Shown: positions 1 through 64,000 of the stretch, in pieces | How the letters are laid out: every line of letters starts with the position of its first letter | How positions within the stretch are numbered: the stretch's first letter is position 1 | Assembly (NCBI RefSeq): GCF_900104685.1 | Contig: NZ_LT629755.1 | Location: 310,001-374,000, forward strand | DNA from: Agromyces flavus | Lineage (GTDB): Bacteria; Actinomycetota; Actinomycetes; Actinomycetales; Microbacteriaceae | DNA: 64,000 bases | Reading direction: 5' to 3' | The notes under the pieces: generated by a model | Databases searched by the model: none | What the model saw: only the letters and a program-made list of their open reading frames with translations | What the model was told of the DNA's origin: nothing | Position numbers and translations under genes: made by a program

Positions 1-621
1 CACGCGGCATCCGCTCGCCCCGCCGGCACGACCGCCGTGCTCGTCGTGTGCGTGGTGACCGCGATCGTGATGACCGGGCAGTACGCGGCGCTCACCTACA
101 TCGCGCCGATCCTCACCGACGTGGTCGGGGCGCCGGCGTCGGCCGTCGCGCCGCTGCTGTTCGCCTCCGGGATCGCGGGCGCGGCCGGCCTCGCGGTGGC
201 GGGCACGCGGTTCGCTCGGAACGGCATCCGCACGCTCGTCCTCGCCCTGGCGGTGATCGCGGCATCCCTCGTCGTGCTGACATCGGTGCCCGCGCTGTGG
301 CCGGCCGTCTTCGCGTACCTCGTGTGGGGCTTCGCGTTCGGTGCGGTGCCGCCCCTGCTCCAGACCCGCCTCCTGCAGGCCGCCGCGCCCGAGCGACGCG
401 ACGCCGCGAGCGCGCTCTACACGACGGGGTTCAACATCGGCATCGGCGGCGGTGCGCTCATCGGCGGGCTGCTCTTCGGCTCGTTCGGCGTGGGATCCAT
501 CCCGCTCGCCTTCGTCGTGCTGGCCGTGCTCGCGGCCGTGATCGTGGCGTCCTCGACGCTCCGGATGTCGCGGGTGCGCGTCGCCGCAGCCACCGGCTCG
601 GTGCGCACGTCGAGCGCGTAG
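1..621 (+). CDS. MFS transporter, C-terminal part (5' end outside window)
   Basis: The reading frame is open from the first base, so the start codon lies left of the window. About 206 residues remain, with some six hydrophobic segments separated by short charged loops such as TRFARNG and RAAAPERRDAAS. This is the pattern of the second half of a 12-helix major facilitator permease of the DHA1 drug or arabinose efflux type. A glycine-rich helix (IGIGGGALIGG) follows the conserved RRDAASALYTTGFN region, as in that group. Substrate cannot be told. It converges on nagA across 222 bp in which I see no gene. Confidence 0.8.
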   Translation, partial: HAASARPAGTTAVLVVCVVTAIVMTGQYAALTYIAPILTDVVGAPASAVAPLLFASGIAGAAGLAVAGTRFARNGIRTLVLALAVIAASLVVLTSVPALWPAVFAYLVWGFAFGAVPPLLQTRLLQAAAPERRDAASALYTTGFNIGIGGGALIGGLLFGSFGVGSIPLAFVVLAVLAAVIVASSTLRMSRVRVAAATGSVRTSSA

Positions 622-843
622 CTCGTACCCGTTTCCGTCGCTCGACGGAGTCACAGCCAATCCACGGGTTCCGCACGGCACGATGGTCCTGCAACCGACG
701 TCCGGGGGTGGACGCGGAGGTCCGATCGGGGGATGCGGACCGCACGCGGGTCGGGGCCGAGGGCGATGGGGAGCACGCCGCGGTCCCGCCCCACGCGTGA
801 CGCTCGGGTCGCGTCGTGTCGCGCCCGGTCTAGGTCGAGCCGC

Positions 844-2004
844 TCAGGCGAGGCGCCGGCCGGCGCCCCAGACGCCCTCGACCGCCAGGTCGTCGTCGAG
901 CAGCACGGCGTCGGCCGCGAACCCGGGTTCGAGCCGGCCGAGATCGTGCGCACGGCCGATGGCGGCGGCGGGAGTCGAGGTCGCGGAGGCGACGGCCTCC
1001 TCGATCGTGAGGCCGGACTCGACGACCGCGCGGTGCAGCGCGACATCCTGCGTCAGCGTGGACCCGGCGATCGCGCCGCCCTCGACGAGGCGAGCGACGC
1101 CGTCGCGCACGTCGACGTCGAGCGACCCGAGCCCGTAGCGTCCGTCGGCCGCGCCGGTGGCCGCCATGGCGTCGGTCACGAGCGCGACCCGGCCGGGCGC
1201 ACCGGCGAACGCGAGCCGCACGACGTCGGGGTGCACGTGGACGCCGTCGCCGATGACCTCGAGCGTGACGTGGTCGGCGCGCATCGCCGCGACGACCGGC
1301 CCGGGCGCGCGGTGATGGATGCCGCGCATGCCGTTGAACGCATGCGTGAGGATCGACGCCCCCGATTCGAACGCCCGCAGCGCCGTGTCGAAGTCGGCGC
1401 CCGTGTGTCCGAGGGCGACCGCGACGCGCGCCTCGGTGAAGCGCGCGACGGCGTCGTCGGCCCCGTCGTGCTCGGGGGCGATCGTGATCTGGCGGAGCGT
1501 GCCATCCGACGCCGTCAACAGCCGGTCGACGGTCTCGGCGTCAGGCGAGCGCAGCTGCGCAGGGTCGTGCGCGCCGCGGAAGTCGTGGTCGAGGAACGGC
1601 CCCTCGAGGTGGGAGCCGAGCACGAGCGGGTCGGATGCCGCGACGCGGGCGATCTCGCCCAGCCTCTGTTCGAGCTCGGCGATCGTCGCGGTCACGAGCG
1701 AGAGGACCGTGCGCGTCGTGCCGTGCGCGCGGTGCGTGGCGAGCACGGTCGCGATGGCGTCCTCGCCGTCGTCGGCCGACGCGCCGCCGCCGCCGTGGCA
1801 GTGCAGGTCGACGAAGCCGGGCGTGAGCCAGCGGCCCGCGGCATCCGTCACCTCGGCACCGGCGGGGATCCCGTCGCGCCACGCGTCGCCGACGCCTCGA
1901 GCGGCCACGCGGTCGCCCTCGAACCGCACCCACGCGTCGAGCGCCGTGTCGCCGCCGGACACCAGGCGGGCGGAGTGGATCACGGTCACGGGCAGCGCGC
2001 TCAC
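844..2004 (-). CDS. nagA: N-acetylglucosamine-6-phosphate deacetylase
   Basis: Amidohydrolase of 386 residues, the usual NagA length. It removes acetate from GlcNAc-6-phosphate in the cytoplasm, feeding amino-sugar and cell-wall recycling. Visible family motifs are the metal-site HCHGGGG (about residue 68), the substrate/metal segment GSHLEGPFL, GHTGADF, the THAFNGMRG loop and LVTDAMAATG with the catalytic aspartate. The GTG start has a TAACGT hexamer (2011-2016) ending 6 nt upstream, which fits a leaderless transcript. No nagB or sugar transporter is adjacent. The upstream side ends at palindrome copy 1. Confidence 0.93.
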   Translation of the reverse strand: MSALPVTVIHSARLVSGGDTALDAWVRFEGDRVAARGVGDAWRDGIPAGAEVTDAAGRWLTPGFVDLHCHGGGGASADDGEDAIATVLATHRAHGTTRTVLSLVTATIAELEQRLGEIARVAASDPLVLGSHLEGPFLDHDFRGAHDPAQLRSPDAETVDRLLTASDGTLRQITIAPEHDGADDAVARFTEARVAVALGHTGADFDTALRAFESGASILTHAFNGMRGIHHRAPGPVVAAMRADHVTLEVIGDGVHVHPDVVRLAFAGAPGRVALVTDAMAATGAADGRYGLGSLDVDVRDGVARLVEGGAIAGSTLTQDVALHRAVVESGLTIEEAVASATSTPAAAIGRAHDLGRLEPGFAADAVLLDDDLAVEGVWGAGRRLA

Positions 2005-2044
2005 GCGCCCACGTTATCCCGCCCGCTGCAGCCGCTCCGAACGG

Positions 2045-2115
2045 TTTCAGGAAGACGGAAGCTGCTCAGGAAGGATCCGCGCCGAGGTTCCTGAGCAGCT
2101 TCCGTCTTCCTGAAA
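2045..2115. repeat. Palindromic repeat, copy 1 (28-bp arms)
   Basis: Perfect inverted repeat: arms 2045-2072 and 2088-2115 (left arm begins TTTCAGGAAGACGGAAGC), 15-nt loop. Two relatives lie at 3125-3197 and 13983-14055. The outer arm motif TTTCAGGA, the inner TCAGGA and a loop related to GATYCGCCGAT are shared, while internal arm bases differ in a compensating way. It lies just past the 3' end of the AbiEi/DUF559 gene and upstream of nagA, so it could also end transcription. There is no T-tract. Confidence 0.9.
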
Positions 2116-2154
2116 TCGTTCGCCCGTGCCACTCCGCCGCACGCAGATCCCTGT

Positions 2155-3009
2155 TCAGGCGGCCCGATGCAGCCCGATCGCGAGCGCCTCCCGGATCTGT
2201 TGCTCGATCGCCGCCCACCCGAAGATGACGTCCGTGTAGTCGAACCGGAACACTGTGAATCCGGCGAGCGTCAGCGCCCGGTCATGCGCGATGTCGGTGT
2301 TGCGCTGTTCACTCGAGCGGTGGAACTCGTACCCGTCGACCTGGTACACGAGTCGGTCGCCGATGAGGCCGTCGACGCGGTGACCGAGGAGCCGGGCCTG
2401 CTGCCGCGGTTCGATGCCGATCCGTCTGAGACGCGCGAGCGGCAGCGACTCGATGCCCGAGTCGGACAGCTCGGAACTCGCGAGGAGGACTCGGCGAGAC
2501 GCCTCCGTCCGGAGCGGGAGGCGGCCCAGGAAGTCGCGCTGGATCGCACCCTTTCTGATCGCCGACTCCCAGGTGGCGACGGCGTGATCGAACGGTCGGC
2601 AATCCGCGATCTGCACGAGCGCGTTCAAGACCGGCTCGACCAGCTCGTGGCGACTGGTCTCGACCAGCCCGGCGTTCCAGTGGACAGTGGCGTCGCCGGC
2701 GTCGAATCGCGACGCGTTCGGCGCCACCGAGAGGTGGGTCCTATCCGGCACCTGCTCGTCGTCGTCATCGTCGAGCGTCCACAGCCCGTGATGCTTCGCG
2801 GCCGTCACACACGCGAGACGGCCGCTGACCGACGCGGCTCTCTTCAGCAGCGGCGGCGCAGCCGATGTGCACACCCACGAACGACGGATTCGTCGCACCA
2901 GGGAGGCCGCAACGGCGTTGCGGATCCGGTGACGCGTGAAGCCGGCGCGGACGAGATCGTCGACGTGCGCGATACCGCCATTGCTGCTGAGCCAGTCGAC
3001 GAGGTCCAC
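2155..3009 (-). CDS. AbiEi-like winged helix plus DUF559 (Vsr/PD-(D/E)XK-like) protein
   Basis: About 284 residues. The N-terminal 50 residues (DLVDWLSSNGGIAHVDDL onward) resemble the winged-helix domain of AbiEi-type antitoxins. The last 110 resemble DUF559, a Vsr-like nuclease fold, with VDGLIGDRLVYQVDGYEFH followed by IAHDRALTLAGFTVFRF. The glutamate expected before VDG in many nucleases is glutamine here, so catalysis is uncertain. The first good start is GTG at 3009; no clear ribosome site precedes it. No AbiEii toxin partner is adjacent, so it is solitary. Two related palindromes bracket it. GC and codon use look slightly less biased than in glyA. Function unknown; possibly a defence or mobile-element gene. 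Confidence 0.7.
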   Translation of the reverse strand: MDLVDWLSSNGGIAHVDDLVRAGFTRHRIRNAVAASLVRRIRRSWVCTSAAPPLLKRAASVSGRLACVTAAKHHGLWTLDDDDDEQVPDRTHLSVAPNASRFDAGDATVHWNAGLVETSRHELVEPVLNALVQIADCRPFDHAVATWESAIRKGAIQRDFLGRLPLRTEASRRVLLASSELSDSGIESLPLARLRRIGIEPRQQARLLGHRVDGLIGDRLVYQVDGYEFHRSSEQRNTDIAHDRALTLAGFTVFRFDYTDVIFGWAAIEQQIREALAIGLHRAA

Positions 3010-3124
3010 ATGCGGATGGTGCCGTGCCGCCGATGAATGCTCGCCGGCGGTCGCGACATCCGGGAACCGCCTGCGCGGCGATCGCGTTGTGGAGGCCGAG
3101 TCCGAACGGGAAGACCGATTCCTC

Positions 3125-3197
3125 GTTTCAGGAACACGGAGGCTCATCAGGACCGAATCTGCCGATCGCTCCTGATGAGCCTCCGTGTTCCTGAAAC
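3125..3197. repeat. Palindromic repeat, copy 2 (28-bp perfect arms)
   Basis: Arms 3125-3152 and 3170-3197 are perfect inverted repeats (left arm begins GTTTCAGGAACACGGAGG) around a 17-nt loop containing GAATCTGCCGATCG. It is related to copies 1 and 3, and where its arm bases differ from copy 1 the opposite arm carries the matching change. It sits in the divergent gap between the AbiEi/DUF559 gene and the glyA riboswitch, so it is not placed as a simple terminator. Confidence 0.9.
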
Positions 3198-3265
3198 CGC
3201 GCGTGCGCGAAGGCGGCCGCGCGTCACGGGGGCGGCCGCCAGCGACATCCGTTGCTATGCTTGCC

Positions 3266-3338
3266 GGGTCGCGACTGGCGTTGAGATGGGTGACCATCGG
3301 GGAGCGACTGGCAACGGACCGACCGCACGCCTGGGCCG
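3266..3338 (+). promoter_or_regulatory. ZTP (pfl) riboswitch upstream of glyA
   Basis: The leader carries the conserved blocks of the ZTP riboswitch in order: GCGACTGGCG (3271-3280), TGACCATCGGGGAGCGAC (3291-3308) and CGCACGCCTGGGCC (3324-3337). GTCGC at 3268-3272 pairs with GCGAC at 3304-3308, and GGCG can form the pseudoknot with CGCC. The class senses the purine intermediate ZMP/ZTP, a signal of 10-formyl-tetrahydrofolate shortage, and is known upstream of one-carbon genes. An 8-bp hairpin (3348-3373) follows, between aptamer and ribosome site, and may be the expression platform. A TATGCT -10-like hexamer at 3256-3261 would start the RNA just before the aptamer. Confidence 0.88.
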
Positions 3339-3415
3339 GTACGCGAGGCCTCGTGGCGCGAGTCGCACGAGGCGCTGAACCGCAGGTCCGCATGTCATCT
3401 TCGAAGGAGCCAGTC

Positions 3416-4735
3416 TTGGCCGAGTCCCTCACCACCGACGCCCCCGCCGACGCCGTCGCGGGCGCCGCATCCGTCTTCAACCAGCCTCTCGCCGAGGTCG
3501 ACCCCGAGATCGCCGAGGTCCTCGAGCAGGAGCTGAACCGCCAGCGCACCACGCTCGAGATGATCGCGAGCGAGAACTTCGTGCCCGTCTCGGTGCTGCA
3601 GTCGCAGGGCTCGGTGCTCACCAACAAGTACGCCGAGGGCTACCCGGGTCGCCGCTACTACGGCGGCTGCGAGTTCGTCGACGTCGCCGAGAACCTCGCG
3701 ATCCAGCGCGCGAAGTCGCTGTTCGGCGCCGAGTACGCCAACGTGCAGCCGCACTCGGGCGCGACCGCCAACGCCGCGGTGCTGAGCGCCATCGCCACGC
3801 CGGGCGACACCATCCTCGGCCTCGAGCTCGCGCACGGCGGCCACCTCACGCACGGAATGAAGCTGAACTTCTCGGGCAAGCTCTACCACGCGGTCGCGTA
3901 CGGCGTCGACCCCGAGTCGTTCGTCGTCGACATGGACGTCGTGCGCGACAAGGCCCGCGAGCACAAGCCGCAGGTCATCATCGCCGGCTGGTCGGCCTAC
4001 CCGCGCCAGCTCGACTTCGCCGCGTTCCGCGAGATCGCCGACGAGGTGGGCGCCAAGCTGTGGGTCGACATGGCGCACTTCGCGGGCCTCGTCGCCGCGG
4101 GGCTGCACCCCAACCCGGTGCCCCACGCGGATGTCGTCAGCTCGACGGTGCACAAGACGATCGGCGGTCCGCGCTCGGGCTTCATCCTCTCGCGCGACAT
4201 GGAGCTCGCGAAGAAGCTGAACTCGAACGTGTTCCCCGGCCAGCAGGGCGGACCGCTCATGCACGTCATCGCCGCGAAGGCGACGGCGTTCAAGATCGCG
4301 GCGTCGGCCGAGTTCAAGGACCGCCAGGAGCGCACGGTGCGCGGTGCGAAGATCCTCGCCGAGCGCCTCGTCGCCGACGACTCGCGCGCGGCCGGCGTCG
4401 ACGTGCTCACGGGGGGCACCGACGTGCACCTCGTGCTCGCCGACCTCCGCACGTCCGAGCTCGACGGCCAGCAGGCCGAGGACCGCCTGCACGAGGTCGG
4501 CATCACGGTGAACCGCAACGCGGTGCCGTTCGACCCGCGTCCGCCGATGGTCACGTCGGGTCTGCGCATCGGCACGCCGGCGCTGGCGACCCGCGGGTTC
4601 GGCGACGCCGAGTTCGCCGAGGTGGCCGACATCATCGCGCTCGCGCTGCAGGCGAACCCGGATGTCGCGGCGCTGCGCTCGCGCGTCGAGGCGCTGACCG
4701 CGGCCTTCCCGCTCTACCCCGGCCTCCAGCAGTAG
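3416..4735 (+). CDS. glyA: Serine hydroxymethyltransferase
   Basis: PLP enzyme converting serine and tetrahydrofolate to glycine and 5,10-methylene-THF. Visible are the N-terminal [27 protein letters not shown], the HSGATAN and [11 protein letters not shown] segments, and the PLP-lysine motif [14 protein letters not shown] chose the TTG at 3416 because AAGGAG (3404-3409) lies 6 nt before it, giving 439 residues, near the family norm; an in-frame ATG at 3392 has no ribosome site. It is preceded by a ZTP riboswitch and followed by folD, the next enzyme in one-carbon flow. Confidence 0.96.
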
Positions 4736-4743
4736 TCGCTCGC

Positions 4744-4777
4744 GGCTCGGGGGTGAGCGCTCGCTCGCCCCCGAGCC
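4744..4777 (+). terminator. Strong hairpin between glyA and folD
   Basis: GGCTCGGGGGTGAGCG pairs with CGCTCGCCCCCGAGCC with a single G-T wobble, giving a roughly 15-bp stem with a tiny loop just after the glyA stop. There is no T-tract. It may attenuate read-through into folD or stabilise the glyA 3' end. Confidence 0.55.
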
Positions 4778-4898
4778 GGGCCAGACACGTCGGAGGAGGT
4801 CGCCGGCGACACCGCCGGTCGCGGCATCCGCTCATCGGCGTGTCGGCCGAGATCTCCTTCGTTCCGTTCCGCCGACCAGCTCGGAAGAGGTACCCAGA

Positions 4899-5786
4899 AT
4901 GACCGCGATCACCCTCGACGGCGTCGCGACGGCGTCGGCCGTCAAGTCCGAGCTCACGACGCGCATCACCGAGCTGCGCGCCCACGGCGTCGTGCCCGGC
5001 CTCGGCACGCTGCTCGTCGGCGACGACCCGGCGTCGCGGTCGTACGTCGCCGGCAAGCACCGCGACTGCGCCGAGGTCGGCATCGAGTCGATCCGCGTCG
5101 ACCTGCCCCGGTCGGCCTCGACCGCCGACGTGCGCGCGGCGATCCGCGACCTCAACTCGGCCCGCGAGGTGACCGGCTACATCGTGCAGCTGCCGCTGCC
5201 AGCGGGGCACGACGAGAACGCCATGCTCGAGCTCATCGACCCCGACAAGGACGCCGACGGCCTGCACCCGACGAACCTCGGCCGGCTCGTGCTCGGCATC
5301 GAGGGCGAGCTGCACTCGCCGCTCCCGTGCACGCCGGCGGGCATCGTCGAGATGCTGCGCCGGTACGACGTGCCCATCCGCGGGCAGCATGTCACCGTGA
5401 TCGGTCGAGGCCTCACGGTCGGCCGCCCCCTCGGGTTGCTCTTCACCCGCAAGGGGCTGGATGCCACGGTCACGCTCACGCACTCGCGTACCGAGGACCT
5501 CGCCGCCGAGGTCCGTCGTGCCGACATCGTCGTCGCGGCCGTCGGCGTGCCGCACATGGTGAAGCCCGAGTGGATCAAGCCGGGCGCCGCGGTGCTCGAC
5601 GTGGGCATCACGCGCGTCGCCGACGAGGAGACGGGCAAGGGCAAGCTCACGGGTGACGTCGACCCGGCGGTCGCCGAGGTCGCGGGCCACCTCTCGCCGA
5701 ACCCCGGCGGTGTCGGCCCGATGACGCGGGCCATGCTGCTCGCGAACGTCGTGAAGGCCGCGGAGTTCAAGCTGCACGGGCGCTGA
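4899..5786 (+). CDS. folD: Methylenetetrahydrofolate dehydrogenase/cyclohydrolase
   Basis: Bifunctional enzyme of 295 residues, interconverting 5,10-methylene-THF, methenyl-THF and 10-formyl-THF with NADP. Motifs: [17 protein letters not shown] with the catalytic lysine, the VQLPLP signature, [21 protein letters not shown], the dinucleotide segment [13 protein letters not shown] and the C-terminal [14 protein letters not shown]. The ATG has GGAAGAGG about 6 nt upstream. Following glyA and its ZTP riboswitch, it fits a shared response to formyl-THF shortage, though a hairpin and 163 bp separate the two. Confidence 0.96.
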
Positions 5787-5859
5787 CGCGGCCCTCGGCC
5801 GTCTCGTCGCGACCACCGCGCGGTTGACCCCGCGAGTCCGTGTCGACCACAGTTGAACG

Positions 5860-6954
5860 GTGCAGTGGGCGCTGGCAATCCTCACCGTCATCGCGTACGC
5901 GACGTTGCCGCTCGGGTCGTCGAGCTTCGAGCAGCAGCCGGTGCCGACCCTGCTCGTGGGCCTGGCGTTCGTGCTGCTCGCGATCTTCGGCTTCCCGTTC
6001 GTGCGGGCGCGATCGATCTGGTGGCGGGCGGCATTCGCCCTGGTGCAACTGGCCCTCGGCTTCTGGATCTACTCCCTCTCGGGCGCGGCCGTCGGAGCGA
6101 GCCTCCTCCTCGTCGTGCTGGTGGTGCAGAGCGTGCTGCTCCTGCCGCTGCCCGCGGCGGCGGTCGTCGCCGCCGTCATCCCGTTGGTCCATCTCGGCAT
6201 GGACTGGCAGGACGGCATCCGCGAAGGCCTCGGCACGCTCGCGGTCACGGTGTTCACGCTCATCGTGACCGAGCTGCTCGTGCGCGAGCAGACCGCGCGG
6301 GCCGCGCTCGCCGACGCGAACGAGCAACTGCGCGGCTATACCGCCCAAGCCGAGCAGCTCGCCGCGATCCGCGAGCGCAACCGGTTGGCTCGCGACATCC
6401 ATGACGGCGTCGGACACCACCTGACCGTGGTGCAGATGCAGCTCGAGGCGGCTCGCGCCGTCCTCGGCACGGCGGAACGGGAGCGGATCGACGCGATGCT
6501 CGCCGCCGCGCAGGAGCAGTCGGGGCAGGCGCTCGCCGAGGTGCGGCGGTCGGTGGCGGCGTTGCGGGACGAGCGGCCGAGGCTCGAGGACGCCCTGCGC
6601 ACGCTCGTCTCGGAGGCGACCGCGGCCGGCGCGCCCGCGGAGCTCGAGATCCGCGGCGAAGTCCGCCCGGTCCGGGCGGAGGTCGACGAGTCGCTCTTCC
6701 GTGCGGCTCAGGAGGGCCTCACGAACGTCCGGAAGCACGCGCACGCGAGCCGCACCAGCGTCGTCCTCGACTTCCGCGCCGAGGACCGCATCCGGCTCGA
6801 GGTGCACGACGACGGCCGCGGCGTTCCCGAGACGCCGGGCGACGGGTTCGGCCTCACCGGACTGCGCGAGCGGATGGCGAACCTCGGCGGTCGGCTGACG
6901 CTGGACTCCGACGGCGCGACCGGGTCCACCCTCGCCGTGGAGGTGCCGGCGTGA
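5860..6954 (+). CDS. NarL-type sensor histidine kinase
   Basis: Membrane sensor of 364 residues. About five hydrophobic helices fill the first 145 residues, then a short coiled region, then the HisKA_3 dimerisation domain with the phosphorylation motif ARDIHDGVGHHLT (His near 185), and an HATPase domain containing QEGLTNVRKHAHA, VHDDGRGVP and GFGLTGLRERM. The GTG start has no strong ribosome site; the gap after folD is only 73 bp. The next gene overlaps its stop codon, so the two form a translationally coupled pair. The signal sensed is unknown. Confidence 0.93.
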   Translation: MQWALAILTVIAYATLPLGSSSFEQQPVPTLLVGLAFVLLAIFGFPFVRARSIWWRAAFALVQLALGFWIYSLSGAAVGASLLLVVLVVQSVLLLPLPAAAVVAAVIPLVHLGMDWQDGIREGLGTLAVTVFTLIVTELLVREQTARAALADANEQLRGYTAQAEQLAAIRERNRLARDIHDGVGHHLTVVQMQLEAARAVLGTAERERIDAMLAAAQEQSGQALAEVRRSVAALRDERPRLEDALRTLVSEATAAGAPAELEIRGEVRPVRAEVDESLFRAAQEGLTNVRKHAHASRTSVVLDFRAEDRIRLEVHDDGRGVPETPGDGFGLTGLRERMANLGGRLTLDSDGATGSTLAVEVPA

Positions 6955-7589
6955 CGATCCGCGTGCTCCTCGCCGACGACCAGGCGCTCTTCCGCGAGGC
7001 GCTCCGGACGCTGCTCGAGGTGCAGTCCGGTATCGAGGTCGTGGGCGAGGCGGGGAACGGCGACGAGGCGGTTCGGCGCAGCGGCGAGCTGCGCCCCGAC
7101 GTCGTGCTCATGGACCTGCGGATGCCCGTGCTCGACGGCATCGCGGCGACCGCACGGCTCCGCGCCGAGCAACCCGACGTGCGGGTCCTCGCACTGACGA
7201 CGTTCGACGACGACGAGGACGTCTTCGCGGCGCTCCGGGCGGGCGCCGTCGGGTACCTGCTGAAGGACGTCACCTCGGCGCGCCTCGTCGACGCGCTGGA
7301 GGCGGCGGCCCGCGGGGAGTCAGTGCTGCAGCCGTCGGTGGCGGCGAAGGTCATCGCGCGGGTGGCCGGCATGCCGCAGGAGGCGCCGCCGCCGGACCAT
7401 CCGCTGTCAGACCGGGAGGTGGAGGTCGTGCGCCTGCTCGCCGACGGGCGCAGCAACCGCGAGATCGCGGGCGCGCTGTTCTTGGCCGAGGGCACGGTCA
7501 AGAACCTCGTGACGAGCGTGATCTCGAAGCTCCAGGTGCGAGACCGCACGCAGGCGGCGATCCGAGCCCGGGACCTCGGCATCGTCTGA
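6951..7589 (+). CDS. LuxR/NarL-family response regulator
   Basis: Cytoplasmic regulator of 212 residues partnered with the preceding kinase (GTGA start/stop overlap). The receiver domain has the acidic pair LLADDQALF, the phosphorylated aspartate in DVVLMDLRMP, threonine in ALTTFDD and lysine in YLLKDV. The C-terminal LuxR-type helix-turn-helix shows LSDREVEVVRLLADG, SNREIAGALFLAEGTVKNLV and SVISKL. Its targets are not evident; the small membrane protein gene downstream is a candidate. Confidence 0.95.
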   Translation: MTIRVLLADDQALFREALRTLLEVQSGIEVVGEAGNGDEAVRRSGELRPDVVLMDLRMPVLDGIAATARLRAEQPDVRVLALTTFDDDEDVFAALRAGAVGYLLKDVTSARLVDALEAAARGESVLQPSVAAKVIARVAGMPQEAPPPDHPLSDREVEVVRLLADGRSNREIAGALFLAEGTVKNLVTSVISKLQVRDRTQAAIRARDLGIV

Positions 7590-7739
7590 CGGGGCGCGGC
7601 GCCGCCGCACCGCCGGATCGGCCCGACAACGGGTCATGCCCTCAACGTGACCCACACCATGACGTTCGGCACCTGACGCCGCTCGTGCGCTCGACGGAGG
7701 ATTCCTGCGTTCCTGACCGTGATCCTCCGAGGAGTCGAC

Positions 7740-8135
7740 ATGAACCACGAAGCGGCGACCGGGCACCGACCGTCGTTGGCCCGATTCGCACTGCACGCGC
7801 TCGAGATGGTCATCGCCATGGTGCTGGGGATGGTCCTGCTCGGGCCTCTCTGGTCGTGGCTGTGGCCCGGACTGCACGCCGACCTCACCGCTCAGGCGCT
7901 CGTGATGGCCACGAACATGTCGATCGGCATGGCGCTGTGGATGCGGATCCGCGGCCACGGTCTGCCTGCGATCGCGGAGATGTCCGCGGCGATGTACCTG
8001 TCGTTCCTGGTCTTCCTGCCGTTCACCTGGGCGGGACTGATTTCTCCGATGGCCTTCATGACCGCGGGCCACGTGCTCATGGTGCCCGCCATGCTCATCG
8101 CGATGCTGCGCCGTCGGCGCGAGTACGGGTGGTGA
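7740..8135 (+). CDS. Small integral membrane protein of unknown function
   Basis: Protein of 131 residues, unrecognised. After a short polar N-terminus come four hydrophobic segments (near residues 15-37, 48-62, 72-92 and 100-120) separated by brief charged loops, ending in the basic tail RRRREYGW. The ATG is preceded by GAGGAG at a good distance, which is why I prefer it to an earlier in-frame start. A small hairpin (GGAGGAT with ATCCTCC, about 7697-7729) lies just before the ribosome site. It may belong to the regulon of the upstream two-component system. Confidence 0.6.
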   Translation: MNHEAATGHRPSLARFALHALEMVIAMVLGMVLLGPLWSWLWPGLHADLTAQALVMATNMSIGMALWMRIRGHGLPAIAEMSAAMYLSFLVFLPFTWAGLISPMAFMTAGHVLMVPAMLIAMLRRRREYGW

Positions 8136-8185
8136 TCGGCGTGCTGGTCGTCGACGGCGATGCGGTCCGCCGCCGTCGTGGCCAC

Positions 8186-9388
8186 TCAGCCCTCGAGTTC
8201 CGCTCGTCGGAACCTGAGCTCGCGCTCGGCACGGTTGAGTGGCGACCCGCTGAACGGGAGTGATGCGAGGTCGACGGTGGAGGCCGCAGCCACGGCCACG
8301 CGTTCCGCCGAGGCGGCTGCGCGCTCGGGCAGCCCGACCGCCGCAGCGAGCTCGCGCCAGTGCCGCAGGCGCAGCTTCCTCGTGCGGCCGGCGATCGGCA
8401 GCGCCATCGAGTCGTCGCCATAGACGAGCGTGCACGGGATGTCGTAGACGGGCGCGATCGCCCAGGCGCGGGTCGCGACATCCGATCGCAGCACCGCGAC
8501 GTTCTTGGCATGGAGGTCGCCGTTGCCCGTCAGCCAGGCGAACAGGAACTGCAGGTACAGGTTGCGCGTCGCGACGGCGGGCGCGCGGCAGACCTCGGCG
8601 AGTGCCCGAATCACCCGCTCGGCGTCGAGCGCATACTTCGCAGCGGGCGGCTGCCCGAGCACTTGTGTCGCGTCCTCGAGGGCGAGGCGGAGGAATCCGC
8701 CGTCGGACGCGACGCGATCGAACCGCTGCACCAGCAGCCCGGTCGTCCCGGTGCGGTCGGTCACCACGGCGGCGCGCGAGACCGGGACCTTCATCCGCGC
8801 CGCGGCGAGAAGGTGGGCGGCCTCGTTCTCGACCAAGTCCGGGTACTCGTCGGGACTCAGCTTCAGGATGTATCGCCCGGAACGCGTGGCGAGCGGCGTG
8901 CTGATCATGGAGGCGCTGGCCTTGCGTTGCACACCGGGGATCGCGTGGCGGTCGACCGCGTCGATGAGCGACTCGAAGTCGAGCGCCTCCGGCGAGTTCG
9001 CGCCGATCAGCGTCTCTCGGTCTGCGGGGGCCTGGCCCTCGGGGACCACCTGCACATCGCCCGGCACGTCCTCGCCCACTGCGAGAAGCAGGCTCAGCTC
9101 GTCGCTCGCGCTCGTCTTGACCGCGCGACGCAGCACGGTGAGCCGGTGGCCCTCGGGGAGGAGGCCGGCGAAGAACGCGGGCAGCGATCCCGACGGGGTC
9201 ACGAGCGGGGCGTCGGTCAGCGGAAGCGTGAACGCCACGGGCTCGGCGTCCGCCCGAGCCAGGTAGTCGTCGAGGTAGCGGAACTCGATCGCCCCGTCGT
9301 CGCGGCGCTCGAGGCGAGCGGTCAGCCGACCGCGCTTCCGGACATCAGCGCGGCGGATATGCCTGAGGTCCTCGAGGTCGACCGTCAC
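8186..9388 (-). CDS. hipA: HipA-family serine/threonine kinase toxin
   Basis: Protein of 400 residues, the usual HipA length. HipA toxins phosphorylate a translation factor or aminoacyl-tRNA synthetase and slow growth. The N-terminal subdomain ends at PAFFAGLLPEGHRL. The kinase core shows ASMISTPLATRSGRYILK with the ATP-binding lysine, the catalytic GNGDLHAKNVAVL and the metal-binding PVYDIP. It overlaps hipB by four bases (GTG inside the hipB stop), so the two are co-translated. All key kinase residues appear intact. The actual target is not deducible. Confidence 0.92.
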   Translation of the reverse strand: MTVDLEDLRHIRRADVRKRGRLTARLERRDDGAIEFRYLDDYLARADAEPVAFTLPLTDAPLVTPSGSLPAFFAGLLPEGHRLTVLRRAVKTSASDELSLLLAVGEDVPGDVQVVPEGQAPADRETLIGANSPEALDFESLIDAVDRHAIPGVQRKASASMISTPLATRSGRYILKLSPDEYPDLVENEAAHLLAAARMKVPVSRAAVVTDRTGTTGLLVQRFDRVASDGGFLRLALEDATQVLGQPPAAKYALDAERVIRALAEVCRAPAVATRNLYLQFLFAWLTGNGDLHAKNVAVLRSDVATRAWAIAPVYDIPCTLVYGDDSMALPIAGRTRKLRLRHWRELAAAVGLPERAAASAERVAVAAASTVDLASLPFSGSPLNRAERELRFRRAELEG

Positions 9389-9585
9389 GAGACGATCCCG
9401 ATCTCGAGTCCCACCGCGGCCGCGACGGCGACGACGGTGTCGAGGCTCGTGCCTCCGCTGCCCTTCTCGATCTCACGCACGGTGCGGGTCGACGTGCCTG
9501 CCAGCTCGGCGAGCTGCTCCTGCGTCAGCCCGTGCGCCTGCCGGGCCGCGCGGATGGCCCGACCGATGTCGATGGGGACGGCCAC
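9385..9585 (-). CDS. hipB: HipB-like XRE-family antitoxin/repressor
   Basis: Protein of 66 residues with a single Cro/CI helix-turn-helix: IRAARQAHGLTQEQLAEL, then STRTVREIEKGSG. I set the start at GTG 9585 because AGGAGG (9594-9599) lies 8 nt ahead of it; an earlier GTG at 9594 touches the Shine-Dalgarno sequence. HipB proteins neutralise HipA and repress their own operon by binding tandem palindromes. Three palindromes with the core CGGCAG/CTGCCG lie upstream. Confidence 0.92.
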   Translation of the reverse strand: MAVPIDIGRAIRAARQAHGLTQEQLAELAGTSTRTVREIEKGSGGTSLDTVVAVAAAVGLEIGIVS

Positions 9586-9608
9586 CGCCGACACCTCCTC
9601 TCAAACGA

Positions 9609-9750
9609 TTCGGCAGGATCCTGCCGAACGTCGGGTTTGCATCGAGAGTGTATCGGCCTGGGTCGATAATCCGGCAGAAATTCACCGAATCACTCGCCTC
9701 AGCGCCTGATTGACGACATGGGGTGGCTGGATCGGCAGTTCTCTGCCGAT
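9609..9750. promoter_or_regulatory. Three evenly spaced HipB operator-like palindromes
   Basis: O1 (9609-9628) is a perfect palindrome, TTCGGCAG-GATC-CTGCCGAA. O2 (9670-9689) is a weaker copy, TCCGGCAG-AAAT-TCACCGAA. O3 (9731-9750) is perfect again, ATCGGCAG-TTCT-CTGCCGAT, and extends by GG/CC. Centres are at 9618.5, 9679.5 and 9740.5, exactly 61 bp apart. They lie between hipB and the divergent neuA-like gene. HipB proteins bind several operators cooperatively and loop or bend DNA, so these are the expected autoregulatory sites. They could also affect the neu operon. Confidence 0.75.
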
Positions 9751-9840
9751 CCCACAGTGCGTACCGGAACTTCACCGACGGTCGACGGGCGTTCACCCGG
9801 CGTGCACCCCGTGGACGGATGGCGCGCATAGCTTCGCGGC

Positions 9841-11259
9841 ATGAGCAGGGAGCGCGCCGGATCGACGGTCGCCATCATTCCCGCGCGTGGCGGCTCGCAG
9901 GGCCTTCCGGGCAAGAACGTCGCCCGCATCGGCGGCGTGCCGCTCGTCGCCCGGGCGGCGCACGCGGCGCTCGCCGCCGAGCGCATCGACCGCGTCGTCG
10001 TCACGACCGACGACGAGGAGATCGCCGACGCCGCGCTCGCCGCGGGAGCCGAGGTGGTGGCCCGGCCCGCCGAGCTCGCGGGGCCGGCGGCGTCGAGCGA
10101 GTCGGCGGTGCGGCACGCGCTCGAGGCGCTCGGATTCGACGCCCCGGGCGCGCCCGACGCCATCACGGTCTTCCTGCAGGCGACCTCGCCCTTCATCGAC
10201 CCCGCCGACCTCGAGGCGGCCGTCGAGCGGGTCGCGATCGGCGAGCGCGACATCGTGTTCGCCGCGACGCCGACGCACGGCTTCCTCTGGCGTGAGCGAG
10301 CGGATGACGCGGACGGCGCGAGCGCCATCGGCGTCAACCACGATCCGTCGCATCGCCCGCGCCGGCAGGACCGCGAACCCGAGTACCTCGAGACCGGTGC
10401 GTTCTACGTGTTCCGCACCGCGGGGTTCCTCCAGGCGCAGCATCGGTTCTTCGGCCGCATCGGCATCCAGGCGGTCCACCCGGACCATGCGATCGAGATC
10501 GACGACTCCGCCGACCTCGCGCGCGCCCGGGCGCTCGCGCCACGGATCGACCGCCGGCTCGCCGCCGCGATCGGCTCCGCGCAGGCGCGGCGCGCGGGCG
10601 CCGGCAGCGCGTGGATCGCGGACCCGCGCCATCCGTTCATCGACGTCGACGCGGTCGTGACCGACTTCGACGGCGTGCACACCGACGACACCGCGACGGT
10701 CGACGAGCTCGGCCGCGAGTCGGTGCGGGTGAGCCGCGCCGACGGCGCCGGCGTCGCACGGCTGCGCGACGCGGGCATCCCCGTGCTGATCCTGAGCGCC
10801 GAGGCGAACCCCGTCGTGAGCCGCCGCGCCGAGAAGCTCGGCGTCGACTGCGTGCAGGGCCTCTCCGACAAGGGCTCGGCGCTGCGCGAGTGGGCGGCCG
10901 CCCGCGGCATCCGACTCGACCGCATCGCCTACCTCGGCAACGACCGCGGCGACATCCCCGCGCTCGACCTCGTCGGGTGGCCCCTCGCGGTGCCGGATGC
11001 CGCGCCCGACGCGCTCGAACGGGCGCGCCACGTGCTGCAGCGGCACGGCGGGCACGGCGCGGTGCGCGAGCTCGCCGACCTCGTGCTCGCCGCCCGCGCA
11101 GCGAAGCGCCGCGTCGCGGCATCCGACGACGCCGACGCCGACGACACCGACGCCAGGGCCGCGACCCGCGAGCCCGGCGAGCTCGACCCCGCCCACCCGA
11201 CCCGGCTGCAGCGCGAGGCCATCGCCGCCGCGGCCTCCGGCACCGTCACCGCACCCTGA
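9841..11259 (+). CDS. neuA: Acylneuraminate cytidylyltransferase fused to KdsC-like HAD phosphatase
   Basis: Two-domain protein of 472 residues. Residues 1-235 form a CMP-nonulosonate synthetase: VAIIPARGGSQGLPGKN binds CTP, followed by FLQATSPF and the acidic IEIDD. Residues 255-415 form a KdsC/NeuA-phosphatase HAD domain with VVTDFDGVHTDD (nucleophile and general acid), ILSAEAN, the DKGSAL lysine and YLGNDRGDIPAL, where N replaces the first D of the usual motif IV. The tail is low-complexity. The predicted roles are removing the 9-phosphate from a nonulosonic acid and activating the sugar with CMP. neuB follows by 17 bp. Confidence 0.85.
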   Translation: MSRERAGSTVAIIPARGGSQGLPGKNVARIGGVPLVARAAHAALAAERIDRVVVTTDDEEIADAALAAGAEVVARPAELAGPAASSESAVRHALEALGFDAPGAPDAITVFLQATSPFIDPADLEAAVERVAIGERDIVFAATPTHGFLWRERADDADGASAIGVNHDPSHRPRRQDREPEYLETGAFYVFRTAGFLQAQHRFFGRIGIQAVHPDHAIEIDDSADLARARALAPRIDRRLAAAIGSAQARRAGAGSAWIADPRHPFIDVDAVVTDFDGVHTDDTATVDELGRESVRVSRADGAGVARLRDAGIPVLILSAEANPVVSRRAEKLGVDCVQGLSDKGSALREWAAARGIRLDRIAYLGNDRGDIPALDLVGWPLAVPDAAPDALERARHVLQRHGGHGAVRELADLVLAARAAKRRVAASDDADADDTDARAATREPGELDPAHPTRLQREAIAAAASGTVTAP

Positions 11260-11276
11260 ACGAAAGCGAGCCCCGC

Positions 11277-12149
11277 ATGTCCGTGCGCCTCGGTCACGCC
11301 GCGATCGGCGAGTACGAGCCCGTCTACGTCATCGCCGAGATCGGCCTCAACCACAACGGCGACCTCGGCATCGCCAAGCGCCTCATCGAGGTCGCCGCCG
11401 AGGCGGGCGCCCAGGCGGTGAAGTTCCAGAAGCGCACGCCCGACATCTCGACGCCCGAGCACATGAGGCTCATGCCGCGCGAGACGCCGTGGGGCACGAT
11501 GAGCTACCTCGAGTACCGGCACCGCGTCGAGTTCGGCCGCGACGAGTACGCCGAGATCGCCGATCACGCCGCGCTGCACGGCGTGGACTGGTTCGCCTCG
11601 CCGTGGGACGTCCCGGCCGTCGCCGACCTCGAGTCCTCCGGGGTGGTCGCGTACAAGATCGCGTCGGCCTCGGTGACCGACCTCGAGCTGCTCGAGGCGG
11701 TGCGCGACACCGGCAAGCCCGTCATCCTCTCGACCGGCATGTCGACCATGGACGAGATCGACCGCGCGGTCACGGTGCTGGGCACCGAGCGGCTCGTGAT
11801 CCTGCACGCGACCTCGAGCTACCCCATGCCGCCCGAGGAGGCCAACCTGCTCATGATCCCGGCGCTCAAGCAGCGTTTTCCGGGCGTGCCGGTCGGCTAC
11901 TCGGGGCACGAGCGCGGCCTGCAGATCTCGCTCGCCGCCGTGGCGCTCGGCGCGGTCGCGGTCGAGCGGCACATCACGCTCGACCGCACGATGTGGGGAT
12001 CCGACCACTCGGCGTCGCTCGAGCCGCAGGGCCTCGACCACCTCGTGCGCGACATCCGCATCATCGACGATGCGCTCGGCGACGGCGTCAAGCGCGTGTA
12101 CCCGGGCGAGGAGGCGCCGAAGGCCAAGCTCCGCCGGGTGCTCGCGTGA
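11277..12149 (+). CDS. neuB: N-acetylneuraminate (nonulosonate) synthase, short form
   Basis: Condenses phosphoenolpyruvate with a hexosamine to give a nine-carbon sialic-type acid. The NeuB barrel is clear: YVIAEIGLNHNGDLGIAKR, AVKFQKRTPD, DWFASPWDVP, YKIASASVTD, STGMSTMDEI, HATSSYPMP, GYSGHERGLQ and ERHITLDRTMWGSDHSASL. It ends at 290 residues, soon after the barrel. The C-terminal antifreeze-like SAF domain of classical NeuB (about 345 residues) is absent, and no frameshifted remnant follows because the next gene starts inside its stop codon. Whether the enzyme makes Neu5Ac or a relative is unknown. Confidence 0.88.
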   Translation: MSVRLGHAAIGEYEPVYVIAEIGLNHNGDLGIAKRLIEVAAEAGAQAVKFQKRTPDISTPEHMRLMPRETPWGTMSYLEYRHRVEFGRDEYAEIADHAALHGVDWFASPWDVPAVADLESSGVVAYKIASASVTDLELLEAVRDTGKPVILSTGMSTMDEIDRAVTVLGTERLVILHATSSYPMPPEEANLLMIPALKQRFPGVPVGYSGHERGLQISLAAVALGAVAVERHITLDRTMWGSDHSASLEPQGLDHLVRDIRIIDDALGDGVKRVYPGEEAPKAKLRRVLA

Positions 12150-13591
12150 GTTCCCGAGCGGATGCCGCGGCGCGGCGCCTGCTCGTCGTCGCCGACGCCG
12201 ACTCGTACGTGAAGTGGGGCGCCGCACTCGCGTCGACCTTGGGCCCCGAATGGACCGCGCGGCTCGTCGTGATCGCCTCGCCCGTGCAGCCGAGCGCGCG
12301 GCAGCTCAGGCATGCGCTCGCGGGCACCCGATTCGAGCCGGCCGAGGTTCTGACCATCCCGCTCGAGCCGCGCGGCGGCGCCGGCGGCCTCGACGACGAG
12401 CTCGACGGGTTCGACCCGCACGCGGTGCTGCTCGCGCTCCGCGGTCCGTTCGTGCGGGTCGTTGCGCCCCGGCTGAACCGCCGACCGAACCGACCCGCGA
12501 TCCTCAGCGGCTTCCCCGGCCTGACGATCCCCGCCGTGCCCAAGGCCGTCGTCTATCGCGAGCAGACCGACCTGATCGTGCTGCACAGCCGTCGCGAGGT
12601 GCGCGACTTCCGCGCGAACGCCGACGACCTCGGCGTCGACCCCATGTTCGGACTCGCGACCCTGCCGTTCCTCGCCGGCGAGGCGGGCGACCGCGCCGCC
12701 GCGACCGACATCGTCTTCGCCGCCCAGGCCAAGGTGCCCGCCGAGCGCGACGACCGGCTCGAGCTGCTCGCCGCACTCGCCGAGCTCGCCCGCCGCCGGG
12801 CACCGCACCGCGTCGTCGTGAAGGTGCGCGCCCGCAGGGGCGAGGCGCAGACGCACGCCGAGGAGCACGACTACGCCGACCTGCTCGCCGAACTCCACGA
12901 CGCCCCGGCGAATCTCGTCGTCGAGGACGGACCCATGGCGGACCAGCTCGATCGCGCTGCCGCGCTCGTGACCGTGAGCTCGACGGCCGCGCTCGAGGCC
13001 GTCGCCCGCGACCTGCCGGCGCTGCTCGTCGACGACTTCGGCGTCTCCCCGGCGATGATCAACACCGTGTTCGAGGGCGCCGGGCTGTTCGGCTCGACGA
13101 CCGACCTCGTCGCGGGACGTTTCCGACACGCCGATCCGGGGTGGCTCGCCGACAACTACTTCCACGAGCCCGACGCCGATGACTGGGCCGGCCGGCTCGA
13201 GGCGCTCGTCTCGGCGCGCGAGATCGTGCCGCTGCCGCCGCTCGAGCGCCGCCACGACCTCTGGGGCGGCGCGCTGCGCCGGGCCTTCGAACGGCGTCGC
13301 ATGCTCGGCGCCCACGACCGCAGCCTGACGGGTCGCCTCGCGTGGGTCGGGGGCGTGCCGGTCCGCGCCGTCGTCCGACGCCTGCGTCGGCTGCGCCGCG
13401 TGCTCGTCGGCTCAGTCGACGGGCGCGGAGTGCCGATCGACGTGCGCGAGGTACGCCTCGGCGTTGCGGCGGATTCCGGCCTGCTCGTCGGCGGTGAGCT
13501 CGCGCCGGACCTTCGCCGGCACGCCGGCCACGAGCGAACCCGGGGGAACGACCGTGCCCTCGAGCACCACGGCGCCGGCCGCGACGAGTGA
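12146..13591 (+). CDS. Putative nonulosonate-cluster glycosyltransferase (DUF6716-like)
   Basis: About 481 residues from a GTG overlapping the neuB stop, so co-translated with neuB. It looks like a GT-B type glycosyltransferase or polysialyltransferase relative: a Rossmann-like start (RRLLVVADADSYVKWG), then the late segment VSSTAALEAVARDLPALLVDDFGVSP typical of nucleotide-sugar sites, and NYFHEP. The assignment as the enzyme that uses the CMP-sugar is inferred from position. The last 60 codons (13412-13591) are antisense to the next gene and read like shadow sequence, so the natural stop has probably been lost or the true C-terminus simply extends there. Confidence 0.65.
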   Translation: MSSRADAAARRLLVVADADSYVKWGAALASTLGPEWTARLVVIASPVQPSARQLRHALAGTRFEPAEVLTIPLEPRGGAGGLDDELDGFDPHAVLLALRGPFVRVVAPRLNRRPNRPAILSGFPGLTIPAVPKAVVYREQTDLIVLHSRREVRDFRANADDLGVDPMFGLATLPFLAGEAGDRAAATDIVFAAQAKVPAERDDRLELLAALAELARRRAPHRVVVKVRARRGEAQTHAEEHDYADLLAELHDAPANLVVEDGPMADQLDRAAALVTVSSTAALEAVARDLPALLVDDFGVSPAMINTVFEGAGLFGSTTDLVAGRFRHADPGWLADNYFHEPDADDWAGRLEALVSAREIVPLPPLERRHDLWGGALRRAFERRRMLGAHDRSLTGRLAWVGGVPVRAVVRRLRRLRRVLVGSVDGRGVPIDVREVRLGVAADSGLLVGGELAPDLRRHAGHERTRGNDRALEHHGAGRDE

Positions 13592-13948
13592 GCCCCGGCC
13601 GATCGCGGCGCCGTTGAGGATGGTCGCGCCCATGCCGATCAGGCAGTCGTCCTCGACCGTGCACCCGTGCAGCACCGCACGGTGCCCGACCGAGACGCCG
13701 CTGCCGACCGTGACGGGGTAGCCCGCGTCGACGTGGCAGACCACGCCGTCTTGCAGGTTCGACCTCTCGCCGAGCGTGACCGTCTCGGCCTCGGCCCGCA
13801 GCACCGCGTTGTACCAGACGCTCGAGCGTGCGGCGAGGCGCACCTGCCCGACGACGACCGCGCCGAGCGCGACGAACGCACTGGGGTCGAGCTCGGGCGC
13901 TGGGATGCCGGCGATGGTGAGGATGCGGGCGGACGGATCGGCGCTCAT
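13412..13948 (-). CDS. Gamma-carbonic-anhydrase-like hexapeptide protein
   Basis: 178 residues of left-handed beta-helix repeats. Candidate metal ligands of the gamma carbonic anhydrase/PaaY family are present: VCHVD, and VGHRAVLHGC with two histidines. Other family features are SSVWYNAVLRAE, GERSNLQDG and SLVAGVPAKVRREL near the end. It may hydrate CO2 or act as an acyltransferase-like scaffold; PaaY homologues differ in activity. Its 3' end overlaps the convergent glycosyltransferase gene by 180 bp. Confidence 0.88.
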   Translation of the reverse strand: MSADPSARILTIAGIPAPELDPSAFVALGAVVVGQVRLAARSSVWYNAVLRAEAETVTLGERSNLQDGVVCHVDAGYPVTVGSGVSVGHRAVLHGCTVEDDCLIGMGATILNGAAIGRGSLVAAGAVVLEGTVVPPGSLVAGVPAKVRRELTADEQAGIRRNAEAYLAHVDRHSAPVD

Positions 13949-13982
13949 GCGGCCAGCCTATTCCGGCCCGCGGCGCGGTCCC

Positions 13983-14055
13983 GTTTCAGGAGGACGGAGG
14001 CGGCTCAGGACGATTCCGCCGATCCGGTCCTGAGTTTCCTCCGTGCTCCTGAATC
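13983..14055. repeat. Palindromic repeat, copy 3 (imperfect), inside the 3' end of a permease gene
   Basis: Arms 13983-14011 and 14027-14055 (left arm begins GTTTCAGGAGGACGGAGG) pair with five mismatches of 29 around a 15-nt loop; the loop region reads CGATTCCGCCGATCCGG, close to that of copy 2. Copies 1 and 2 are perfect, so this copy is decaying or more diverged. The stop codon and last ~23 codons of the overlapping permease gene lie within it. Confidence 0.85.
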
Positions 14056-15392
14056 GATGAGGGGCGGCGACGGCCGGCGACGGCGAGGCGGATGGCGCGC
14101 ACCGCCGCACCCGCCGCGAACACCGCGACCCCCGCCACGATCGACGCGATCGGCAGGGTGACGACGAGCACGGCGCATCCGATCGCCCCGAGCCATGACA
14201 GCCAGCGCGGAACCAGCCGCTCGGCCGCCGACTGCGTGAGCGCCGACGAGTTCGCCACGAGGTAGTAGAGCAGCACGCCGAACGACGAGAACCCGATCGC
14301 CCCGCGCAGGTCGGCGACGAGCACGAGCACGACGACCGCGACGCCGACCGTGAGCTCGGCGACGTGCGGCACGCCGAACCGGTGATGCACCGAGGTGAGC
14401 GGGCGCGGGAGCTCGCCATCCCGCGCCATCGCGAGGCTCGTGCGGCCGACGCCCGCGATGAGCGCCAGCAGCGACCCGAGCGCCGCGACGCCCGCCGCGA
14501 TCCGCACGACGGGCTCGGCCCAGAGCCATCCGGCCTCGCCCACGACGTCCACGAGCGGGGCGGATGACTCGGCGAGCGCCCTCGCCCCGAGGGCGCCGAG
14601 CGCAGCGACCCCGACGGCGGCGTACACGAGGAGCACGATGCCGAACGCGACCCCGATCGCGCGCGGGATCGTGCGCGTGGGCTCGCGCACCTCCTCGCCG
14701 AGCGTCGCGATGCGCGCGTAGCCGGCGAACGCGAAGAAGATGAGGGCGGCGGCCTGCAGCACGCCGTACGCGCCCGCGATCGGCGATGCGGCGTCATCCG
14801 CGAGCCCGACGGGAGGGACCCCGGACGCGGCGGCCGCCGGATCGCCGGCCGCCCACCCGCCGTCGGCGATCGCTGCGATCCCGCCCGCCACCACCACGAC
14901 GAGCACTGCGATCACCGCCGACACGATGATGCTCGCGACGCGAGCCGTGCGCGTCACGCCGAGCACGTTCACGGCGACGAGCGCGACCACCGCGACGATC
15001 GCGACCGGCTTCTGCCACGCCGCGGGCACGAGGTACGCGGCCGCCGTCATCGCCATCGCCGCGCAGCTCGCGGTCTTGCCGACGACGAACCCCCAGCCGG
15101 CGAGGAACCCGGGCCACGCGCCGAGCCGCTCGCGGCCGTACCGGTACGCGCCGCCGGCCTCGGGGTAGCGCACTGCGAGCTGCGCCGTCGAACCGGCGTT
15201 GGCGAAGGCGACCAGGGCGGCGATCGCGAGCCCCGCCGGCAGCCAGGATCCCGCCGCCTGCGCGGCCGGCGCCCACACGGCGAACACCCCGGCGCCGATC
15301 ATCGCGGCCAGGCCGATCGCGACCGCGTCGCGTAGTCCGAGCCGGCGTGCGAGGCGGTCGTGCGAGGGCGACGGCGAGGAGGAAGCGTTCAC
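13986..15392 (-). CDS. APC-superfamily amino acid permease
   Basis: Membrane transporter of 468 residues with about 12 hydrophobic helices. The first carries the APC signature GLAAMIGAGVFAVWAP, the second and third NAGSTAQLAVRYPEAGGAYRYGRERLG, and the sixth the FFAFAGYARIATLGEEVREP segment. These match the amino acid/polyamine/organocation family; the substrate is unknown. The GTG start is preceded by TAGGGT (15399-15404 on the minus strand) at 6 nt, suggesting a leaderless mRNA. The C-terminal ~23 residues (SSIQEHGGN to PPPSS) are encoded by palindrome copy 3, so the original end was probably altered when that repeat arrived. Confidence 0.9.
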   Translation of the reverse strand: MNASSSPSPSHDRLARRLGLRDAVAIGLAAMIGAGVFAVWAPAAQAAGSWLPAGLAIAALVAFANAGSTAQLAVRYPEAGGAYRYGRERLGAWPGFLAGWGFVVGKTASCAAMAMTAAAYLVPAAWQKPVAIVAVVALVAVNVLGVTRTARVASIIVSAVIAVLVVVVAGGIAAIADGGWAAGDPAAAASGVPPVGLADDAASPIAGAYGVLQAAALIFFAFAGYARIATLGEEVREPTRTIPRAIGVAFGIVLLVYAAVGVAALGALGARALAESSAPLVDVVGEAGWLWAEPVVRIAAGVAALGSLLALIAGVGRTSLAMARDGELPRPLTSVHHRFGVPHVAELTVGVAVVVLVLVADLRGAIGFSSFGVLLYYLVANSSALTQSAAERLVPRWLSWLGAIGCAVLVVTLPIASIVAGVAVFAAGAAVRAIRLAVAGRRRPSSIQEHGGNSGPDRRNRPEPPPSS

Positions 15393-15473
15393 GTTCGCAC
15401 CCTACGACAGTCCGGTGAACGGCCCGCGTCGACTGAGGCGAGCGGATGCCGCATCCGCTCGTAGGATCGACGC

Positions 15474-15977
15474 ATGCCTGCCGAGCAGACCTCCGCCTCC
15501 TCGCACGCCGCGGTCGACCGCGTCGTCGCCGCGCTCGCCGCCGACGGCCTCGAGCCTCGGATCGTGTGGTTCGACGACGCGGTGACCACCGCGCAGCTCG
15601 CCGCCGACGCGCTCGGCGTGGAGGTCGGTCAGATCGCGAACTCGCTCGTGTTCACACTCGACGACGAGCCGATCCTCGTGCTGACCTCGGGCGCGCACCG
15701 GGTCGACACCGAGTGGCTCGGCGAGCAGCTCGGGGGTCGCCTCGGCCGTGCTTCGAAGGAGGTCGTGAAGGCGGCGACCGGCCAGGTGATCGGCGGCGTC
15801 GCGCCCGTGGGCCACCCGTCACCGGTACGCACGTTCGTCGACACCGAGCTCGCCGCGTTCGACGAGGTGTGGGCCGCCGCAGGGCACGCGAAGACGGTGT
15901 TCCCGACCACGTACGACGACCTCGTCCGCATCACGGGCGGCACGCCGACGGCGGTCGAGCCCGCGCAGCGCACATGA
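15474..15977 (+). CDS. YbaK/ProX-family aminoacyl-tRNA deacylase
   Basis: Protein of 167 residues covering one YbaK domain. Such proteins hydrolyse misacylated tRNAs, such as Cys- or Ala-tRNA(Pro), in trans. Visible: TTAQLAADALGVEVGQIANSLVF, VLTSGAHRVD, the conserved GQVIGGVAPVGHP with the active-site glycines, and a C-terminal VFPTTYDDLVRITGG. TAGGAT (15462-15467) lies 6 nt before the ATG, pointing to a leaderless start. The stop overlaps the start of the acetyltransferase gene. Confidence 0.9.
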   Translation: MPAEQTSASSHAAVDRVVAALAADGLEPRIVWFDDAVTTAQLAADALGVEVGQIANSLVFTLDDEPILVLTSGAHRVDTEWLGEQLGGRLGRASKEVVKAATGQVIGGVAPVGHPSPVRTFVDTELAAFDEVWAAAGHAKTVFPTTYDDLVRITGGTPTAVEPAQRT

Positions 15978-16546
15978 CGCACGCTCAGGTGACTTGGCCG
16001 CGCCAGGCGGGTCCGCTCGTGCTCCGGCCGCCGACGCGGGAGGACCTCGACCGGGTCCTGGCCTGGCGGAACCGACCGGAGGTGACGCGATGGCTGCTGC
16101 ACACCACCGTCGAGCCCGACGCCTTCCGCCGGCGATGGCTCAGCGCCGTCGAGGACCCGCGCGACCATTCGGTCGTGGCCGAGCTCGACGGCGAGATCGT
16201 CGGGACGGGATCGCTCGAGGTGATCGACGGCATCGGCCAGTTCGACGGTGACGACTGGCGCGACGCAGAGGGGCTCATCGGCTACCTCGTCGCGCCCGAT
16301 CACGCCGGCCGGGGCTACGCCACCCACATCCTCGCGGGCTTGCTCGAGATCGCGTTCGCAGAGGTGGGCCTGCGCCGGATCACCGGAGCCTGCTTCGCCG
16401 ACAACGTCGCGTCGTGGCGCGTCATGGAGAAGGCGGGCATGCGGCGCGAGCAGCACGGCGTGCGCGACTCCTGGCACGCCGAGCACGGCTGGATCGACGG
16501 GTACACGTACGCGATCCTCGCGGAGGAATGGAACCCGGTCGGCTGA
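15974..16546 (+). CDS. GNAT acetyltransferase (RimJ/RimL-like)
   Basis: 190 residues with the GNAT fold: LVLRPPTREDLDRVLAWRN at the start, a beta strand GEIVGTGSLEVI, the acetyl-CoA pyrophosphate loop IGYLVAPDHAGRGYATHIL and the C-terminal RITGACFADNVASWRVMEKAGMRR. This pattern matches acetyltransferases that modify ribosomal protein N-termini or small molecules. It starts within the stop codon of the YbaK gene (ATGA), so the pair is co-translated. Acceptor unknown. Confidence 0.9.
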   Translation: MTHAQVTWPRQAGPLVLRPPTREDLDRVLAWRNRPEVTRWLLHTTVEPDAFRRRWLSAVEDPRDHSVVAELDGEIVGTGSLEVIDGIGQFDGDDWRDAEGLIGYLVAPDHAGRGYATHILAGLLEIAFAEVGLRRITGACFADNVASWRVMEKAGMRREQHGVRDSWHAEHGWIDGYTYAILAEEWNPVG

Positions 16547-16551
16547 GCCGC

Positions 16552-17712
16552 TCAGGCGTCGCGGCGCGCGCCCTGCGCGGCGTGCACCGTGAAGATCGCC
16601 GGCTCGCGGTAGCCGCGTTCGGCGAAGGCCGCCTCGATGCGGCGTCGCACCTCGGGCACGCGCTCGTCGCCGACGAGCGCGATCGCCGCGCCGCCGAATC
16701 CGCCGCCCGTCATGCGCGCCCCGATGGCGCCGCCCGCCTGCGCGGTCTCGACGGCGAGGTCGAGCTCGGGCACCGAGATCTCGAAGTCGTCGCGCATCGA
16801 CACGTGCGAGGCGTCGAGCAGCGCACCGATCGCGCCGGGGCCCTGTTCGCGGAGCGTTCGCACGGTGTCGAGCACGCGCTGGTCCTCGGTCACGACGTGG
16901 CGCACCCGCCGGAACGTCTCGTCGTCGAGCAGCTCGCGCGCGCGGTCGAGGTCGTCCACTCGCACCTCGCGCAGCGACTCGACGCCGAGGACTCGGGCGC
17001 CCGCCTCGCACGAGGCGCGACGTGCCGCGTACCCGCCGGTGGCGTGCGTATGGCTCACGCACGTGTCGATGACGAGCAGCGAGAGGCCCGCCTCGGCGAA
17101 GCCGAGCGGAATCACGTCGGCGTCGAGGCTTCGGCAGTCGAGGAACACGCCCGAGTCGGTCTCGCCGAGCAGCGACGCGGATTGGTCCATGATGCCCGTC
17201 GGGGCGCCGACCACCCGGTTCTCGGCGAGCCGGCCCACCTTGGCGAGCGTCGGCCGATCGAGCCCGAGGCCCCAGTGCTCGTCGAGGGCCAGCGCGACGG
17301 CGCACTCGATGGCGGCCGACGACGAGAGGCCGGCGCCCACCGGCACGTCGGAGTCGATGTGCAGGTCGACCCCGCGAACGTGCTCGAGGTCGGCGCCGAA
17401 CTCCGCGAGCGCCCAGACCACCCCGAGCGGGTAGGCGGCCCATCCGCTCACGGTGTCGGGAGTCAGCGTGTCGAGGTGCGCCTCGACCGTCTCGGGCGAG
17501 AACGTCGAGGCGACCCGCACGAGCCGGTCGTCGCGGTCGCCGAGGGCCACGGTCGTGCGGCGATCGATCGCGAAGGGGAACACAAAGCCGTCGTTGTAGT
17601 CCGTGTGCTCGCCGATGAGGTTCACGCGGCCGGGCGCCGACCAGACGCCCGCGGGCCGGCGGCCGTACTGCTCGGCGAATCCGTGCTCGGCGGATGCCAC
17701 GTGGTCGGTCAC
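16552..17712 (-). CDS. galK: Galactokinase
   Basis: GHMP kinase of 386 residues that phosphorylates galactose at C1 in the Leloir pathway. The signature is complete: WSAPGRVNLIGEHTDYNDGFV near residue 25, the ATP loop VPVGAGLSSSAAIE, GAPTGIMDQSASLLG with the catalytic aspartate, and ARMTGGGFGGAAIAL near the C-terminus. The GTG start overlaps the galT stop (GTGA), so galT and galK are translationally coupled. No UDP-galactose 4-epimerase gene is seen in the window. Confidence 0.96.
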   Translation of the reverse strand: MTDHVASAEHGFAEQYGRRPAGVWSAPGRVNLIGEHTDYNDGFVFPFAIDRRTTVALGDRDDRLVRVASTFSPETVEAHLDTLTPDTVSGWAAYPLGVVWALAEFGADLEHVRGVDLHIDSDVPVGAGLSSSAAIECAVALALDEHWGLGLDRPTLAKVGRLAENRVVGAPTGIMDQSASLLGETDSGVFLDCRSLDADVIPLGFAEAGLSLLVIDTCVSHTHATGGYAARRASCEAGARVLGVESLREVRVDDLDRARELLDDETFRRVRHVVTEDQRVLDTVRTLREQGPGAIGALLDASHVSMRDDFEISVPELDLAVETAQAGGAIGARMTGGGFGGAAIALVGDERVPEVRRRIEAAFAERGYREPAIFTVHAAQGARRDA

Positions 17713-18869
17713 AGCTCGACTCCTTCGATCGCGTCGCGCAATGCCGCGGCCTGCGCCTCCGGGGGCACGTCCCCGATCCACGCGCCCATGGCGGCCTCGG
17801 AGCCGGCGAGGTACTTGAGCCGCTCGGCGCCGCGGCGCGGACTCGTCAGCTGCATCGTCAGGCGCACCTCGTCGCGCCGCTCGTGCACGGGCGCCTGATG
17901 CCACGCGGCGATGTACGGCGTCGGGGTGTCGTAGAGGCGGTCGACGCCGCGCAGCAGGCGCAGGTACACCCGGGCGAGCTCGGCGCGCTCGGCCTCGTCG
18001 GTCGCCGCCAGGTCGGGCACGTGCCGATGCGGCACGAGGTGCACCTCGATCGGCCAGCGGGCGGCGAACGGAACGTACGCGGTCCAGTGCTCGCCCGTGA
18101 TGAGCACGCGCTCGCCCGCGCGCTCGCGCTCGAGGACGTCGGCCTGCAGCGACGGCCCGTACGCATCGATCGCGTCGAGCAGCCGCTCGGTGCGCGGCGT
18201 GACGTAGGGGTACGCGTAGATCTGGCCGTGCGGGTGGGGGAGCGTCACCCCGATGTCGCGACCGCGGTTCTCGAACGGGAAGACCTGCTGCACGCCGGGG
18301 AGCGCCGACAGCGCTGCGGTGCGGTGGGCCCACGCCTCGATCACGGTGCGCGCTCGCGAGACGGTCTGCGTGCCGAACGAACCCTCGTGCTCGGGGCTGA
18401 AGCACACGACCTCGCAACGCCCGTGCGACGTGAGCCGGCGCTCGATGCCGAGGTCGCGCACCGCGGTCAGCGCCGCGGCGGCGGCGGATGCGGCATCCGC
18501 CCCCTCGCCCCATTCGGGCAGCTCTGGGCCGAACGACGGCGAGCGGTTCTCGAAGACCGCGACGTCGTACAGGCTCGGGATCTCGGACGGGTTGGTCTCG
18601 GTCTGCGGCGCGAGCGGGTCGGCGTCGGCCGGTGGGAGGAACACGCGGTTCTGCCGGGCGGCGGCGATCGAGATCCAGTCGCCGGTCAGCGGGTCCTGGC
18701 GCATCTCGGCGGTGCCGGGTCGGGCGTCGAGCGTGCGCGCGTCGATGGCCCGCTCGGCCGGGAGAACACTGTCGGCGTCGTCGTAGTAGATGAGCTCGCG
18801 GCCGTCGGCGAGCGTCGACTTCCGCACGGCGATGCGCGGGTCGAGGAGGCCGGCTTCGGTCTGGTGCAC
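17709..18869 (-). CDS. galT: Galactose-1-phosphate uridylyltransferase
   Basis: Enzyme of 386 residues exchanging UMP between UDP-glucose and galactose-1-phosphate. Recognisable segments: DPLTGDWISIAAARQNR, FENRSPSFGPELP, the active-site-region motif VTLPHPHGQIYAYP (HPH with uridylylated histidine), and VHLVPHRHVPDL. The only in-frame start near the N-terminus is GTG 18869. A minus-strand promoter (-35 TTGTTT at 18899-18904, 17-bp spacer, -10 TACCGT at 18876-18881) would begin the mRNA at the GTG. It is divergent from the deoR-galM pair. Confidence 0.95.
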   Translation of the reverse strand: MHQTEAGLLDPRIAVRKSTLADGRELIYYDDADSVLPAERAIDARTLDARPGTAEMRQDPLTGDWISIAAARQNRVFLPPADADPLAPQTETNPSEIPSLYDVAVFENRSPSFGPELPEWGEGADAASAAAAALTAVRDLGIERRLTSHGRCEVVCFSPEHEGSFGTQTVSRARTVIEAWAHRTAALSALPGVQQVFPFENRGRDIGVTLPHPHGQIYAYPYVTPRTERLLDAIDAYGPSLQADVLERERAGERVLITGEHWTAYVPFAARWPIEVHLVPHRHVPDLAATDEAERAELARVYLRLLRGVDRLYDTPTPYIAAWHQAPVHERRDEVRLTMQLTSPRRGAERLKYLAGSEAAMGAWIGDVPPEAQAAALRDAIEGVEL

Positions 18870-18875
18870 GCGGAC

Positions 18876-18951
18876 ACGGTACGCCGTTTTCGTTTGCGAA
18901 ACAAGTGCGTTTCGTATTGCAAAGTTTGTTTGCGCATCCGACAATAGCGAC
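18876..18951. promoter_or_regulatory. Divergent gal promoters and DeoR-type operator region
   Basis: This 76-bp AT-rich gap holds two back-to-back promoters. Rightward: TTGCAA (18917-18922), 18-bp spacer, ACAATA (18941-18946), 5 nt before the deoR ATG. Leftward: TTGTTT/TACCGT for galT. Overlapping both are TTTCG/CGAAA repeats, including the palindrome TTTCGTTTGCGAAA, and further TTTG/CAAA motifs, as expected for a DeoR-family operator. Both transcripts would be leaderless. Confidence 0.65.
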
Positions 18952-19776
18952 ATGGACCCCGACCTGACGGCGGCACGGCGCCGCTCGCTCGCCGCCGACC
19001 TCGTGAGCGAGCGCGGGTTCGTTCGCGTCGCCGAGCTCAGCGAATCGTTCGGCGTGACGCCCGTCACGGCACGGGCCGACCTCGACGCGCTCGAGCGTGC
19101 CGGGCTCGTGCGTCGCGTGCACGGTGGCGCGGTCCCCGCCGGGTCCGCCCCCGCGGCCGAGGCGCGACCCGAGCGCGAGCCCAGCTTCGAGGAGGCGCTC
19201 GCCGCCTCCGTCGTGCCGAAGCAGCGCATCGGCGAGCATGCCGCATCCCTCGTGCGCAGCGGGCAGAGCGTCATCCTCGATGTCGGCACGACCACCCTGC
19301 AGGTTGCGCGCGCCCTGCGCGCCCGCGCCGACCTCGATGACGTCACCATCCTCACCAACGGGCTCTCCATCGCGCTCGAGCTCGAGTCCGAGATCCCGCG
19401 GTTCACCGTGATCGTGACGGGTGGCACGCTGCGGCCCCGGCAGCACTCGCTCGTGCACCCGCTCGCCGGGTCGATCCTCGACGACGTGCATGTCGATTTC
19501 GCGTTCATCGGCTGCAACGGCGTCGATCCCAAGCTCGGCGTGACCAACGCGAACCTGCCCGAGGCGGCCGTGAAGGCGCACATGCTGCGACGCGCGGCCC
19601 GCGCCGTGATCGTCGCCGACGCATCCAAGCTCGGCGAGGCGCACCTCGGTCGCATCGGGCCCGTCGACGCGTTCGACGCACTGGTGACGGATGCCGCGGC
19701 GCCGGCCGTGCTCGTCGGCGAGCTGCGCGACGCCGGGCTCGAGGTGCTCGTCGCCCACGAGCCCGAGCGGCCCTAA
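18952..19776 (+). CDS. DeoR-family transcriptional regulator of galactose genes
   Basis: 274 residues. The N-terminal winged helix-turn-helix reads RRSLAADLVSERGFVRVAEL and GVTPVTARADLDALERAGL, then the family signature RRVHGGAVPAG. The C-terminal sugar-phosphate isomerase-like sensor domain includes LDVGTTTLQVARAL, FIGCNGVDPKLGVT and VADASKLGEAHLG. By position between galTK and galM it should be the local repressor relieved by a galactose-derived phosphate. ATG 18952 is chosen because the HTH begins soon after it and a promoter ends 5 nt before it. Confidence 0.92.
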   Translation: MDPDLTAARRRSLAADLVSERGFVRVAELSESFGVTPVTARADLDALERAGLVRRVHGGAVPAGSAPAAEARPEREPSFEEALAASVVPKQRIGEHAASLVRSGQSVILDVGTTTLQVARALRARADLDDVTILTNGLSIALELESEIPRFTVIVTGGTLRPRQHSLVHPLAGSILDDVHVDFAFIGCNGVDPKLGVTNANLPEAAVKAHMLRRAARAVIVADASKLGEAHLGRIGPVDAFDALVTDAAAPAVLVGELRDAGLEVLVAHEPERP

Positions 19777-19786
19777 GGTGGTCTCC

Positions 19787-20713
19787 ATGACGCACCCCAC
19801 GGGCGACCAGTTCGTGCTCGAGACGTCCACCTCCACCGGAGACGTGCGAGCCGCCATCACCGCCGTCGCCGCCGGACTCCGCACGCTCTCGATCAACGAC
19901 ATCGACCTCGTTCCCGCCTACGGCGAGGACGAGACGCCGCCCTCGGGCTCGGGCATCGTGCTGGTGCCGTGGCCCAACCGCATCCGCGACGGCAAGTGGA
20001 GCCACGACGGCCGCGAGTACCAGCTCGCGATCACCGAGCCGGCGCGCGCCAACGCCATCCACGGGCTCCTCCGATACGCCGAGTACACCCCCGTCGAGCA
20101 GGACCGCGACTCGGTCACCCTCGCCGCGACCATCTACCCGCAGATGGGGTATCCGTTCACCGTGCGCACCGCGGTGCGCTACGAGCTCGTCGCCGACGGA
20201 TTGAAGGTCACCCACTTCCTCGAGAACCTCGGCGGAGAGCCCGCGCCCGTCGCGGTGGGCACGCACCCGTTCCTGAAGATCGGCGACGTCCCCACCGAGG
20301 AGCTCGTGCTGCGTCTCGACGCCGCGAGCCACATCGAGGTCGACGACCGCCTCCTGCCGACCGGCGAGGTGCCGGTCGATGACACCGAGTGGGACTTCCG
20401 CGAGGGGCGTCGCGTCGGCGACGTGCAGCTCGACGACGCGTTCGGCGGGCTCGCCGCCGTCGACGGCACCGTGGAGCACACGCTCGTCGCGCCTGACGGC
20501 CGTACCGTGTCGGTGTGGGCCGACGACGAGTTCGCCTACGTCCAGGTGTTCACGACCGAGTCCTACCCGGGGGAGAGCAAGGCCATCGCGGTCGAGCCCA
20601 TGACCGCGCCCGCCGACGCGTTCAACTCGGGCCGTGGGCTCCGGTGGCTCGATCCGGGCGAGCAGTGGGAGCTCAGCTGGGGCATCCGCTTCGCCGGCTT
20701 CACCGCCGAGTGA
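19787..20713 (+). CDS. galM: Aldose 1-epimerase (galactose mutarotase-like)
   Basis: 308 residues of the aldose-1-epimerase fold, interconverting alpha and beta anomers before galactokinase. Family features: GSGIVLVPWPNRIRDG with the conserved NRI/RDG, NAIHGLLRY with a catalytic-region histidine, and AVGTHPFLKIG with the second histidine; KAIAVEPMTAPADAFN contains the C-terminal glutamate. It follows deoR by 10 bp. The deoR stop codon itself forms TAAGGT (19774-19779), 7 nt before the ATG, so galM may also have a leaderless promoter of its own. Confidence 0.92.
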   Translation: MTHPTGDQFVLETSTSTGDVRAAITAVAAGLRTLSINDIDLVPAYGEDETPPSGSGIVLVPWPNRIRDGKWSHDGREYQLAITEPARANAIHGLLRYAEYTPVEQDRDSVTLAATIYPQMGYPFTVRTAVRYELVADGLKVTHFLENLGGEPAPVAVGTHPFLKIGDVPTEELVLRLDAASHIEVDDRLLPTGEVPVDDTEWDFREGRRVGDVQLDDAFGGLAAVDGTVEHTLVAPDGRTVSVWADDEFAYVQVFTTESYPGESKAIAVEPMTAPADAFNSGRGLRWLDPGEQWELSWGIRFAGFTAE

Positions 20714-20722
20714 CGCTCAGCC

Positions 20723-21901
20723 TCAGCCGACGCAGCTGCCCGAGTCGACGCGCTCGCTGAGCGAGGGCGCCTCGTCGGCGAGGGGCTCGAGCGTGCCGAC
20801 CGGCACGGCGAAGCCCACGTTGTCGACCGTCTGCGACTTCGCGAACACCACGCCGCCGACGAGCCCCTCGCCCGTGAGCACGGGCCCGCCCGAGTTGCCG
20901 TGGTCGACGTCGGCCGCGAGCGTGACGACGTCGCGCGACGAGTCGTCGCCGTCGATCGAGATGGTGATCGGCCCGGTCGCCATGACGCGGGCGGGCCGAA
21001 GCTCGAGCGGGCCGCCGAACGGATAGCCCGCCACCGCGACGTCGGCATCGGCCGCAGGCGCGTCGGCGAGCCCGAGCGGCTGGACGCCCAACCCGTCGAC
21101 CGCGATCACCGCGAGGTCCTTCTCGGCGTCGAACGCGACGACGCGACCGGCGACCGGGCCGCGTCCGGGCGCCTCGACGATGGGCTCGTCGACCCCGGCG
21201 ACGACGTGCGCGTTGGTCACGACCCGATCCTCGGCCACCACGAAGCCCGAGCCCGTCAGGTTTCCGCCGCACTCGTAGGCCAGGCCGGTGACCCGCACGA
21301 CGGATGCCGCTGCGGCGGACAGTTCGGGATCGTCGACGCCGCCCGTCGGCAGGTCGGGTGCGACGGTCGGCCCGTCGAGCACGCCGACGAGCCAGGGGAT
21401 CGCCTCGCCGACCGCCGCGGTGCGCAACTCGGCCATGAGGGTGCGCGCGGGCGGCGGGGTGACCTGTTCGATGCCGCGGACGACCCACGAGTTCGCGACC
21501 GCGGGCGACACGACCGGCACGCCCATCGTGGACACGCCCGCACCGACGAGCGCGATGACGAACGCCGCCACCATGGTGTTCACGATCGCGCCGAGGATCC
21601 GGTCGACGATCCCGAGCTTCACGGCGTCGGCGCCGCGCCGCAATGCGCGTCCGATCGAGGTGCCGAGGGCGACGCCCGCCACGAGCAGGAGCACGGCGAC
21701 GGCGATCGCGACCGGGGCCCGCCACTCCGGCGCGGCGATGAACGACACCACCCAGGGCATGGCGAGATACGCGGCGATGCCGCCCGCGATGAGCCCGAGC
21801 AGCCCGCCGAGGCTGCGCAGGAGTCCCGCACGCCATCCGTGCACGAGCGCGCCGACGAGGACGAGCACGAGCAGGATGTCGAGGATGAGGCTCCAGGGCA
21901 T
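20723..21901 (-). CDS. marP: MarP-like membrane serine protease (CvpA plus trypsin domains)
   Basis: 392 residues. Four transmembrane helices in the first ~125 residues form a colicin V production (CvpA)-type domain, then an extracytoplasmic trypsin-like protease: TGSGFVVAEDRVVTNAHVV (catalytic His), FDAEKDLAVI (Asp) and DHGNSGGPVLTGEG (Ser). Cysteines in AYECGGN and SGSCVG could form the redox disulfide known in mycobacterial MarP, which protects against acid stress. The ATG 21901 precedes the first helix directly. It converges with galM. Confidence 0.85.
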   Translation of the reverse strand: MPWSLILDILLVLVLVGALVHGWRAGLLRSLGGLLGLIAGGIAAYLAMPWVVSFIAAPEWRAPVAIAVAVLLLVAGVALGTSIGRALRRGADAVKLGIVDRILGAIVNTMVAAFVIALVGAGVSTMGVPVVSPAVANSWVVRGIEQVTPPPARTLMAELRTAAVGEAIPWLVGVLDGPTVAPDLPTGGVDDPELSAAAASVVRVTGLAYECGGNLTGSGFVVAEDRVVTNAHVVAGVDEPIVEAPGRGPVAGRVVAFDAEKDLAVIAVDGLGVQPLGLADAPAADADVAVAGYPFGGPLELRPARVMATGPITISIDGDDSSRDVVTLAADVDHGNSGGPVLTGEGLVGGVVFAKSQTVDNVGFAVPVGTLEPLADEAPSLSERVDSGSCVG

Positions 21902-22047
21902 CGCGACGCTCCGATCTGCTGTGCCCTCCAGCCTCGCGCACACGGCTCGGAGCACGCTGTGGGCGCGAGACCCGGGGGTTTTCCCCCGCGCGGACCCGGG
22001 AGCCGGTCCCACCGACCGCTCAGGCGCGTTCCCGTAGCGTCGAACGC

Positions 22048-22749
22048 ATGACGACGACGATCGCGATCCCGACCGCCACCGCCGCCGCCGAATCCGACCT
22101 CACCGGCCTCGCCGCGTGGGCCGTGGACGTCATGGAGACGCTCGGCGCTCCGGGCGCCGGCCTGGCGATTGCGCTCGAGAACCTGTTCCCGCCACTGCCG
22201 AGCGAGGTGATCCTGCCCCTCGCGGGCTTCACCGCCAGCCAGGGATCCTTCACGCTCGCGGAGGTGCTCTTCTGGACGACGCTCGGCTCCGTCGTCGGCG
22301 CGCTCGCGCTGTACGCCGTCGGCGCCATGCTCGGCCGCGAGCGCACGCGCGCGGTGGCGAAGGCCATGCCGCTCGTCGACGTCGCCGACGTCGACCGCAC
22401 GGAGGCGTGGTTCCGCCGTCACGGCCGCGCTGCGGTGTTCTTCGGGCGGATGATTCCGCTCTTCCGGTCCCTCATCTCGGTGCCGGCCGGCGTCACGCGC
22501 ATGCGCCTCACGCTGTTCCTCCTCCTGACGACCGTCGGCAGCGCCATCTGGAACACCGCGTTCGTCCTGGCGGGCTTCGCGCTCGGCGAGAGCTGGCACC
22601 TCGTCGAGCCGTGGGCCGACGCGTTCCAGCTCGTCGTCATCGTCGCCGCGGTGCTCGCCGTCGGGGCGTTCGTAGTCAGGCGCGTGGTCCGCATGCGCGA
22701 GCACCGTCGTCGCGTCGGCCGCGGCGAGGCGACCGAGGGCGGCCTCTAG
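22048..22749 (+). CDS. DedA/VTT-family membrane protein
   Basis: 233 residues with about five hydrophobic regions. DedA features are plain: IALENLFPPLPSEVILPLAG, GSVVGALALYAVGAMLGRE, FFGRMIPLFRSLISVPAGVTRM and GSAIWNTAFVLAGFALG, which form the re-entrant loops of this family, linked to phospholipid flipping and membrane homeostasis. The tail is cytoplasmic and basic. TAGCGT (22035-22040) lies 7 nt before the ATG, so the mRNA is probably leaderless. Confidence 0.92.
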   Translation: MTTTIAIPTATAAAESDLTGLAAWAVDVMETLGAPGAGLAIALENLFPPLPSEVILPLAGFTASQGSFTLAEVLFWTTLGSVVGALALYAVGAMLGRERTRAVAKAMPLVDVADVDRTEAWFRRHGRAAVFFGRMIPLFRSLISVPAGVTRMRLTLFLLLTTVGSAIWNTAFVLAGFALGESWHLVEPWADAFQLVVIVAAVLAVGAFVVRRVVRMREHRRRVGRGEATEGGL

Positions 22750-22842
22750 GCCGCAGGTCCCGAGGTCGGGGGCGTCACGGTACTACCGTGGACGGGTGAG
22801 CGAGGCGGCTCCAATCAGTCGCGCACGCATCGGCGCCCATCG

Positions 22843-24192
22843 GTGCCGATGCGTCGGAGCATCGTGATCCCCGCCACCGAGTTCGTCCGCAGTGGTGACG
22901 CCGATATCGCCTACAAGGTGATCGGCGAGGGACCGCGCGACCTCGTCCTGGCCTTCCCCCTCGTCTCGAACGTCGACGTGTTCCTAGAACTCACCGAGAA
23001 CGCCGAGTTCGTCGAACGGCTCACCCACCTCGGCAGGGTGATCCTCTTCGACAAGCGCGGTACGGGGATGTCCGACCGGAGCACCGAGCGGGTGACGGTC
23101 GAGCAGCACAGCGACGACCTCATCGCGGTACTCGACGCGGCCGAGAGCACGCGGGCCGTCCTGCTCGGCTGGTTCGACGGCGGGGCCACGTGCCTCGTGA
23201 CTGCTGCCCGCCATCCGGGCCGCGTCGAGTCCGTGGTGGCGAATGAGGTGCTCGCGGCGGGCCGTCCGGTCGAAGGCTTCCCATGGGGATTCACGTCTCG
23301 CCTGGGTGAAGCGGCCATGCGGAAGTTCATCACGCTGGGCTGGGGCCAGACGGTCGCGTCGCGACTGATGGCGCCGGAATGGGCGAGTGATCCTCGGCTG
23401 ATCGAATGGGTGGCGAGGTACGAGCGTCTCTCAGTGCCGCCGAGCGGGGCTGTTCGGGTGTTCGAAGACGCGCTCGACCTCGACATCCGCGCGTACCTCC
23501 CGCACGTCGACGTGCCCGTGCTGGTCATCCACAACGTCGGTCTGCCGGGTGCGCCCAGCGAGCCCTTCGAGTGGCTGGCGGACGAGCTGCCCCGCGGACG
23601 CCTACGGCTTGCCAGAACCCCAGCGTCCGTTCCGTTCATGATCCCCTCCGACGACGCCGTGGATGACATCGAGGAGTTCCTCGTCGGCACGCGCAGCGGC
23701 GGCCGGCGCGAGCTCGCGAGCATCGTGTTCACCGACGTGGTCGGCTCGACCACGACACTCGCCCGGGAGGGCGACCTGAAGTGGCGCAACCAGCTCTCGT
23801 CGCATCGCGAGTCGCTTCGCAGGTCGCTCGCCCGGTACGGCGGACGCGAGGTGAACACCGCAGGCGACGGGTTCGTCGCGTGCTTCCCGCTGCCCTCGTC
23901 GGGGCTCCGCTTCGCCGGCGAGGCGGTGAGGGATGCGGCGGGGATCGGCCTCGGGCTGCGCGCCGGGATGCACTGCGGAGAGGTGCTGGTCGACGGGGCG
24001 GATCTCATCGGCATCGCCGTGCACGTCGCGGCACGCGTGGCATCGCACGCAGGCGCCGGCGAGGTGTTCGTCACCGACACCGTCCGGGTCCTCGTCGACG
24101 GATCGGGCCTGCGATTCGAATCGGTCGGATCGCACCGGCTGAAGGGCGTCCCCGGAGCATGGCACCTCTTCCGAATGGCGGCCCAGACCTGA
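22843..24192 (+). CDS. Class III nucleotidyl cyclase fused to a degenerate alpha/beta hydrolase
   Basis: 449 residues. Residues 1-280 resemble an alpha/beta hydrolase (LTHLGRVILFDKRGTGMSD), but the nucleophile elbow reads GWFDGG with Phe where Ser is expected, and the late DH motif is missing, so this half is probably a non-catalytic sensor. Residues 285-445 form a class III cyclase: IVFTDVVGSTTTL and REVNTAGDGFVACF carry the metal aspartates, and GIAVHVAARVASHAG the transition-state region. It likely makes cAMP. Starts at GTG 22843 or ATG 22849 cannot be separated; neither has a ribosome site. Confidence 0.83.
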   Translation: MPMRRSIVIPATEFVRSGDADIAYKVIGEGPRDLVLAFPLVSNVDVFLELTENAEFVERLTHLGRVILFDKRGTGMSDRSTERVTVEQHSDDLIAVLDAAESTRAVLLGWFDGGATCLVTAARHPGRVESVVANEVLAAGRPVEGFPWGFTSRLGEAAMRKFITLGWGQTVASRLMAPEWASDPRLIEWVARYERLSVPPSGAVRVFEDALDLDIRAYLPHVDVPVLVIHNVGLPGAPSEPFEWLADELPRGRLRLARTPASVPFMIPSDDAVDDIEEFLVGTRSGGRRELASIVFTDVVGSTTTLAREGDLKWRNQLSSHRESLRRSLARYGGREVNTAGDGFVACFPLPSSGLRFAGEAVRDAAGIGLGLRAGMHCGEVLVDGADLIGIAVHVAARVASHAGAGEVFVTDTVRVLVDGSGLRFESVGSHRLKGVPGAWHLFRMAAQT

Positions 24193-24351
24193 GGGATGTC
24201 GGTGGGCACCAACTCGAGCACACTCCGACTCGCGGGGAGTTGTGGACGGCCTCGCATCACGCCGCCCCTGCGCACGTCGTCCACTAGGGTCGAGCGTGGC
24301 CGCGCCGGGCGCGCCGCCATCCCGAACACCCGCGACGACGAGGAGTGACGC

Positions 24352-25401
24352 ATGCGCGTCGGCATGTTCCTGAACTACGCCGGAGGTTTCCGCGAGGTCG
24401 CCGACGAGGTCGAGGAGCTCGAGCGCGCGGGGGTCGACCTCGTCGCCGTGCCCGAGGCGTATTCGTTCGACGCGGTGAGCCAGCTCGGGTTCCTCGCCGC
24501 GCGCACGGCGCGCATGACGCTGATGAGCGGCATCCTGCAGCTGTACACGCGCACGCCGACCCTCACGGCGATGACGGCCGCGGGGCTCGACTACGTGTCG
24601 GGCGGTCGATTCGAGCTCGGCATCGGGGCCTCGGGCCCGCAGGTCATCGAGGGCTTCCACGGCCTCGCCTACGACGCCCCGCTCGGCCGCACGCGCGAGA
24701 TCGTCGACATCTGCCGCATGACGTGGCGCCGTGAGCCAGTCGTGCATCAGGGCCGGCACTACCGCATCCCGCTGCCCGAGGGCGAGGGCACCGGCCTCGG
24801 CAAGCCGCTGAAGCTGATCAACCACCCCGTCAGGGAGCGCATCCCGATCACGATCGCCTCCCTCGGCGCGAAGTCGGTCGAACAGACCGCCGCGATCGCC
24901 GACGGCTGGCTGCCGATGTTCTTCCACCCCGAGCGGGCCGGCGAGGTGTGGGGCGCGTCGCTCGAGGCCGGCCGTTCGAGGCGCGCCGCCGATCTCGGCC
25001 CGCTCGACGTGTTCGCGAGCCCGGCCGTCGCGATCACCGACCGAGCGGATGTCGCGGCCGCCGCGATCGCGGCCGTCAAGCCGAACCTGGCGCTCTACGT
25101 CGGGGGCATGGGCGCGCGCGGCAAGAACTTCTACAACGACCTGATCGCGAGCTACGGCTACGCCGAGGAGGCCGGCCGCATCCAGGAGCTCTACCTCGCC
25201 GGACGGCGGGACGAGGCGATCGCCGCGGTGCCCGACGAGCTCGTCCGGGCGATCTCGCTGATCGGGTCGCCGACCGAGGTGGGCGAGCGCATCGCCGCGT
25301 TCGCCGCCGCCGGCGTGACCACGCTCACCGTCACCCCGTTGGCGCGGAATTCCGAGGAGCGCGTGGCCATCATGTCCGGCCTGCGGAGGCTCGTCGGCTG
25401 A
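24352..25401 (+). CDS. LLM-class F420-dependent oxidoreductase
   Basis: 349 residues of the luciferase-like TIM barrel. Typical are VEELERAGVDLVAVPEAYSFDAVSQLGFLAART, LMSGILQLYTRTPT, LDYVSGGRFELGIGASGPQVIEGFHG and the C-terminal LIGSPTEVGERIAAFAAAGVTTLTV. Actinobacterial members usually use deazaflavin F420 for hydride transfer; the substrate is not known. GAGGAG lies 7-8 nt before the ATG. A TAGGGT hexamer about 60 nt upstream could be its promoter. Confidence 0.9.
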   Translation: MRVGMFLNYAGGFREVADEVEELERAGVDLVAVPEAYSFDAVSQLGFLAARTARMTLMSGILQLYTRTPTLTAMTAAGLDYVSGGRFELGIGASGPQVIEGFHGLAYDAPLGRTREIVDICRMTWRREPVVHQGRHYRIPLPEGEGTGLGKPLKLINHPVRERIPITIASLGAKSVEQTAAIADGWLPMFFHPERAGEVWGASLEAGRSRRAADLGPLDVFASPAVAITDRADVAAAAIAAVKPNLALYVGGMGARGKNFYNDLIASYGYAEEAGRIQELYLAGRRDEAIAAVPDELVRAISLIGSPTEVGERIAAFAAAGVTTLTVTPLARNSEERVAIMSGLRRLVG

Positions 25402-25727
25402 GCTCGCCGCCGGTTCGGCCGTCGTCGACCGATCGCGAGGGTGCCTCGACTTCTCCGCACCATCGGCCCCCGCGTCCAGCCCCAGTTCGAGGGTGTAGGT
25501 CGCACCGAGGCCAGCGCGTACGCTCAGTCCACCGCTCGCGAGATGCGGAAGGGGAACCTGGGGAGGAGCCGCCGTGGCGGGGCGATGAGGCCGTAGCCCT
25601 CTCGGCCCGCCGGGCGGTGCCCACGCCCCGTCGTCCGGCCGTCAACCCCCTCCGGGCCGCGGCCATCGCTTCCTACGATCGTGTCCAGGCGCCGCGTCGA
25701 CGCACGGCCGGCGCCGCGGGAGGCGCG
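25402..25727. other. 326-bp gap with no supported gene
   Basis: Between the oxidoreductase and the SRPBCC gene no frame gives a convincing protein. A TACGCT hexamer near 25520 is a possible promoter element. Frames on both strands are open only because of high GC. I saw no tRNA, long repeat or strong terminator. Confidence 0.5.
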
Positions 25728-26207
25728 ATGTCGCAGAACGTCCGGCGGTTCGACTGTCCGCCGCAGGCCGTGTTCGACGTGCTGGCCGACGGATGGCTCT
25801 ACGCCGCCTGGGTCGTGGGCGCGAGCCGCATGCGCGCGGTCGACCCCGACTGGCCCGCCGCGGGCTCGCGCCTGCACCACTCGGTCGGCGCCTGGCCCCT
25901 CGTGCTCGACGACACGACCTCCAGCCGCGCGTGGGCACCGCCGGAACGCGCGGCCTTCCGCGCGCGAGGTTGGCCGATCGGCGAGGCCGACGTCGTGATC
26001 GAGGTGCGGGCGTCGGGTGGTGGATGCCTCGTCCGCATCACCGAGCGACCGGCGGAAGGCCCCGGCCGGTACGTGCCCGCGCTCATCCGCGAGCCGCTCA
26101 TGCGCATCCGGAACCGCGAAACCCTCCGGCGGCTGTCGCATCTCGCCGAGGGGCGATGGCGGGTGCGGCCCCATGCCGTCGCGACGACCGGAGCCGGCGC
26201 GACGTGA
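25728..26207 (+). CDS. SRPBCC (START-like) family protein
   Basis: 159 residues. The opening RRFDCPPQAVFDVLADGWLYAAWVVGASRMRAVD and the following SRLHHSVGAWPLVLDD match polyketide-cyclase/SRPBCC proteins that hold hydrophobic ligands in a helix-grip cavity. Its precise role is unknown. GGGAGG lies about 5 nt before the ATG. Its stop overlaps the GTG of the SDR gene, and that gene in turn overlaps the FAD oxidoreductase, so the three form a tightly coupled operon, perhaps acting on a lipid or isoprenoid. Confidence 0.8.
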   Translation: MSQNVRRFDCPPQAVFDVLADGWLYAAWVVGASRMRAVDPDWPAAGSRLHHSVGAWPLVLDDTTSSRAWAPPERAAFRARGWPIGEADVVIEVRASGGGCLVRITERPAEGPGRYVPALIREPLMRIRNRETLRRLSHLAEGRWRVRPHAVATTGAGAT

Positions 26208-27250
26208 CCGGGGCGGGTGGCGCGCGGCGCGCCGATCCGACCGCCCGCGTCGCGGTGGTCGCGGGCGGCACCGCCGGGCTGGGCCTCGCCGTCGCACGTG
26301 GGCTCGCCGCCGACGGATGGCGCGTCGCCGTGCTCGCGCGCGACCAGGGCCGGCTCGGGTCGGTGGCCGACGAGCTCGAACGGGCCGCGGGTGGTCCGGC
26401 TCTGGGGGTTCGGGTCGACGTCGCCGACGGCGCCGCGGTCGACGCGGCCGCTGACGCCGTCGAGCGTGCGCTCGGGCCGATCGACCTCTGGGTGACCGGC
26501 CCGATGGTCGGCATCGCGGGCGAATTCCTCGACGTGGCATCCGACGACTTCGAACGCGTGACCGACGTCACGTACCACGGCACCGTCAACGGGGCGCGCG
26601 CGGCGCTCGCCCGCATGGTGCCGCGCGACCGCGGCCACGTGGTCGTGCTCGGTTCGGGCGTCGCGCATCACGGGGTGCCGCTCATGGCCGCCTACTCCGG
26701 CGCGAAGGCCGCGACGAGGGGCTTCGGCGAAGCAGTCGCGGCGGAGCTGCGCATGCGACGCAGCCGCGTCCGGCTCTCGATGCTCGACTTCCCCGCCATC
26801 GACACGCCGCAGTACCGGTGGATCGCCCGCGCCGGGCTTCCGCACGCGTCGCGACCCCTGCCCATCCCGTTCACGCCCGAGGCATGCGCGCGCGCCGTGC
26901 TCGCGGTCGTGCGCCGACCACGGCTCCGCACCTGGGTCGCTGAGCCGACGTCGATCATGGCGCTCGGCGGACGATTCTGGCCCGGCGGCCTCGACCGGTT
27001 CTTCGCGCGATTCGGCCGACGCCTGCAGCAGAGCCCGCGGCATGATGGGGACATGCTCCCCGACAACCTGTGGGAACCGACGCCCGGCGATGTGGGCACG
27101 CGCGGCGTCTACGGACGCGAAGCCGTGAGGTGGTCACCGCAGCTGTGGGCGGTCACGCATCGGCGCGCCGCCGGGGCGCTCGCGGCGGCCGGAATCGTCT
27201 GGGCGGCCGTCCGGATCGCCGACCGCGCCCGCCGGAGCCCCCGCCGATGA
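26204..27250 (+). CDS. Short-chain dehydrogenase/reductase with C-terminal extension
   Basis: 348 residues. The Rossmann start VAVVAGGTAGLGLAVARGLA binds NAD(P), and the active site includes VVLGSGVAHHG and YSGAKAA (Tyr-x3-Lys). The catalytic-serine region is VVLGSG. After the SDR core (to ~250) a proline-rich extension leads to one hydrophobic helix (AAGALAAAGIVWAAVRIA) and a basic tail, suggesting membrane attachment. The GTG start lies in the stop of the SRPBCC gene. Related long SDRs occur beside carotenoid- or lipid-type oxidoreductases. Confidence 0.87.
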   Translation: MTGAGGARRADPTARVAVVAGGTAGLGLAVARGLAADGWRVAVLARDQGRLGSVADELERAAGGPALGVRVDVADGAAVDAAADAVERALGPIDLWVTGPMVGIAGEFLDVASDDFERVTDVTYHGTVNGARAALARMVPRDRGHVVVLGSGVAHHGVPLMAAYSGAKAATRGFGEAVAAELRMRRSRVRLSMLDFPAIDTPQYRWIARAGLPHASRPLPIPFTPEACARAVLAVVRRPRLRTWVAEPTSIMALGGRFWPGGLDRFFARFGRRLQQSPRHDGDMLPDNLWEPTPGDVGTRGVYGREAVRWSPQLWAVTHRRAAGALAAAGIVWAAVRIADRARRSPRR

Positions 27251-28692
27251 CCCCCGATGCCGTCGTGGTCGGATCGGGGCCCAACGGGCTCGCGGCGGCG
27301 GTCACGCTCGCGCGCGCCGGACTCCGGGTGCAGGTCTTCGAGGCGGCACCCGAGCCGGGCGGCGGATCCCGCACGGCCGAGCTCACGCTGCCCGGCTTCC
27401 ACCACGACGTCTGCTCGGCCGTGCACCCGATGGCGCTCGCGTCGCCGTTCTTCCGGGCCTTCGGCCTCGAGCGCCGCATCGACCTTCGCGTGCCCGAGCT
27501 CTCCTTCGGGCACCCGCTCGACGGGGGTCGTGCGGGCCTCGCCTGGCTCGACCTCGACCGGACCGTCGACGAGCTCGGCCGCGACGGGCGCGCGTACGCG
27601 CGGCTGATGCGTCCGCTCGTCGCGCACGACGACGAGGTGACCGAGTTCACGGGGTCGACCCTCGTGCGCGTGCCGCGACATCCGCTCGTCGCCGCACGCT
27701 TCGGACTGAAGGCCCTCGAGCAGGGCTCGCCGCTCTGGAACGCCCGGTTCCGCGACGACCTCGCGCCCGCCATGCTCACGGGCGTCGCCGCTCACACCAT
27801 CCGGCCCATGCCGAGCCTCGCGACGGGGGGCGCCGGCCTGGTGCTCACGATGCACGCGCACGCGCGCGGCTGGCCCATCCCGGTCGGGGGCAGCGGCGCG
27901 ATCATCGGCGCGATGATCGACGACCTCGTCGCGCACGGCGGCGAGGTGGTGACGGATGTCGCGATCGACGACCTTGCGGCGCTGCCCGCCGCTCGCGCCG
28001 TCGTGCTCGATGTGACCCCACGCGCGCTGGCGCGCATCGCCGGTCGCCGCCTGCCCGACCGCTACCGCGGGGCGCTCGAGCGCTTCCGGTACGGCAACGC
28101 CGCGGCCAAGGTCGACTTCGCGCTGTCCGGACCGGCGCCCTGGGCGAATGCGGCGCTCGCCGGAGCCGGCACGCTGCACCTCGGCGGCACGCGGGCTGAG
28201 ATCGCGGCGGGGGAGCGAGAGGTCGCTCGGGGGCGCCATCCGAAGTCGCCGTACGTGCTCGTGTCGCAGCCGTCGATCGTCGACCCGACGCGCGCGCCCG
28301 AGGGCAAGCACACGCTCTGGACGTACACGCACGTTCCGGCCGGCTCGACCGTCGACCCGACCGAGGCCGTCGTGCGCCAGGTCGAGCGCTTCGCGCCAGG
28401 CTTCCGCGACCTGATCCTCGCGTCGTCGTCGCGGTCGGCGATGCAGATGCAGGACGACAACCGCAACTACATCGCCGGCGACATCGCCGCGGGCGCGGCC
28501 ACGATGCTGCAGCTCGTCCGGCGGCCCGTGATCTCACCCGACCCGTGGCGCACGCCGCTCTCGGGCATCTACCTGGCTTCGTCGTCAACCCCGCCGGGTC
28601 CTGGCGTGCACGGCCTGGCCGGATGGCGTGCCGCGCGCAGCGCGCTGCGCCACACGTTCGGCCTCACCCGGCTGCCGAGCCTCGCGCCCTGA
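27247..28692 (+). CDS. Phytoene-desaturase-like FAD-dependent oxidoreductase
   Basis: 481 residues. The dinucleotide-binding fold VVVGSGPNGLAAAVTLARAG, then FEAAPEPGGGSRTAELTLPGF and the C-terminal GIYLASSSTPPGPGVHGLAGWRAA, mark the CrtI/pyridine-nucleotide-disulfide-domain-2 (PYROXD2-like) group. It probably oxidises or isomerises a lipophilic polyene or related compound; no crtB or crtE lies nearby, so carotenoid synthesis is not supported. ATGA overlap with the SDR gene. It is the last gene of the operon and faces the intron-bearing tRNA-Lys. Confidence 0.88.
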   Translation: MTPDAVVVGSGPNGLAAAVTLARAGLRVQVFEAAPEPGGGSRTAELTLPGFHHDVCSAVHPMALASPFFRAFGLERRIDLRVPELSFGHPLDGGRAGLAWLDLDRTVDELGRDGRAYARLMRPLVAHDDEVTEFTGSTLVRVPRHPLVAARFGLKALEQGSPLWNARFRDDLAPAMLTGVAAHTIRPMPSLATGGAGLVLTMHAHARGWPIPVGGSGAIIGAMIDDLVAHGGEVVTDVAIDDLAALPAARAVVLDVTPRALARIAGRRLPDRYRGALERFRYGNAAAKVDFALSGPAPWANAALAGAGTLHLGGTRAEIAAGEREVARGRHPKSPYVLVSQPSIVDPTRAPEGKHTLWTYTHVPAGSTVDPTEAVVRQVERFAPGFRDLILASSSRSAMQMQDDNRNYIAGDIAAGAATMLQLVRRPVISPDPWRTPLSGIYLASSSTPPGPGVHGLAGWRAARSALRHTFGLTRLPSLAP

Positions 28693-28696
28693 CGCG

Positions 28697-28722
28697 GCCG
28701 AACTTCCGCCGGCGCGTTCGGC
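28697..28722. terminator. Hairpin between convergent oxidoreductase and tRNA-Lys genes
   Basis: GCCGAAC (28697-28703) pairs with GTTCGGC (28716-28722) around a GC-rich 12-nt loop. Its position between two 3' ends suggests a bidirectional terminator; there is no T-tract. Confidence 0.5.
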
Positions 28723-28725
28723 TCA

Positions 28726-29049
28726 TGGTGCCCCCAGAGAGACTCGAACTCTCGACCCACGGATTAACTTGCTGCACTGAGTTTCCCCAGCCACCGCTGC
28801 GCGGCTTGCAGTCTGGACTATATCTTCACCTTCGGCCGAGCCGGTCAGGTGCGCCGCGTGTAGTCTCTGAGGTTCCCTTGCGGTTACCTGCTGATTGCCC
28901 AATCCCTCGGATTGTCACTGCCCACGGGCGAGTACCTCGGGCTCTCAGGGTGTCCCAGCATATAGCGGCGGTCATCCAACGCATTTCGGCGCTGGCGCTC
29001 CATCTGTTCTGTTGAAGTCCGTTGCTCTAACCAACTGAGCTATAGGGGC
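28726..29049 (-). tRNA. tRNA-Lys (anticodon UUU), split by a group I intron
   Basis: On the minus strand, exon 1 (29049-29015) begins GCCCCTATAGCTCAGTTGG and ends in the anticodon loop; exon 2 (28767-28726) begins TTAATCCGTGGGTC and ends in an encoded CCA. Joined, they give a complete 77-nt cloverleaf: 7-bp acceptor stem (one wobble), D stem GCTC/GAGC, anticodon stem ACGGA/TCCGT with loop CTTTTAA, T stem GAGAG/CTCTC. The anticodon is TTT. A 247-nt insert lies between anticodon positions 34 and 35. TAGGGT (29056-29061, minus strand) ends 6 nt before the tRNA 5' end and is a plausible -10. An ordinary tRNA search would miss or misread it. Confidence 0.93.
28768..29014 (-). ncRNA. Group I self-splicing intron (IC3-like) in the tRNA-Lys anticodon
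   Basis: Core elements appear in the right order on the minus strand: a P-like segment GGGCAATCAGCAGG, the R-like CTCAGAGACTACACG and the S-like AAGATATAGTCC. GACTA in R pairs with TAGTC in S to make P7, the guanosine site; CACCT and AGGTG flank P8. Exon 1 ends in T and the intron ends in G, as the class requires. P1 can form as CUU|CA with UGGAG, putting the expected U-G pair at the 5' splice site. The intron has no internal ORF. The layout resembles the cyanobacterial tRNA-Leu and Azoarcus tRNA-Ile introns. Confidence 0.92.
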
Positions 29050-29176
29050 GTGACCACCCTAGCAGCCCGCTTCTGCGCCGCCGCGCCCGACGTTCGAACC
29101 ACCGAAACAGCTCCTCCTCGCGGAGTGGAATTGTCGCCGGCAGGCCGTACGTTGGGCTCGATCGAACGGAGGCCGC

Positions 29177-29641
29177 GTGAAGACGTGTTCGACCTGCCGG
29201 CGCGTACTCGCATTATCGGAGTTCAACATGCGCGCGAGATCGCCGGACGGGCGCCAATCGGTGTGCCGTGCCTGCAACGCAGCTCGGGCGCGGCGCTACT
29301 ACGCCGAGAACCTCGAGAAGCATCGCAAGGCGGTCGCATCCCAGGTGGCGAAGACGCGGGCTGCGCACCTCGAGCTGATCGGGGAGTACCTGCTCAGCCA
29401 TCCTTGCGTCGACTGCGGGGAGGGCGACATCCGCGTGCTCGACTTCGACCATCGCCAAGGCGAAGACAAGTCGGCGGAAGTCATGAAGCTCGCGAAGGCG
29501 GCGTACTCGTGGCAGCGGGTGGCCGACGAGATCGCCAAGTGCGATGTCCGTTGCCGGAACTGCCACGCAATCGTCACGTACGAGCGTATGGGCGCCAACT
29601 GGCGCTCGGGCGTCTTTCTCCGTACTGCTTCGACAACGTGA
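29177..29641 (+). CDS. Zinc-finger/HNH endonuclease-like protein
   Basis: 154 residues. An N-terminal four-cysteine knuckle (CSTC and CRAC) is followed by a helical basic stretch and an HNH-type core: HPCVDCGEGDIRVLDFDHR, then CDVRCRNCHAIVTYER. The metal cysteines and catalytic DH are present, so activity is plausible. ACGGAGG ends 4 nt before the GTG. It lies 127 bp from the intron-bearing tRNA, transcribed away from it. Free-standing HNH proteins of this type occur widely in actinobacteria and phages; a role in intron homing is only a hypothesis. Its codon use seems a little less GC-rich than neighbours. Confidence 0.8.
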   Translation: MKTCSTCRRVLALSEFNMRARSPDGRQSVCRACNAARARRYYAENLEKHRKAVASQVAKTRAAHLELIGEYLLSHPCVDCGEGDIRVLDFDHRQGEDKSAEVMKLAKAAYSWQRVADEIAKCDVRCRNCHAIVTYERMGANWRSGVFLRTASTT

Positions 29642-29770
29642 TCGTGGTTCCGCATCGTCGTGGGATTCGTCGGAACCATCGCGCTGGGTCGTGCCTGAAC
29701 CCGTGTTCCGGAGTCCGCCGAGCGCGGAATCCGGCTTGGCTCGTTGGCCGGCGGGGTATCGTGGCCCGCG

Positions 29771-30409
29771 ATGACCGCAGACTTCCACCGGCCCACGCGA
29801 TTCCCTCCGACGATGTTCGAGGGGTTCCTGGGCGCCCAAGACCCGGCGCAGGTGAGCCGCGTCGCGCACGACACCGCCGCGGCGGTCCTCTCGCGCGTGC
29901 GCGCAGATCCCGACCCCGAGATCGTGGCGCGACTGGTGTCGTACACCGACGAGCACGGCATCGACGCGATCGCCGAGCTGTGGTCGCAGGCGTCGCCCAA
30001 GAGCCTGCCGGGCGCGCTCTGGCGGATCTACCTGCTGCGCACCATGATCCGCCAGGATGCCGCGGGCGTGAGCCTCGCCTTCCAGCGCGGTACCGAGGTA
30101 TCCCGCACGATCGACCAGGTCGTCGCGGGCGCCCCCACGCCGGCCGGACCCGCCGAGGTTCGCGAGCTCGCCGACGTCATCCTGCGCGGCGTGTTCGCGG
30201 GCGACTTCGCCGCCGCCCTCGAGCGCGCGGCCGCGTTCTGCCGCGTCGCGTCGACGGGCTTCGCGAGCCTCGCCGACGATGCGGATGCGGCCGACGCGGC
30301 GCACCCCGATCGACCCGGCATGCTCACCCGCCGGGCGCTCCGGCTCTCCTCGCTCGGCGAGGAGCTCGCCGCCTGCGCGCGGCTCTGGCGCCACGAGAGC
30401 CTCGACTGA
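29771..30409 (+). CDS. Conserved-looking protein of unknown function
   Basis: 212 residues, not recognised. Soluble and mostly helical, with an even mix of acidic and basic residues and no signal peptide or membrane segment. Visible blocks are VARLVSYTDEHGIDAIAELW, SLPGALWRIYLLRTMIRQD and a C-terminal LSSLGEELAACARLWRHESLD. There is an alanine/aspartate-rich linker near residue 180. Codon use and third-position GC fit a real gene. The ATG is the first methionine of the conserved-looking part; no clear ribosome site is present. Confidence 0.6.
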   Translation: MTADFHRPTRFPPTMFEGFLGAQDPAQVSRVAHDTAAAVLSRVRADPDPEIVARLVSYTDEHGIDAIAELWSQASPKSLPGALWRIYLLRTMIRQDAAGVSLAFQRGTEVSRTIDQVVAGAPTPAGPAEVRELADVILRGVFAGDFAAALERAAAFCRVASTGFASLADDADAADAAHPDRPGMLTRRALRLSSLGEELAACARLWRHESLD

Positions 30410-30517
30410 CCCTGAGCCATCCGCCCGACACGCCCGGCCGACGAGCGCGTCTGGGCATCCGGTCGGAATCCACCGCCCGGGAATAGGTGCCCCGGGTGCC
30501 TCGTTTACACTTGTCGT

Positions 30518-30595
30518 GGCCGGTCGCAGTAACCCCGGGCTCCAAAATTCGCCGCTCCGAGCGGCCTCGCGCCGAGAGGCGTTCTGCGGCCGGCC
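30518..30595 (+). ncRNA. Candidate structured RNA upstream of pabC
   Basis: GGCCGGTCGCAG (30518-30529) pairs with CTGCGGCCGGCC (30584-30595) over 12 bp with one G-T wobble. Inside, GCCGCT/AGCGGC (30551-30565) forms a perfect 6-bp hairpin and CTCG/CGAG (30566-30576) a second small one. A TACACT hexamer (30506-30511) would place a transcription start at the first base of the closing stem. The pabC gene appears to have its own start-proximal promoter after this element, so it may be a small RNA or an extra leader. No known family recognised. Confidence 0.4.
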
Positions 30596-30641
30596 ATGAT
30601 CATGTCCTCCGGCGACCACGCCGCGGCGTACCATCGGGGGC

Positions 30642-31529
30642 ATGCCCGAGACGGTGTCATTCCTCGTCGATCCGCTGCCCAATGACGCGAGCGCCGAGTT
30701 CCTCGAGGCCTCGTTCCGCGAGATCGAGCCGGGATCCGGCGCGCTGGCCGTGAACGACTTCGCCCCGCATCGCGGCGACGGCGTCTTCGAGACGCTCGCG
30801 ATCATCGACGGGCACGTCCAGGAGGTCGAGCCGCACCTCGGCCGCCTCGTGAACTCCGCGCGCCTGTGCGAGCTGCCCGAGCCGAACCTCGAGCAGTGGC
30901 GCCTCATCATCGCCCGCGCCGCAGAGCGAGTGCCGGCGACGGGCGAGTACGCCCTCAAGCTCGCGCTGAGCCGCGGCCTCGATCCGGGCCCGAAGCCGAC
31001 CGGATGGGTCAACGTCACGCCGGGCGCCGACTTCCGCGCGGCGCGCGAGGACGGCATCCGCGTGATCACGCTCGATCGCGGCGTCGCCCGCGGCGCGGGG
31101 GAGCGAGCGCCGTGGCTCCTCCTCGGCGCGAAGACCCTGAGCTACGCCGCCAACATGGCCGCGATCCGCGAGGCGAAGCGACGCGGCGCCGACGACGCGG
31201 TGTACGTCTCATCCGATGGATTCGTACTCGAAGGCCCGACCTCGAGCGTGCTCGTTCGCATGGGCGACGTGGTCGTCACTCCGCCGCCCGCGGCCGGCAT
31301 CCTCCACGGCACGACGCAGCGCAGCATCTTCGGCCACCTCGCCGAGCGCGGCGTCGACGCCGAGTATCGCGACATCACGGTCGACGAGCTGCTCGGGGCG
31401 GATGCCGCGTGGCTGGTGTCGAGCGTGCGCATGGCCGCGCCCATCGCCGCCGTCGACGGCACGCCGATGCCGGTCGACCGCCACGCCACCGCCGAGCTCA
31501 ACGCCTACCTGCTGAGCCCGCGCGACTGA
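30642..31529 (+). CDS. pabC: Aminodeoxychorismate lyase / class IV aminotransferase
   Basis: 295 residues of the fold-type IV PLP family. PabC splits 4-amino-4-deoxychorismate into pyruvate and p-aminobenzoate for folate. Seen are NDFAPHRGDGVFETLAI, the PLP lysine in LGAKTLSYAANMAAIREA and the cofactor loop FVLEGPTSSVLV, followed by TPPPAAGILHGTTQRSI. Branched-chain or D-amino acid transaminases share the fold, so the lyase assignment is likely rather than certain. TACCAT (30629-30634) ends 7 nt before the ATG. Confidence 0.82.
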   Translation: MPETVSFLVDPLPNDASAEFLEASFREIEPGSGALAVNDFAPHRGDGVFETLAIIDGHVQEVEPHLGRLVNSARLCELPEPNLEQWRLIIARAAERVPATGEYALKLALSRGLDPGPKPTGWVNVTPGADFRAAREDGIRVITLDRGVARGAGERAPWLLLGAKTLSYAANMAAIREAKRRGADDAVYVSSDGFVLEGPTSSVLVRMGDVVVTPPPAAGILHGTTQRSIFGHLAERGVDAEYRDITVDELLGADAAWLVSSVRMAAPIAAVDGTPMPVDRHATAELNAYLLSPRD

Positions 31530-31537
31530 GACGCGAA

Positions 31538-31567
31538 CGGCCCGGCCCCCGAGCGAGGACCGGGCCG
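31538..31567. terminator. Hairpin between convergent pabC and pstB
   Basis: CGGCCCGG (31538-31545) pairs with CCGGGCCG (31560-31567) around 14 nt. It lies between two convergent 3' ends, so it may serve both. Confidence 0.55.
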
Positions 31568-31586
31568 CGACATCCGAAGCGCCGGA

Positions 31587-32366
31587 TCAGCCGAAGCGAC
31601 CCGACACGTAGTCCTCGGTCGCCTTCACCGACGGGTTCGAGAAGATCGTCGTCGTGTCGTCGTACTCGATGAGGTTGCCCGGCTTGCCGGTTCCGGCGAT
31701 GTTGAAGAACGCCGTCTTGTCGGACACGCGCGAGGCCTGCTGCATGTTGTGCGTCACGATCACGATCGTGTACTCCTGCTTCAGCTCCTCGATGAGGTCC
31801 TCGATCGCGAGGGTCGAGATCGGGTCGAGGGCCGAGCACGGCTCGTCCATGAGGATGACCTCGGGCGAGACCGCGATGGCGCGGGCGATGCAGAGTCGCT
31901 GCTGCTGCCCGCCCGACAGACCCGAACCCGGGCGGTCGAGGCGGTCCTTGACCTCATTCCAGAGGTTCGCGCCCCGCAGCGACGACTCGACGAGGTCGTC
32001 GGCGTCGGACTTCGACATCCGGCGGTTGTTGAGCTTCACGCCCGCGAGCACGTTCTCCTTGATGGACATCGTGGGGAACGGGTTGGGCCGCTGGAAGACC
32101 ATGCCGACCTGGCGACGCACGAGCACGGGATCGACCTCGGGGTCGTAGAGGTTGTTGCCGTCGATGAGGACCTCGCCCTCGACCCGAGCGCCCGGGATGA
32201 CCTCGTGCATGCGGTTCAGCGTGCGGAGGAACGTGGACTTGCCGCAGCCCGACGGGCCGATGAGGGCTGTCACGCTGCGCGGCTCGATCTCGAGGGAGAC
32301 CCCCTCGACCGCGAGGAACTTGGAGTAGTAGACGTTGAGGTCACGGACCTCGATGCGCTTGGACAC
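31587..32366 (-). CDS. pstB: Phosphate ABC transporter ATP-binding protein
   Basis: 259 residues. Walker [15 protein letters not shown]-loop VFQRPNPFP, signature [14 protein letters not shown], Walker [13 protein letters not shown] and the H-loop in [10 protein letters not shown] are all intact; the PFP after the Q-loop and EPCSALDP are typical of PstB. It drives high-affinity phosphate uptake with PstA, PstC and PstS. The GTG start has TAGGAAAC about 3-4 nt further upstream. It is the last gene of the pstSCAB operon. Confidence 0.97.
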
Positions 32367-32395
32367 GTCGTTTCCTAACTGGGGATGCCTGGAGG

Positions 32396-33496
32396 TCAGC
32401 GACCGTACTTGGGGGCGAAGAACCGCGCGACGAGGCGGGCGATGAGGTTCAGCGCCATGACGATGAGGATGAGCGTGAGGGCGGCCGCCCACGCGCGGTC
32501 GAGGTACGCCTCGGGCGGATTGCCCTGGTTGGCGTACTGCGTGTAGACGAACACCGGCAGCGACTGCATGCGTCCGTCGAAGAGGTTGTAGTTCACGCTC
32601 TGCGTGAAGCCCGCGGCGATGAGCAGCGGGGCCGTCTCGCCGATGACGCGCGCGATCGAGAGCATGATGCCGGTCGTGATGCCGGCGATGGAGGTCGGCA
32701 GCACGACCTTGACGATCGTGAGCCACTTGGGCACGCCGAGTGCGTACGCCGCCTCGCGCAGCTCGTTGGGCACGAGCCGCAGCATCTCCTCGCTCGACCG
32801 GACCACGACGGGGATCATGAGCACGGCGAGCGCGACCGCTCCGGCGATGCCCGTGCGCGTGCCCGGACCCCAGAAGATCGCGAACAGCGCGTAGGCGAAC
32901 AGGCCCGCCACGATCGACGGGATGCCGGTCATGACGTCGACGAGGAAGGTGATGCCGCGAGCCAGTCGACCGCGCCCGTACTCGACCAGGTAGATCGAGG
33001 TCATGAGCCCGATCGGGATCGAGATGAGCGCGGCGGTGCCCGTCATGAGGAGCGTGCCGACGATCGCGTGCACGATGCCGCCGCCCTCGCCGGTGATGTT
33101 GCGCATCGAGTAGGTGAAGAACTCGGCGTCGAAGCGGGCGAGACCGAAGGTGAGGACGGTGATCGCCAGCGAGACCAGCGGGATCATCGCGAGGAGGAAT
33201 GCGCCGGTGACGAGTGCCGTGACGAATCGATCGGTCGCCTTGCGCGGTCCTTCGACGATGCGCGACAGCAGCGTGATCGTGACGACGTAGACGAGCGCGG
33301 CCACGACGAGCGTGCCGACCCAGTTGAACTCGGCACCCGCGAAGGCGATCACGCCGAAGAGGCCGGCGGAGACCGCGAGGCTGGCCCCGAGCACGAACCA
33401 CGGCGCGCCGTTGGGCAGCTTGCCGGCCGTGAGCGAGTTGCTCACGGGCGTCGCGGCGGGCGACCGGGTCTCGGGCGGGGTGACGGTGGTGGTCAT
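32396..33496 (-). CDS. pstA: Phosphate ABC transporter permease PstA
   Basis: 366 residues, somewhat longer than usual because of extra N-terminal membrane segments (about residues 33-55 and 60-80). The conserved permease core starts near residue 95, with six helices and the EAA-like loop [29 protein letters not shown] that contacts Pst[14 protein letters not shown] and [13 protein letters not shown] are further PstA features. It starts one base into the end of pstC, so the two are coupled. Confidence 0.95.
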
Positions 33497-34434
33497 CAGT
33501 TCGCTCCGGAGAACTCGGCACGGCGGGCGACGATCCAGCGGGCGATCGCGTTCACCGCGAAGGTGACGATGAAGAGGATGAGGCCCGTCGCGATCAGGAC
33601 GTTCACGTTGAGGCCGTAGGCCTCGGGGAAGCTGAGGGCGATGTTGGCGGCGATGGTGGACGGGTTGACCGACGTGAGCAGCTGGAAGGTGACCGCGCCC
33701 GTGGCCGACAGGACCATGGCGACGGCCATCGTCTCACCGAGCGCGCGACCGAGGCCGAGCACCGCGGCCGAGATGATGCCGGGGCGACCGAACGGGAGGA
33801 CCGCCATCCGGATCATCTCCCAGCGGGTCGCACCGAGCGCGAGGGCCGCCTCCTCGTGCAGCACCGGCGTCTGCAGGAAGACCTCGCGGCAGATCGCGGT
33901 GATGATCGGGATCACCATGACGGCGAGCACCATCGCCGCGGTGAGGATGGTGCGACCCGTGCCCGAGACCGGGCCCGAGAAGAGCGGGAACCAGCCCATG
34001 TTGTCGACGAGCCACGAGTAGAGCGGCTGCACCGCCGGAGCCAGGACGCCGATGCCCCAGAGGCCGAACACGACCGAGGGCACGGCGGCGAGCAGGTCGA
34101 CGATGTAGCCGAGCACCGATGCGAGCCGTCGTGGCGCGTAGTGGGAGATGAAGAGGGCGATGCCGATGGAGATCGGCACCGCGAAGAGGAGTGCGAGTGC
34201 TGCCGCCCAGATGGTCCCGAAGACGAGCGGCCCGACGTACGACCAGAAGTCGGCCTCGAGGAGCGACGCCTCCTCGCGCGAGGCGAAGATCGCGGGGATG
34301 CTCTGGACGATGAGGAACGTCGCGACGGCGGCGAGCGTGACGAGGATCATCGAGCCGGCGAAGACCGCCGACCTGGAGAAGACGCGGTCGCCGGGGCGCT
34401 GCTTGGCCCGGATCGGCGCTGCTGCGGTGGTCAT
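33496..34434 (-). CDS. pstC: Phosphate ABC transporter permease PstC
   Basis: 312 residues with six main helices. Typical of PstC are [40 protein letters not shown], the coupling loop [27 protein letters not shown] and [16 protein letters not shown]. It pairs with PstA to form the membrane channel for phosphate. A 13-bp hairpin separates it from pstS, which should let the binding protein be made in excess over the permeases. Confidence 0.96.
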
Positions 34435-34472
34435 CTGGGTGATCCTCCGATTGCGAAGCTGGGGACATGCCC

Positions 34473-34517
34473 GTGCCCGACCCCGGCTTCCTGCTCGGAA
34501 CGCTCGGGGTCGGGCAC
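34473..34517 (-). terminator. Attenuator-like hairpin between pstS and pstC
   Basis: GTGCCCGACCCCG (34473-34485) and CGGGGTCGGGCAC (34505-34517) form a perfect 13-bp stem with a 19-nt loop. It lies inside the operon, so it probably gives partial termination and protects the pstS mRNA 3' end. Confidence 0.6.
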
Positions 34518-34524
34518 GAACCTA

Positions 34525-35622
34525 CTACTTGATCGAGTCGATCGCCGCGGTGATCTGCTCGCGGAGCGAGTCGGAGATCGGGGCGGAGCCGGCGGCCTCG
34601 GCTGCGGCGTCCTGGCCCTCGGCGCTCGCGACGTACGAGAAGTACGACTTCACGATCTCGACGTTGCCGTCCTCGGCGTACTCCTGGCAGCCGATGAGGT
34701 AGCTGACGAGCACCACCGGGTAGACGCCGGCCTCCTGGGTCGCGTGGTCGACCTCGATCGCGAGGTCGCCCGCGTCGCGGCCCTCCGCCAGCGGCGAGGC
34801 GTCGACGACCGCGGCCGCGGCCTCGGGCGAGTACTCGACGAACTCGTCGCCGACCTTGACCGCGACGGTGCCGAGGTCGCCGGCGCGCGACGCGTCGGCG
34901 TAGCCGATGGTGCCGGTGCCGTTGGTGACCGCGTCGACGACGCCCGAGGTGCCCTGGGCGGCCTCGCCGCCCTCGAACGGCCACACGCCGTCGGCCTCGT
35001 AGGTCCACACGTCACCCGCGGCGGCGACGAGGTAGTCGGTGAAGTTCTCGGTCGTGCCCGAGTCGTCGGAGCGGTGCACCGGCGTGATGGCCAGGTCGGG
35101 CAGTTCGACGTCCTCGTTGGTGGCGGCGATGGCCGGGTCGTTCCAGTTCGTGATCTGGCCCGCGAAGATGCCCGCGATGGTCGCCGGGTCGAGGTTGAGC
35201 GTGTCGATGCCCTCGAGGTTGAAGATGACCGCGATCGGCGAGATGTAGACGGGGAGCTCGACGATGCCGGTGTCGGGAGCGCACTTGGCGAAGCCGCCCG
35301 CGGCCAGCTCCTCGTCGTTGAACGCACGGTCGGAGCCGGCGAAGTCGCTCGCACCCTCGAGGAAGGTGTCGCGGCCCGCACCCGAGCCCGACGGGTCGTA
35401 GTCGATGGTCACGTCGGGGTTGGCCGTCTGGAACGCGGCGATCCACGCCTGCTGGGCTGCGTCCTGCGACGACGCGCCGGCGCCGACCAGGTTGCCCGAG
35501 AGCGTCGACTCCGAGCCGGTGTCTCCGGCGGCGGAGCCGCCTTCGTTCGCTGCGCAGGAGCTGAGCGCGAGTGCCGCGGTCATGGCGATGACGGCGGGCG
35601 CGCCGAAACGCTTGAGGTTCAC
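34525..35622 (-). CDS. pstS: Phosphate-binding lipoprotein PstS
   Basis: 365 residues. A signal peptide ends in the lipobox LALSSC, so the mature protein is a membrane-anchored lipoprotein that captures phosphate outside the cell. The family motifs are VGAGASSQDAAQQAWIAAF, the ligand-contact segments PSGSGAGRDTFLEG and SDDSGTTENFTDYL, and GYADASRAGDLG. The GTG start has GGAAGGGAA about 4-5 nt upstream. A PHO-box-like direct repeat lies 93 bp upstream, predicting strong induction in phosphate starvation. Confidence 0.96.
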   Translation of the reverse strand: MNLKRFGAPAVIAMTAALALSSCAANEGGSAAGDTGSESTLSGNLVGAGASSQDAAQQAWIAAFQTANPDVTIDYDPSGSGAGRDTFLEGASDFAGSDRAFNDEELAAGGFAKCAPDTGIVELPVYISPIAVIFNLEGIDTLNLDPATIAGIFAGQITNWNDPAIAATNEDVELPDLAITPVHRSDDSGTTENFTDYLVAAAGDVWTYEADGVWPFEGGEAAQGTSGVVDAVTNGTGTIGYADASRAGDLGTVAVKVGDEFVEYSPEAAAAVVDASPLAEGRDAGDLAIEVDHATQEAGVYPVVLVSYLIGCQEYAEDGNVEIVKSYFSYVASAEGQDAAAEAAGSAPISDSLREQITAAIDSIK

Positions 35623-35714
35623 GTGATTCCCTTCCGGGTTCTGGATGCAGGGGAGGGCCGGTGCCGACCCGCCTGCGACGCTAATCAGCGTGCGTGACGA
35701 GCGTCCCCCACGGC

Positions 35715-35732
35715 GGTGAACGGAAGGTGAAC
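35715..35732 (-). promoter_or_regulatory. PHO box upstream of pstS
   Basis: Read on the minus strand this is GTTCACC-TTCC-GTTCACC, two identical 7-mers in 11-nt register. That is the arrangement bound by phosphate-starvation regulators of the PhoP/RegX3 type in actinobacteria. A -10-like GATTAG lies about 27 bp downstream toward pstS, and a senX3-regX3 pair lies 10 kb away in the same window. Confidence 0.85.
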
Positions 35733-35777
35733 GGGCGACGACGTGCGGGCGGCGGCGGGCTGCGCGTCGGCTGTGCG

Positions 35778-36718
35778 TCAAACCCGCGGTTCGTGCGTCT
35801 CGATCGCGATGATCCCCGACGAGGGATTGCTCGACGAGAGGTGCACCACGCTGAAGCCGCCGACCTCGAGCTCGGCGGCGTCTGAGACGTACGAGCCGAG
35901 CGGCGTTCCGGTCGCGAGCGCGATCTCGCGCATGATCTCGGGGAGCACGGGCCCGTGGCTGCAGACCACGGCGGTCTTGCCGACGCGCACCCGCTTGCCG
36001 ATCACCCGCCGCACCTCGTCGTTGCCGGCCTCCCACGCGTCCTGGCTGATCCCGTCGTCGCGCTTGACCGACAAGGTGGATGCCGCGGCGAGCGGTGCCA
36101 CGGTCGTGACGCACCGCACCGCAGGGCTCGACACGAGCTTCCGCGGCGCCCAGGCCCGCAGCATGCCCACGAGCGCGGCTGCCTGCTTCACCCCGCGCTC
36201 GGTGAGCGGACGCGACGCGTCGGTCCCCTTCCACGCCCCGCGCGGCTGCGCCTTGCCGTGCCGGAGCACGATGACGCCAAACGTGTCGGTCACGCCCTGC
36301 TCGACGAGCGCGGCGAAGTTGTCGAGGATCTCGCGGTCGGGCTCGTAGCTGAGGTAGCTGCGCGCGCGCTTGATGGTGATCCATTCGAGCGCCGCGATCT
36401 CGGCGTTGGGCCGGAAGGTCGAGCGCTGCACCGCCTTCTCGGTGACGTGCGCGGCCCAGTAGTGCACGATCTTCTCGCGCCCGCTCGGCATCGCGTAGCG
36501 CGAGACGCCGAGCGGCACGCCGAGGGCGACGCGCAGGCCGGTCTCCTCGCCGATCTCGCGCACCGCCGTTTCGGGGAGGGTCTCGCCGGGGTCGACCTTG
36601 CCCTTCGGGATCGTGACGTCGCCGTACACGGTCCGGTGCACCACGAGGACATGGATCCGACCGCCGATGACACGCCAGCACACCGCACCGGCCGCATACA
36701 CGGCGGTGGCGACCTGGC

Positions 36719-36722
<4 letters not shown>
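35778..36722 (-). CDS. mutT1: MutT1-like NUDIX hydrolase fused to histidine phosphatase
   Basis: 314 residues in two domains. Residues 1-140 are a NUDIX hydrolase with [16 protein letters not shown] running into REIGEETGL. Residues 150-300 are a histidine phosphatase with the catalytic [24 protein letters not shown] and CSHGPVLPE. The same domain order occurs in mycobacterial MutT1, which cleans 8-oxo-dGTP and diadenosine polyphosphates and also lies next to ppk1. Its start overlaps the ppk1 stop by four bases. Confidence 0.9.
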
Positions 36723-38905
<2,183 letters not shown>

Positions 38906-38944
38906 ATCATGCCACCGGGCTGCGACGGCGGGGTGAAGCGGATG

Positions 38945-39634
38945 TCACCGGGCGGTGACGTTCGCGTCGCGCTCGTCCTCCTCGTGGACGTTGAAGCGGT
39001 AGCCCACGTTGCGGACGGTGCCGATGAGGCTGTCGAGGTCGCCGAGTTTCGCACGCAGGCGTCGCACGTGCACGTCGACGGTGCGAGTGCCGCCGAAGTA
39101 GTCGTATCCCCAGACCTCGCTGAGCAGCTGCTCGCGCGTGAACACCCGGGACGGATGCGCCGCGAGGAAGCGCAGCAGCTCGAACTCCTTGTACGTGAGG
39201 TCGAGCGTGCGTCCGTGCACCTTCGCCGAGTAGCTCGCCTCGTCGATGATGACGCCCGAGGTCTGGATGCGCTCGGCCGGCTGGCTCGCCTGCGCCCGGC
39301 CGATGGCGAGCCTGATCCGCGCGTCGATCTCGGCGGGGCCCGCGTGCTCGAGCACCACGTCGTCGATGCCCCAGTCGGGCGTGACGGCCGTGAGGCCGCC
39401 CTCGGTGACGACGAGCAGGAGCGGTACCGAGAGCCCGGTGGTGCGGAGGATCTGCGAGAGCGCCTTGGCTCCGGCGAGGTTGGTGCGCGCGTCGAGGAAG
39501 ACGAGGTCGGCCTCGGGCGCGCGGACCAACTGGTCGGGCGACGCGGGGATCACGCGCACCCGATGGGTGAGGAGAGACAGGGCCGGGAGAACGTCATCGT
39601 TGGCTGCCGGCGTCAGGATCAGCAGCTGCGCCAC
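38945..39634 (-). CDS. glnR: GlnR-family nitrogen regulator (atypical OmpR-type response regulator)
   Basis: 229 residues. The receiver domain resembles actinobacterial Gln[41 protein letters not shown] and [19 protein letters not shown], where the usual acidic pocket is incomplete, as in phosphorylation-independent GlnR. The winged helix reads [44 protein letters not shown] and [12 protein letters not shown] chose the GTG at 39634 because GGAGG lies 6 nt before it. No partner kinase is adjacent, again as for GlnR. Confidence 0.9.
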
Positions 39635-39721
39635 GAGCACCCTCCAGTAGTAAGGTGCGGTCAATACTACGGGACGACGAACGGCGTGCTCGGGCGCGGC
39701 GTCGCAGAGGGGAACGGTCCG

Positions 39722-40042
39722 GTGCAGGCGGAGGCGGAAGGGCGCGCGACGGGATTCGGGCGTTGGGCGATCCCGGGGGTCTGGCTCATCGCCGCACTCG
39801 GTTCCGTCGGGGTCGTGGTGTCGGCCTACGCGGGCCGGCGCGAATGGTTCGGCGACGACGGCGACTACGCCTCGGTCGCCGCGCTCAGCCTCGTGTTCGC
39901 GGCATCCGTCGTCGCCGCCCTCGCGCTGCAGCTCGCCTCTCGGCGGCCGCACGGCTTCGTCGGGCGGGTGAGTGCATCGGTCACCGGCGCCGCGATCGTC
40001 GTCGCCGTCGGGGCCCTCGCGCTGCTGCCGGCCGTCGCCTGA
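39722..40042 (+). CDS. Small membrane protein, unknown function
   Basis: About 106 residues with three hydrophobic helices (near 16-34, 48-69 and 83-104) joined by short loops, one basic ([13 protein letters not shown]). I see no recognised family. GTG 39722 is preferred because AGAGGGG lies about 9 nt ahead; another GTG at 39686 would add 12 residues. It is divergent from glnR and ends 20 bp before a 38-codon gene. Confidence 0.6.
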
Positions 40043-40062
40043 GCACCGGGTAGACTCGCACC

Positions 40063-40179
40063 ATGTCCTCGCTGCTCGCGCTCGAACTCTTCTACATCGG
40101 CCTGCTCGGTCTCGCGAGCCTTGCGATCGCCTGGATCAGCGGCGTCGTGGTCTACAAGCTCTTCAAGGGGCAGCGCTAG
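40063..40179 (+). CDS. 38-residue single-helix membrane peptide
   Basis: The ORF ATG 40063 to TAG 40179 encodes a 38-residue peptide: short polar start [10 protein letters not shown], one long hydrophobic helix to about residue 31, then the basic tail [14 protein letters not shown] (40051-40056) ends 6 nt before the ATG, matching the leaderless promoter pattern of this genome. The nitrobindin gene begins 3 bp after its stop, so the two are likely one transcript. Function unknown; its promoter position and operon linkage are the evidence that it is real. Confidence 0.65.
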
Positions 40180-40182
40180 CCC

Positions 40183-40791
40183 GTGATCGAACTGCCGGTC
40201 GACCTCCCCGCGGAGCTCGTTCCGCTCTCCTGGCTCATCGGGGTCTGGGAGGGTTCCGGCGTGATCGACTACAAGATCGGCGACGACTCGGTCACGCACG
40301 AGTTCGGCCAGCGCGTGAGCTTCAGCCACGACGGACTCCCGTACCTGAACTACACGTCGTCGACGTGGTTGTTCCCCGCCGACGAGGGTGACGAACCGAC
40401 GGCCCTCGCGGCCGAGACGGGGTACTGGCGCCTGGCCCGTCCGCTCGGGCAGGGCGACCCCGGTCCGGGACTCCTGCCCTCGCAGGGCTCCACGCGGTAT
40501 CCCGACGCCGAGTCGGTCGAGACGCTGCGCAACGATGCGGGCGGCTTCGACCTCGAGGTCGGCATCGTGCACCCGGGCGGGGTGAGTGAGCTGTACCTCG
40601 GCCAGGTGAAGGGCCCGCGCATCGACCTCGTGACCGACGCTGTCATGCGCGCGGCCGGCGCAAAGGAGTACGCCGCGGCCACCCGGTTGTACGGCCTGGT
40701 CGAGAACCACCTGCTCTGGGCGTGGGACATCGCCGCGCTCGGGCAGGATCTCCGCACGCACGCCTCCGCGCGGCTCGCGAAGGTCGACTGA
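40183..40791 (+). CDS. Nitrobindin-like heme/FABP-fold protein
   Basis: 202 residues of the THAP4/nitrobindin family (formerly DUF1794). The N-terminal LSWLIGVWEGSGVIDY carries the family GxWxGxG motif, followed by strands SVTHEFGQRVSFSH and LNYTSSTWLF. GGVSELYLGQVKGPRIDL and a C-terminal histidine in LRTHASARL, the expected heme-iron ligand region, are present. Family members bind ferric heme and isomerise peroxynitrite to nitrate. GTG start; the stop overlaps the next ATG by one base. Confidence 0.88.
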   Translation: MIELPVDLPAELVPLSWLIGVWEGSGVIDYKIGDDSVTHEFGQRVSFSHDGLPYLNYTSSTWLFPADEGDEPTALAAETGYWRLARPLGQGDPGPGLLPSQGSTRYPDAESVETLRNDAGGFDLEVGIVHPGGVSELYLGQVKGPRIDLVTDAVMRAAGAKEYAAATRLYGLVENHLLWAWDIAALGQDLRTHASARLAKVD

Positions 40792-41936
40792 TGAGCGGCT
40801 CGCCGTTCCTCGTGCTTCCCGGCGCGGTGCCCGCCGAGGGCCTCGATGCCGGCGTGGCCGCGCACTACGGCAACCCCATGGTCGAGCAGCGCCGCCTCGA
40901 GCAGGGGCGTGCGGTGGTCGACCTCTCGCATCGCGGTGTCCTGACCGTCACCGGCCCCGATCGGCTCACCTGGCTGAACTCGATGGCGAGCCAGCGGCTC
41001 GACCGACTCGCACCCGGCGAGAGCGCCGAGGCGCTGTTCCTGGATGCCGCGGGCCACGTCGAGCACGCGGTCCACGCGGTCGATGACGGCGAGCGCACCT
41101 GGCTCGTCGTCGAGGGATCCGAGGCACCCTCGCTCGCCTCGTGGCTCGATCGGATGCGCTTCATGCTGCGCGTCGAGGTCGCCGACGTGACCGGCCAGTA
41201 CGCGGTGGTCGCCGCCATGCCCGAGGGCGACGGGTTCCCGATCGACCTCCCCGAGGGCGCCATCCGCTGGACCGACCCATGGCGGCTCGAGCTGTCCAAC
41301 GGGCACCGGTACTCGCACGACCCGAACCATCCCGGCGCGTTCTGGCGCTCCGTCGAGGCGATCGTGCCCCGTGCGCGGCTCGCCGAGCTCGCCGAGGCCG
41401 TGCGCTCGGGTCGGGCCGAACCCGCCGGCGTGCTCGCCCTCGAGGCGCTCCGCGTCGCCGCGTGGCGACCGCGCTTCGCGACCGAGGTCGACGAGAAGAC
41501 GCTGCCGCACGAGCTCGACTGGCTGCGCAGCGCCGTCGACCTGCACAAGGGCTGCTACCGGGGTCAGGAGACCGTCGCGAAGGTCGTGAACCTCGGCCGG
41601 CCGCCGCGGCGGCTCGTGCTGCTCCACCTCGACGGCAGCGACACCGTGCTGCCGAAGCCGGGCGACACGGTCGTGGGTGTGAAGGTCCGGCCCGAGCCGG
41701 CACCCGGCGAGGAGCCCGAACGCCGCGCGGTCGGCCACGTGACCAGCGCGGCGCTGCACCACGAGCTCGGACCCATCGCGCTCGCCGTCGTGAAGCGCAG
41801 CGTTCCGCCCGGTCTCGAGCTCATCGTCGAGAGCCACGGCATCGACGTCGCCGCGGCGCAGGTCGAGATCGTCCCCGCCGACGCGGGGGCGGCGGTGGAG
41901 GTGCCGCGGCTGCCGCGGCTCGGCGTCCGTCCGTGA
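40791..41936 (+). CDS. ygfZ: YgfZ/GcvT-family folate-binding protein
   Basis: 381 residues. The N-terminal half binds folate as in the glycine cleavage T-protein (AVVDLSHRGVLTVTGPDRLTWL). The invariant YgfZ signature KGCYRGQE lies near residue 255, after ELDWLRSAVDLH. YgfZ uses tetrahydrofolate to support assembly or repair of some Fe-S clusters. It is coupled to nitrobindin upstream (TGATG) and to the FUSC gene downstream (GTGA). Confidence 0.9.
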   Translation: MSGSPFLVLPGAVPAEGLDAGVAAHYGNPMVEQRRLEQGRAVVDLSHRGVLTVTGPDRLTWLNSMASQRLDRLAPGESAEALFLDAAGHVEHAVHAVDDGERTWLVVEGSEAPSLASWLDRMRFMLRVEVADVTGQYAVVAAMPEGDGFPIDLPEGAIRWTDPWRLELSNGHRYSHDPNHPGAFWRSVEAIVPRARLAELAEAVRSGRAEPAGVLALEALRVAAWRPRFATEVDEKTLPHELDWLRSAVDLHKGCYRGQETVAKVVNLGRPPRRLVLLHLDGSDTVLPKPGDTVVGVKVRPEPAPGEEPERRAVGHVTSAALHHELGPIALAVVKRSVPPGLELIVESHGIDVAAAQVEIVPADAGAAVEVPRLPRLGVRP

Positions 41937-43012
41937 CGACCGCGCCCGGGCAGCCGACGCGGTTCGCCGCGGGCCTGCACCGGGTGCGCGACTCGCTGCC
42001 CGCCATCCTGCAGATCACGGTCACCGCGGTCGCCGCCTACGCCTTCTCGGACTACGTCCTCGGGCACGACCAGCCGCTCATCTCGGCCCTCGTCGCGATC
42101 ACGGCGCTCGGCTTCGTGCGGGACGCGCGGCCGGTGCGCGTCCTCGAGACCGCGATCGCGATGACCCTCGGCATCGTGCTGGCCGAGGTGCTGCTGCTCA
42201 CCGTCGGCCCCGGGCTCCTGCCCTTCGCCGTCGCGCTCGCGATCACGCTCGCGGTCGCGCGCTTCCTCTCCCCGAACGCCGCGTTCGCGATCGCGGCCGC
42301 GGTCCAGTGCTCGCTCGTGATGCTCGTGCCGGCACCGCCGGGCGGGCCGTTCGTGCGGACGATCGACGGGCTCGTCGGGGGTGCGTTCGCACTGCTCGCG
42401 ACCGCCGTCATCCCGCGCGACCCGCGCCGCGCCGCCGCGCGAGACGGCCGCCGGCTGCTCGGCGAGCACGTCGCGGTGCTGCACGAGCTCGCGAGCGCCC
42501 TGCGATCCGGGCAGGCCGACGCCGCGGGGCGGGCGCTCTCGCGGGCGCGGTCGACGCAGCCGCTCGTCGAGGCGTGGACGGCGAGCGTCGACTCCGGGCT
42601 CGCCATCGCACGGGTCTCGCCGATCGTCCGGCGCACCCGCTTCGACCTCGAGCGCCAGCGCACGATGCTCGCGGGACTCGACCTTGCGACCCGGAACCTG
42701 CGCTTCATCGCACGTCGCATCGAGTGGACCCTGCGCGACGGGCGCCAGCGCCCCGAGGTCGCCGACGTGGTCGGTCGCATCGCCGTCGCGGTCGGGGTGC
42801 TCGAGGAATCGCTCCGCGACGTGGCGCAGGGACCGGTCGCGCAGGCAGGGCTCTCCGAGATCGCACGACACCTCGAGCCGGCGACCATCCTGCCCGACGG
42901 GCCGCCCGGCGACCGTCGCACGGTCGGCGGACTTCGCCCGTACCTCGTCGACCTGCTCACGGCGACGGGGGTCGCGCTCGACGATGCCCGAGCGCTGCTG
43001 CCCGGCGACTGA
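41933..43012 (+). CDS. FUSC-family membrane protein
   Basis: 359 residues. Five or six hydrophobic helices occupy residues 20-155 (for example ALVAITALGFVRDARPVRVLETAIAM), then a long soluble helical domain of about 200 residues. This half-size architecture matches FUSC/aromatic-acid-exporter-like proteins; cargo unknown. PRDPRR marks the end of the membrane part. The GTG overlaps the ygfZ stop. It converges on the methyltransferase gene with 2 bp between them. Confidence 0.85.
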   Translation: MTTAPGQPTRFAAGLHRVRDSLPAILQITVTAVAAYAFSDYVLGHDQPLISALVAITALGFVRDARPVRVLETAIAMTLGIVLAEVLLLTVGPGLLPFAVALAITLAVARFLSPNAAFAIAAAVQCSLVMLVPAPPGGPFVRTIDGLVGGAFALLATAVIPRDPRRAAARDGRRLLGEHVAVLHELASALRSGQADAAGRALSRARSTQPLVEAWTASVDSGLAIARVSPIVRRTRFDLERQRTMLAGLDLATRNLRFIARRIEWTLRDGRQRPEVADVVGRIAVAVGVLEESLRDVAQGPVAQAGLSEIARHLEPATILPDGPPGDRRTVGGLRPYLVDLLTATGVALDDARALLPGD

Positions 43013-43014
43013 CG

Positions 43015-43824
43015 TCAGGCGGGCGCGACCGCGTCCCAGTCGACGGTGAGCTCGCCCAGACGCCAGCGGTTCACGGTGCCCCGCACCGGCCACCCCTCGT
43101 CGCGGAGCGTGCGCGTGACCGAGATCCAGCGCTGGGACGGGCCGTACACCGACAGCGGCGCGTGCACCCGCCACGCCTGGTCGAGCGCCGACAGCAGGCG
43201 GTGCACGCGCTCGCCGCGCACGTTGCGGTGGATCAGCGCCTTCGGCAGGCGTTCGGCCACGATCGACGGGGCGTCCAGGTCGGTCAGGCGCAGGCTGATC
43301 GTGAACGTGCGCGGTGCGCCATCCACGAGGCCGACCCAGGACGCGACGCGACCGAGCTCGTCGCACGTGCCCTCGACGAGCAGCCCCCCGGGCGCGAGGC
43401 GATCCGACATGCGTGCCCACGCCGCCGGCACCTCGGCCTCGTCGTACTGGCGCAGCACGTTGAACGCGCGGATGACCGCGGGGGAGCGGCCGCCGGGCAC
43501 GGGCACCTCGAATCCGCCGAGCCCGAACGCGACCGGCAGGTCGGCCGGGAACGGCGTGCGTCCGGCACGGACCTCGGCCAGTTGCGCCTCGGCGGTGCGT
43601 ACGCGGCCGGGCTCGATCTCGAGCCCGAGCACGCGCACGTCGGGTCGCGCGCGACGCAGCCGCTCGGCGAGCTCGAACGCGGTGACACCGCTCGCGCCGT
43701 AGCCGAGGTCGACCACGAGCGGGTCGGCGGCCCGGCGGAACTGGGGCTGGTCGGCGATCCAGCGGTCGACGCGGCGCAGGCGGTTGGTGTTCGTGGTGCC
43801 TCGCGTGACCGATCCGACCGGCAT
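43015..43824 (-). CDS. Class I SAM-dependent methyltransferase-like protein
   Basis: 269 residues from ATG 43824. The SAM-binding motif I is present as [21 protein letters not shown] and motif II as [13 protein letters not shown]; later [14 protein letters not shown] resembles the post-motif strand. N-terminal [22 protein letters not shown] is a distinctive opening for an actinobacterial family found near gpm genes. Substrate unknown. It is divergent from gpmA. Confidence 0.8.
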
Positions 43825-43900
43825 GCACCCAAGTCTCGCAGGCGTCACGCGGCGACCGAGCCGACGGGCGAGCGGATGGCGCGCCGCTAGGCTTGGCGGC

Positions 43901-44647
43901 ATGGTCTACACCCTCGTGCTGCTGCGCCACGGCCAGAGCGACTGGAACCAGAAGAACCTGTTCACCGGCTGGGTCGACGTGCGGCTCAGCGATCTCGGCC
44001 GCTCCGAGGCGAAGCGCGCCGGCGAGCTGCTCGTCGAGAAGGGCGTGCTGCCCGAGGTGCTGCACACGTCGGTGCTCACCCGCGCCATCCAGACCGCCGA
44101 CATCGCGCTCGAGGAGGCCGACCGGCTCTGGATCGACGTGCGCCGCTCGTGGCGACTGAACGAGCGCCACTACGGTGCGCTGCAGGGACTCGACAAGGCC
44201 GAGACGCTCGAGAAGTACGGCCAGGAGCAGTTCATGCTGTGGCGTCGCTCGTTCGACACCCCGCCGCCGCCCCTCGACGACGACAGCGAGTGGTCGCAGG
44301 TCGGCGACCCGCGCTACGCCGACCTCTCCGACGGCGAGATGCCGCGCACCGAGTGCCTGAAGGATGTCATCGCTCGCATGCTGCCGTACTGGGAGTCCGA
44401 CATCATCCCCGACCTGAAGGATGGCAAGACCGTGCTCGTCACCGCGCACGGCAACTCGCTGCGCGCGCTCGTGAAGCACCTCGACGGCATCAGCGACGAC
44501 GACATCGCCGAGCTCAACATCCCCACCGGCATCCCGCTCGTCTACGAGCTCGGCGACGACTTCATGCCCACCAAGCCGGGCGAGTACCTCGACCCCGAGG
44601 CGGCGGCGGCGGGTGCGGCCGCGGTCGCGGCGCAGGGTAAGAAGTAG
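43901..44647 (+). CDS. gpmA: 2,3-bisphosphoglycerate-dependent phosphoglycerate mutase
   Basis: 248 residues. Interconverts 3- and 2-phosphoglycerate in glycolysis. The phosphohistidine motif [20 protein letters not shown] begins near residue 5; [27 protein letters not shown] and [11 protein letters not shown] with the second histidine follow. The C-terminus is alanine-rich. TAGGCT (43888-43893) ends 7 nt before the ATG, so a leaderless mRNA is likely. gpm beside senX3-regX3 is also the arrangement in mycobacteria. Confidence 0.97.
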
Positions 44648-44663
44648 CGCCCCACGACGCGAA

Positions 44664-44700
44664 CGAGGGCCGAGCGGATGTCGCATCCGCTCGGCCCTCG
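44664..44700. terminator. Bidirectional terminator between gpmA and phoU
   Basis: CGAGGGCCGAGCGGATG (44664-44680) and its exact complement (44684-44700) form a 17-bp stem with a 3-nt loop between two convergent genes. No T-tract, as is usual in high-GC actinobacteria. Confidence 0.8.
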
Positions 44701-44721
44701 TCATGTCGGTGTTGCGCCGGG

Positions 44722-45375
44722 TCAGACCGGCTCGGGCACCCAGTCGCCCGTGGCGAGGTACTGCACCTTCTTGGCGATCGAGACCGCGTGGTCGGCGAAG
44801 CGCTCGTGGTAGCGGCTGGCGAGCGTGGCGTCGACCGTGTCGACCGCCTCACCCTTCCACGTCTCGCCGAGCACCTTGTCGAAGACCGAGAGGTGGAGCG
44901 CGTCGACCTTGTCGTCCTCGTTGCGGATCTCCTCCGCGAGCTCGACGTCCTCGTTGCGCAGGAGCTCGACGAGCTGCTTCGCGATGGCGACGTCGAGCGC
45001 GCCCATCTCGGCGAACGTGGGACGCAGCGACTTCGGCACGACCTTGTCGGGGAACCGGTAGCGCGCGAGCTGCGAGATGTGCGTCGCCATGTCGCCCATG
45101 CGCTCGAGCGAGGCCGAGATGCGCAGCGCGCTCACGACGATGCGGAGGTCGCGAGCGACCGGCTGCTGCCGGGCGAGGATCGTGATCGCCAGCTCGTCGA
45201 GCGCCTGCGTGCGCTGGTCGATGAGGTGGTCGTCGGCGATGACCTCCTCGGCCAGGCTCACGTTCGACTCGTTGAACGCACGGGTGGCCTTGTCGATCGC
45301 CTCGGCGACGAGGGCCGCGATCTCGACGAGTCCGTCCTGCACCTCGCGCAGTTCCTGCTGGAACACCTCACGCAT
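44722..45375 (-). CDS. phoU: Phosphate signalling protein PhoU
   Basis: 217 residues, two tandem three-helix PhoU bundles. Conserved segments: MREVFQQELREVQDGLVEIA, DDHLIDQRTQALDELAI, VSALRISASLERMGDMATHI with the first metal-binding motif, and the repeat equivalent SRYHERFADHAVSIAKKV. PhoU links the Pst transporter to the SenX3-type kinase and lowers signalling when phosphate is plentiful. Divergent from senX3, with PHO-box-like repeats in between. Confidence 0.95.
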   Translation of the reverse strand: MREVFQQELREVQDGLVEIAALVAEAIDKATRAFNESNVSLAEEVIADDHLIDQRTQALDELAITILARQQPVARDLRIVVSALRISASLERMGDMATHISQLARYRFPDKVVPKSLRPTFAEMGALDVAIAKQLVELLRNEDVELAEEIRNEDDKVDALHLSVFDKVLGETWKGEAVDTVDATLASRYHERFADHAVSIAKKVQYLATGDWVPEPV

Positions 45376-45462
45376 GTCTCTTCCGACCCCTTCGGTCTCA
45401 ACCCCCGCGTCGGGCACGCGGGAAACCGGCATGAACCGGCTCGCGACATCCTCGCCGTCGAA

Positions 45463-45556
45463 GGTGAACGGCAGGTGCCCTCCTGCTGAACACTCCCCAA
45501 CCTACCCCCGTTCGGCGGCCTTCCCGGGCCGGAGGGCCGTTCACCCATGGTTAGGG
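45463..45556. promoter_or_regulatory. PHO-box-like repeats between phoU and senX3
   Basis: Toward phoU: three 7-mers in 11-nt register at 45463-45469, 45474-45480 and 45485-45491, reading on the minus strand GTTCAGC, GGGCACC, GTTCACC. Toward senX3: GTTCACC (45539-45545) and a weak GTTAGGG (45550-45556). TAGGGT (45552-45557), the likely -10 of senX3, overlaps the second unit. The sites are less perfect than the pstS box, so the call is moderate. Confidence 0.55.
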
Positions 45557-45563
45557 TGGTGCC

Positions 45564-46835
45564 ATGGACACCACCTGGTCGGTGCTGGCCGCGCTGACCT
45601 TCGGCATCCTGCTCGGAGCCGGATTCACGGTCGTGCTGCACATGGCCGAGCGCCGAGGGCAGAGCGCCGCTCGCGTCGTGGCGCCCACCATCCCCGACGG
45701 CGTCGACCAGGTGCTCGACGTCCTCGAGTCGGCCGGCGTCGTGCTCGACCCGTCCAACAACGTGTTGCGGGCCTCGCCCGGCGCCCTCGTGCTGGGGCTC
45801 GTGCGGAACCAGATGCTCGTGCATCCCGAGCTCGTCGAGCTCGTGGCATCCGTGCGCCGCACCGGCGAGCCGATCGCCACCGAGCTCGACGTGGCGCGCG
45901 GGCCGTTCAGCGATGCCACGATGCGGCTCGCGGTGCGCGTCGCCCGCCTGGGCACCCGGTTCGTGCTGCTGCTCGCCGACGACCGCACCGAGGCCCACCG
46001 CCTCGACGAGGTCCGTCGCGACTTCATCGCCAACATCAGCCACGAGCTGAAGACGCCGATCGCATCGGTGAGCCTGCTCGCCGAGGCGCTCGACCACGCC
46101 GCCGACGAGCCCGAGCAGGTGCGGCGCTTCGCCCATCGGCTCTCGGCCGAATCCAAGCGGCTCGGGCACATCACGGGCGAGGTCATCGAGCTCTCGCGAC
46201 TGCAGGCCCGCGATGCCCTCCGCCCCGACGTGCTGCTGGACGTCGACCGCATCGTCGCCGCCGCCGTCGACCAGAACCGCGTCGTCGCGGCCGCGAAGGG
46301 CGTCGAGGTCCGGGTCCGCGCCAAATCGCGCGCCGAAGTGTACGGCGACGAGGCGCTGCTGGTCGTCGCGGTGCACAACCTCGTCGCGAACGCGATCGCG
46401 TACTCGAGCGAGGGCGGCCGCGTCGGCGTGGGCGTCCGCGTCGACGGCGACGCCGTCGAGATCTCGGTGGCCGACCAGGGCATCGGCATCGCGACCGAGG
46501 ACCTCGACCGCGTCTTCGAGCGGTTCTACCGCGTCGACCAGGCCCGTTCTCGCAACACGGGCGGCTCGGGCCTCGGCCTCAGCATCGTCAAGCACACCGT
46601 CCAGAACCACGGCGGCGACGTCCGCGTGTGGTCGCGCCCGGGCAAGGGGTCGACCTTCACCATCCGGCTCCCGCTCGCCGAGCGGCCCGTGCCCGTGGTC
46701 GACGCGACCGCGCCGGCCGATGAGGTCGACGCGGGCGCGTCCGTGCCGTCCGCCCCGGCGCCGGTCCGCGCCGAGCCCCCCGCCCGAATCGCCGCGGCCC
46801 TGCCGTCGGCGCCCGCCCGAGGAGACACCGAGTGA
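45564..46835 (+). CDS. senX3: Phosphate-responsive sensor histidine kinase SenX3
   Basis: 423 residues. One N-terminal hydrophobic helix (residues 5-26), a PAS-like sensor region, then HisKA with DFIANISHELKTPIASVSLLAEAL (phosphorylated His near 160) and an HATPase domain: VHNLVANAIAYSSEG, VADQGIGIATEDLDRVFERFYR and GGSGLGLSIVKHTVQNHGG. The alanine/proline-rich tail is variable. The next gene overlaps by four bases. Its place beside phoU and gpmA supports SenX3 rather than another kinase. Confidence 0.93.
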   Translation: MDTTWSVLAALTFGILLGAGFTVVLHMAERRGQSAARVVAPTIPDGVDQVLDVLESAGVVLDPSNNVLRASPGALVLGLVRNQMLVHPELVELVASVRRTGEPIATELDVARGPFSDATMRLAVRVARLGTRFVLLLADDRTEAHRLDEVRRDFIANISHELKTPIASVSLLAEALDHAADEPEQVRRFAHRLSAESKRLGHITGEVIELSRLQARDALRPDVLLDVDRIVAAAVDQNRVVAAAKGVEVRVRAKSRAEVYGDEALLVVAVHNLVANAIAYSSEGGRVGVGVRVDGDAVEISVADQGIGIATEDLDRVFERFYRVDQARSRNTGGSGLGLSIVKHTVQNHGGDVRVWSRPGKGSTFTIRLPLAERPVPVVDATAPADEVDAGASVPSAPAPVRAEPPARIAAALPSAPARGDTE

Positions 46836-47512
46836 CCCGCATCCTGCTCGTCGAGGACGAGATCGCCCTGAGCGATCCGCTGAGCTTCCTGCTCGAACGC
46901 GAGGGGTACGAGGTCGAGGTCGCCGCAGACGGCCCGGCCGCGATCGCGGCGTTCGAGCGGGACGGCGCCGACCTCGTGCTCCTCGACCTCATGCTCCCCG
47001 GGCTGCCCGGCACCGAGGTGTGCCGCGAGCTCCGGCTGCGATCGTCGGTGCCCATCATCATGGTGACCGCCAAGGACTCCGAGGTCGACATCGTGGTCGG
47101 GCTCGAGCTCGGCGCCGACGACTACGTGACGAAGCCCTACTCGACGCGAGAGCTGCTCGCACGGATCCGGGCGGTGCTGCGCCGGCGGATCGAGCCCGAC
47201 GAACTCGACGACGGCATCATCGCGGGCGGACGCGTCCGCATGGACGTCGACCGCCACACCGTCGAGGTCGACGGCCGCCCGGTGGCCATGCCGCTCAAGG
47301 AATTCGAACTCCTCGAGCTGCTCATGCGCAACGCCGGCCGCGTGCTCACGCGCGGGCAGCTCATCGACCGCGTGTGGGGCAGCGACTACTTCGGCGACAC
47401 CAAGACGCTCGACGTGCACATCAAGCGCATCCGCTCGAAGATCGAGGTCACGCCGTCCGAGCCCGTGCAGCTCGTCACGGTGCGCGGCCTCGGCTACCGC
47501 TTCGAGGCGTAG
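46832..47512 (+). CDS. regX3: OmpR-family response regulator RegX3
   Basis: 226 residues. Receiver: ILLVEDEIALSDPLSFLLEREGYEV with the acidic pair, LVLLDLMLPGLPGTE with the phosphorylated Asp, MVTAKDSEVDIVVGLELGADDYVTKPYS with Thr and Lys. C-terminal winged helix: MPLKEFELLELLMRNAGRVLTRGQLIDRVWG and LVTVRGLGYRFEA. It should bind the GTTCACC direct repeats seen at pstS. Coupled to senX3 by a GTGA overlap. Confidence 0.95.
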   Translation: MTRILLVEDEIALSDPLSFLLEREGYEVEVAADGPAAIAAFERDGADLVLLDLMLPGLPGTEVCRELRLRSSVPIIMVTAKDSEVDIVVGLELGADDYVTKPYSTRELLARIRAVLRRRIEPDELDDGIIAGGRVRMDVDRHTVEVDGRPVAMPLKEFELLELLMRNAGRVLTRGQLIDRVWGSDYFGDTKTLDVHIKRIRSKIEVTPSEPVQLVTVRGLGYRFEA

Positions 47513-47536
47513 CGTCCGACGCGCGCCGCACAGACG

Positions 47537-47580
47537 ACGAGAGCGGATGGTGCGACTCGCGTCGCGCCATCCGCTCTCGT
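47537..47580. terminator. 20-bp-stem bidirectional terminator after regX3
   Basis: ACGAGAGCGGATGGTGCGAC (47537-47556) pairs with 47561-47580 along 20 bp with one G-T wobble and a 4-nt loop. It lies between convergent regX3 and the lipoprotein gene. Confidence 0.8.
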
Positions 47581-47615
47581 GCGGCACGGGGCGGGGTGAG
47601 CGCCCGTGCGGCGGG

Positions 47616-48077
47616 TCAGGGAGCGAGGTCCTCGTACTCGGGGAGTCGCCCGTCGAGCACCGGAACCTGGATCTCCTGGCCCTCCTCACCGCTGTGCTGG
47701 GCGTAGATGGCGACGAGTCCGCCGACCTCGGCGCCGAGGTCCTCGATGGTGATCGGGTCTTCGTCTCCGGCGCCGAGCGAGACGACGTCGCCCGCGTCGA
47801 CGTCGACCTCGAAGCGCTCGCCGCTGTCGACGACCTCGAACTCGACGGTCGCGTCGTCTTCGCCGGTGTTGACGACCGCCACGACGAGGTTGCCCTGCTC
47901 GCCGTCGTCGCTGACGACGAGCATGTTGCGCAGCTCGATGGTGCCGAGGTCGGCCGAGACCCCGTCGCTCGCGTCGTACTTCTCGGTGGTCGCCTGGTAG
48001 GTGATCATGGCGCAGCCGCTTCCGCCGATCGCGATGCCGAGAGCCAGAGCAGCCGATGCCGCGAGACGCGCCTTCAC
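47616..48077 (-). CDS. Small secreted lipoprotein of unknown function
   Basis: 153 residues from GTG 48077, preceded by GGAGG at 4-5 nt. A signal peptide (basic VKARLAASAALALGIAI) ends in the lipobox GGSGC, so the protein should be lipid-anchored outside the membrane. The mature part is acidic and beta-rich, with GNLVVAVVNTGEDDATVEFEV resembling an immunoglobulin-like fold. No enzyme motif. Divergent from carD. Confidence 0.75.
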   Translation of the reverse strand: MKARLAASAALALGIAIGGSGCAMITYQATTEKYDASDGVSADLGTIELRNMLVVSDDGEQGNLVVAVVNTGEDDATVEFEVVDSGERFEVDVDAGDVVSLGAGDEDPITIEDLGAEVGGLVAIYAQHSGEEGQEIQVPVLDGRLPEYEDLAP

Positions 48078-48235
48078 AGGACCTCCAATGACGTGTGCGC
48101 GCAGGCGCATGCAGCCCGCGCGCGTGGGTTCGGGTCGAGTGTAGCCTACGGCTAGAGGCCCGCCCGGGCGCGGGGGCGGAACCCTAGCAGGAACTCGGTG
48201 TGATATCCTGAAAGTTGCCGAAAGGACACCGATTC

Positions 48236-48718
48236 ATGCTTTTTGAGGTTGGCGAGACCGTCGTTTACCCCCACCACGGCGCCGCAACGATCGTCGAAGT
48301 CAAGAAACGCATCATCAAGGGCGAAGAGAAGCTCTACCTCAAGCTGAACGTCACGCAGGGCGACCTCGTCATCGAGGTGCCCGCAGAGAACGTCGACCTC
48401 GTCGGCGTCCGCGACGTCATCGGCAAGGAGGGCCTCGACAAGGTCTTCGAGGTGCTGCGCGCGCCGTTCACCGAGGAGCCGACAAACTGGTCGCGTCGCT
48501 ACAAGGCGAACCTCGAGAAGCTCGCGTCAGGCGATGTGATCAAGGTCTCCGAGGTCGTGCGCGACCTGTGGCGCCGCGACCAGGACCGCGGCCTGTCGGC
48601 CGGCGAGAAGCGCATGCTCGCCAAGGCGCGTCAGATCCTCATCTCCGAGCTCGCGCTCGCTGAGAAGACCGACGAGGAGCAGGCGTCGACCGTCCTCGAC
48701 GAGGTGCTCGCCTCGTAG
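48236..48718 (+). CDS. carD: CarD-family RNA polymerase-binding transcription factor
   Basis: 160 residues. The N-terminal RNAP-interaction domain ([44 protein letters not shown]) binds the beta subunit; the helical C-terminus with [17 protein letters not shown] and [20 protein letters not shown] contacts the upstream edge of the promoter bubble. CarD stabilises open complexes, especially at rRNA genes. AAAGGA lies 9 nt before the ATG. TGATATCCT (48201-48209) is an extended -10. ispDF follows, as in mycobacteria. Confidence 0.97.
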
Positions 48719-48775
48719 CCACGGCGATCGAGTTGCGCCGACGGCGCGCGCCGAGCCGCGCGCTACGCTCGAAGC

Positions 48776-50017
48776 GTGAGCGCCTCCACCGTCGCCGTCA
48801 TCGTCGTCGCCGCCGGCAGCGGCACCCGCCTCGGCCACTCCGATCCGAAGGCGTTCGTGCCGCTCGGCGGCGACACCATCCTCGGTGTCGCGTTGGATGC
48901 CGTCTTCGGCATGCGCGAGGCGCCGCTCGTCGTGGTGGTCGCGCCCGACGAACGGGTCGGCGAGGTGCGTGCACGGTACGCGGCGCGGGCCGATGCGGCA
49001 TCCGCGATCCTCGACGTGGTGCCCGGCGGGCTCACCCGCCAGCAGTCGGTCGCGAACGGCCTCGCGGTCCTGCCGCACGTCGTCGAGACCGTACTCGTGC
49101 ACGACGCGGCCCGGCCGCTCACGCCGTCGGCGGTGTTCGACGAGGTCGCGGCGGCCGTCCGGGCGCGGGGTCACGGCATCGTGCCCGGACTGCAGGTGGT
49201 CGACACGATCAAGCGCGTCGACGCCGAGGGCCACGTGCTCGCGACCGTCGACCGGTCCGAGCTCGCGGCGATGCAGACTCCGCAGGGCTTCCCGCGCGAG
49301 GCGCTCGAGATCGCCTACGCCCAGGCGACGCGCGAGCACACCGACGACGCCGCGCTGTTCGCCGCGATCGGGGTGGCCGTCGACGTCGTCCCGGGGGACG
49401 CGCGCGCCTTCAAGATCACCGTGCCCGCTGACCTGCACCGGGCCGAGCAGCTCGTGGCCGATCGGCGGCGAGCGGATGGCGCGACGCGCCCCGCACTCGA
49501 GCGCGCGCCGTCCGCGGCATCCAATGCCGGGCCCCGCGTCGGAACGGGCATCGACGTGCACGCCTTCGCCGACGACGACGAGACCCCGCTCTGGCTCGCC
49601 GGACTGCACTGGCGGGAGGAGCGCGGACTCTCCGGCCACAGCGACGGCGACGCGGCCGCGCACGCGATCTGCGATGCGCTCCTCTCCGCCGCCGGACTCG
49701 GCGACATCGGGGGCATGTTCGGCACCGACGACCCGGGGCTCGCGGGCGCGCACGGCGAGGTGTTCCTCGCCGAGACGGTGCGCCGCCTGGCCGACGCCGG
49801 ATGGCGCGTCGGCAACGTCTCGGTGCAGGTCGTCGGCAACCGGCCCAAGCTCGCGCCGCGACGCGCCGAAGCCGAGGCGGTGCTCTCGCGCGTCGTCGGC
49901 GCGCCCGTCAGCGTCGCCGCGACCACGACCGACGGCCTGGGCTTCACGGGTCGCGGTGAGGGCGTCGCGGCGATCGCGACCGCCACGATCCTGCCAGCCG
50001 GCGGCGTCGCGGTCTGA
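48776..50017 (+). CDS. ispDF: Bifunctional IspD/IspF of the MEP isoprenoid pathway
   Basis: 413 residues. Residues 1-235 are IspD (CDP-ME synthase): [22 protein letters not shown] binds CTP, and [12 protein letters not shown] and [13 protein letters not shown] follow. Residues 250-413 are IspF (MEcPP synthase): [21 protein letters not shown] with zinc ligands, [17 protein letters not shown] and [21 protein letters not shown]. The two act at non-consecutive steps, with IspE between them. TACGCT (48764-48769) is 6 nt before the GTG, so the mRNA is probably leaderless. Confidence 0.97.
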
Positions 50018-50113
50018 CGCCTGACGGCCTCGGTCGAACGTCGCGTGCGGCACCGGCGACGCGGCATCCGTCATCGCCCGGCCCGCCGCGCGCCCCGCCG
50101 GTAGAGTTGCGGG

Positions 50114-51538
50114 GTGACCGTGCGACTCTACGACTCGAAGGCCCAGGCCCTGCGTGACTTCGTGCCCCTCGAGGAGGGGCACGTGGGCATGTACGTGTGC
50201 GGTCCCACCGTGCAGTCGGCTCCGCACATCGGGCACCTGCGCAGCGCGCTGGTCTACGACATCATGCGCCGCTGGTTCGCCGCGCGCGGCTACCGCGTCA
50301 CGTTCATCCGCAACGTCACCGACATCGACGACAAGATCCTGAACGCCGCCGCCGAAGAGGGCATCGGCGAGCAGTGGTGGTCGCTCGCGTACCGATACGA
50401 GCTCGAGTTCACGGAGGCCTACAACGCGCTCGGCATCCTCCCGCCCACCTACGAGCCCCGGGCCACCGCGAGCGTGACGCAGATGCAGCAGATCATCCAG
50501 CGGCTCATCGAGCTCGGGCACGCGTACCCGGCGCCCGACGGCTCGGGCGACGTCTACTTCGACACCTCGAGCTGGCCGGTGTACGGCGAGCTCACGCGTC
50601 AGTCTCGCGACAAGATGGAAGCCGCGGCCGACTCCGACCCGCGCGGCAAGCGCGACCCGCGCGACTTCGCGCTGTGGAAGGGGCACAAGCCCAGCGAGCC
50701 CGTGTCGGCCGGATGGGAGTCGCCGTGGGGGGCCGGCCGGCCCGGATGGCACATCGAGTGCTCCGCGATGGCGGCCCGCTACCTCGGCCCCGAGTTCGAC
50801 CTGCACGGCGGCGGGCTCGACCTGCGCTTCCCGCACCACGAGAACGAGCTCGCACAGTCGACCGCGGCCGGGCAGGCGTTCGCGCGGTACTGGGTGCACA
50901 ACGGGCTCGTGAACGTCGGCGGGCAGAAGATGTCGAAGTCGCTCGGCAACTCGGTCTACGCGTACGAGCTGACGGCGCTCGCCTCGCCGCTCGCGGTGCG
51001 CTACCTGCTCGGCAAGGCGCACTACCGCTCGACGCTCGACTACTCGCCCGACTCGCTCGCCGAGGCCGAGGCGGCGGTCGACCGCATCCGCACGTTCCTC
51101 ACCCGCGTCGAGCGTCGGCTCGCGGGCACGCGGTACGCCGACACCGGAACGGATGGCACGTGGCCCGAGGCGTTCGCCGAGGCCATGGACGACGACCTCA
51201 ACGTGCCGCAGGCGCTCGCGGTCCTGCACGAAGCCGTGAGCGCGGGCAACCAGGCGCTCGACGGCGAAGACCTCGGGGCAGCGGCCGACCTGCGCCGCCA
51301 GGTGCTCGCCATGGTGCGCGTGCTCGGCATCGACCCGAGCGACCCGCACTGGACGGCCGACGCCGGCCCCGCGGCATCCGCCCTCGACGGCCTCGTCATG
51401 CGACTCATCGCCGACCGTCGTGCCGCGCGCGACGCCAAGGACTGGGACGCCGCCGATCGCATCCGCGCCGAGCTCGCGGACGCCGGCATCACCATCGAAG
51501 ACAGCCAGACCGGAACGCATTGGAGCCTCACCTCATGA
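50114..51538 (+). CDS. cysS: Cysteinyl-tRNA synthetase
   Basis: 474 residues, class I synthetase. [21 protein letters not shown] holds the zinc cysteine and HIGH motif; [31 protein letters not shown] and [11 protein letters not shown] are classic; [11 protein letters not shown] is the KMSKS loop. A helical C-terminal domain follows. TAGAGT (50102-50107) ends 6 nt before the GTG, suggesting a leaderless start. The last bases overlap the rlmB start. Confidence 0.97.
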
Positions 51539-52542
51539 AGGGCAGCAGCGGAAAGCCTCGCGCGGGAGCCGTGCGCAAGAAGGGCAAGGGCCAGAAGGTC
51601 GGTACGGGCGGGCACAGCCGCAAGGCGCTCGAGGGCAAGGGCCCCACGCCCAAGGCCGAGGACCGGCCGTACCACCAGGCGTACAAGCGCAAGGCGGCCG
51701 CCGAGCGGGCGGCCGCGAAGTCGGGTGGTCGCGCGCCGGCGCGTCCAGGTGCACCGCGGGGCGCGTCGGGTGCGTCGCGCCGGGCGAAGTCCGGCGACGA
51801 GTCCGAGATCGTGACGGGTCGCAACGCCGTCGTCGAGGCGCTGCGCACGCGCATCCCGGCGACGACCCTCTACATCGCGGCGCGCATCGAGATGGACGAT
51901 CGCGTGAAGGAAGCCGTCAAGATCGCGACCGACCGCGGAATCCCCATCCTCGAGGTCATGCGCCCCGAGCTCGACCGGCTCGCGGGCGAGGGCGGCGTGC
52001 ACCAGGGCCTCGCGCTCAAGGTGCCGCCGTACGAGTACGCCCACCCCGAGGACCTGCTCGACGAGGTGCTCGCCGACGACCTCACGCCGCTGTTCGTCGC
52101 GCTCGACGGCATCACCGACCCACGCAACCTCGGTGCGATCATCCGCTCGACCGCCGCGTTCGGCGGGCAGGGCGTGATCGTTCCGCAGCGCCGCTCGGTC
52201 GGCGTCACCGCCGCCGCCTGGAAGACGTCGGCCGGTGCCGCCGCGCGCGTGCCCGTCGCGATGGCGCCGAACCTCACGCAGACCCTCAAGGCGCTCAAGC
52301 AGCGCGGCGTCTTCGTGCTCGGCCTCGACGCGGGCGGGGACGTCGAGCTTCCCGGCCTCGACTTCGCCGACCGCCCCATCGTGGTCGTCGTCGGCTCCGA
52401 GGGCAAGGGGCTCTCGCGCCTGGTGACCGAGACGTGCGATGCGATCGTGTCGATCCCGATCTCGGGGGCGACCGAGTCCCTGAACGCCGGCATCGCGGCA
52501 TCCGTCACGCTCTACGAGATCGCGAAGCTCCGCGCCGAGTAG
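51535..52542 (+). CDS. rlmB: 23S rRNA (guanosine-2'-O-)-methyltransferase RlmB (TrmH family)
   Basis: 335 residues. The first ~85 are a lysine/arginine-rich, disordered-looking extension typical of actinobacterial members. The SpoU substrate-binding domain starts at [16 protein letters not shown]; the SPOUT catalytic domain has [23 protein letters not shown] (motif 1), [15 protein letters not shown] (motif 2) and [19 protein letters not shown] (motif 3), forming the knotted SAM site. ATGA overlap with cysS. Confidence 0.95.
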
Positions 52543-52553
52543 CCGCGCGCGAC

Positions 52554-53873
52554 TCAGACCTTCAGGCGCCAGTCGCCCTCGTCGTCGGGGTCGTGCACGG
52601 GGATCGCGCTGGTGTCGGGCGCGATCGAGGGCAGCGCGGTCGTGATCGCCTCGGTTGGCGGGCCGATCACGGTGGCCTCGTCGCGGCGGTGGCGGAGCAC
52701 GTCGTTGACGTAGGCCGTCAGGGCCTCGGCGAGCGGGATGTCGCGCCCCTGCTGCTGCGCCATGTACCAGCGGTGCTCGAGCAGCTCGTGGAAGATCTCG
52801 GCGGGCTCGAGCTTGCCCCGCAGCTCGGGCGGGACGGCGCGGACGACGGGCTCGAACACGCGCATGAGCCACTCGTGCGCGACCATCTCCTCGTCTTGCG
52901 CCTGCTTGTTGTACGCGGCGCGGTACGAGTCGAGGTCGTTGAGGAGCCGCCGCGCCTGGTTCTCGCCGGTGTCCAGCCCGGTCAGCCGAAGGAGCCGTCG
53001 CTGGTGGTGCCCGGCGTCGACGACCTTCGGCTGGATGCGCAGGGTCGTGCCGGTCTCGTCGGTGCGGATCGCCAGTTCCTCGATGTCGAACCCGAGGTCG
53101 TTCAGGCGGTTGACGCGCTCGTTGATGCGCCACCGCTCGGCCACGCCGAACGACTCGCTGCCCGTGAGCTCCTTCCAGAGGTTGCGGTAGGCGTCGACGA
53201 TGCCGTCGGAGATCCGCACGGGGTCGAGCTCGTCGGCCACGCGGCCGCCGGCCTCGAGGTCGAGCAGCTCGCCCGCGATGTTCACGCGCGCGATCTCGAG
53301 GTCGTTCTCGCGCTGCCCGTTGGAGAGACCGCCCTCGTAGAGCTTGCCGGTCTCGGCATCGACGAGGTAGGCGGCGAACGCGCCCGCATCGCGGCGGAAC
53401 AGCGTGTTCGACAGCGACACGTCGCCCCAGAAGAACCCGATGATGTGCAGGCGGACGAGCAGCACCGCCAGTGCGTCGACGAGGCGCGTGGCGGTGTCGG
53501 GCCGCAGTGTCTGCGAGAACAGCGCGCGGTACGGCAGCGAGAAGCGGAGATGCCGGGTGACGAGGACGGGCGCGAGCTCGGCGCCGTCGGCGTCGGTGCG
53601 GTTGGTGATGACCGCGACGGGTTCGACGCAGGGGATCTCGAGGCGCTGGAGCGTGCGGAGCATGTCGTACTCGCCCCGGGCCATCTCGGCCGTGGTCTCC
53701 TTGATCGCCACGACGTGCCCGCTCAGGTGCGCGAACCGCACGAGGTGGCGCGAGATGCCCTTCGGCAGCGCCGCGATGTGCTCGCTCGGCCACGCCTCGA
53801 GGGGCACGTCCCACGGGAGGTCGAGCAGGGCCGGATCGGTCATCGCCGACGTGATGGAGAGTGTGCCGCTCAT
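52554..53873 (-). CDS. DUF4032 protein with lipopolysaccharide-kinase-like N-terminus
   Basis: 439 residues. The first 250 resemble a protein-kinase-like fold: HVVAIKETTAEMARGEYDML with a lysine and acidic helix, and GFFWGDVSLSNTLFRRDAGAFAAYLVDAETG matching a catalytic loop (D..xxN) and DxE metal site. The C-terminal DUF4032 region includes LDTGENQARRLLNDLDSYRAAY and HRWYMAQQQGRDIPLAEA. Function unknown; possibly phosphorylates a small molecule. TACGCT (53881-53886 on the minus strand) ends 7 nt before the ATG. Confidence 0.85.
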   Translation of the reverse strand: MSGTLSITSAMTDPALLDLPWDVPLEAWPSEHIAALPKGISRHLVRFAHLSGHVVAIKETTAEMARGEYDMLRTLQRLEIPCVEPVAVITNRTDADGAELAPVLVTRHLRFSLPYRALFSQTLRPDTATRLVDALAVLLVRLHIIGFFWGDVSLSNTLFRRDAGAFAAYLVDAETGKLYEGGLSNGQRENDLEIARVNIAGELLDLEAGGRVADELDPVRISDGIVDAYRNLWKELTGSESFGVAERWRINERVNRLNDLGFDIEELAIRTDETGTTLRIQPKVVDAGHHQRRLLRLTGLDTGENQARRLLNDLDSYRAAYNKQAQDEEMVAHEWLMRVFEPVVRAVPPELRGKLEPAEIFHELLEHRWYMAQQQGRDIPLAEALTAYVNDVLRHRRDEATVIGPPTEAITTALPSIAPDTSAIPVHDPDDEGDWRLKV

Positions 53874-53897
53874 CAGGCCCAGCGTACCGGGGAACGA

Positions 53898-53931
53898 CGA
53901 TGCCGGCCGGGCCGAAGCCCGACCGGCATCG
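53898..53931 (-). terminator. Hairpin after the sugar ABC ATPase gene
   Basis: CGATGCCGG (53898-53906) pairs with CCGGCATCG (53923-53931); CGGGC/GCCCG extends the stem after a bulge, with a CGAA-type loop. It lies directly after the ATPase stop codon. Confidence 0.65.
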
Positions 53932-53949
53932 CGATCGAATGGACCGACG

Positions 53950-55050
<1,101 letters not shown>

Positions 55051-55323
55051 GGTTCTGTTCTCCTTCACCGGCAGGTACGTGCCGGACGATCCGTAGTGAA
55101 TGGAAACGCCGACATCGGTGTCGACGCTCCCTCAGTATGTCATGCGCGCCTGTGCTCCGATGAATCGCGACGACCGGCGGCGGCGGGCGGCCCGCGCGGC
55201 GCCGAGGTGACGTCCAGCGGCCGTCGGGGCGCCGTTTGGGCGTTTCCCAGCGATCGCTCCTACACTCGACCGGTGCGCGTGCCCGCGTGCGCGCGCCCCA
55301 CAGCGACCCGGAGTTGACCATCG

Positions 55324-56253
55324 ATGAGCACTGGCGGACCGACCCAGCCACGCCCCACCCGTAACGAGCGTCGCGAGGCGGCCCGTGAGAAGGCCCGCCT
55401 CCTGCGCGAGGAGCAGAAGAAGCGCGATCGGCGCAACCGCCTGCTCATCCAGGGCGGCGTCGTGGTGGCGATCCTCGCGGTGGCTGGCCTCGTGATCGGC
55501 CTCGTGCTGCAGAGCACCAAGCCGGCCGGCCCCGGTCCCGCGAACATGGCCAGCGACGGCATCCTCCTCGTCGGAGGCGAGAACGGGATCGAGGCGGTCG
55601 CGACCCCGGCCATCGCCGACGGCGAGGACCCGACGCCGACCGAGCCCGACGAGAGCGGCACGGTCGCCAACATCGTCACCTACATCGACTACCTGTGCCC
55701 CTACTGCGGCCAGTTCGAGACGACCAACAACGAGACCATGCGCACCATGGTCGAGTCGGGCGCGGCGACGCTCGAGGTGCACCCGATCGCGATCCTCACG
55801 AACAAGTCGGCGGGCACGCAGTACTCGCTCCGAGCGGCCAACGCCGCCGCGTGCGTCGCCGAGTACTCGCCCGAGGCGTTCTTCGACTTCAACGGGCTCA
55901 TGTTCGAGAACCAGCCCGAGGAGCTCTCGGCCGGTCTCTCCAACGACGAGATCAAGGACATCGCCGCCGAGGCCGGCGCGTCGTCGTCGGTGAACGCGTG
56001 CATCGACGAGACCCGGTTCAAGGGCTGGGTCCAGGCCGCCACGCAGCGCGCGCTCGAGGGCCCGATTCCGAACTCCGAGCTCGACGCCGTGACCGGCACC
56101 CCGACCGTGCTCGTCAACGGCAAGCAGTACGTCGGTTCCCTCGAGGACACCGCGGAGTTCCAGGCGTTCGTCCTGCAGGCGGCCGGAGAGAGCTACTCGG
56201 AGTCCAACGGCACCCCGACGCCCACCCCCACGCCGACGCCGGCGGCGGGCTGA
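55324..56253 (+). CDS. Membrane-anchored DsbA-like thioredoxin-fold protein
   Basis: 309 residues. A basic N-terminus rich in Arg/Lys/Glu is followed by one transmembrane helix (about residues 43-62) and an extracytoplasmic domain. The thioredoxin-like motif CPYC lies in YIDYLCPYCGQFE, with the DsbA pattern of a helical insert and the cis-proline loop TGTPTVLVNGKQYVG. It probably forms or rearranges disulfides of exported proteins. The tail is a short PT repeat. Divergent from the ABC ATPase gene across 273 bp. Confidence 0.88.
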   Translation: MSTGGPTQPRPTRNERREAAREKARLLREEQKKRDRRNRLLIQGGVVVAILAVAGLVIGLVLQSTKPAGPGPANMASDGILLVGGENGIEAVATPAIADGEDPTPTEPDESGTVANIVTYIDYLCPYCGQFETTNNETMRTMVESGAATLEVHPIAILTNKSAGTQYSLRAANAAACVAEYSPEAFFDFNGLMFENQPEELSAGLSNDEIKDIAAEAGASSSVNACIDETRFKGWVQAATQRALEGPIPNSELDAVTGTPTVLVNGKQYVGSLEDTAEFQAFVLQAAGESYSESNGTPTPTPTPTPAAG

Positions 56254-56267
56254 GCGCTCCTCCGCAT

Positions 56268-56295
56268 CGATGGCCCGGCTCCGGCCGGGCCATCG
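56268..56295 (+). terminator. Terminator after the DsbA-like gene
   Basis: CGATGGCCCGG (56268-56278) and CCGGGCCATCG (56285-56295) form a perfect 11-bp stem with a 6-nt loop, 15 bp after the stop codon. Confidence 0.75.
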
Positions 56296-56337
56296 TCGTC
56301 CCCGGCGGCGGATCGGTAGGATGTTCGGGAATCACCT

Positions 56338-56413
56338 GCCGGCTTGGCGCAATTGGTAGCGCACCGCTCTTGTAAAGCGGTGGTTACGGGTTCGAGTCCC
56401 GTAGCCGGCTCCA
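56338..56413 (+). tRNA. tRNA-Thr (anticodon UGU), CCA encoded
   Basis: Full cloverleaf: acceptor GCCGGCT/AGCCGGC, D stem GCGC/GCGC, anticodon stem CCGCT/AGCGG with loop CTTGTAA (anticodon TGT), T stem ACGGG/CCCGT with TTCGAGT, discriminator T and encoded CCA. TAGGAT (56317-56322) is a -10 candidate about 15 nt upstream. Its last A is the first base of the start codon of the next gene. Confidence 0.97.
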
Positions 56414-57471
56414 TGTCGAGCACGCCAGCACCCGGTCCGACGGATGTCGCGACCCCGGCCATCTCGTCCACCGACGTCCCCGCCGAGCCGCACCGGCACG
56501 CGCACGTCGAGGTGTCGCGCCTGCCGATGTGGGTCGCGGTCGCCCTCACCGTCGTCTCCGGTGCGCTGACGGCCGTCCAGTCGCGGATCAACGGCGAACT
56601 GGCGCGACGTCTCGACGACTTCGCGGTCGCGGCGGTGATCTCGTTCGGCTCGGGCCTGCTGATCCTCCTCGTGGTCGTCGCCGCCTGGCCGGCGGGTCGA
56701 CGCGGAGTCGGTCGCGTCCGCGAGGCCCTCGCCGACCGTCGGCTCGCGTGGTGGATGCTGCTCGGCGGGCTCGCCGGTGCCTGGTTCGTCGCGACGCAGG
56801 GCATCGCGGCGGCGGTGCTGGGCGTCGCCCTGTTCACGGTCGCGATCGTCGCGGGGCAGACACTCGGCGGCGTCGTGGTCGACGTGATCGGCATCGGCCC
56901 GGGCGGGCGGCGGCCGCTCACGCTCCCGCGGGCGGCCGCGGCGATCCTCGCGCTCGCGGCGGTCGGCTGGGCCGTGTCGGCCCAGGTCGAGACGGCGGTG
57001 CCCGTCCTGCTCCTGCTGCTGCCGTTCTCCGCGGGCTTCGCGGTGTCGTGGCAGCAGGCGATGAACGGGCGCGTGCGGGTTGCGGCATCCAGCGCCCTCG
57101 CCGCGACGCTCGTGAACTTCGCGGTCGGTACGACCGCGCTCGTCGTCGTCCTCGCGGTGCACGCGACCTCTGTCGGCTGGCCCGACTCGATGCCGACCGA
57201 GCCCTGGCTGTACGCGGGCGGCGCAGTCGGGTGCGTGTTCATCGCGATGCAGGCCGGCCTCGTGCGACGCGTGGGCGTGCTCGTGCTCGGCGTCGTGGCC
57301 GGCCAGCTGTCGGCCGCGCTCGCGCTCGACCTGCTGCTGCCGACCTCCGACCATGCCGTGGGCATCGCCACCGTGGGCGGCACCGTGCTCGCGCTGGCGG
57401 CCGTCGCGCTCTCAGGGATTCGCCGCCGGGCGCGCCATGCGTCGCCCGAGGCCGTCAGGCCAGTTCGCTGA
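56413..57471 (+). CDS. DMT-superfamily transporter (duplicated DUF606/YdcZ type)
   Basis: 352 residues. After a polar 36-residue N-terminus, about ten hydrophobic helices form two repeats of the DUF606/YdcZ kind: VVSGALTAVQSRINGELARRLDD and, in the second half, SWQQAMNGRVRVAASSALAATLVNFAVG. The substrate is unknown. The ATG begins on the last A of the tRNA-Thr CCA, so the mRNA may be released nearly leaderless when the tRNA is processed; otherwise ATG 56527 could serve. It overlaps the nitroreductase 3' end by 17 bp. Confidence 0.83.
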   Translation: MSSTPAPGPTDVATPAISSTDVPAEPHRHAHVEVSRLPMWVAVALTVVSGALTAVQSRINGELARRLDDFAVAAVISFGSGLLILLVVVAAWPAGRRGVGRVREALADRRLAWWMLLGGLAGAWFVATQGIAAAVLGVALFTVAIVAGQTLGGVVVDVIGIGPGGRRPLTLPRAAAAILALAAVGWAVSAQVETAVPVLLLLLPFSAGFAVSWQQAMNGRVRVAASSALAATLVNFAVGTTALVVVLAVHATSVGWPDSMPTEPWLYAGGAVGCVFIAMQAGLVRRVGVLVLGVVAGQLSAALALDLLLPTSDHAVGIATVGGTVLALAAVALSGIRRRARHASPEAVRPVR

Positions 57472-58006
57472 GCCGGCCCTCGGCGACCGGCGCCCGGCGT
57501 CGCTCGGGCCGGCCCGACTCGGGCTTGCCCCCGACGTAGAGCCAGCCCATGAGCCGCTCGCCGTCGGCGAGGCCGTGCGCGCGGGCGACCGACGGATGCC
57601 GCGTGTGCGGGCCGGTCCGCCACATGACGCCCCAGCCCGCCTCGTCGAGCAGGAGGGTCAGCAGGTGACCGACGCCCGCGGCGCAGGCCTCCTGCTCCCA
57701 CTCGGGAACCTTGGGGTGGGGACGCACGACGGCGACGAGCGCCAGGAGGACGGGCGCTCGGAGCGGCTTCGCCGCGAGCTTGGCGGCCTCATCGCCCTCG
57801 AGGCCGGCGGCCTGCACGAGCGCATCGCCCAGACGGCTCCGCGCCTCGTCGCGCAGGGCGATCACGCGCCAGGGGACCAACCCGCCGTGGTCGGAGACCC
57901 GCCCCGCCGCCTCGAGGAGCTCGGCGAGCTCGGCGTCGGAGGGCGCGACGTCGGTGACCTTCGGCCAGGACCGCCGTGCCAGCGCCGCCGTTCGGACCGC
58001 GCCCAC
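57455..58006 (-). CDS. Nitroreductase-family protein
   Basis: 183 residues. The FMN-dependent nitroreductase pattern is present but short: a helix LAELLEAAGRVSDHGGLVPWRVIAL, central AACAAGVGHLLTLLLDEAGWGVMWRTGP, and the closing GWLYVGGKPE. It likely reduces a nitro or quinone compound using NAD(P)H and flavin. The GTG start lies 2 bp after the msrB stop, so it is probably the second gene of an msrB operon linked to oxidative stress. Confidence 0.85.
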   Translation of the reverse strand: MGAVRTAALARRSWPKVTDVAPSDAELAELLEAAGRVSDHGGLVPWRVIALRDEARSRLGDALVQAAGLEGDEAAKLAAKPLRAPVLLALVAVVRPHPKVPEWEQEACAAGVGHLLTLLLDEAGWGVMWRTGPHTRHPSVARAHGLADGERLMGWLYVGGKPESGRPERRRAPVAEGRLSELA

Positions 58007-58008
58007 GC

Positions 58009-58410
58009 TCAGGACTCGGGCGTGAAGTCGAGGGCGATCGAGTTCATGCAGTAGCGGTCGCCCGTGGGAGTGCCGAATCCGTCGGGGAACACGTGCCCCA
58101 GGTGCGAGCCGCAGTTCGCGCACCGCACCTCGGTGCGCACCATGCCGAGCGAGGTGTCCTCGATGAGCTCGACGGCCTCGGGCCGGACGGACTCGTAGAA
58201 GCTCGGCCAACCGCATCCCGAGTCGAACTTGGTCCCGCTCTTGAACAGCTCGGCGCCGCACGCGGCGCACGCGTACACGCCCGCGCGTTCCTCGTCGAGG
58301 AGCTCGCCCGTCCACGGGCGCTCGGTTGCGGCCTCGCGCAGCACGGCGTACCGATCGCCGCCGAGCTGCTCGCGCCACTCGTCGTCGGACTTGCTCACCT
58401 GGTATGCCAT
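58009..58410 (-). CDS. msrB: Peptide-methionine (R)-S-oxide reductase
   Basis: 133 residues. Repairs methionine-R-sulfoxide in proteins. Zinc ligands are two CxxC pairs (CAAC and CANC), FDSGCGWPSF carries the substrate tryptophan, and RYCMNS the catalytic cysteine; HLGHVFPDG is also conserved. ATG 58410 is chosen because GAGGAGC precedes it; an upstream GTG at 58431 adds 7 residues with no improvement. Confidence 0.96.
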   Translation of the reverse strand: MAYQVSKSDDEWREQLGGDRYAVLREAATERPWTGELLDEERAGVYACAACGAELFKSGTKFDSGCGWPSFYESVRPEAVELIEDTSLGMVRTEVRCANCGSHLGHVFPDGFGTPTGDRYCMNSIALDFTPES

Positions 58411-58587
58411 TGCGACCTGCTCCTCGTGCACGTGGGACTTCCATCGTCGCGCATCCGCGACCCGGGTGGTGCAACGCCTGTCCCGGCGGCCGTGTTCCCC
58501 GGGCGCGCGTCGACGCGTGGCGTGCGGCGGGTTCGCGGCGTGCGGTCCCTAGGATGGCGTCACGTGCGAGGAGCGGACGGAGGCGGG

Positions 58588-58920
58588 ATGGACGCGGAAC
58601 GCCGACCGGACGACGCCGACCGCGAGGGCGGGAGCCGACCGGAACGGGTCGCGGCGACCGGCGGGCTCGACGCCCGCCAGCGCGACATCCTCGCCTTCGA
58701 GGGCCGGTCGTGGCGCGACCCGGCACGCAAGGCCGATGCGATCCGCGAGGAGCTCGGCATGTCGGCGGCCCGGTACTATCGGCTGCTCGGCGCGTTGGTC
58801 GACTCCCCGGACGCGCTGCGGCACGACCCCATGCTCGTCAAGCGGCTGCAACGGCAGCGCGAGGCGCGCGCGGACGCCCGCGCACGTCGTACGATTCCCC
58901 ACGGCCATCCGCTCGCCTGA
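58588..58920 (+). CDS. DUF3263 protein
   Basis: 110 residues. After a charged N-terminus comes the DUF3263 block LDARQRDILAFEGRSWRDPARKADAIREELGMSAARYYRLLGALVD, which resembles a helix-turn-helix DNA-binding segment, then LRHDPMLVKRLQRQREAR. Small actinobacterial regulators of this kind are uncharacterised. GGAGG lies 4-5 nt before the ATG. It precedes the LytR_C and cspA genes, an order I associate with this bacterial group. Confidence 0.87.
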   Translation: MDAERRPDDADREGGSRPERVAATGGLDARQRDILAFEGRSWRDPARKADAIREELGMSAARYYRLLGALVDSPDALRHDPMLVKRLQRQREARADARARRTIPHGHPLA

Positions 58921-58946
58921 GCCCGGCCCCGACCCCGACTGGACCC

Positions 58947-59492
58947 ATGGCGCAGAAGTTCCCCCGCGATCGATTCGACTCGATTCCCCACGGCATCGAG
59001 CGGGTCGGGGCCCACCGTGCGCCCGCTCGGCGCGGGGCGCGCTGGATCGCGTTCGGCTGGGCGGCGCTCGCGACCGTGGTGCTCGCGGGCGCCGGCATCG
59101 CGGCCGTCGCGGTCTTCAACGACCGCCTGAACTTCGACGACGTGCCGGCTCCGTCCGCTTCGGCGACGCCCGTCGCCACGGTGCCGCCGACCATCGCGCC
59201 CGACATCCCGGTCACCGTGCTCAACGGCACGACCACCTCGGGTCTCGCCGCGCAGGCGAGCGAGACCCTCACCGCCGGTGGCGTGACGGTCGGCGTCGCC
59301 TCGAACGCCGACTCGTCCGACCTCCAGGAGACGGTCGTCTACTACGCCGGCCCCGACCTCGAGGGCGCGGCGCGGGGGGTCGCCCAGCTGCTGCCCGAGG
59401 CCGACGTGCGGCTCAACGAGGACTTCGCCTCCGAGGGCCTGCAGATCGTCGTCGTCCTCGGCGCGGACTACGCGGAGCAGGTCGCCGGCTGA
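58947..59492 (+). CDS. Membrane-anchored LytR C-terminal-domain protein
   Basis: 181 residues. A cytoplasmic basic N-terminus, one transmembrane helix (about residues 32-55), a Pro/Ala/Thr linker and an extracytoplasmic LytR_C domain (IPVTVLNGTTTSGLAAQASETLTAGGVTVG to VVVLGADYAEQV). This domain occurs with LCP cell-wall ligases; here it stands alone and may bind envelope polymers. It starts 26 bp after DUF3263. Confidence 0.88.
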   Translation: MAQKFPRDRFDSIPHGIERVGAHRAPARRGARWIAFGWAALATVVLAGAGIAAVAVFNDRLNFDDVPAPSASATPVATVPPTIAPDIPVTVLNGTTTSGLAAQASETLTAGGVTVGVASNADSSDLQETVVYYAGPDLEGAARGVAQLLPEADVRLNEDFASEGLQIVVVLGADYAEQVAG

Positions 59493-59625
59493 CCGGTGAT
59501 CGAATCGTTGCCATTCTGCGACCATTCGTGACGCCGAGGCTCTTGTGCGCGGCTCGTGGGCTGTGACTATCTGGAATCGGTCGCTCGAACCCGTGTGAAG
59601 CACCCGGCGCCGCACCAGGCGCCAC

Positions 59626-59671
59626 GTCAGCACGTCGGACGGCCCGGTACAGGCGGAAGGCACGTGCTGAC
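59626..59671 (+). promoter_or_regulatory. Hairpin in the cspA 5' leader
   Basis: GTCAGCACGT (59626-59635) and ACGTGCTGAC (59662-59671) form a perfect 10-bp stem in the roughly 200-nt region before cspA. A second palindrome, GGCGCC twice, lies just upstream (59606-59623). Cold-shock leaders are often structured for temperature control; a promoter near 59543-59572 (TTGTGC, CTATCT) would include this element in the mRNA. Confidence 0.5.
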
Positions 59672-59700
59672 TCGGATACACGGCTACATGGGAGCAACGC

Positions 59701-59904
59701 ATGGCGAACGGAACCGTCAAGTGGTTCAACGCTGAAAAGGGATACGGGTTCATCACCGTCGACGGCGGAGGTCAGGACGTGTTCGTCCATTACTCCGCCA
59801 TCGACATGGCGGGATACAAGGTCCTCGAGGAAGGCCAGCAGGTGACCTTCGAGGTCGGCTCCGGCTCCAAGGGCCCGCAGGCCGAGGCCGTGCGCCCCGC
59901 CTGA
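59701..59904 (+). CDS. cspA: Cold-shock protein (CspA family)
   Basis: 67 residues, one cold-shock domain that binds single-stranded RNA and DNA. RNP1 is GYGFITVD within [17 protein letters not shown], and RNP2 is VFVHYSAI. These surfaces melt RNA hairpins during cold adaptation. GGGAGC lies 6 nt before the ATG. The long structured leader suggests post-transcriptional control, and a strong terminator follows. Confidence 0.98.
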
Positions 59905-59915
59905 GCCTCGACTCC

Positions 59916-59947
59916 GGAAGCGCCGCCGTGGGAACGGCGGCGCTTCC
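59916..59947 (+). terminator. Terminator after cspA
   Basis: GGAAGCGCCGCCGT and ACGGCGGCGCTTCC form a perfect 14-bp stem with a 4-nt loop starting 11 bp after the stop codon. Confidence 0.85.
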
Positions 59948-59983
59948 GCATGTCCGCGTGCGTCTCGTCGGGTTCCCGCGCGC

Positions 59984-60043
59984 TTGCACTCACCGCGGCA
60001 GAGTGCCAGAATCGACTTAGCACTCACCTGATTTGAGTGCTAA
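59984..60043 (+). promoter_or_regulatory. groEL promoter with CIRCE operator (HrcA) and a second degenerate CIRCE
   Basis: TTAGCACTC-N9-GAGTGCTAA at 60017-60043 is an exact CIRCE, the HrcA repressor site. Just upstream CTTGCACTC-N9-GAGTGCCAG (59983-60009) keeps the GCACTC/GAGTGC cores and so is a second, weaker copy. Its TTGCAC (59984-59989) also serves as -35; with a 17-bp spacer CAGAAT (60007-60012) is the -10, so transcription starts within the downstream CIRCE. Confidence 0.9.
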
Positions 60044-61708
<1,665 letters not shown>

Positions 61709-61736
61709 TCCATACCGCGGTCCGTACCGCACCACG

Positions 61737-61768
61737 CGAAGGGCGTCTCCTCCGGGAGGCGCCCTTCG
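61737..61768 (+). terminator. Terminator after groEL
   Basis: CGAAGGGCGTCTCC (61737-61750) pairs with GGAGGCGCCCTTCG (61755-61768) along 14 bp with one G-T wobble and a 4-nt loop. Confidence 0.85.
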
Positions 61769-61825
61769 TCGTGTCGCGGCCGCTACAGTGGAGCCACGCC
61801 AGCCCGGCGGCAGGAGGGGATGCCG

Positions 61826-62344
61826 ATGTCCCAGGGCTCCGACGCGACCACCGCGTTCGAAGACGAGCTGCGCGCCTGCCTCCACGTCGAGCGGTGGGTC
61901 CGGGATGTCGCGCGCGGCGCGCCGTACGACACCGTCGACGACCTGCTCGCCGCGGCAGACGCCGCCGCGACCCCGCTGTCTCCGGCTGAGATCGACGAGG
62001 CGCTGGCGGCCCACCCGCGGATCGGGGAACGCGCCGCCGGCGACGGTGCCGCCGAGCGGTTCTCGCGGTCGGAGCAGGCTGCGGCGGCCGACGCCGACGA
62101 TGCGCGGCTCGCCGCCGCCATCGCTCAGGGCAATCGCGACTACGAGGCGCGCTTCGGCCGGATCTTCCTGATCCGCGCCGCGGGGCGGACGCGCGCCGAG
62201 ATCCTCGAAGAGCTGCACCGGCGGCTCGGCCTCGACGACGGCGCCGAACTCGCGGTCGTGGGCGAGCAGCTCCGAGAGATCGCTCTGCTGCGGCTCAGGT
62301 CGCTGCACGCCGACGCAGCCGCGCCCATCGGGACGCCGTCGTGA
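61826..62344 (+). CDS. uraD: OHCU decarboxylase (urate catabolism)
   Basis: 172 residues. Decarboxylates 2-oxo-4-hydroxy-4-carboxy-5-ureidoimidazoline to (S)-allantoin, the third step from urate. The family motif AAHPRIGER with the catalytic histidine, and NRDYEARFGRIFLIRAAGRTRAEIL, are clear. ATG 61826 is chosen because AGGAGG lies 8 nt before it; an ATG at 61820 is too close. Its stop overlaps the GTG of the next gene. Confidence 0.93.
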   Translation: MSQGSDATTAFEDELRACLHVERWVRDVARGAPYDTVDDLLAAADAAATPLSPAEIDEALAAHPRIGERAAGDGAAERFSRSEQAAAADADDARLAAAIAQGNRDYEARFGRIFLIRAAGRTRAEILEELHRRLGLDDGAELAVVGEQLREIALLRLRSLHADAAAPIGTPS

Positions 62345-62679
62345 CGACGCGCAGCCACGTCACCAGTCACGTGCTCGACGCCACGCTGGGTCGGCCGGCA
62401 CAGGGCCTCTCGATCCGGCTCGACGCCCTCCACGATGGAACCTGGTCGACGCTCGCGGAGGCGAGCACCGACGCCGACGGTCGGGTCGCCGACCTCGGAC
62501 CCGCGCAGCTGGGCGCGGGCGTCTACCGGGTCGTGTTCGACACCGCCGCCTACTTCGGCGATCGACCCTCGTTCTACCCCGAGGTGTCGGTCGCGTTCGA
62601 GGTGGCCGACACCACGGAGCACTACCACATTCCACTGCTGCTGAGCCCGTTCGCGTACTCGACCTATCGCGGCAGCTGA
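62341..62679 (+). CDS. uraH: 5-hydroxyisourate hydrolase (transthyretin-like)
   Basis: 112 residues, transthyretin fold. Hydrolyses 5-hydroxyisourate to OHCU. SHVLDATLGRPAQGLSIRL at the start carries the first conserved histidine; YHIPLLLSPFAYSTYRGS at the end is the invariant C-terminal YRGS signature that distinguishes the enzyme from transthyretin. GTG start inside the uraD stop; the uricase gene follows by 23 bp. Confidence 0.96.
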   Translation: MTTRSHVTSHVLDATLGRPAQGLSIRLDALHDGTWSTLAEASTDADGRVADLGPAQLGAGVYRVVFDTAAYFGDRPSFYPEVSVAFEVADTTEHYHIPLLLSPFAYSTYRGS

Positions 62680-62702
62680 GCATCGAGGCGCGAGGAGCGG
62701 CG

Positions 62703-63608
62703 ATGGCGATCATCCTGGGCGACAACCGGTACGGCAAGGCCGAGAACCGCATCGTGCGCATCTTCCGGGACGAGTCGCGGCACGAGATCCGCGACCTCAA
62801 CGTCTCGACGGCGCTGCGAGGCGACTTCGCGGCAGCGCACCTCGTGGGAGACCAGTCCAACGTGCTGCCGACCGACACCCAGAAGCAGACGGCGTACGCC
62901 TTCGCCAAGCAGAAGCCCCTCGGAACGATCGAGTCGTACGGGCTCGACCTCGCACGCCATTTCGTCGACGACGTGCCCCCGGTCACGGGCGCGCGCGTGG
63001 AGATCGAGGAGTACGCGTGGGAGCGCGTGCGGGTCGGCGGCGTCGAGGCCGACCACACCTGGGTGCGGCGGGGCCAGGAGGTGCGCACCGCGTCGATCAC
63101 GGTCGAGGGCTCAGGCGATGACCGCCGGACGTGGGTGACGGGCGGACTCAAGGACCTCGTCATCCTGAAGTCGACCGGATCGGAGTTCCACGGCTTCCTC
63201 GTCGACCGGTACACCGTGCTGCAGCCCACGACCGACCGGATCATGGCGACCTCGCTCGTCGCCAAGTGGCGATTCGCGCATGCCGAGGTGGACTGGGACG
63301 CCGCGTACGCCGGGATCCGCCGGATACTCGTCGAGCAGTACGCCACCGTGCAGTCGCTCGCCCTGCAGCAGACGCTCTACGAGATGGGCCGCGCCGTGCT
63401 CGAGGCGTACGACGAGGTGGTCGAGGTGCGTCTGTCGGCGCCGAACAAGCACCACTTCCTCTACGACCTGTCACCGTTCGGCATCGAGAATCCGGGCGAG
63501 GTGTTCCACGCCGACGATCGCCCGTACGGGCTGATCCAGGCCAGCGTGCTGCGCGACGACGCGCCGGACCCCGGACCGGCTTGGGACGCCTACACGGGAC
63601 TGGTCTGA
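62703..63608 (+). CDS. uox: Urate oxidase (cofactor-free uricase)
   Basis: 301 residues, two T-fold domains. Oxidises urate to 5-hydroxyisourate using oxygen, without metal or flavin. Motifs: RYGKAENRIVRI with the catalytic lysine, DQSNVLPTDTQKQTAYAFAK with the conserved threonine, LKDLVILKSTGSEFHGFLVDRYT, and SAPNKHHFLYDLSPFG near the end. With uraD and uraH it gives a complete urate-to-allantoin operon. Confidence 0.97.
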   Translation: MAIILGDNRYGKAENRIVRIFRDESRHEIRDLNVSTALRGDFAAAHLVGDQSNVLPTDTQKQTAYAFAKQKPLGTIESYGLDLARHFVDDVPPVTGARVEIEEYAWERVRVGGVEADHTWVRRGQEVRTASITVEGSGDDRRTWVTGGLKDLVILKSTGSEFHGFLVDRYTVLQPTTDRIMATSLVAKWRFAHAEVDWDAAYAGIRRILVEQYATVQSLALQQTLYEMGRAVLEAYDEVVEVRLSAPNKHHFLYDLSPFGIENPGEVFHADDRPYGLIQASVLRDDAPDPGPAWDAYTGLV

Positions 63609-63614
63609 GACCGC

Positions 63615-63905
63615 CTAGCGCAGGAACAGGCGCGCATTGGCCTGCTCGGCCTCGGCGTAGTGCGCGCCGGCGGCGCCGAGCGCCTGGCTCAGGCCCGACA
63701 GGCTCTCCTCGACGTGCTGCTGCGTCATCCGCCAGTCGTCGACTGCGGCCTGAAAGGCGGTGGACGCCTGACCGGTCCATGATCCCTGCAGTCCGCCGAG
63801 TTGCGCGAGCAGCGAGCCCACCTCGGAGCGGATCCGCCCGATGGTGCCCTGCACGCTCTGGGTGGCCATCTGCACCTGTTCGCTGTCGACCTGGTATCGC
63901 GTCAT
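63615..63905 (-). CDS. WXG100-family protein (EsxA-like)
   Basis: 96 residues, two helices around a WXG turn (GSWTGQAS near residue 42). Such proteins are secreted by, or partner with, type VII secretion systems as helical-hairpin dimers. No other type VII component is in the window, though the left of its promoter region runs to the window edge. It converges on the uricase gene with 6 bp between stops. Confidence 0.93.
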   Translation of the reverse strand: MTRYQVDSEQVQMATQSVQGTIGRIRSEVGSLLAQLGGLQGSWTGQASTAFQAAVDDWRMTQQHVEESLSGLSQALGAAGAHYAEAEQANARLFLR

Positions 63906-64000
63906 CGTGTTCCCTTCGCTCGGTGTACGTCGGCAACGCTAGGCCGGGGGAGTCGGCGGGCGGGTGCGGGGCGCGACATCCGTCGTGCCGTCTTCGCGGC

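Follow-up and report, generated by a model that had tools for sequence, protein, structure and literature searches.

A predicted group I intron in the sole tRNA-Lys(UUU) gene detected in Agromyces flavus, and the probable exchange of tRNA-Lys alleles at a fixed chromosomal place

The only tRNA-Lys(UUU) gene that we find in the genome of Agromyces flavus is very likely split by a group I ribozyme of the kind known from bacterial tRNA genes, with the alleles of this gene exchanged as a small block of DNA. The gene lies on the minus strand at positions 28726-29049 of the window (the whole stretch of DNA that was analysed, 64,000 nucleotides long) and is interrupted in its anticodon, between U34 and U35. 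Its 5′ exon (29015..29049, minus strand; 35 nt) ends in GGACUU at nt 34, and its 3′ exon (28726..28767, minus strand; 42 nt) begins with UUAAUCC at nt 35 and has an encoded CCA at its end. The exons are separated by an insert of 247 nt (28768..29014, minus strand), in which no ORF of its own was recognised. Two ORFs on the plus strand accompany the gene: a divergent HNH-endonuclease ORF of 154 aa that belongs to the phage family phrog_2255 (29177..29641), and a neighbouring ORF to which no function is assigned and which we use as a landmark of the locus (29744..30409). A TAGGGT-like stretch (29050-29066, minus strand) is found about 10 nt upstream of the 5′ exon, with varied copies in split loci, and may be the -10 element of the tRNA-Lys gene.

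When joined, the exons form a tRNA-Lys(ttt) of 77 bases with a complete cloverleaf and one G.U pair in the acceptor stem (ARAGORN), so the original prediction of a lysine tRNA with the anticodon UUU holds, with exact coordinates. ARAGORN run with its intron option reports a tRNA-Lys(ttt) carrying a 247-nt insert at the locus, and run without this option calls no gene there. An intron-free relative in the genus (genome G005) has, across the predicted junction, exactly the sequence of the joined exons. The 3.69-Mb genome, assembled in one contig with a completeness of 100, contains 44 tRNAs (RF00005), and their anticodons (RF00005, ARAGORN) include one for lysine, CUU, and no second tRNA-Lys(UUU). 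As no tRNA-Lys(UUU) gene besides the split one was found, the reading of AAA would hinge on splicing, as had been proposed; this proposal needs to be qualified, because AAA is very rare. None of the 60 lysine codons of rpoB is AAA (AAG, 60), nor is any of the 28 in five ORFs of the window (AAG, 28), and the load on splicing is accordingly light. Throughout the 59 Agromyces genomes that could be typed, each has one tRNA-Lys(UUU) allele, either split or intact.

The insert is most likely a group I intron, whose splicing is predicted from its structure. The Rfam covariance model Intron_gpI (RF00028) matches positions 28802-29024 (minus strand) over the whole model, with 55.9 bits at a gathering score of 50 (E 2.1e-13). 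This score is only 6 bits above the cut-off, and the match is the sole one to RF00028 in the 3.69-Mb genome. A guide sequence GAG (28998..29000, minus strand) pairs with CUU at the 5′ splice site, forming P1, and the intron alignment places the two strands of P7 at 28861..28865 (GACUA, 5′ strand) and 28816..28820 (UAGUC, 3′ strand), both on the minus strand. The U.G pair at the 5′ splice site and the G as last intron base were read directly in the A. flavus sequence.

A pair model drawn on the A. flavus intron itself contains 58 pairs in 15 helices. Fifteen Agromyces introns (own included; 247-256 nt) align at a mean column identity of 88%, and all 58 pairs form in each of them, with two-sided changes in nine pairs. 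For four of five pairing measures the observed values were reached by none of 500 shuffles, with slid controls pairing in 27.6-44.5% of cells; the fifth, a count of further pair types, was not above shuffles (202/500). The core helices P3-P8, with the P3/P7 pseudoknot, pair in all cells in 15/15 introns, but P3, P4, P6 and P7 are invariant, so that covariation supports only P2, P9 and the extensions of P5 and P8. Together with the covariance match and the intron-free allele of G005, this covariation upholds the placement of a 247-nt group I insert between positions 34 and 35. In 24 further introns of tRNA-Lys the border U and G were built into the search pattern, so that there only the guide, which reads GGAGCG in 25/25 Lys introns compared, is an independent result. 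P10 is weak: among the first six bases of the 3′ exon in A. flavus, nt 1 and 5 alone could pair with the guide, which gives one contiguous pair (up to three in some sister introns). Bacterial tRNA introns of subgroup IC3 are characterized by an IC3 core and GNRA loops L2 and L9; in the intron alignment, read without a subgroup model, the P2 loop contains GAAA, and L9 contains GAAA or GAGA.

From this structure, the following splicing pathway is the most likely. The split precursor would be transcribed, and the intron guide GAG would pair with the CUU end of the 5′ exon, leaving U.G at the cut. With a guanosine bound in P7, the intron would then excise itself, and CUU would be joined to UUAA, resulting in a normal lysine tRNA that would read the rare AAA codons.

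Split genes of this type recur in the genus. A search of 100 relatives with RF00028 gave 13 matches, all among the 60 Agromyces genomes (own included) and none among the other 40, and a joined-exon search added two split genes (G018 and G024) that RF00028 had missed under strict filters. In total, 15/60 Agromyces genomes have a split gene, all interrupted at the same place, 41 have an intact gene by the exact pattern, three have an intact variant, and in one (G013, 840 contigs) neither a split nor an intact tRNA-Lys(UUU) allele was seen. By these tests, none of the 60 genomes holds a split and an intact allele together. To look further afield, a covariance model (R1) was built from 10 of the introns. 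It matches 50 of 396 genomes in a phylum sample at E<=0.001, where the own genome is the only one from its class, and 13 of 299 genomes in another class, that of G196, at 1e-8. Closer to home, it matches three of 299 sampled genomes of the own family at E<=1e-6 (own included), and two of 212 of the own class at 1e-6, being the own genome and one with 23S motifs. Reading of the exons places an intron at the same position of tRNA-Lys(UUU) in two other genera of the Microbacteriaceae (G832 and G847) and in eight genomes from the class of G196, six belonging to family f58 and two to family f93. A protein encoded beside one of the latter introns (L212) is identical to one of Conexibacter sp. SYSU D00693; the class is therefore probably Thermoleophilia, and one of the eight genomes probably a Conexibacter. 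Where the original prediction named no actinobacterial tRNA-Lys with such an intron, we find it in 15 Agromyces genomes and 10 others.

In a tree of 59 aligned intron cores, the 25 Lys introns form one side of a branch against 34 others with a support of 80/97, although the bootstrap had not settled and support for one group is not strong. Among the best 32 other loci of a longer match list, 24 have 23S motifs, four have 16S motifs, and four have neither. Introns beside 23S or 16S motifs (L213-L226, L228-L230, L232-L234, L236, L238, L239, L246-L250, L275) are widespread in actinobacterial genomes, almost all of them from classes other than the own one, and some genomes have several rRNA-adjacent group I introns within a few kb. 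One of the four loci without motifs (L235), from another actinobacterial lineage, has a group I intron in a tRNA-fMet gene, as judged by eye. The phage records contain no match to the intron. Plasmid matches to the locus, in four Sinorhizobium records, were rejected, as they cover only the last 41 bases, which are 3′ exon.

The same site is also used by a different group I intron. In another genus of the family (G1000; L273, minus strand, about 2062-2356), an insert of 220 nt splits tRNA-Lys(UUU) at the same point. R1 did not report it at 1e-6, and with RF00028 it stays below the gathering score, at 35.5 bits (E 2.4e-6). At both ends its bases resemble those of the Agromyces intron, and its core reads differently by eye.

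In Agromyces, the split gene is one of at least five tRNA-Lys(UUU) alleles, defined by sequence: A in 23 genomes, B (the split allele) in 15, D in 15, E in three and C in two. A further type, a B-like allele without intron, is that of G005. The intron-free alleles mostly differ along the whole tRNA, and the exons of A and B, compared with each other, score 61/76 positions. D-type genes (L096, L099, L100, L102, L104, L105, L108, L110, L112, L117, L119, L123, L127, L128, L130) have a short D loop, and 14 of the 15, which ARAGORN misses, lack the usual TTCGA in their T loop. In each of its 15 genomes, the D-type gene is the sole match to the intact tRNA-Lys(UUU) pattern, and D-like tRNA-Lys genes also occur in other genera (L255 and L272). 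The three E-type genes (L120, L121, L122) have an unusual anticodon stem.

These alleles have replaced one another at a fixed place, in all likelihood by recombination, as judged from alignments of the loci. Upstream of the tRNA, 47/59 loci have a homologue of the landmark ORF (A 22/23, B 10/15, D 12/15, E 3/3, others 0/3), and none was found in the other 12 within the 1.5-3 kb examined. Ten locus pairs were compared by pairwise blastn. Between a B locus and an A locus (G053 and G034), an identity of ~90% extends until 592 and 20 nt upstream of the respective tRNAs and resumes 9 and 25 nt downstream, with no alignment between. The A locus shows the same edges against a D locus (G057), with one 42-nt match inside the tRNA, and the B locus has, in common with this D locus, a 195-nt HNH stretch of 77% identity as well. 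For another B and D pair (G024 and G003), the upstream match extends through the HNH gene; for a second B and A pair (G014 and G027), parts of the tRNA align too; two B pairs align throughout; and G059 and G043 gave no alignment. These edges indicate that the difference in several close pairs is a segment containing the tRNA, in some cases together with the HNH gene.

The distribution of the alleles was also compared with a tree of a single gene, rpoB, that covers 59 genomes, 58 of them typed (G051 is absent, as it gave no rpoB match). On this tree, allele B needs 10 changes for its 15 rows (shuffled mean 13.4; 5/500 shuffles as low), D needs 12 for 15 rows (mean 13.4; 108/500), A needs 10 (mean 17.9; 0/500), and all types together need 24 (mean 31.2; 0/200). 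The alleles are scattered over the tree, which speaks for exchange, although the split allele is somewhat clustered and its scatter is not random.

What might drive such an exchange? One candidate is the HNH gene beside the tRNA. Its product would cut other tRNA-Lys(UUU) alleles, after which repair would copy the HNH gene along with its own tRNA allele; the linked allele would be immune, either through the intron that lies within the site (collaborative homing) or through a recoded tRNA body (intronless homing). We consider homing of this kind a real possibility, though one with less than an even chance of being correct. The ORF matches phrog_2255 (E 2.1e-35), while Pfam gave no family for it at E<=0.001 and NCBIfam no match above the cut-off; 24 columns are invariant in 33 sequences of its relatives. 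The position of the gene speaks for homing, as an HNH gene lies upstream of the tRNA in 10/15 split loci (one partial) and 14/15 D loci against 4/23 A loci (Fisher p 6.7e-6 for B and D against A, 0.005 for B against A). Among the remaining types it is found upstream in one of three E loci, as a 37-aa remnant, and in none of the three C and B-like loci; in one C genome (G054) it lies downstream of the tRNA. Against this, tree-independent pairs on the rpoB tree, with HNH counted as present only if its match exceeds 130 aa, give no link for the split allele alone (median p 1), a borderline result for B or D (0.07), and some support for D (0.03).

In an HNH tree of 28 rows (which omits the 37-aa remnant of G004 and keeps the 84-aa partial of G011), the gene follows tRNA type overall, with six changes for all labels against 11.8 when shuffled, and the same holds for D (two against 9.6) and in part for B (five against 8.4), but not for A (four against 3.9). 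The HNH genes of B alleles fall into two groups, one shared with A and one near D, which argues against homing. Further points in its favour are that the edges of exchange enclose HNH and tRNA, and that the gene keeps to tRNAs elsewhere. Outside Agromyces, a family search (249 genomes, 1e-15) gave 10 matches in eight genomes and an order search (213 genomes, 1e-12) three matches in three genomes, and all 13 of these matches, in 11 genomes, adjoin a tRNA gene: tRNA-Lys(UUU) in four cases and tRNA-Arg(UCU) in nine, two of which share one tRNA. The orientation of HNH to tRNA varies, and the weakest match (L274) is ~240 nt from its tRNA. Two of the matches (L272 and L255) adjoin the D-like tRNA-Lys genes, and an HNH relative lies ~120 nt from the split tRNA-Lys of G1000, so that the gene is again adjacent where a different intron uses the same site. 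In other genera of the family, relatives are seen ~0-240 nt from tRNA-Arg(UCU) (L257-L264, L274), with a tandem pair in L258.

Other observations speak against homing. Four A alleles coexist with HNH, and in at least one case (G025) the tRNA has the same sequence as an A tRNA that lacks HNH; 5/15 split loci have no HNH within the upstream stretch examined; and the HNH structure model (pLDDT 94.5) found nothing in a fold search of the PDB at E<=0.001, with a Gme HNH chain at E 2.2. In sum, HNH-driven homing fits the block edges, the adjacency to tRNAs and the fact that two different introns occupy the same site, whereas the A alleles with HNH, the five split loci without it and the null result of the B pair test count against its simple form. 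More speculatively, a tRNA-adjacent HNH family, akin to HNHs of phage tRNA clusters, might drive the replacement of chromosomal tRNAs in the Microbacteriaceae: it would cut tRNA-Lys(UUU), and elsewhere tRNA-Arg(UCU), to be replaced by the linked intron-split or recoded, phage-like tRNA, and would thus act as a natural gene drive. We offer this idea tentatively.

Alternatively, the tRNA-Lys alleles may derive from phage integration or recombination, with the HNH gene as a passenger from a phage tRNA cluster, which we regard as conceivable but rather unlikely. The D-type tRNA is 88% identical to the tRNA-Lys of Microbacterium phage Pumpernickel, and the joined B exons are 88% identical to that of Gordonia phage BrutonGaster, where the tRNA lies near an integrase gene. 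HNH relatives occur in 138 phage records (all below 60% identity), and in phage JimJam one sits between two tRNA-Pro genes. On the other hand, the intron matches no phage record, the blocks exchanged in the locus pairs that were compared span less than 1 kb, and the likeness of the B exons is unspecific, since they match 1401 phage records. The integrase gene of BrutonGaster is of the tyrosine type (its tRNA-Lys(UUU) is at L268), and its proximity hints at a possible further role of tRNA-Lys as an attachment site.

An ancient intron with many losses would account for the presence of related introns, forming a single set, at the same site in two classes, for the intron-free B-like allele of G005, which resembles a clean loss, and for the partial clustering on the rpoB tree. 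It is unlikely in view of the rarity of the intron in the sampled family, of the differences along the whole tRNA in most intron-free alleles, and of difference edges that enclose the tRNA and often HNH too. That the split gene is a dead tRNA, with AAA read in another way, is highly improbable: AAA is rare and standard callers see no gene, but in 15 split genes the exons are intact and the intron remains paired, and no other UUU tRNA was found, each typed genome having its one allele.

We therefore favour the view that a group I intron interrupts this tRNA-Lys(UUU) gene, which is passed on as one allele among several. The introns would constitute one related set at this tRNA-Lys site in at least two classes of Actinomycetota, and in Agromyces a small block containing the tRNA, in some cases along with the divergent HNH gene, would have recombined at a fixed place. 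Our literature searches gave no report of such a predicted self-splicing intron from this tRNA or from these bacterial classes, and the gene that carries it escapes the usual tRNA callers. Moreover, a single chromosomal tRNA locus has at least five exchanged alleles and is accompanied by an endonuclease family that is adjacent to tRNAs in all 13 cases outside Agromyces. The spread of tRNA introns and tRNA genes between bacteria thereby becomes testable, with purified enzyme and the natural alleles.

Among the literature matches listed, which are open-licence publications represented in part, none describes a full-length group I intron within the tRNA-Lys of a bacterium, and the open-licence literature likewise gave no report of a group I intron in Agromyces; given this scope and the partial listings, the negative is weak evidence of absence. 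The authors of tRNAscan-SE 2.0 state that detecting introns of this kind, in fMet and Ile2 genes, lay outside the design of their program (PMC8450103). Another study claims 'group I introns' of 22-49 nt in cyanobacterial tRNA-Lys, -Gly and -Arg (PMC5733544). These resemble the present case in having a claimed insert in the anticodon loop of tRNA-Lys, and differ from it in that the insert here has a full core; we judged them too short for a core and rejected them as relatives. Collaborative and intronless homing, in which an ORF-less group I intron lies near a free-standing endonuclease within an exchanged tract, is described in two papers, where SegB of phage T4 is listed with a tRNA intergenic target (PMC3984707, PMC2988022). 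The examples given there are phage genes, whereas the tRNA here is chromosomal and single-copy, and its cleavage putative.

There is a close likeness to the bacterial tRNA introns of tRNA-Leu(UAA), -fMet, -Ile(CAU) and -Arg(CCU), which share with the A. flavus intron a group I core, small size, the lack of an ORF, a place in the anticodon loop, a U before the 5′ splice site and a terminal intron G. The tRNA-Leu(UAA) intron, too, interrupts its gene between nt 34 and 35. In cyanobacteria, as Rudi et al. are said to have reported in 2002, the whole tRNA-Leu(UAA) locus has recombined together with its intron, and the present case differs from that one in its tRNA, which is tRNA-Lys here. Unlike the bacterial tRNA introns named above, the intron described here has tRNA-Lys(UUU) as its host, in the Actinomycetes and in a second actinobacterial class.
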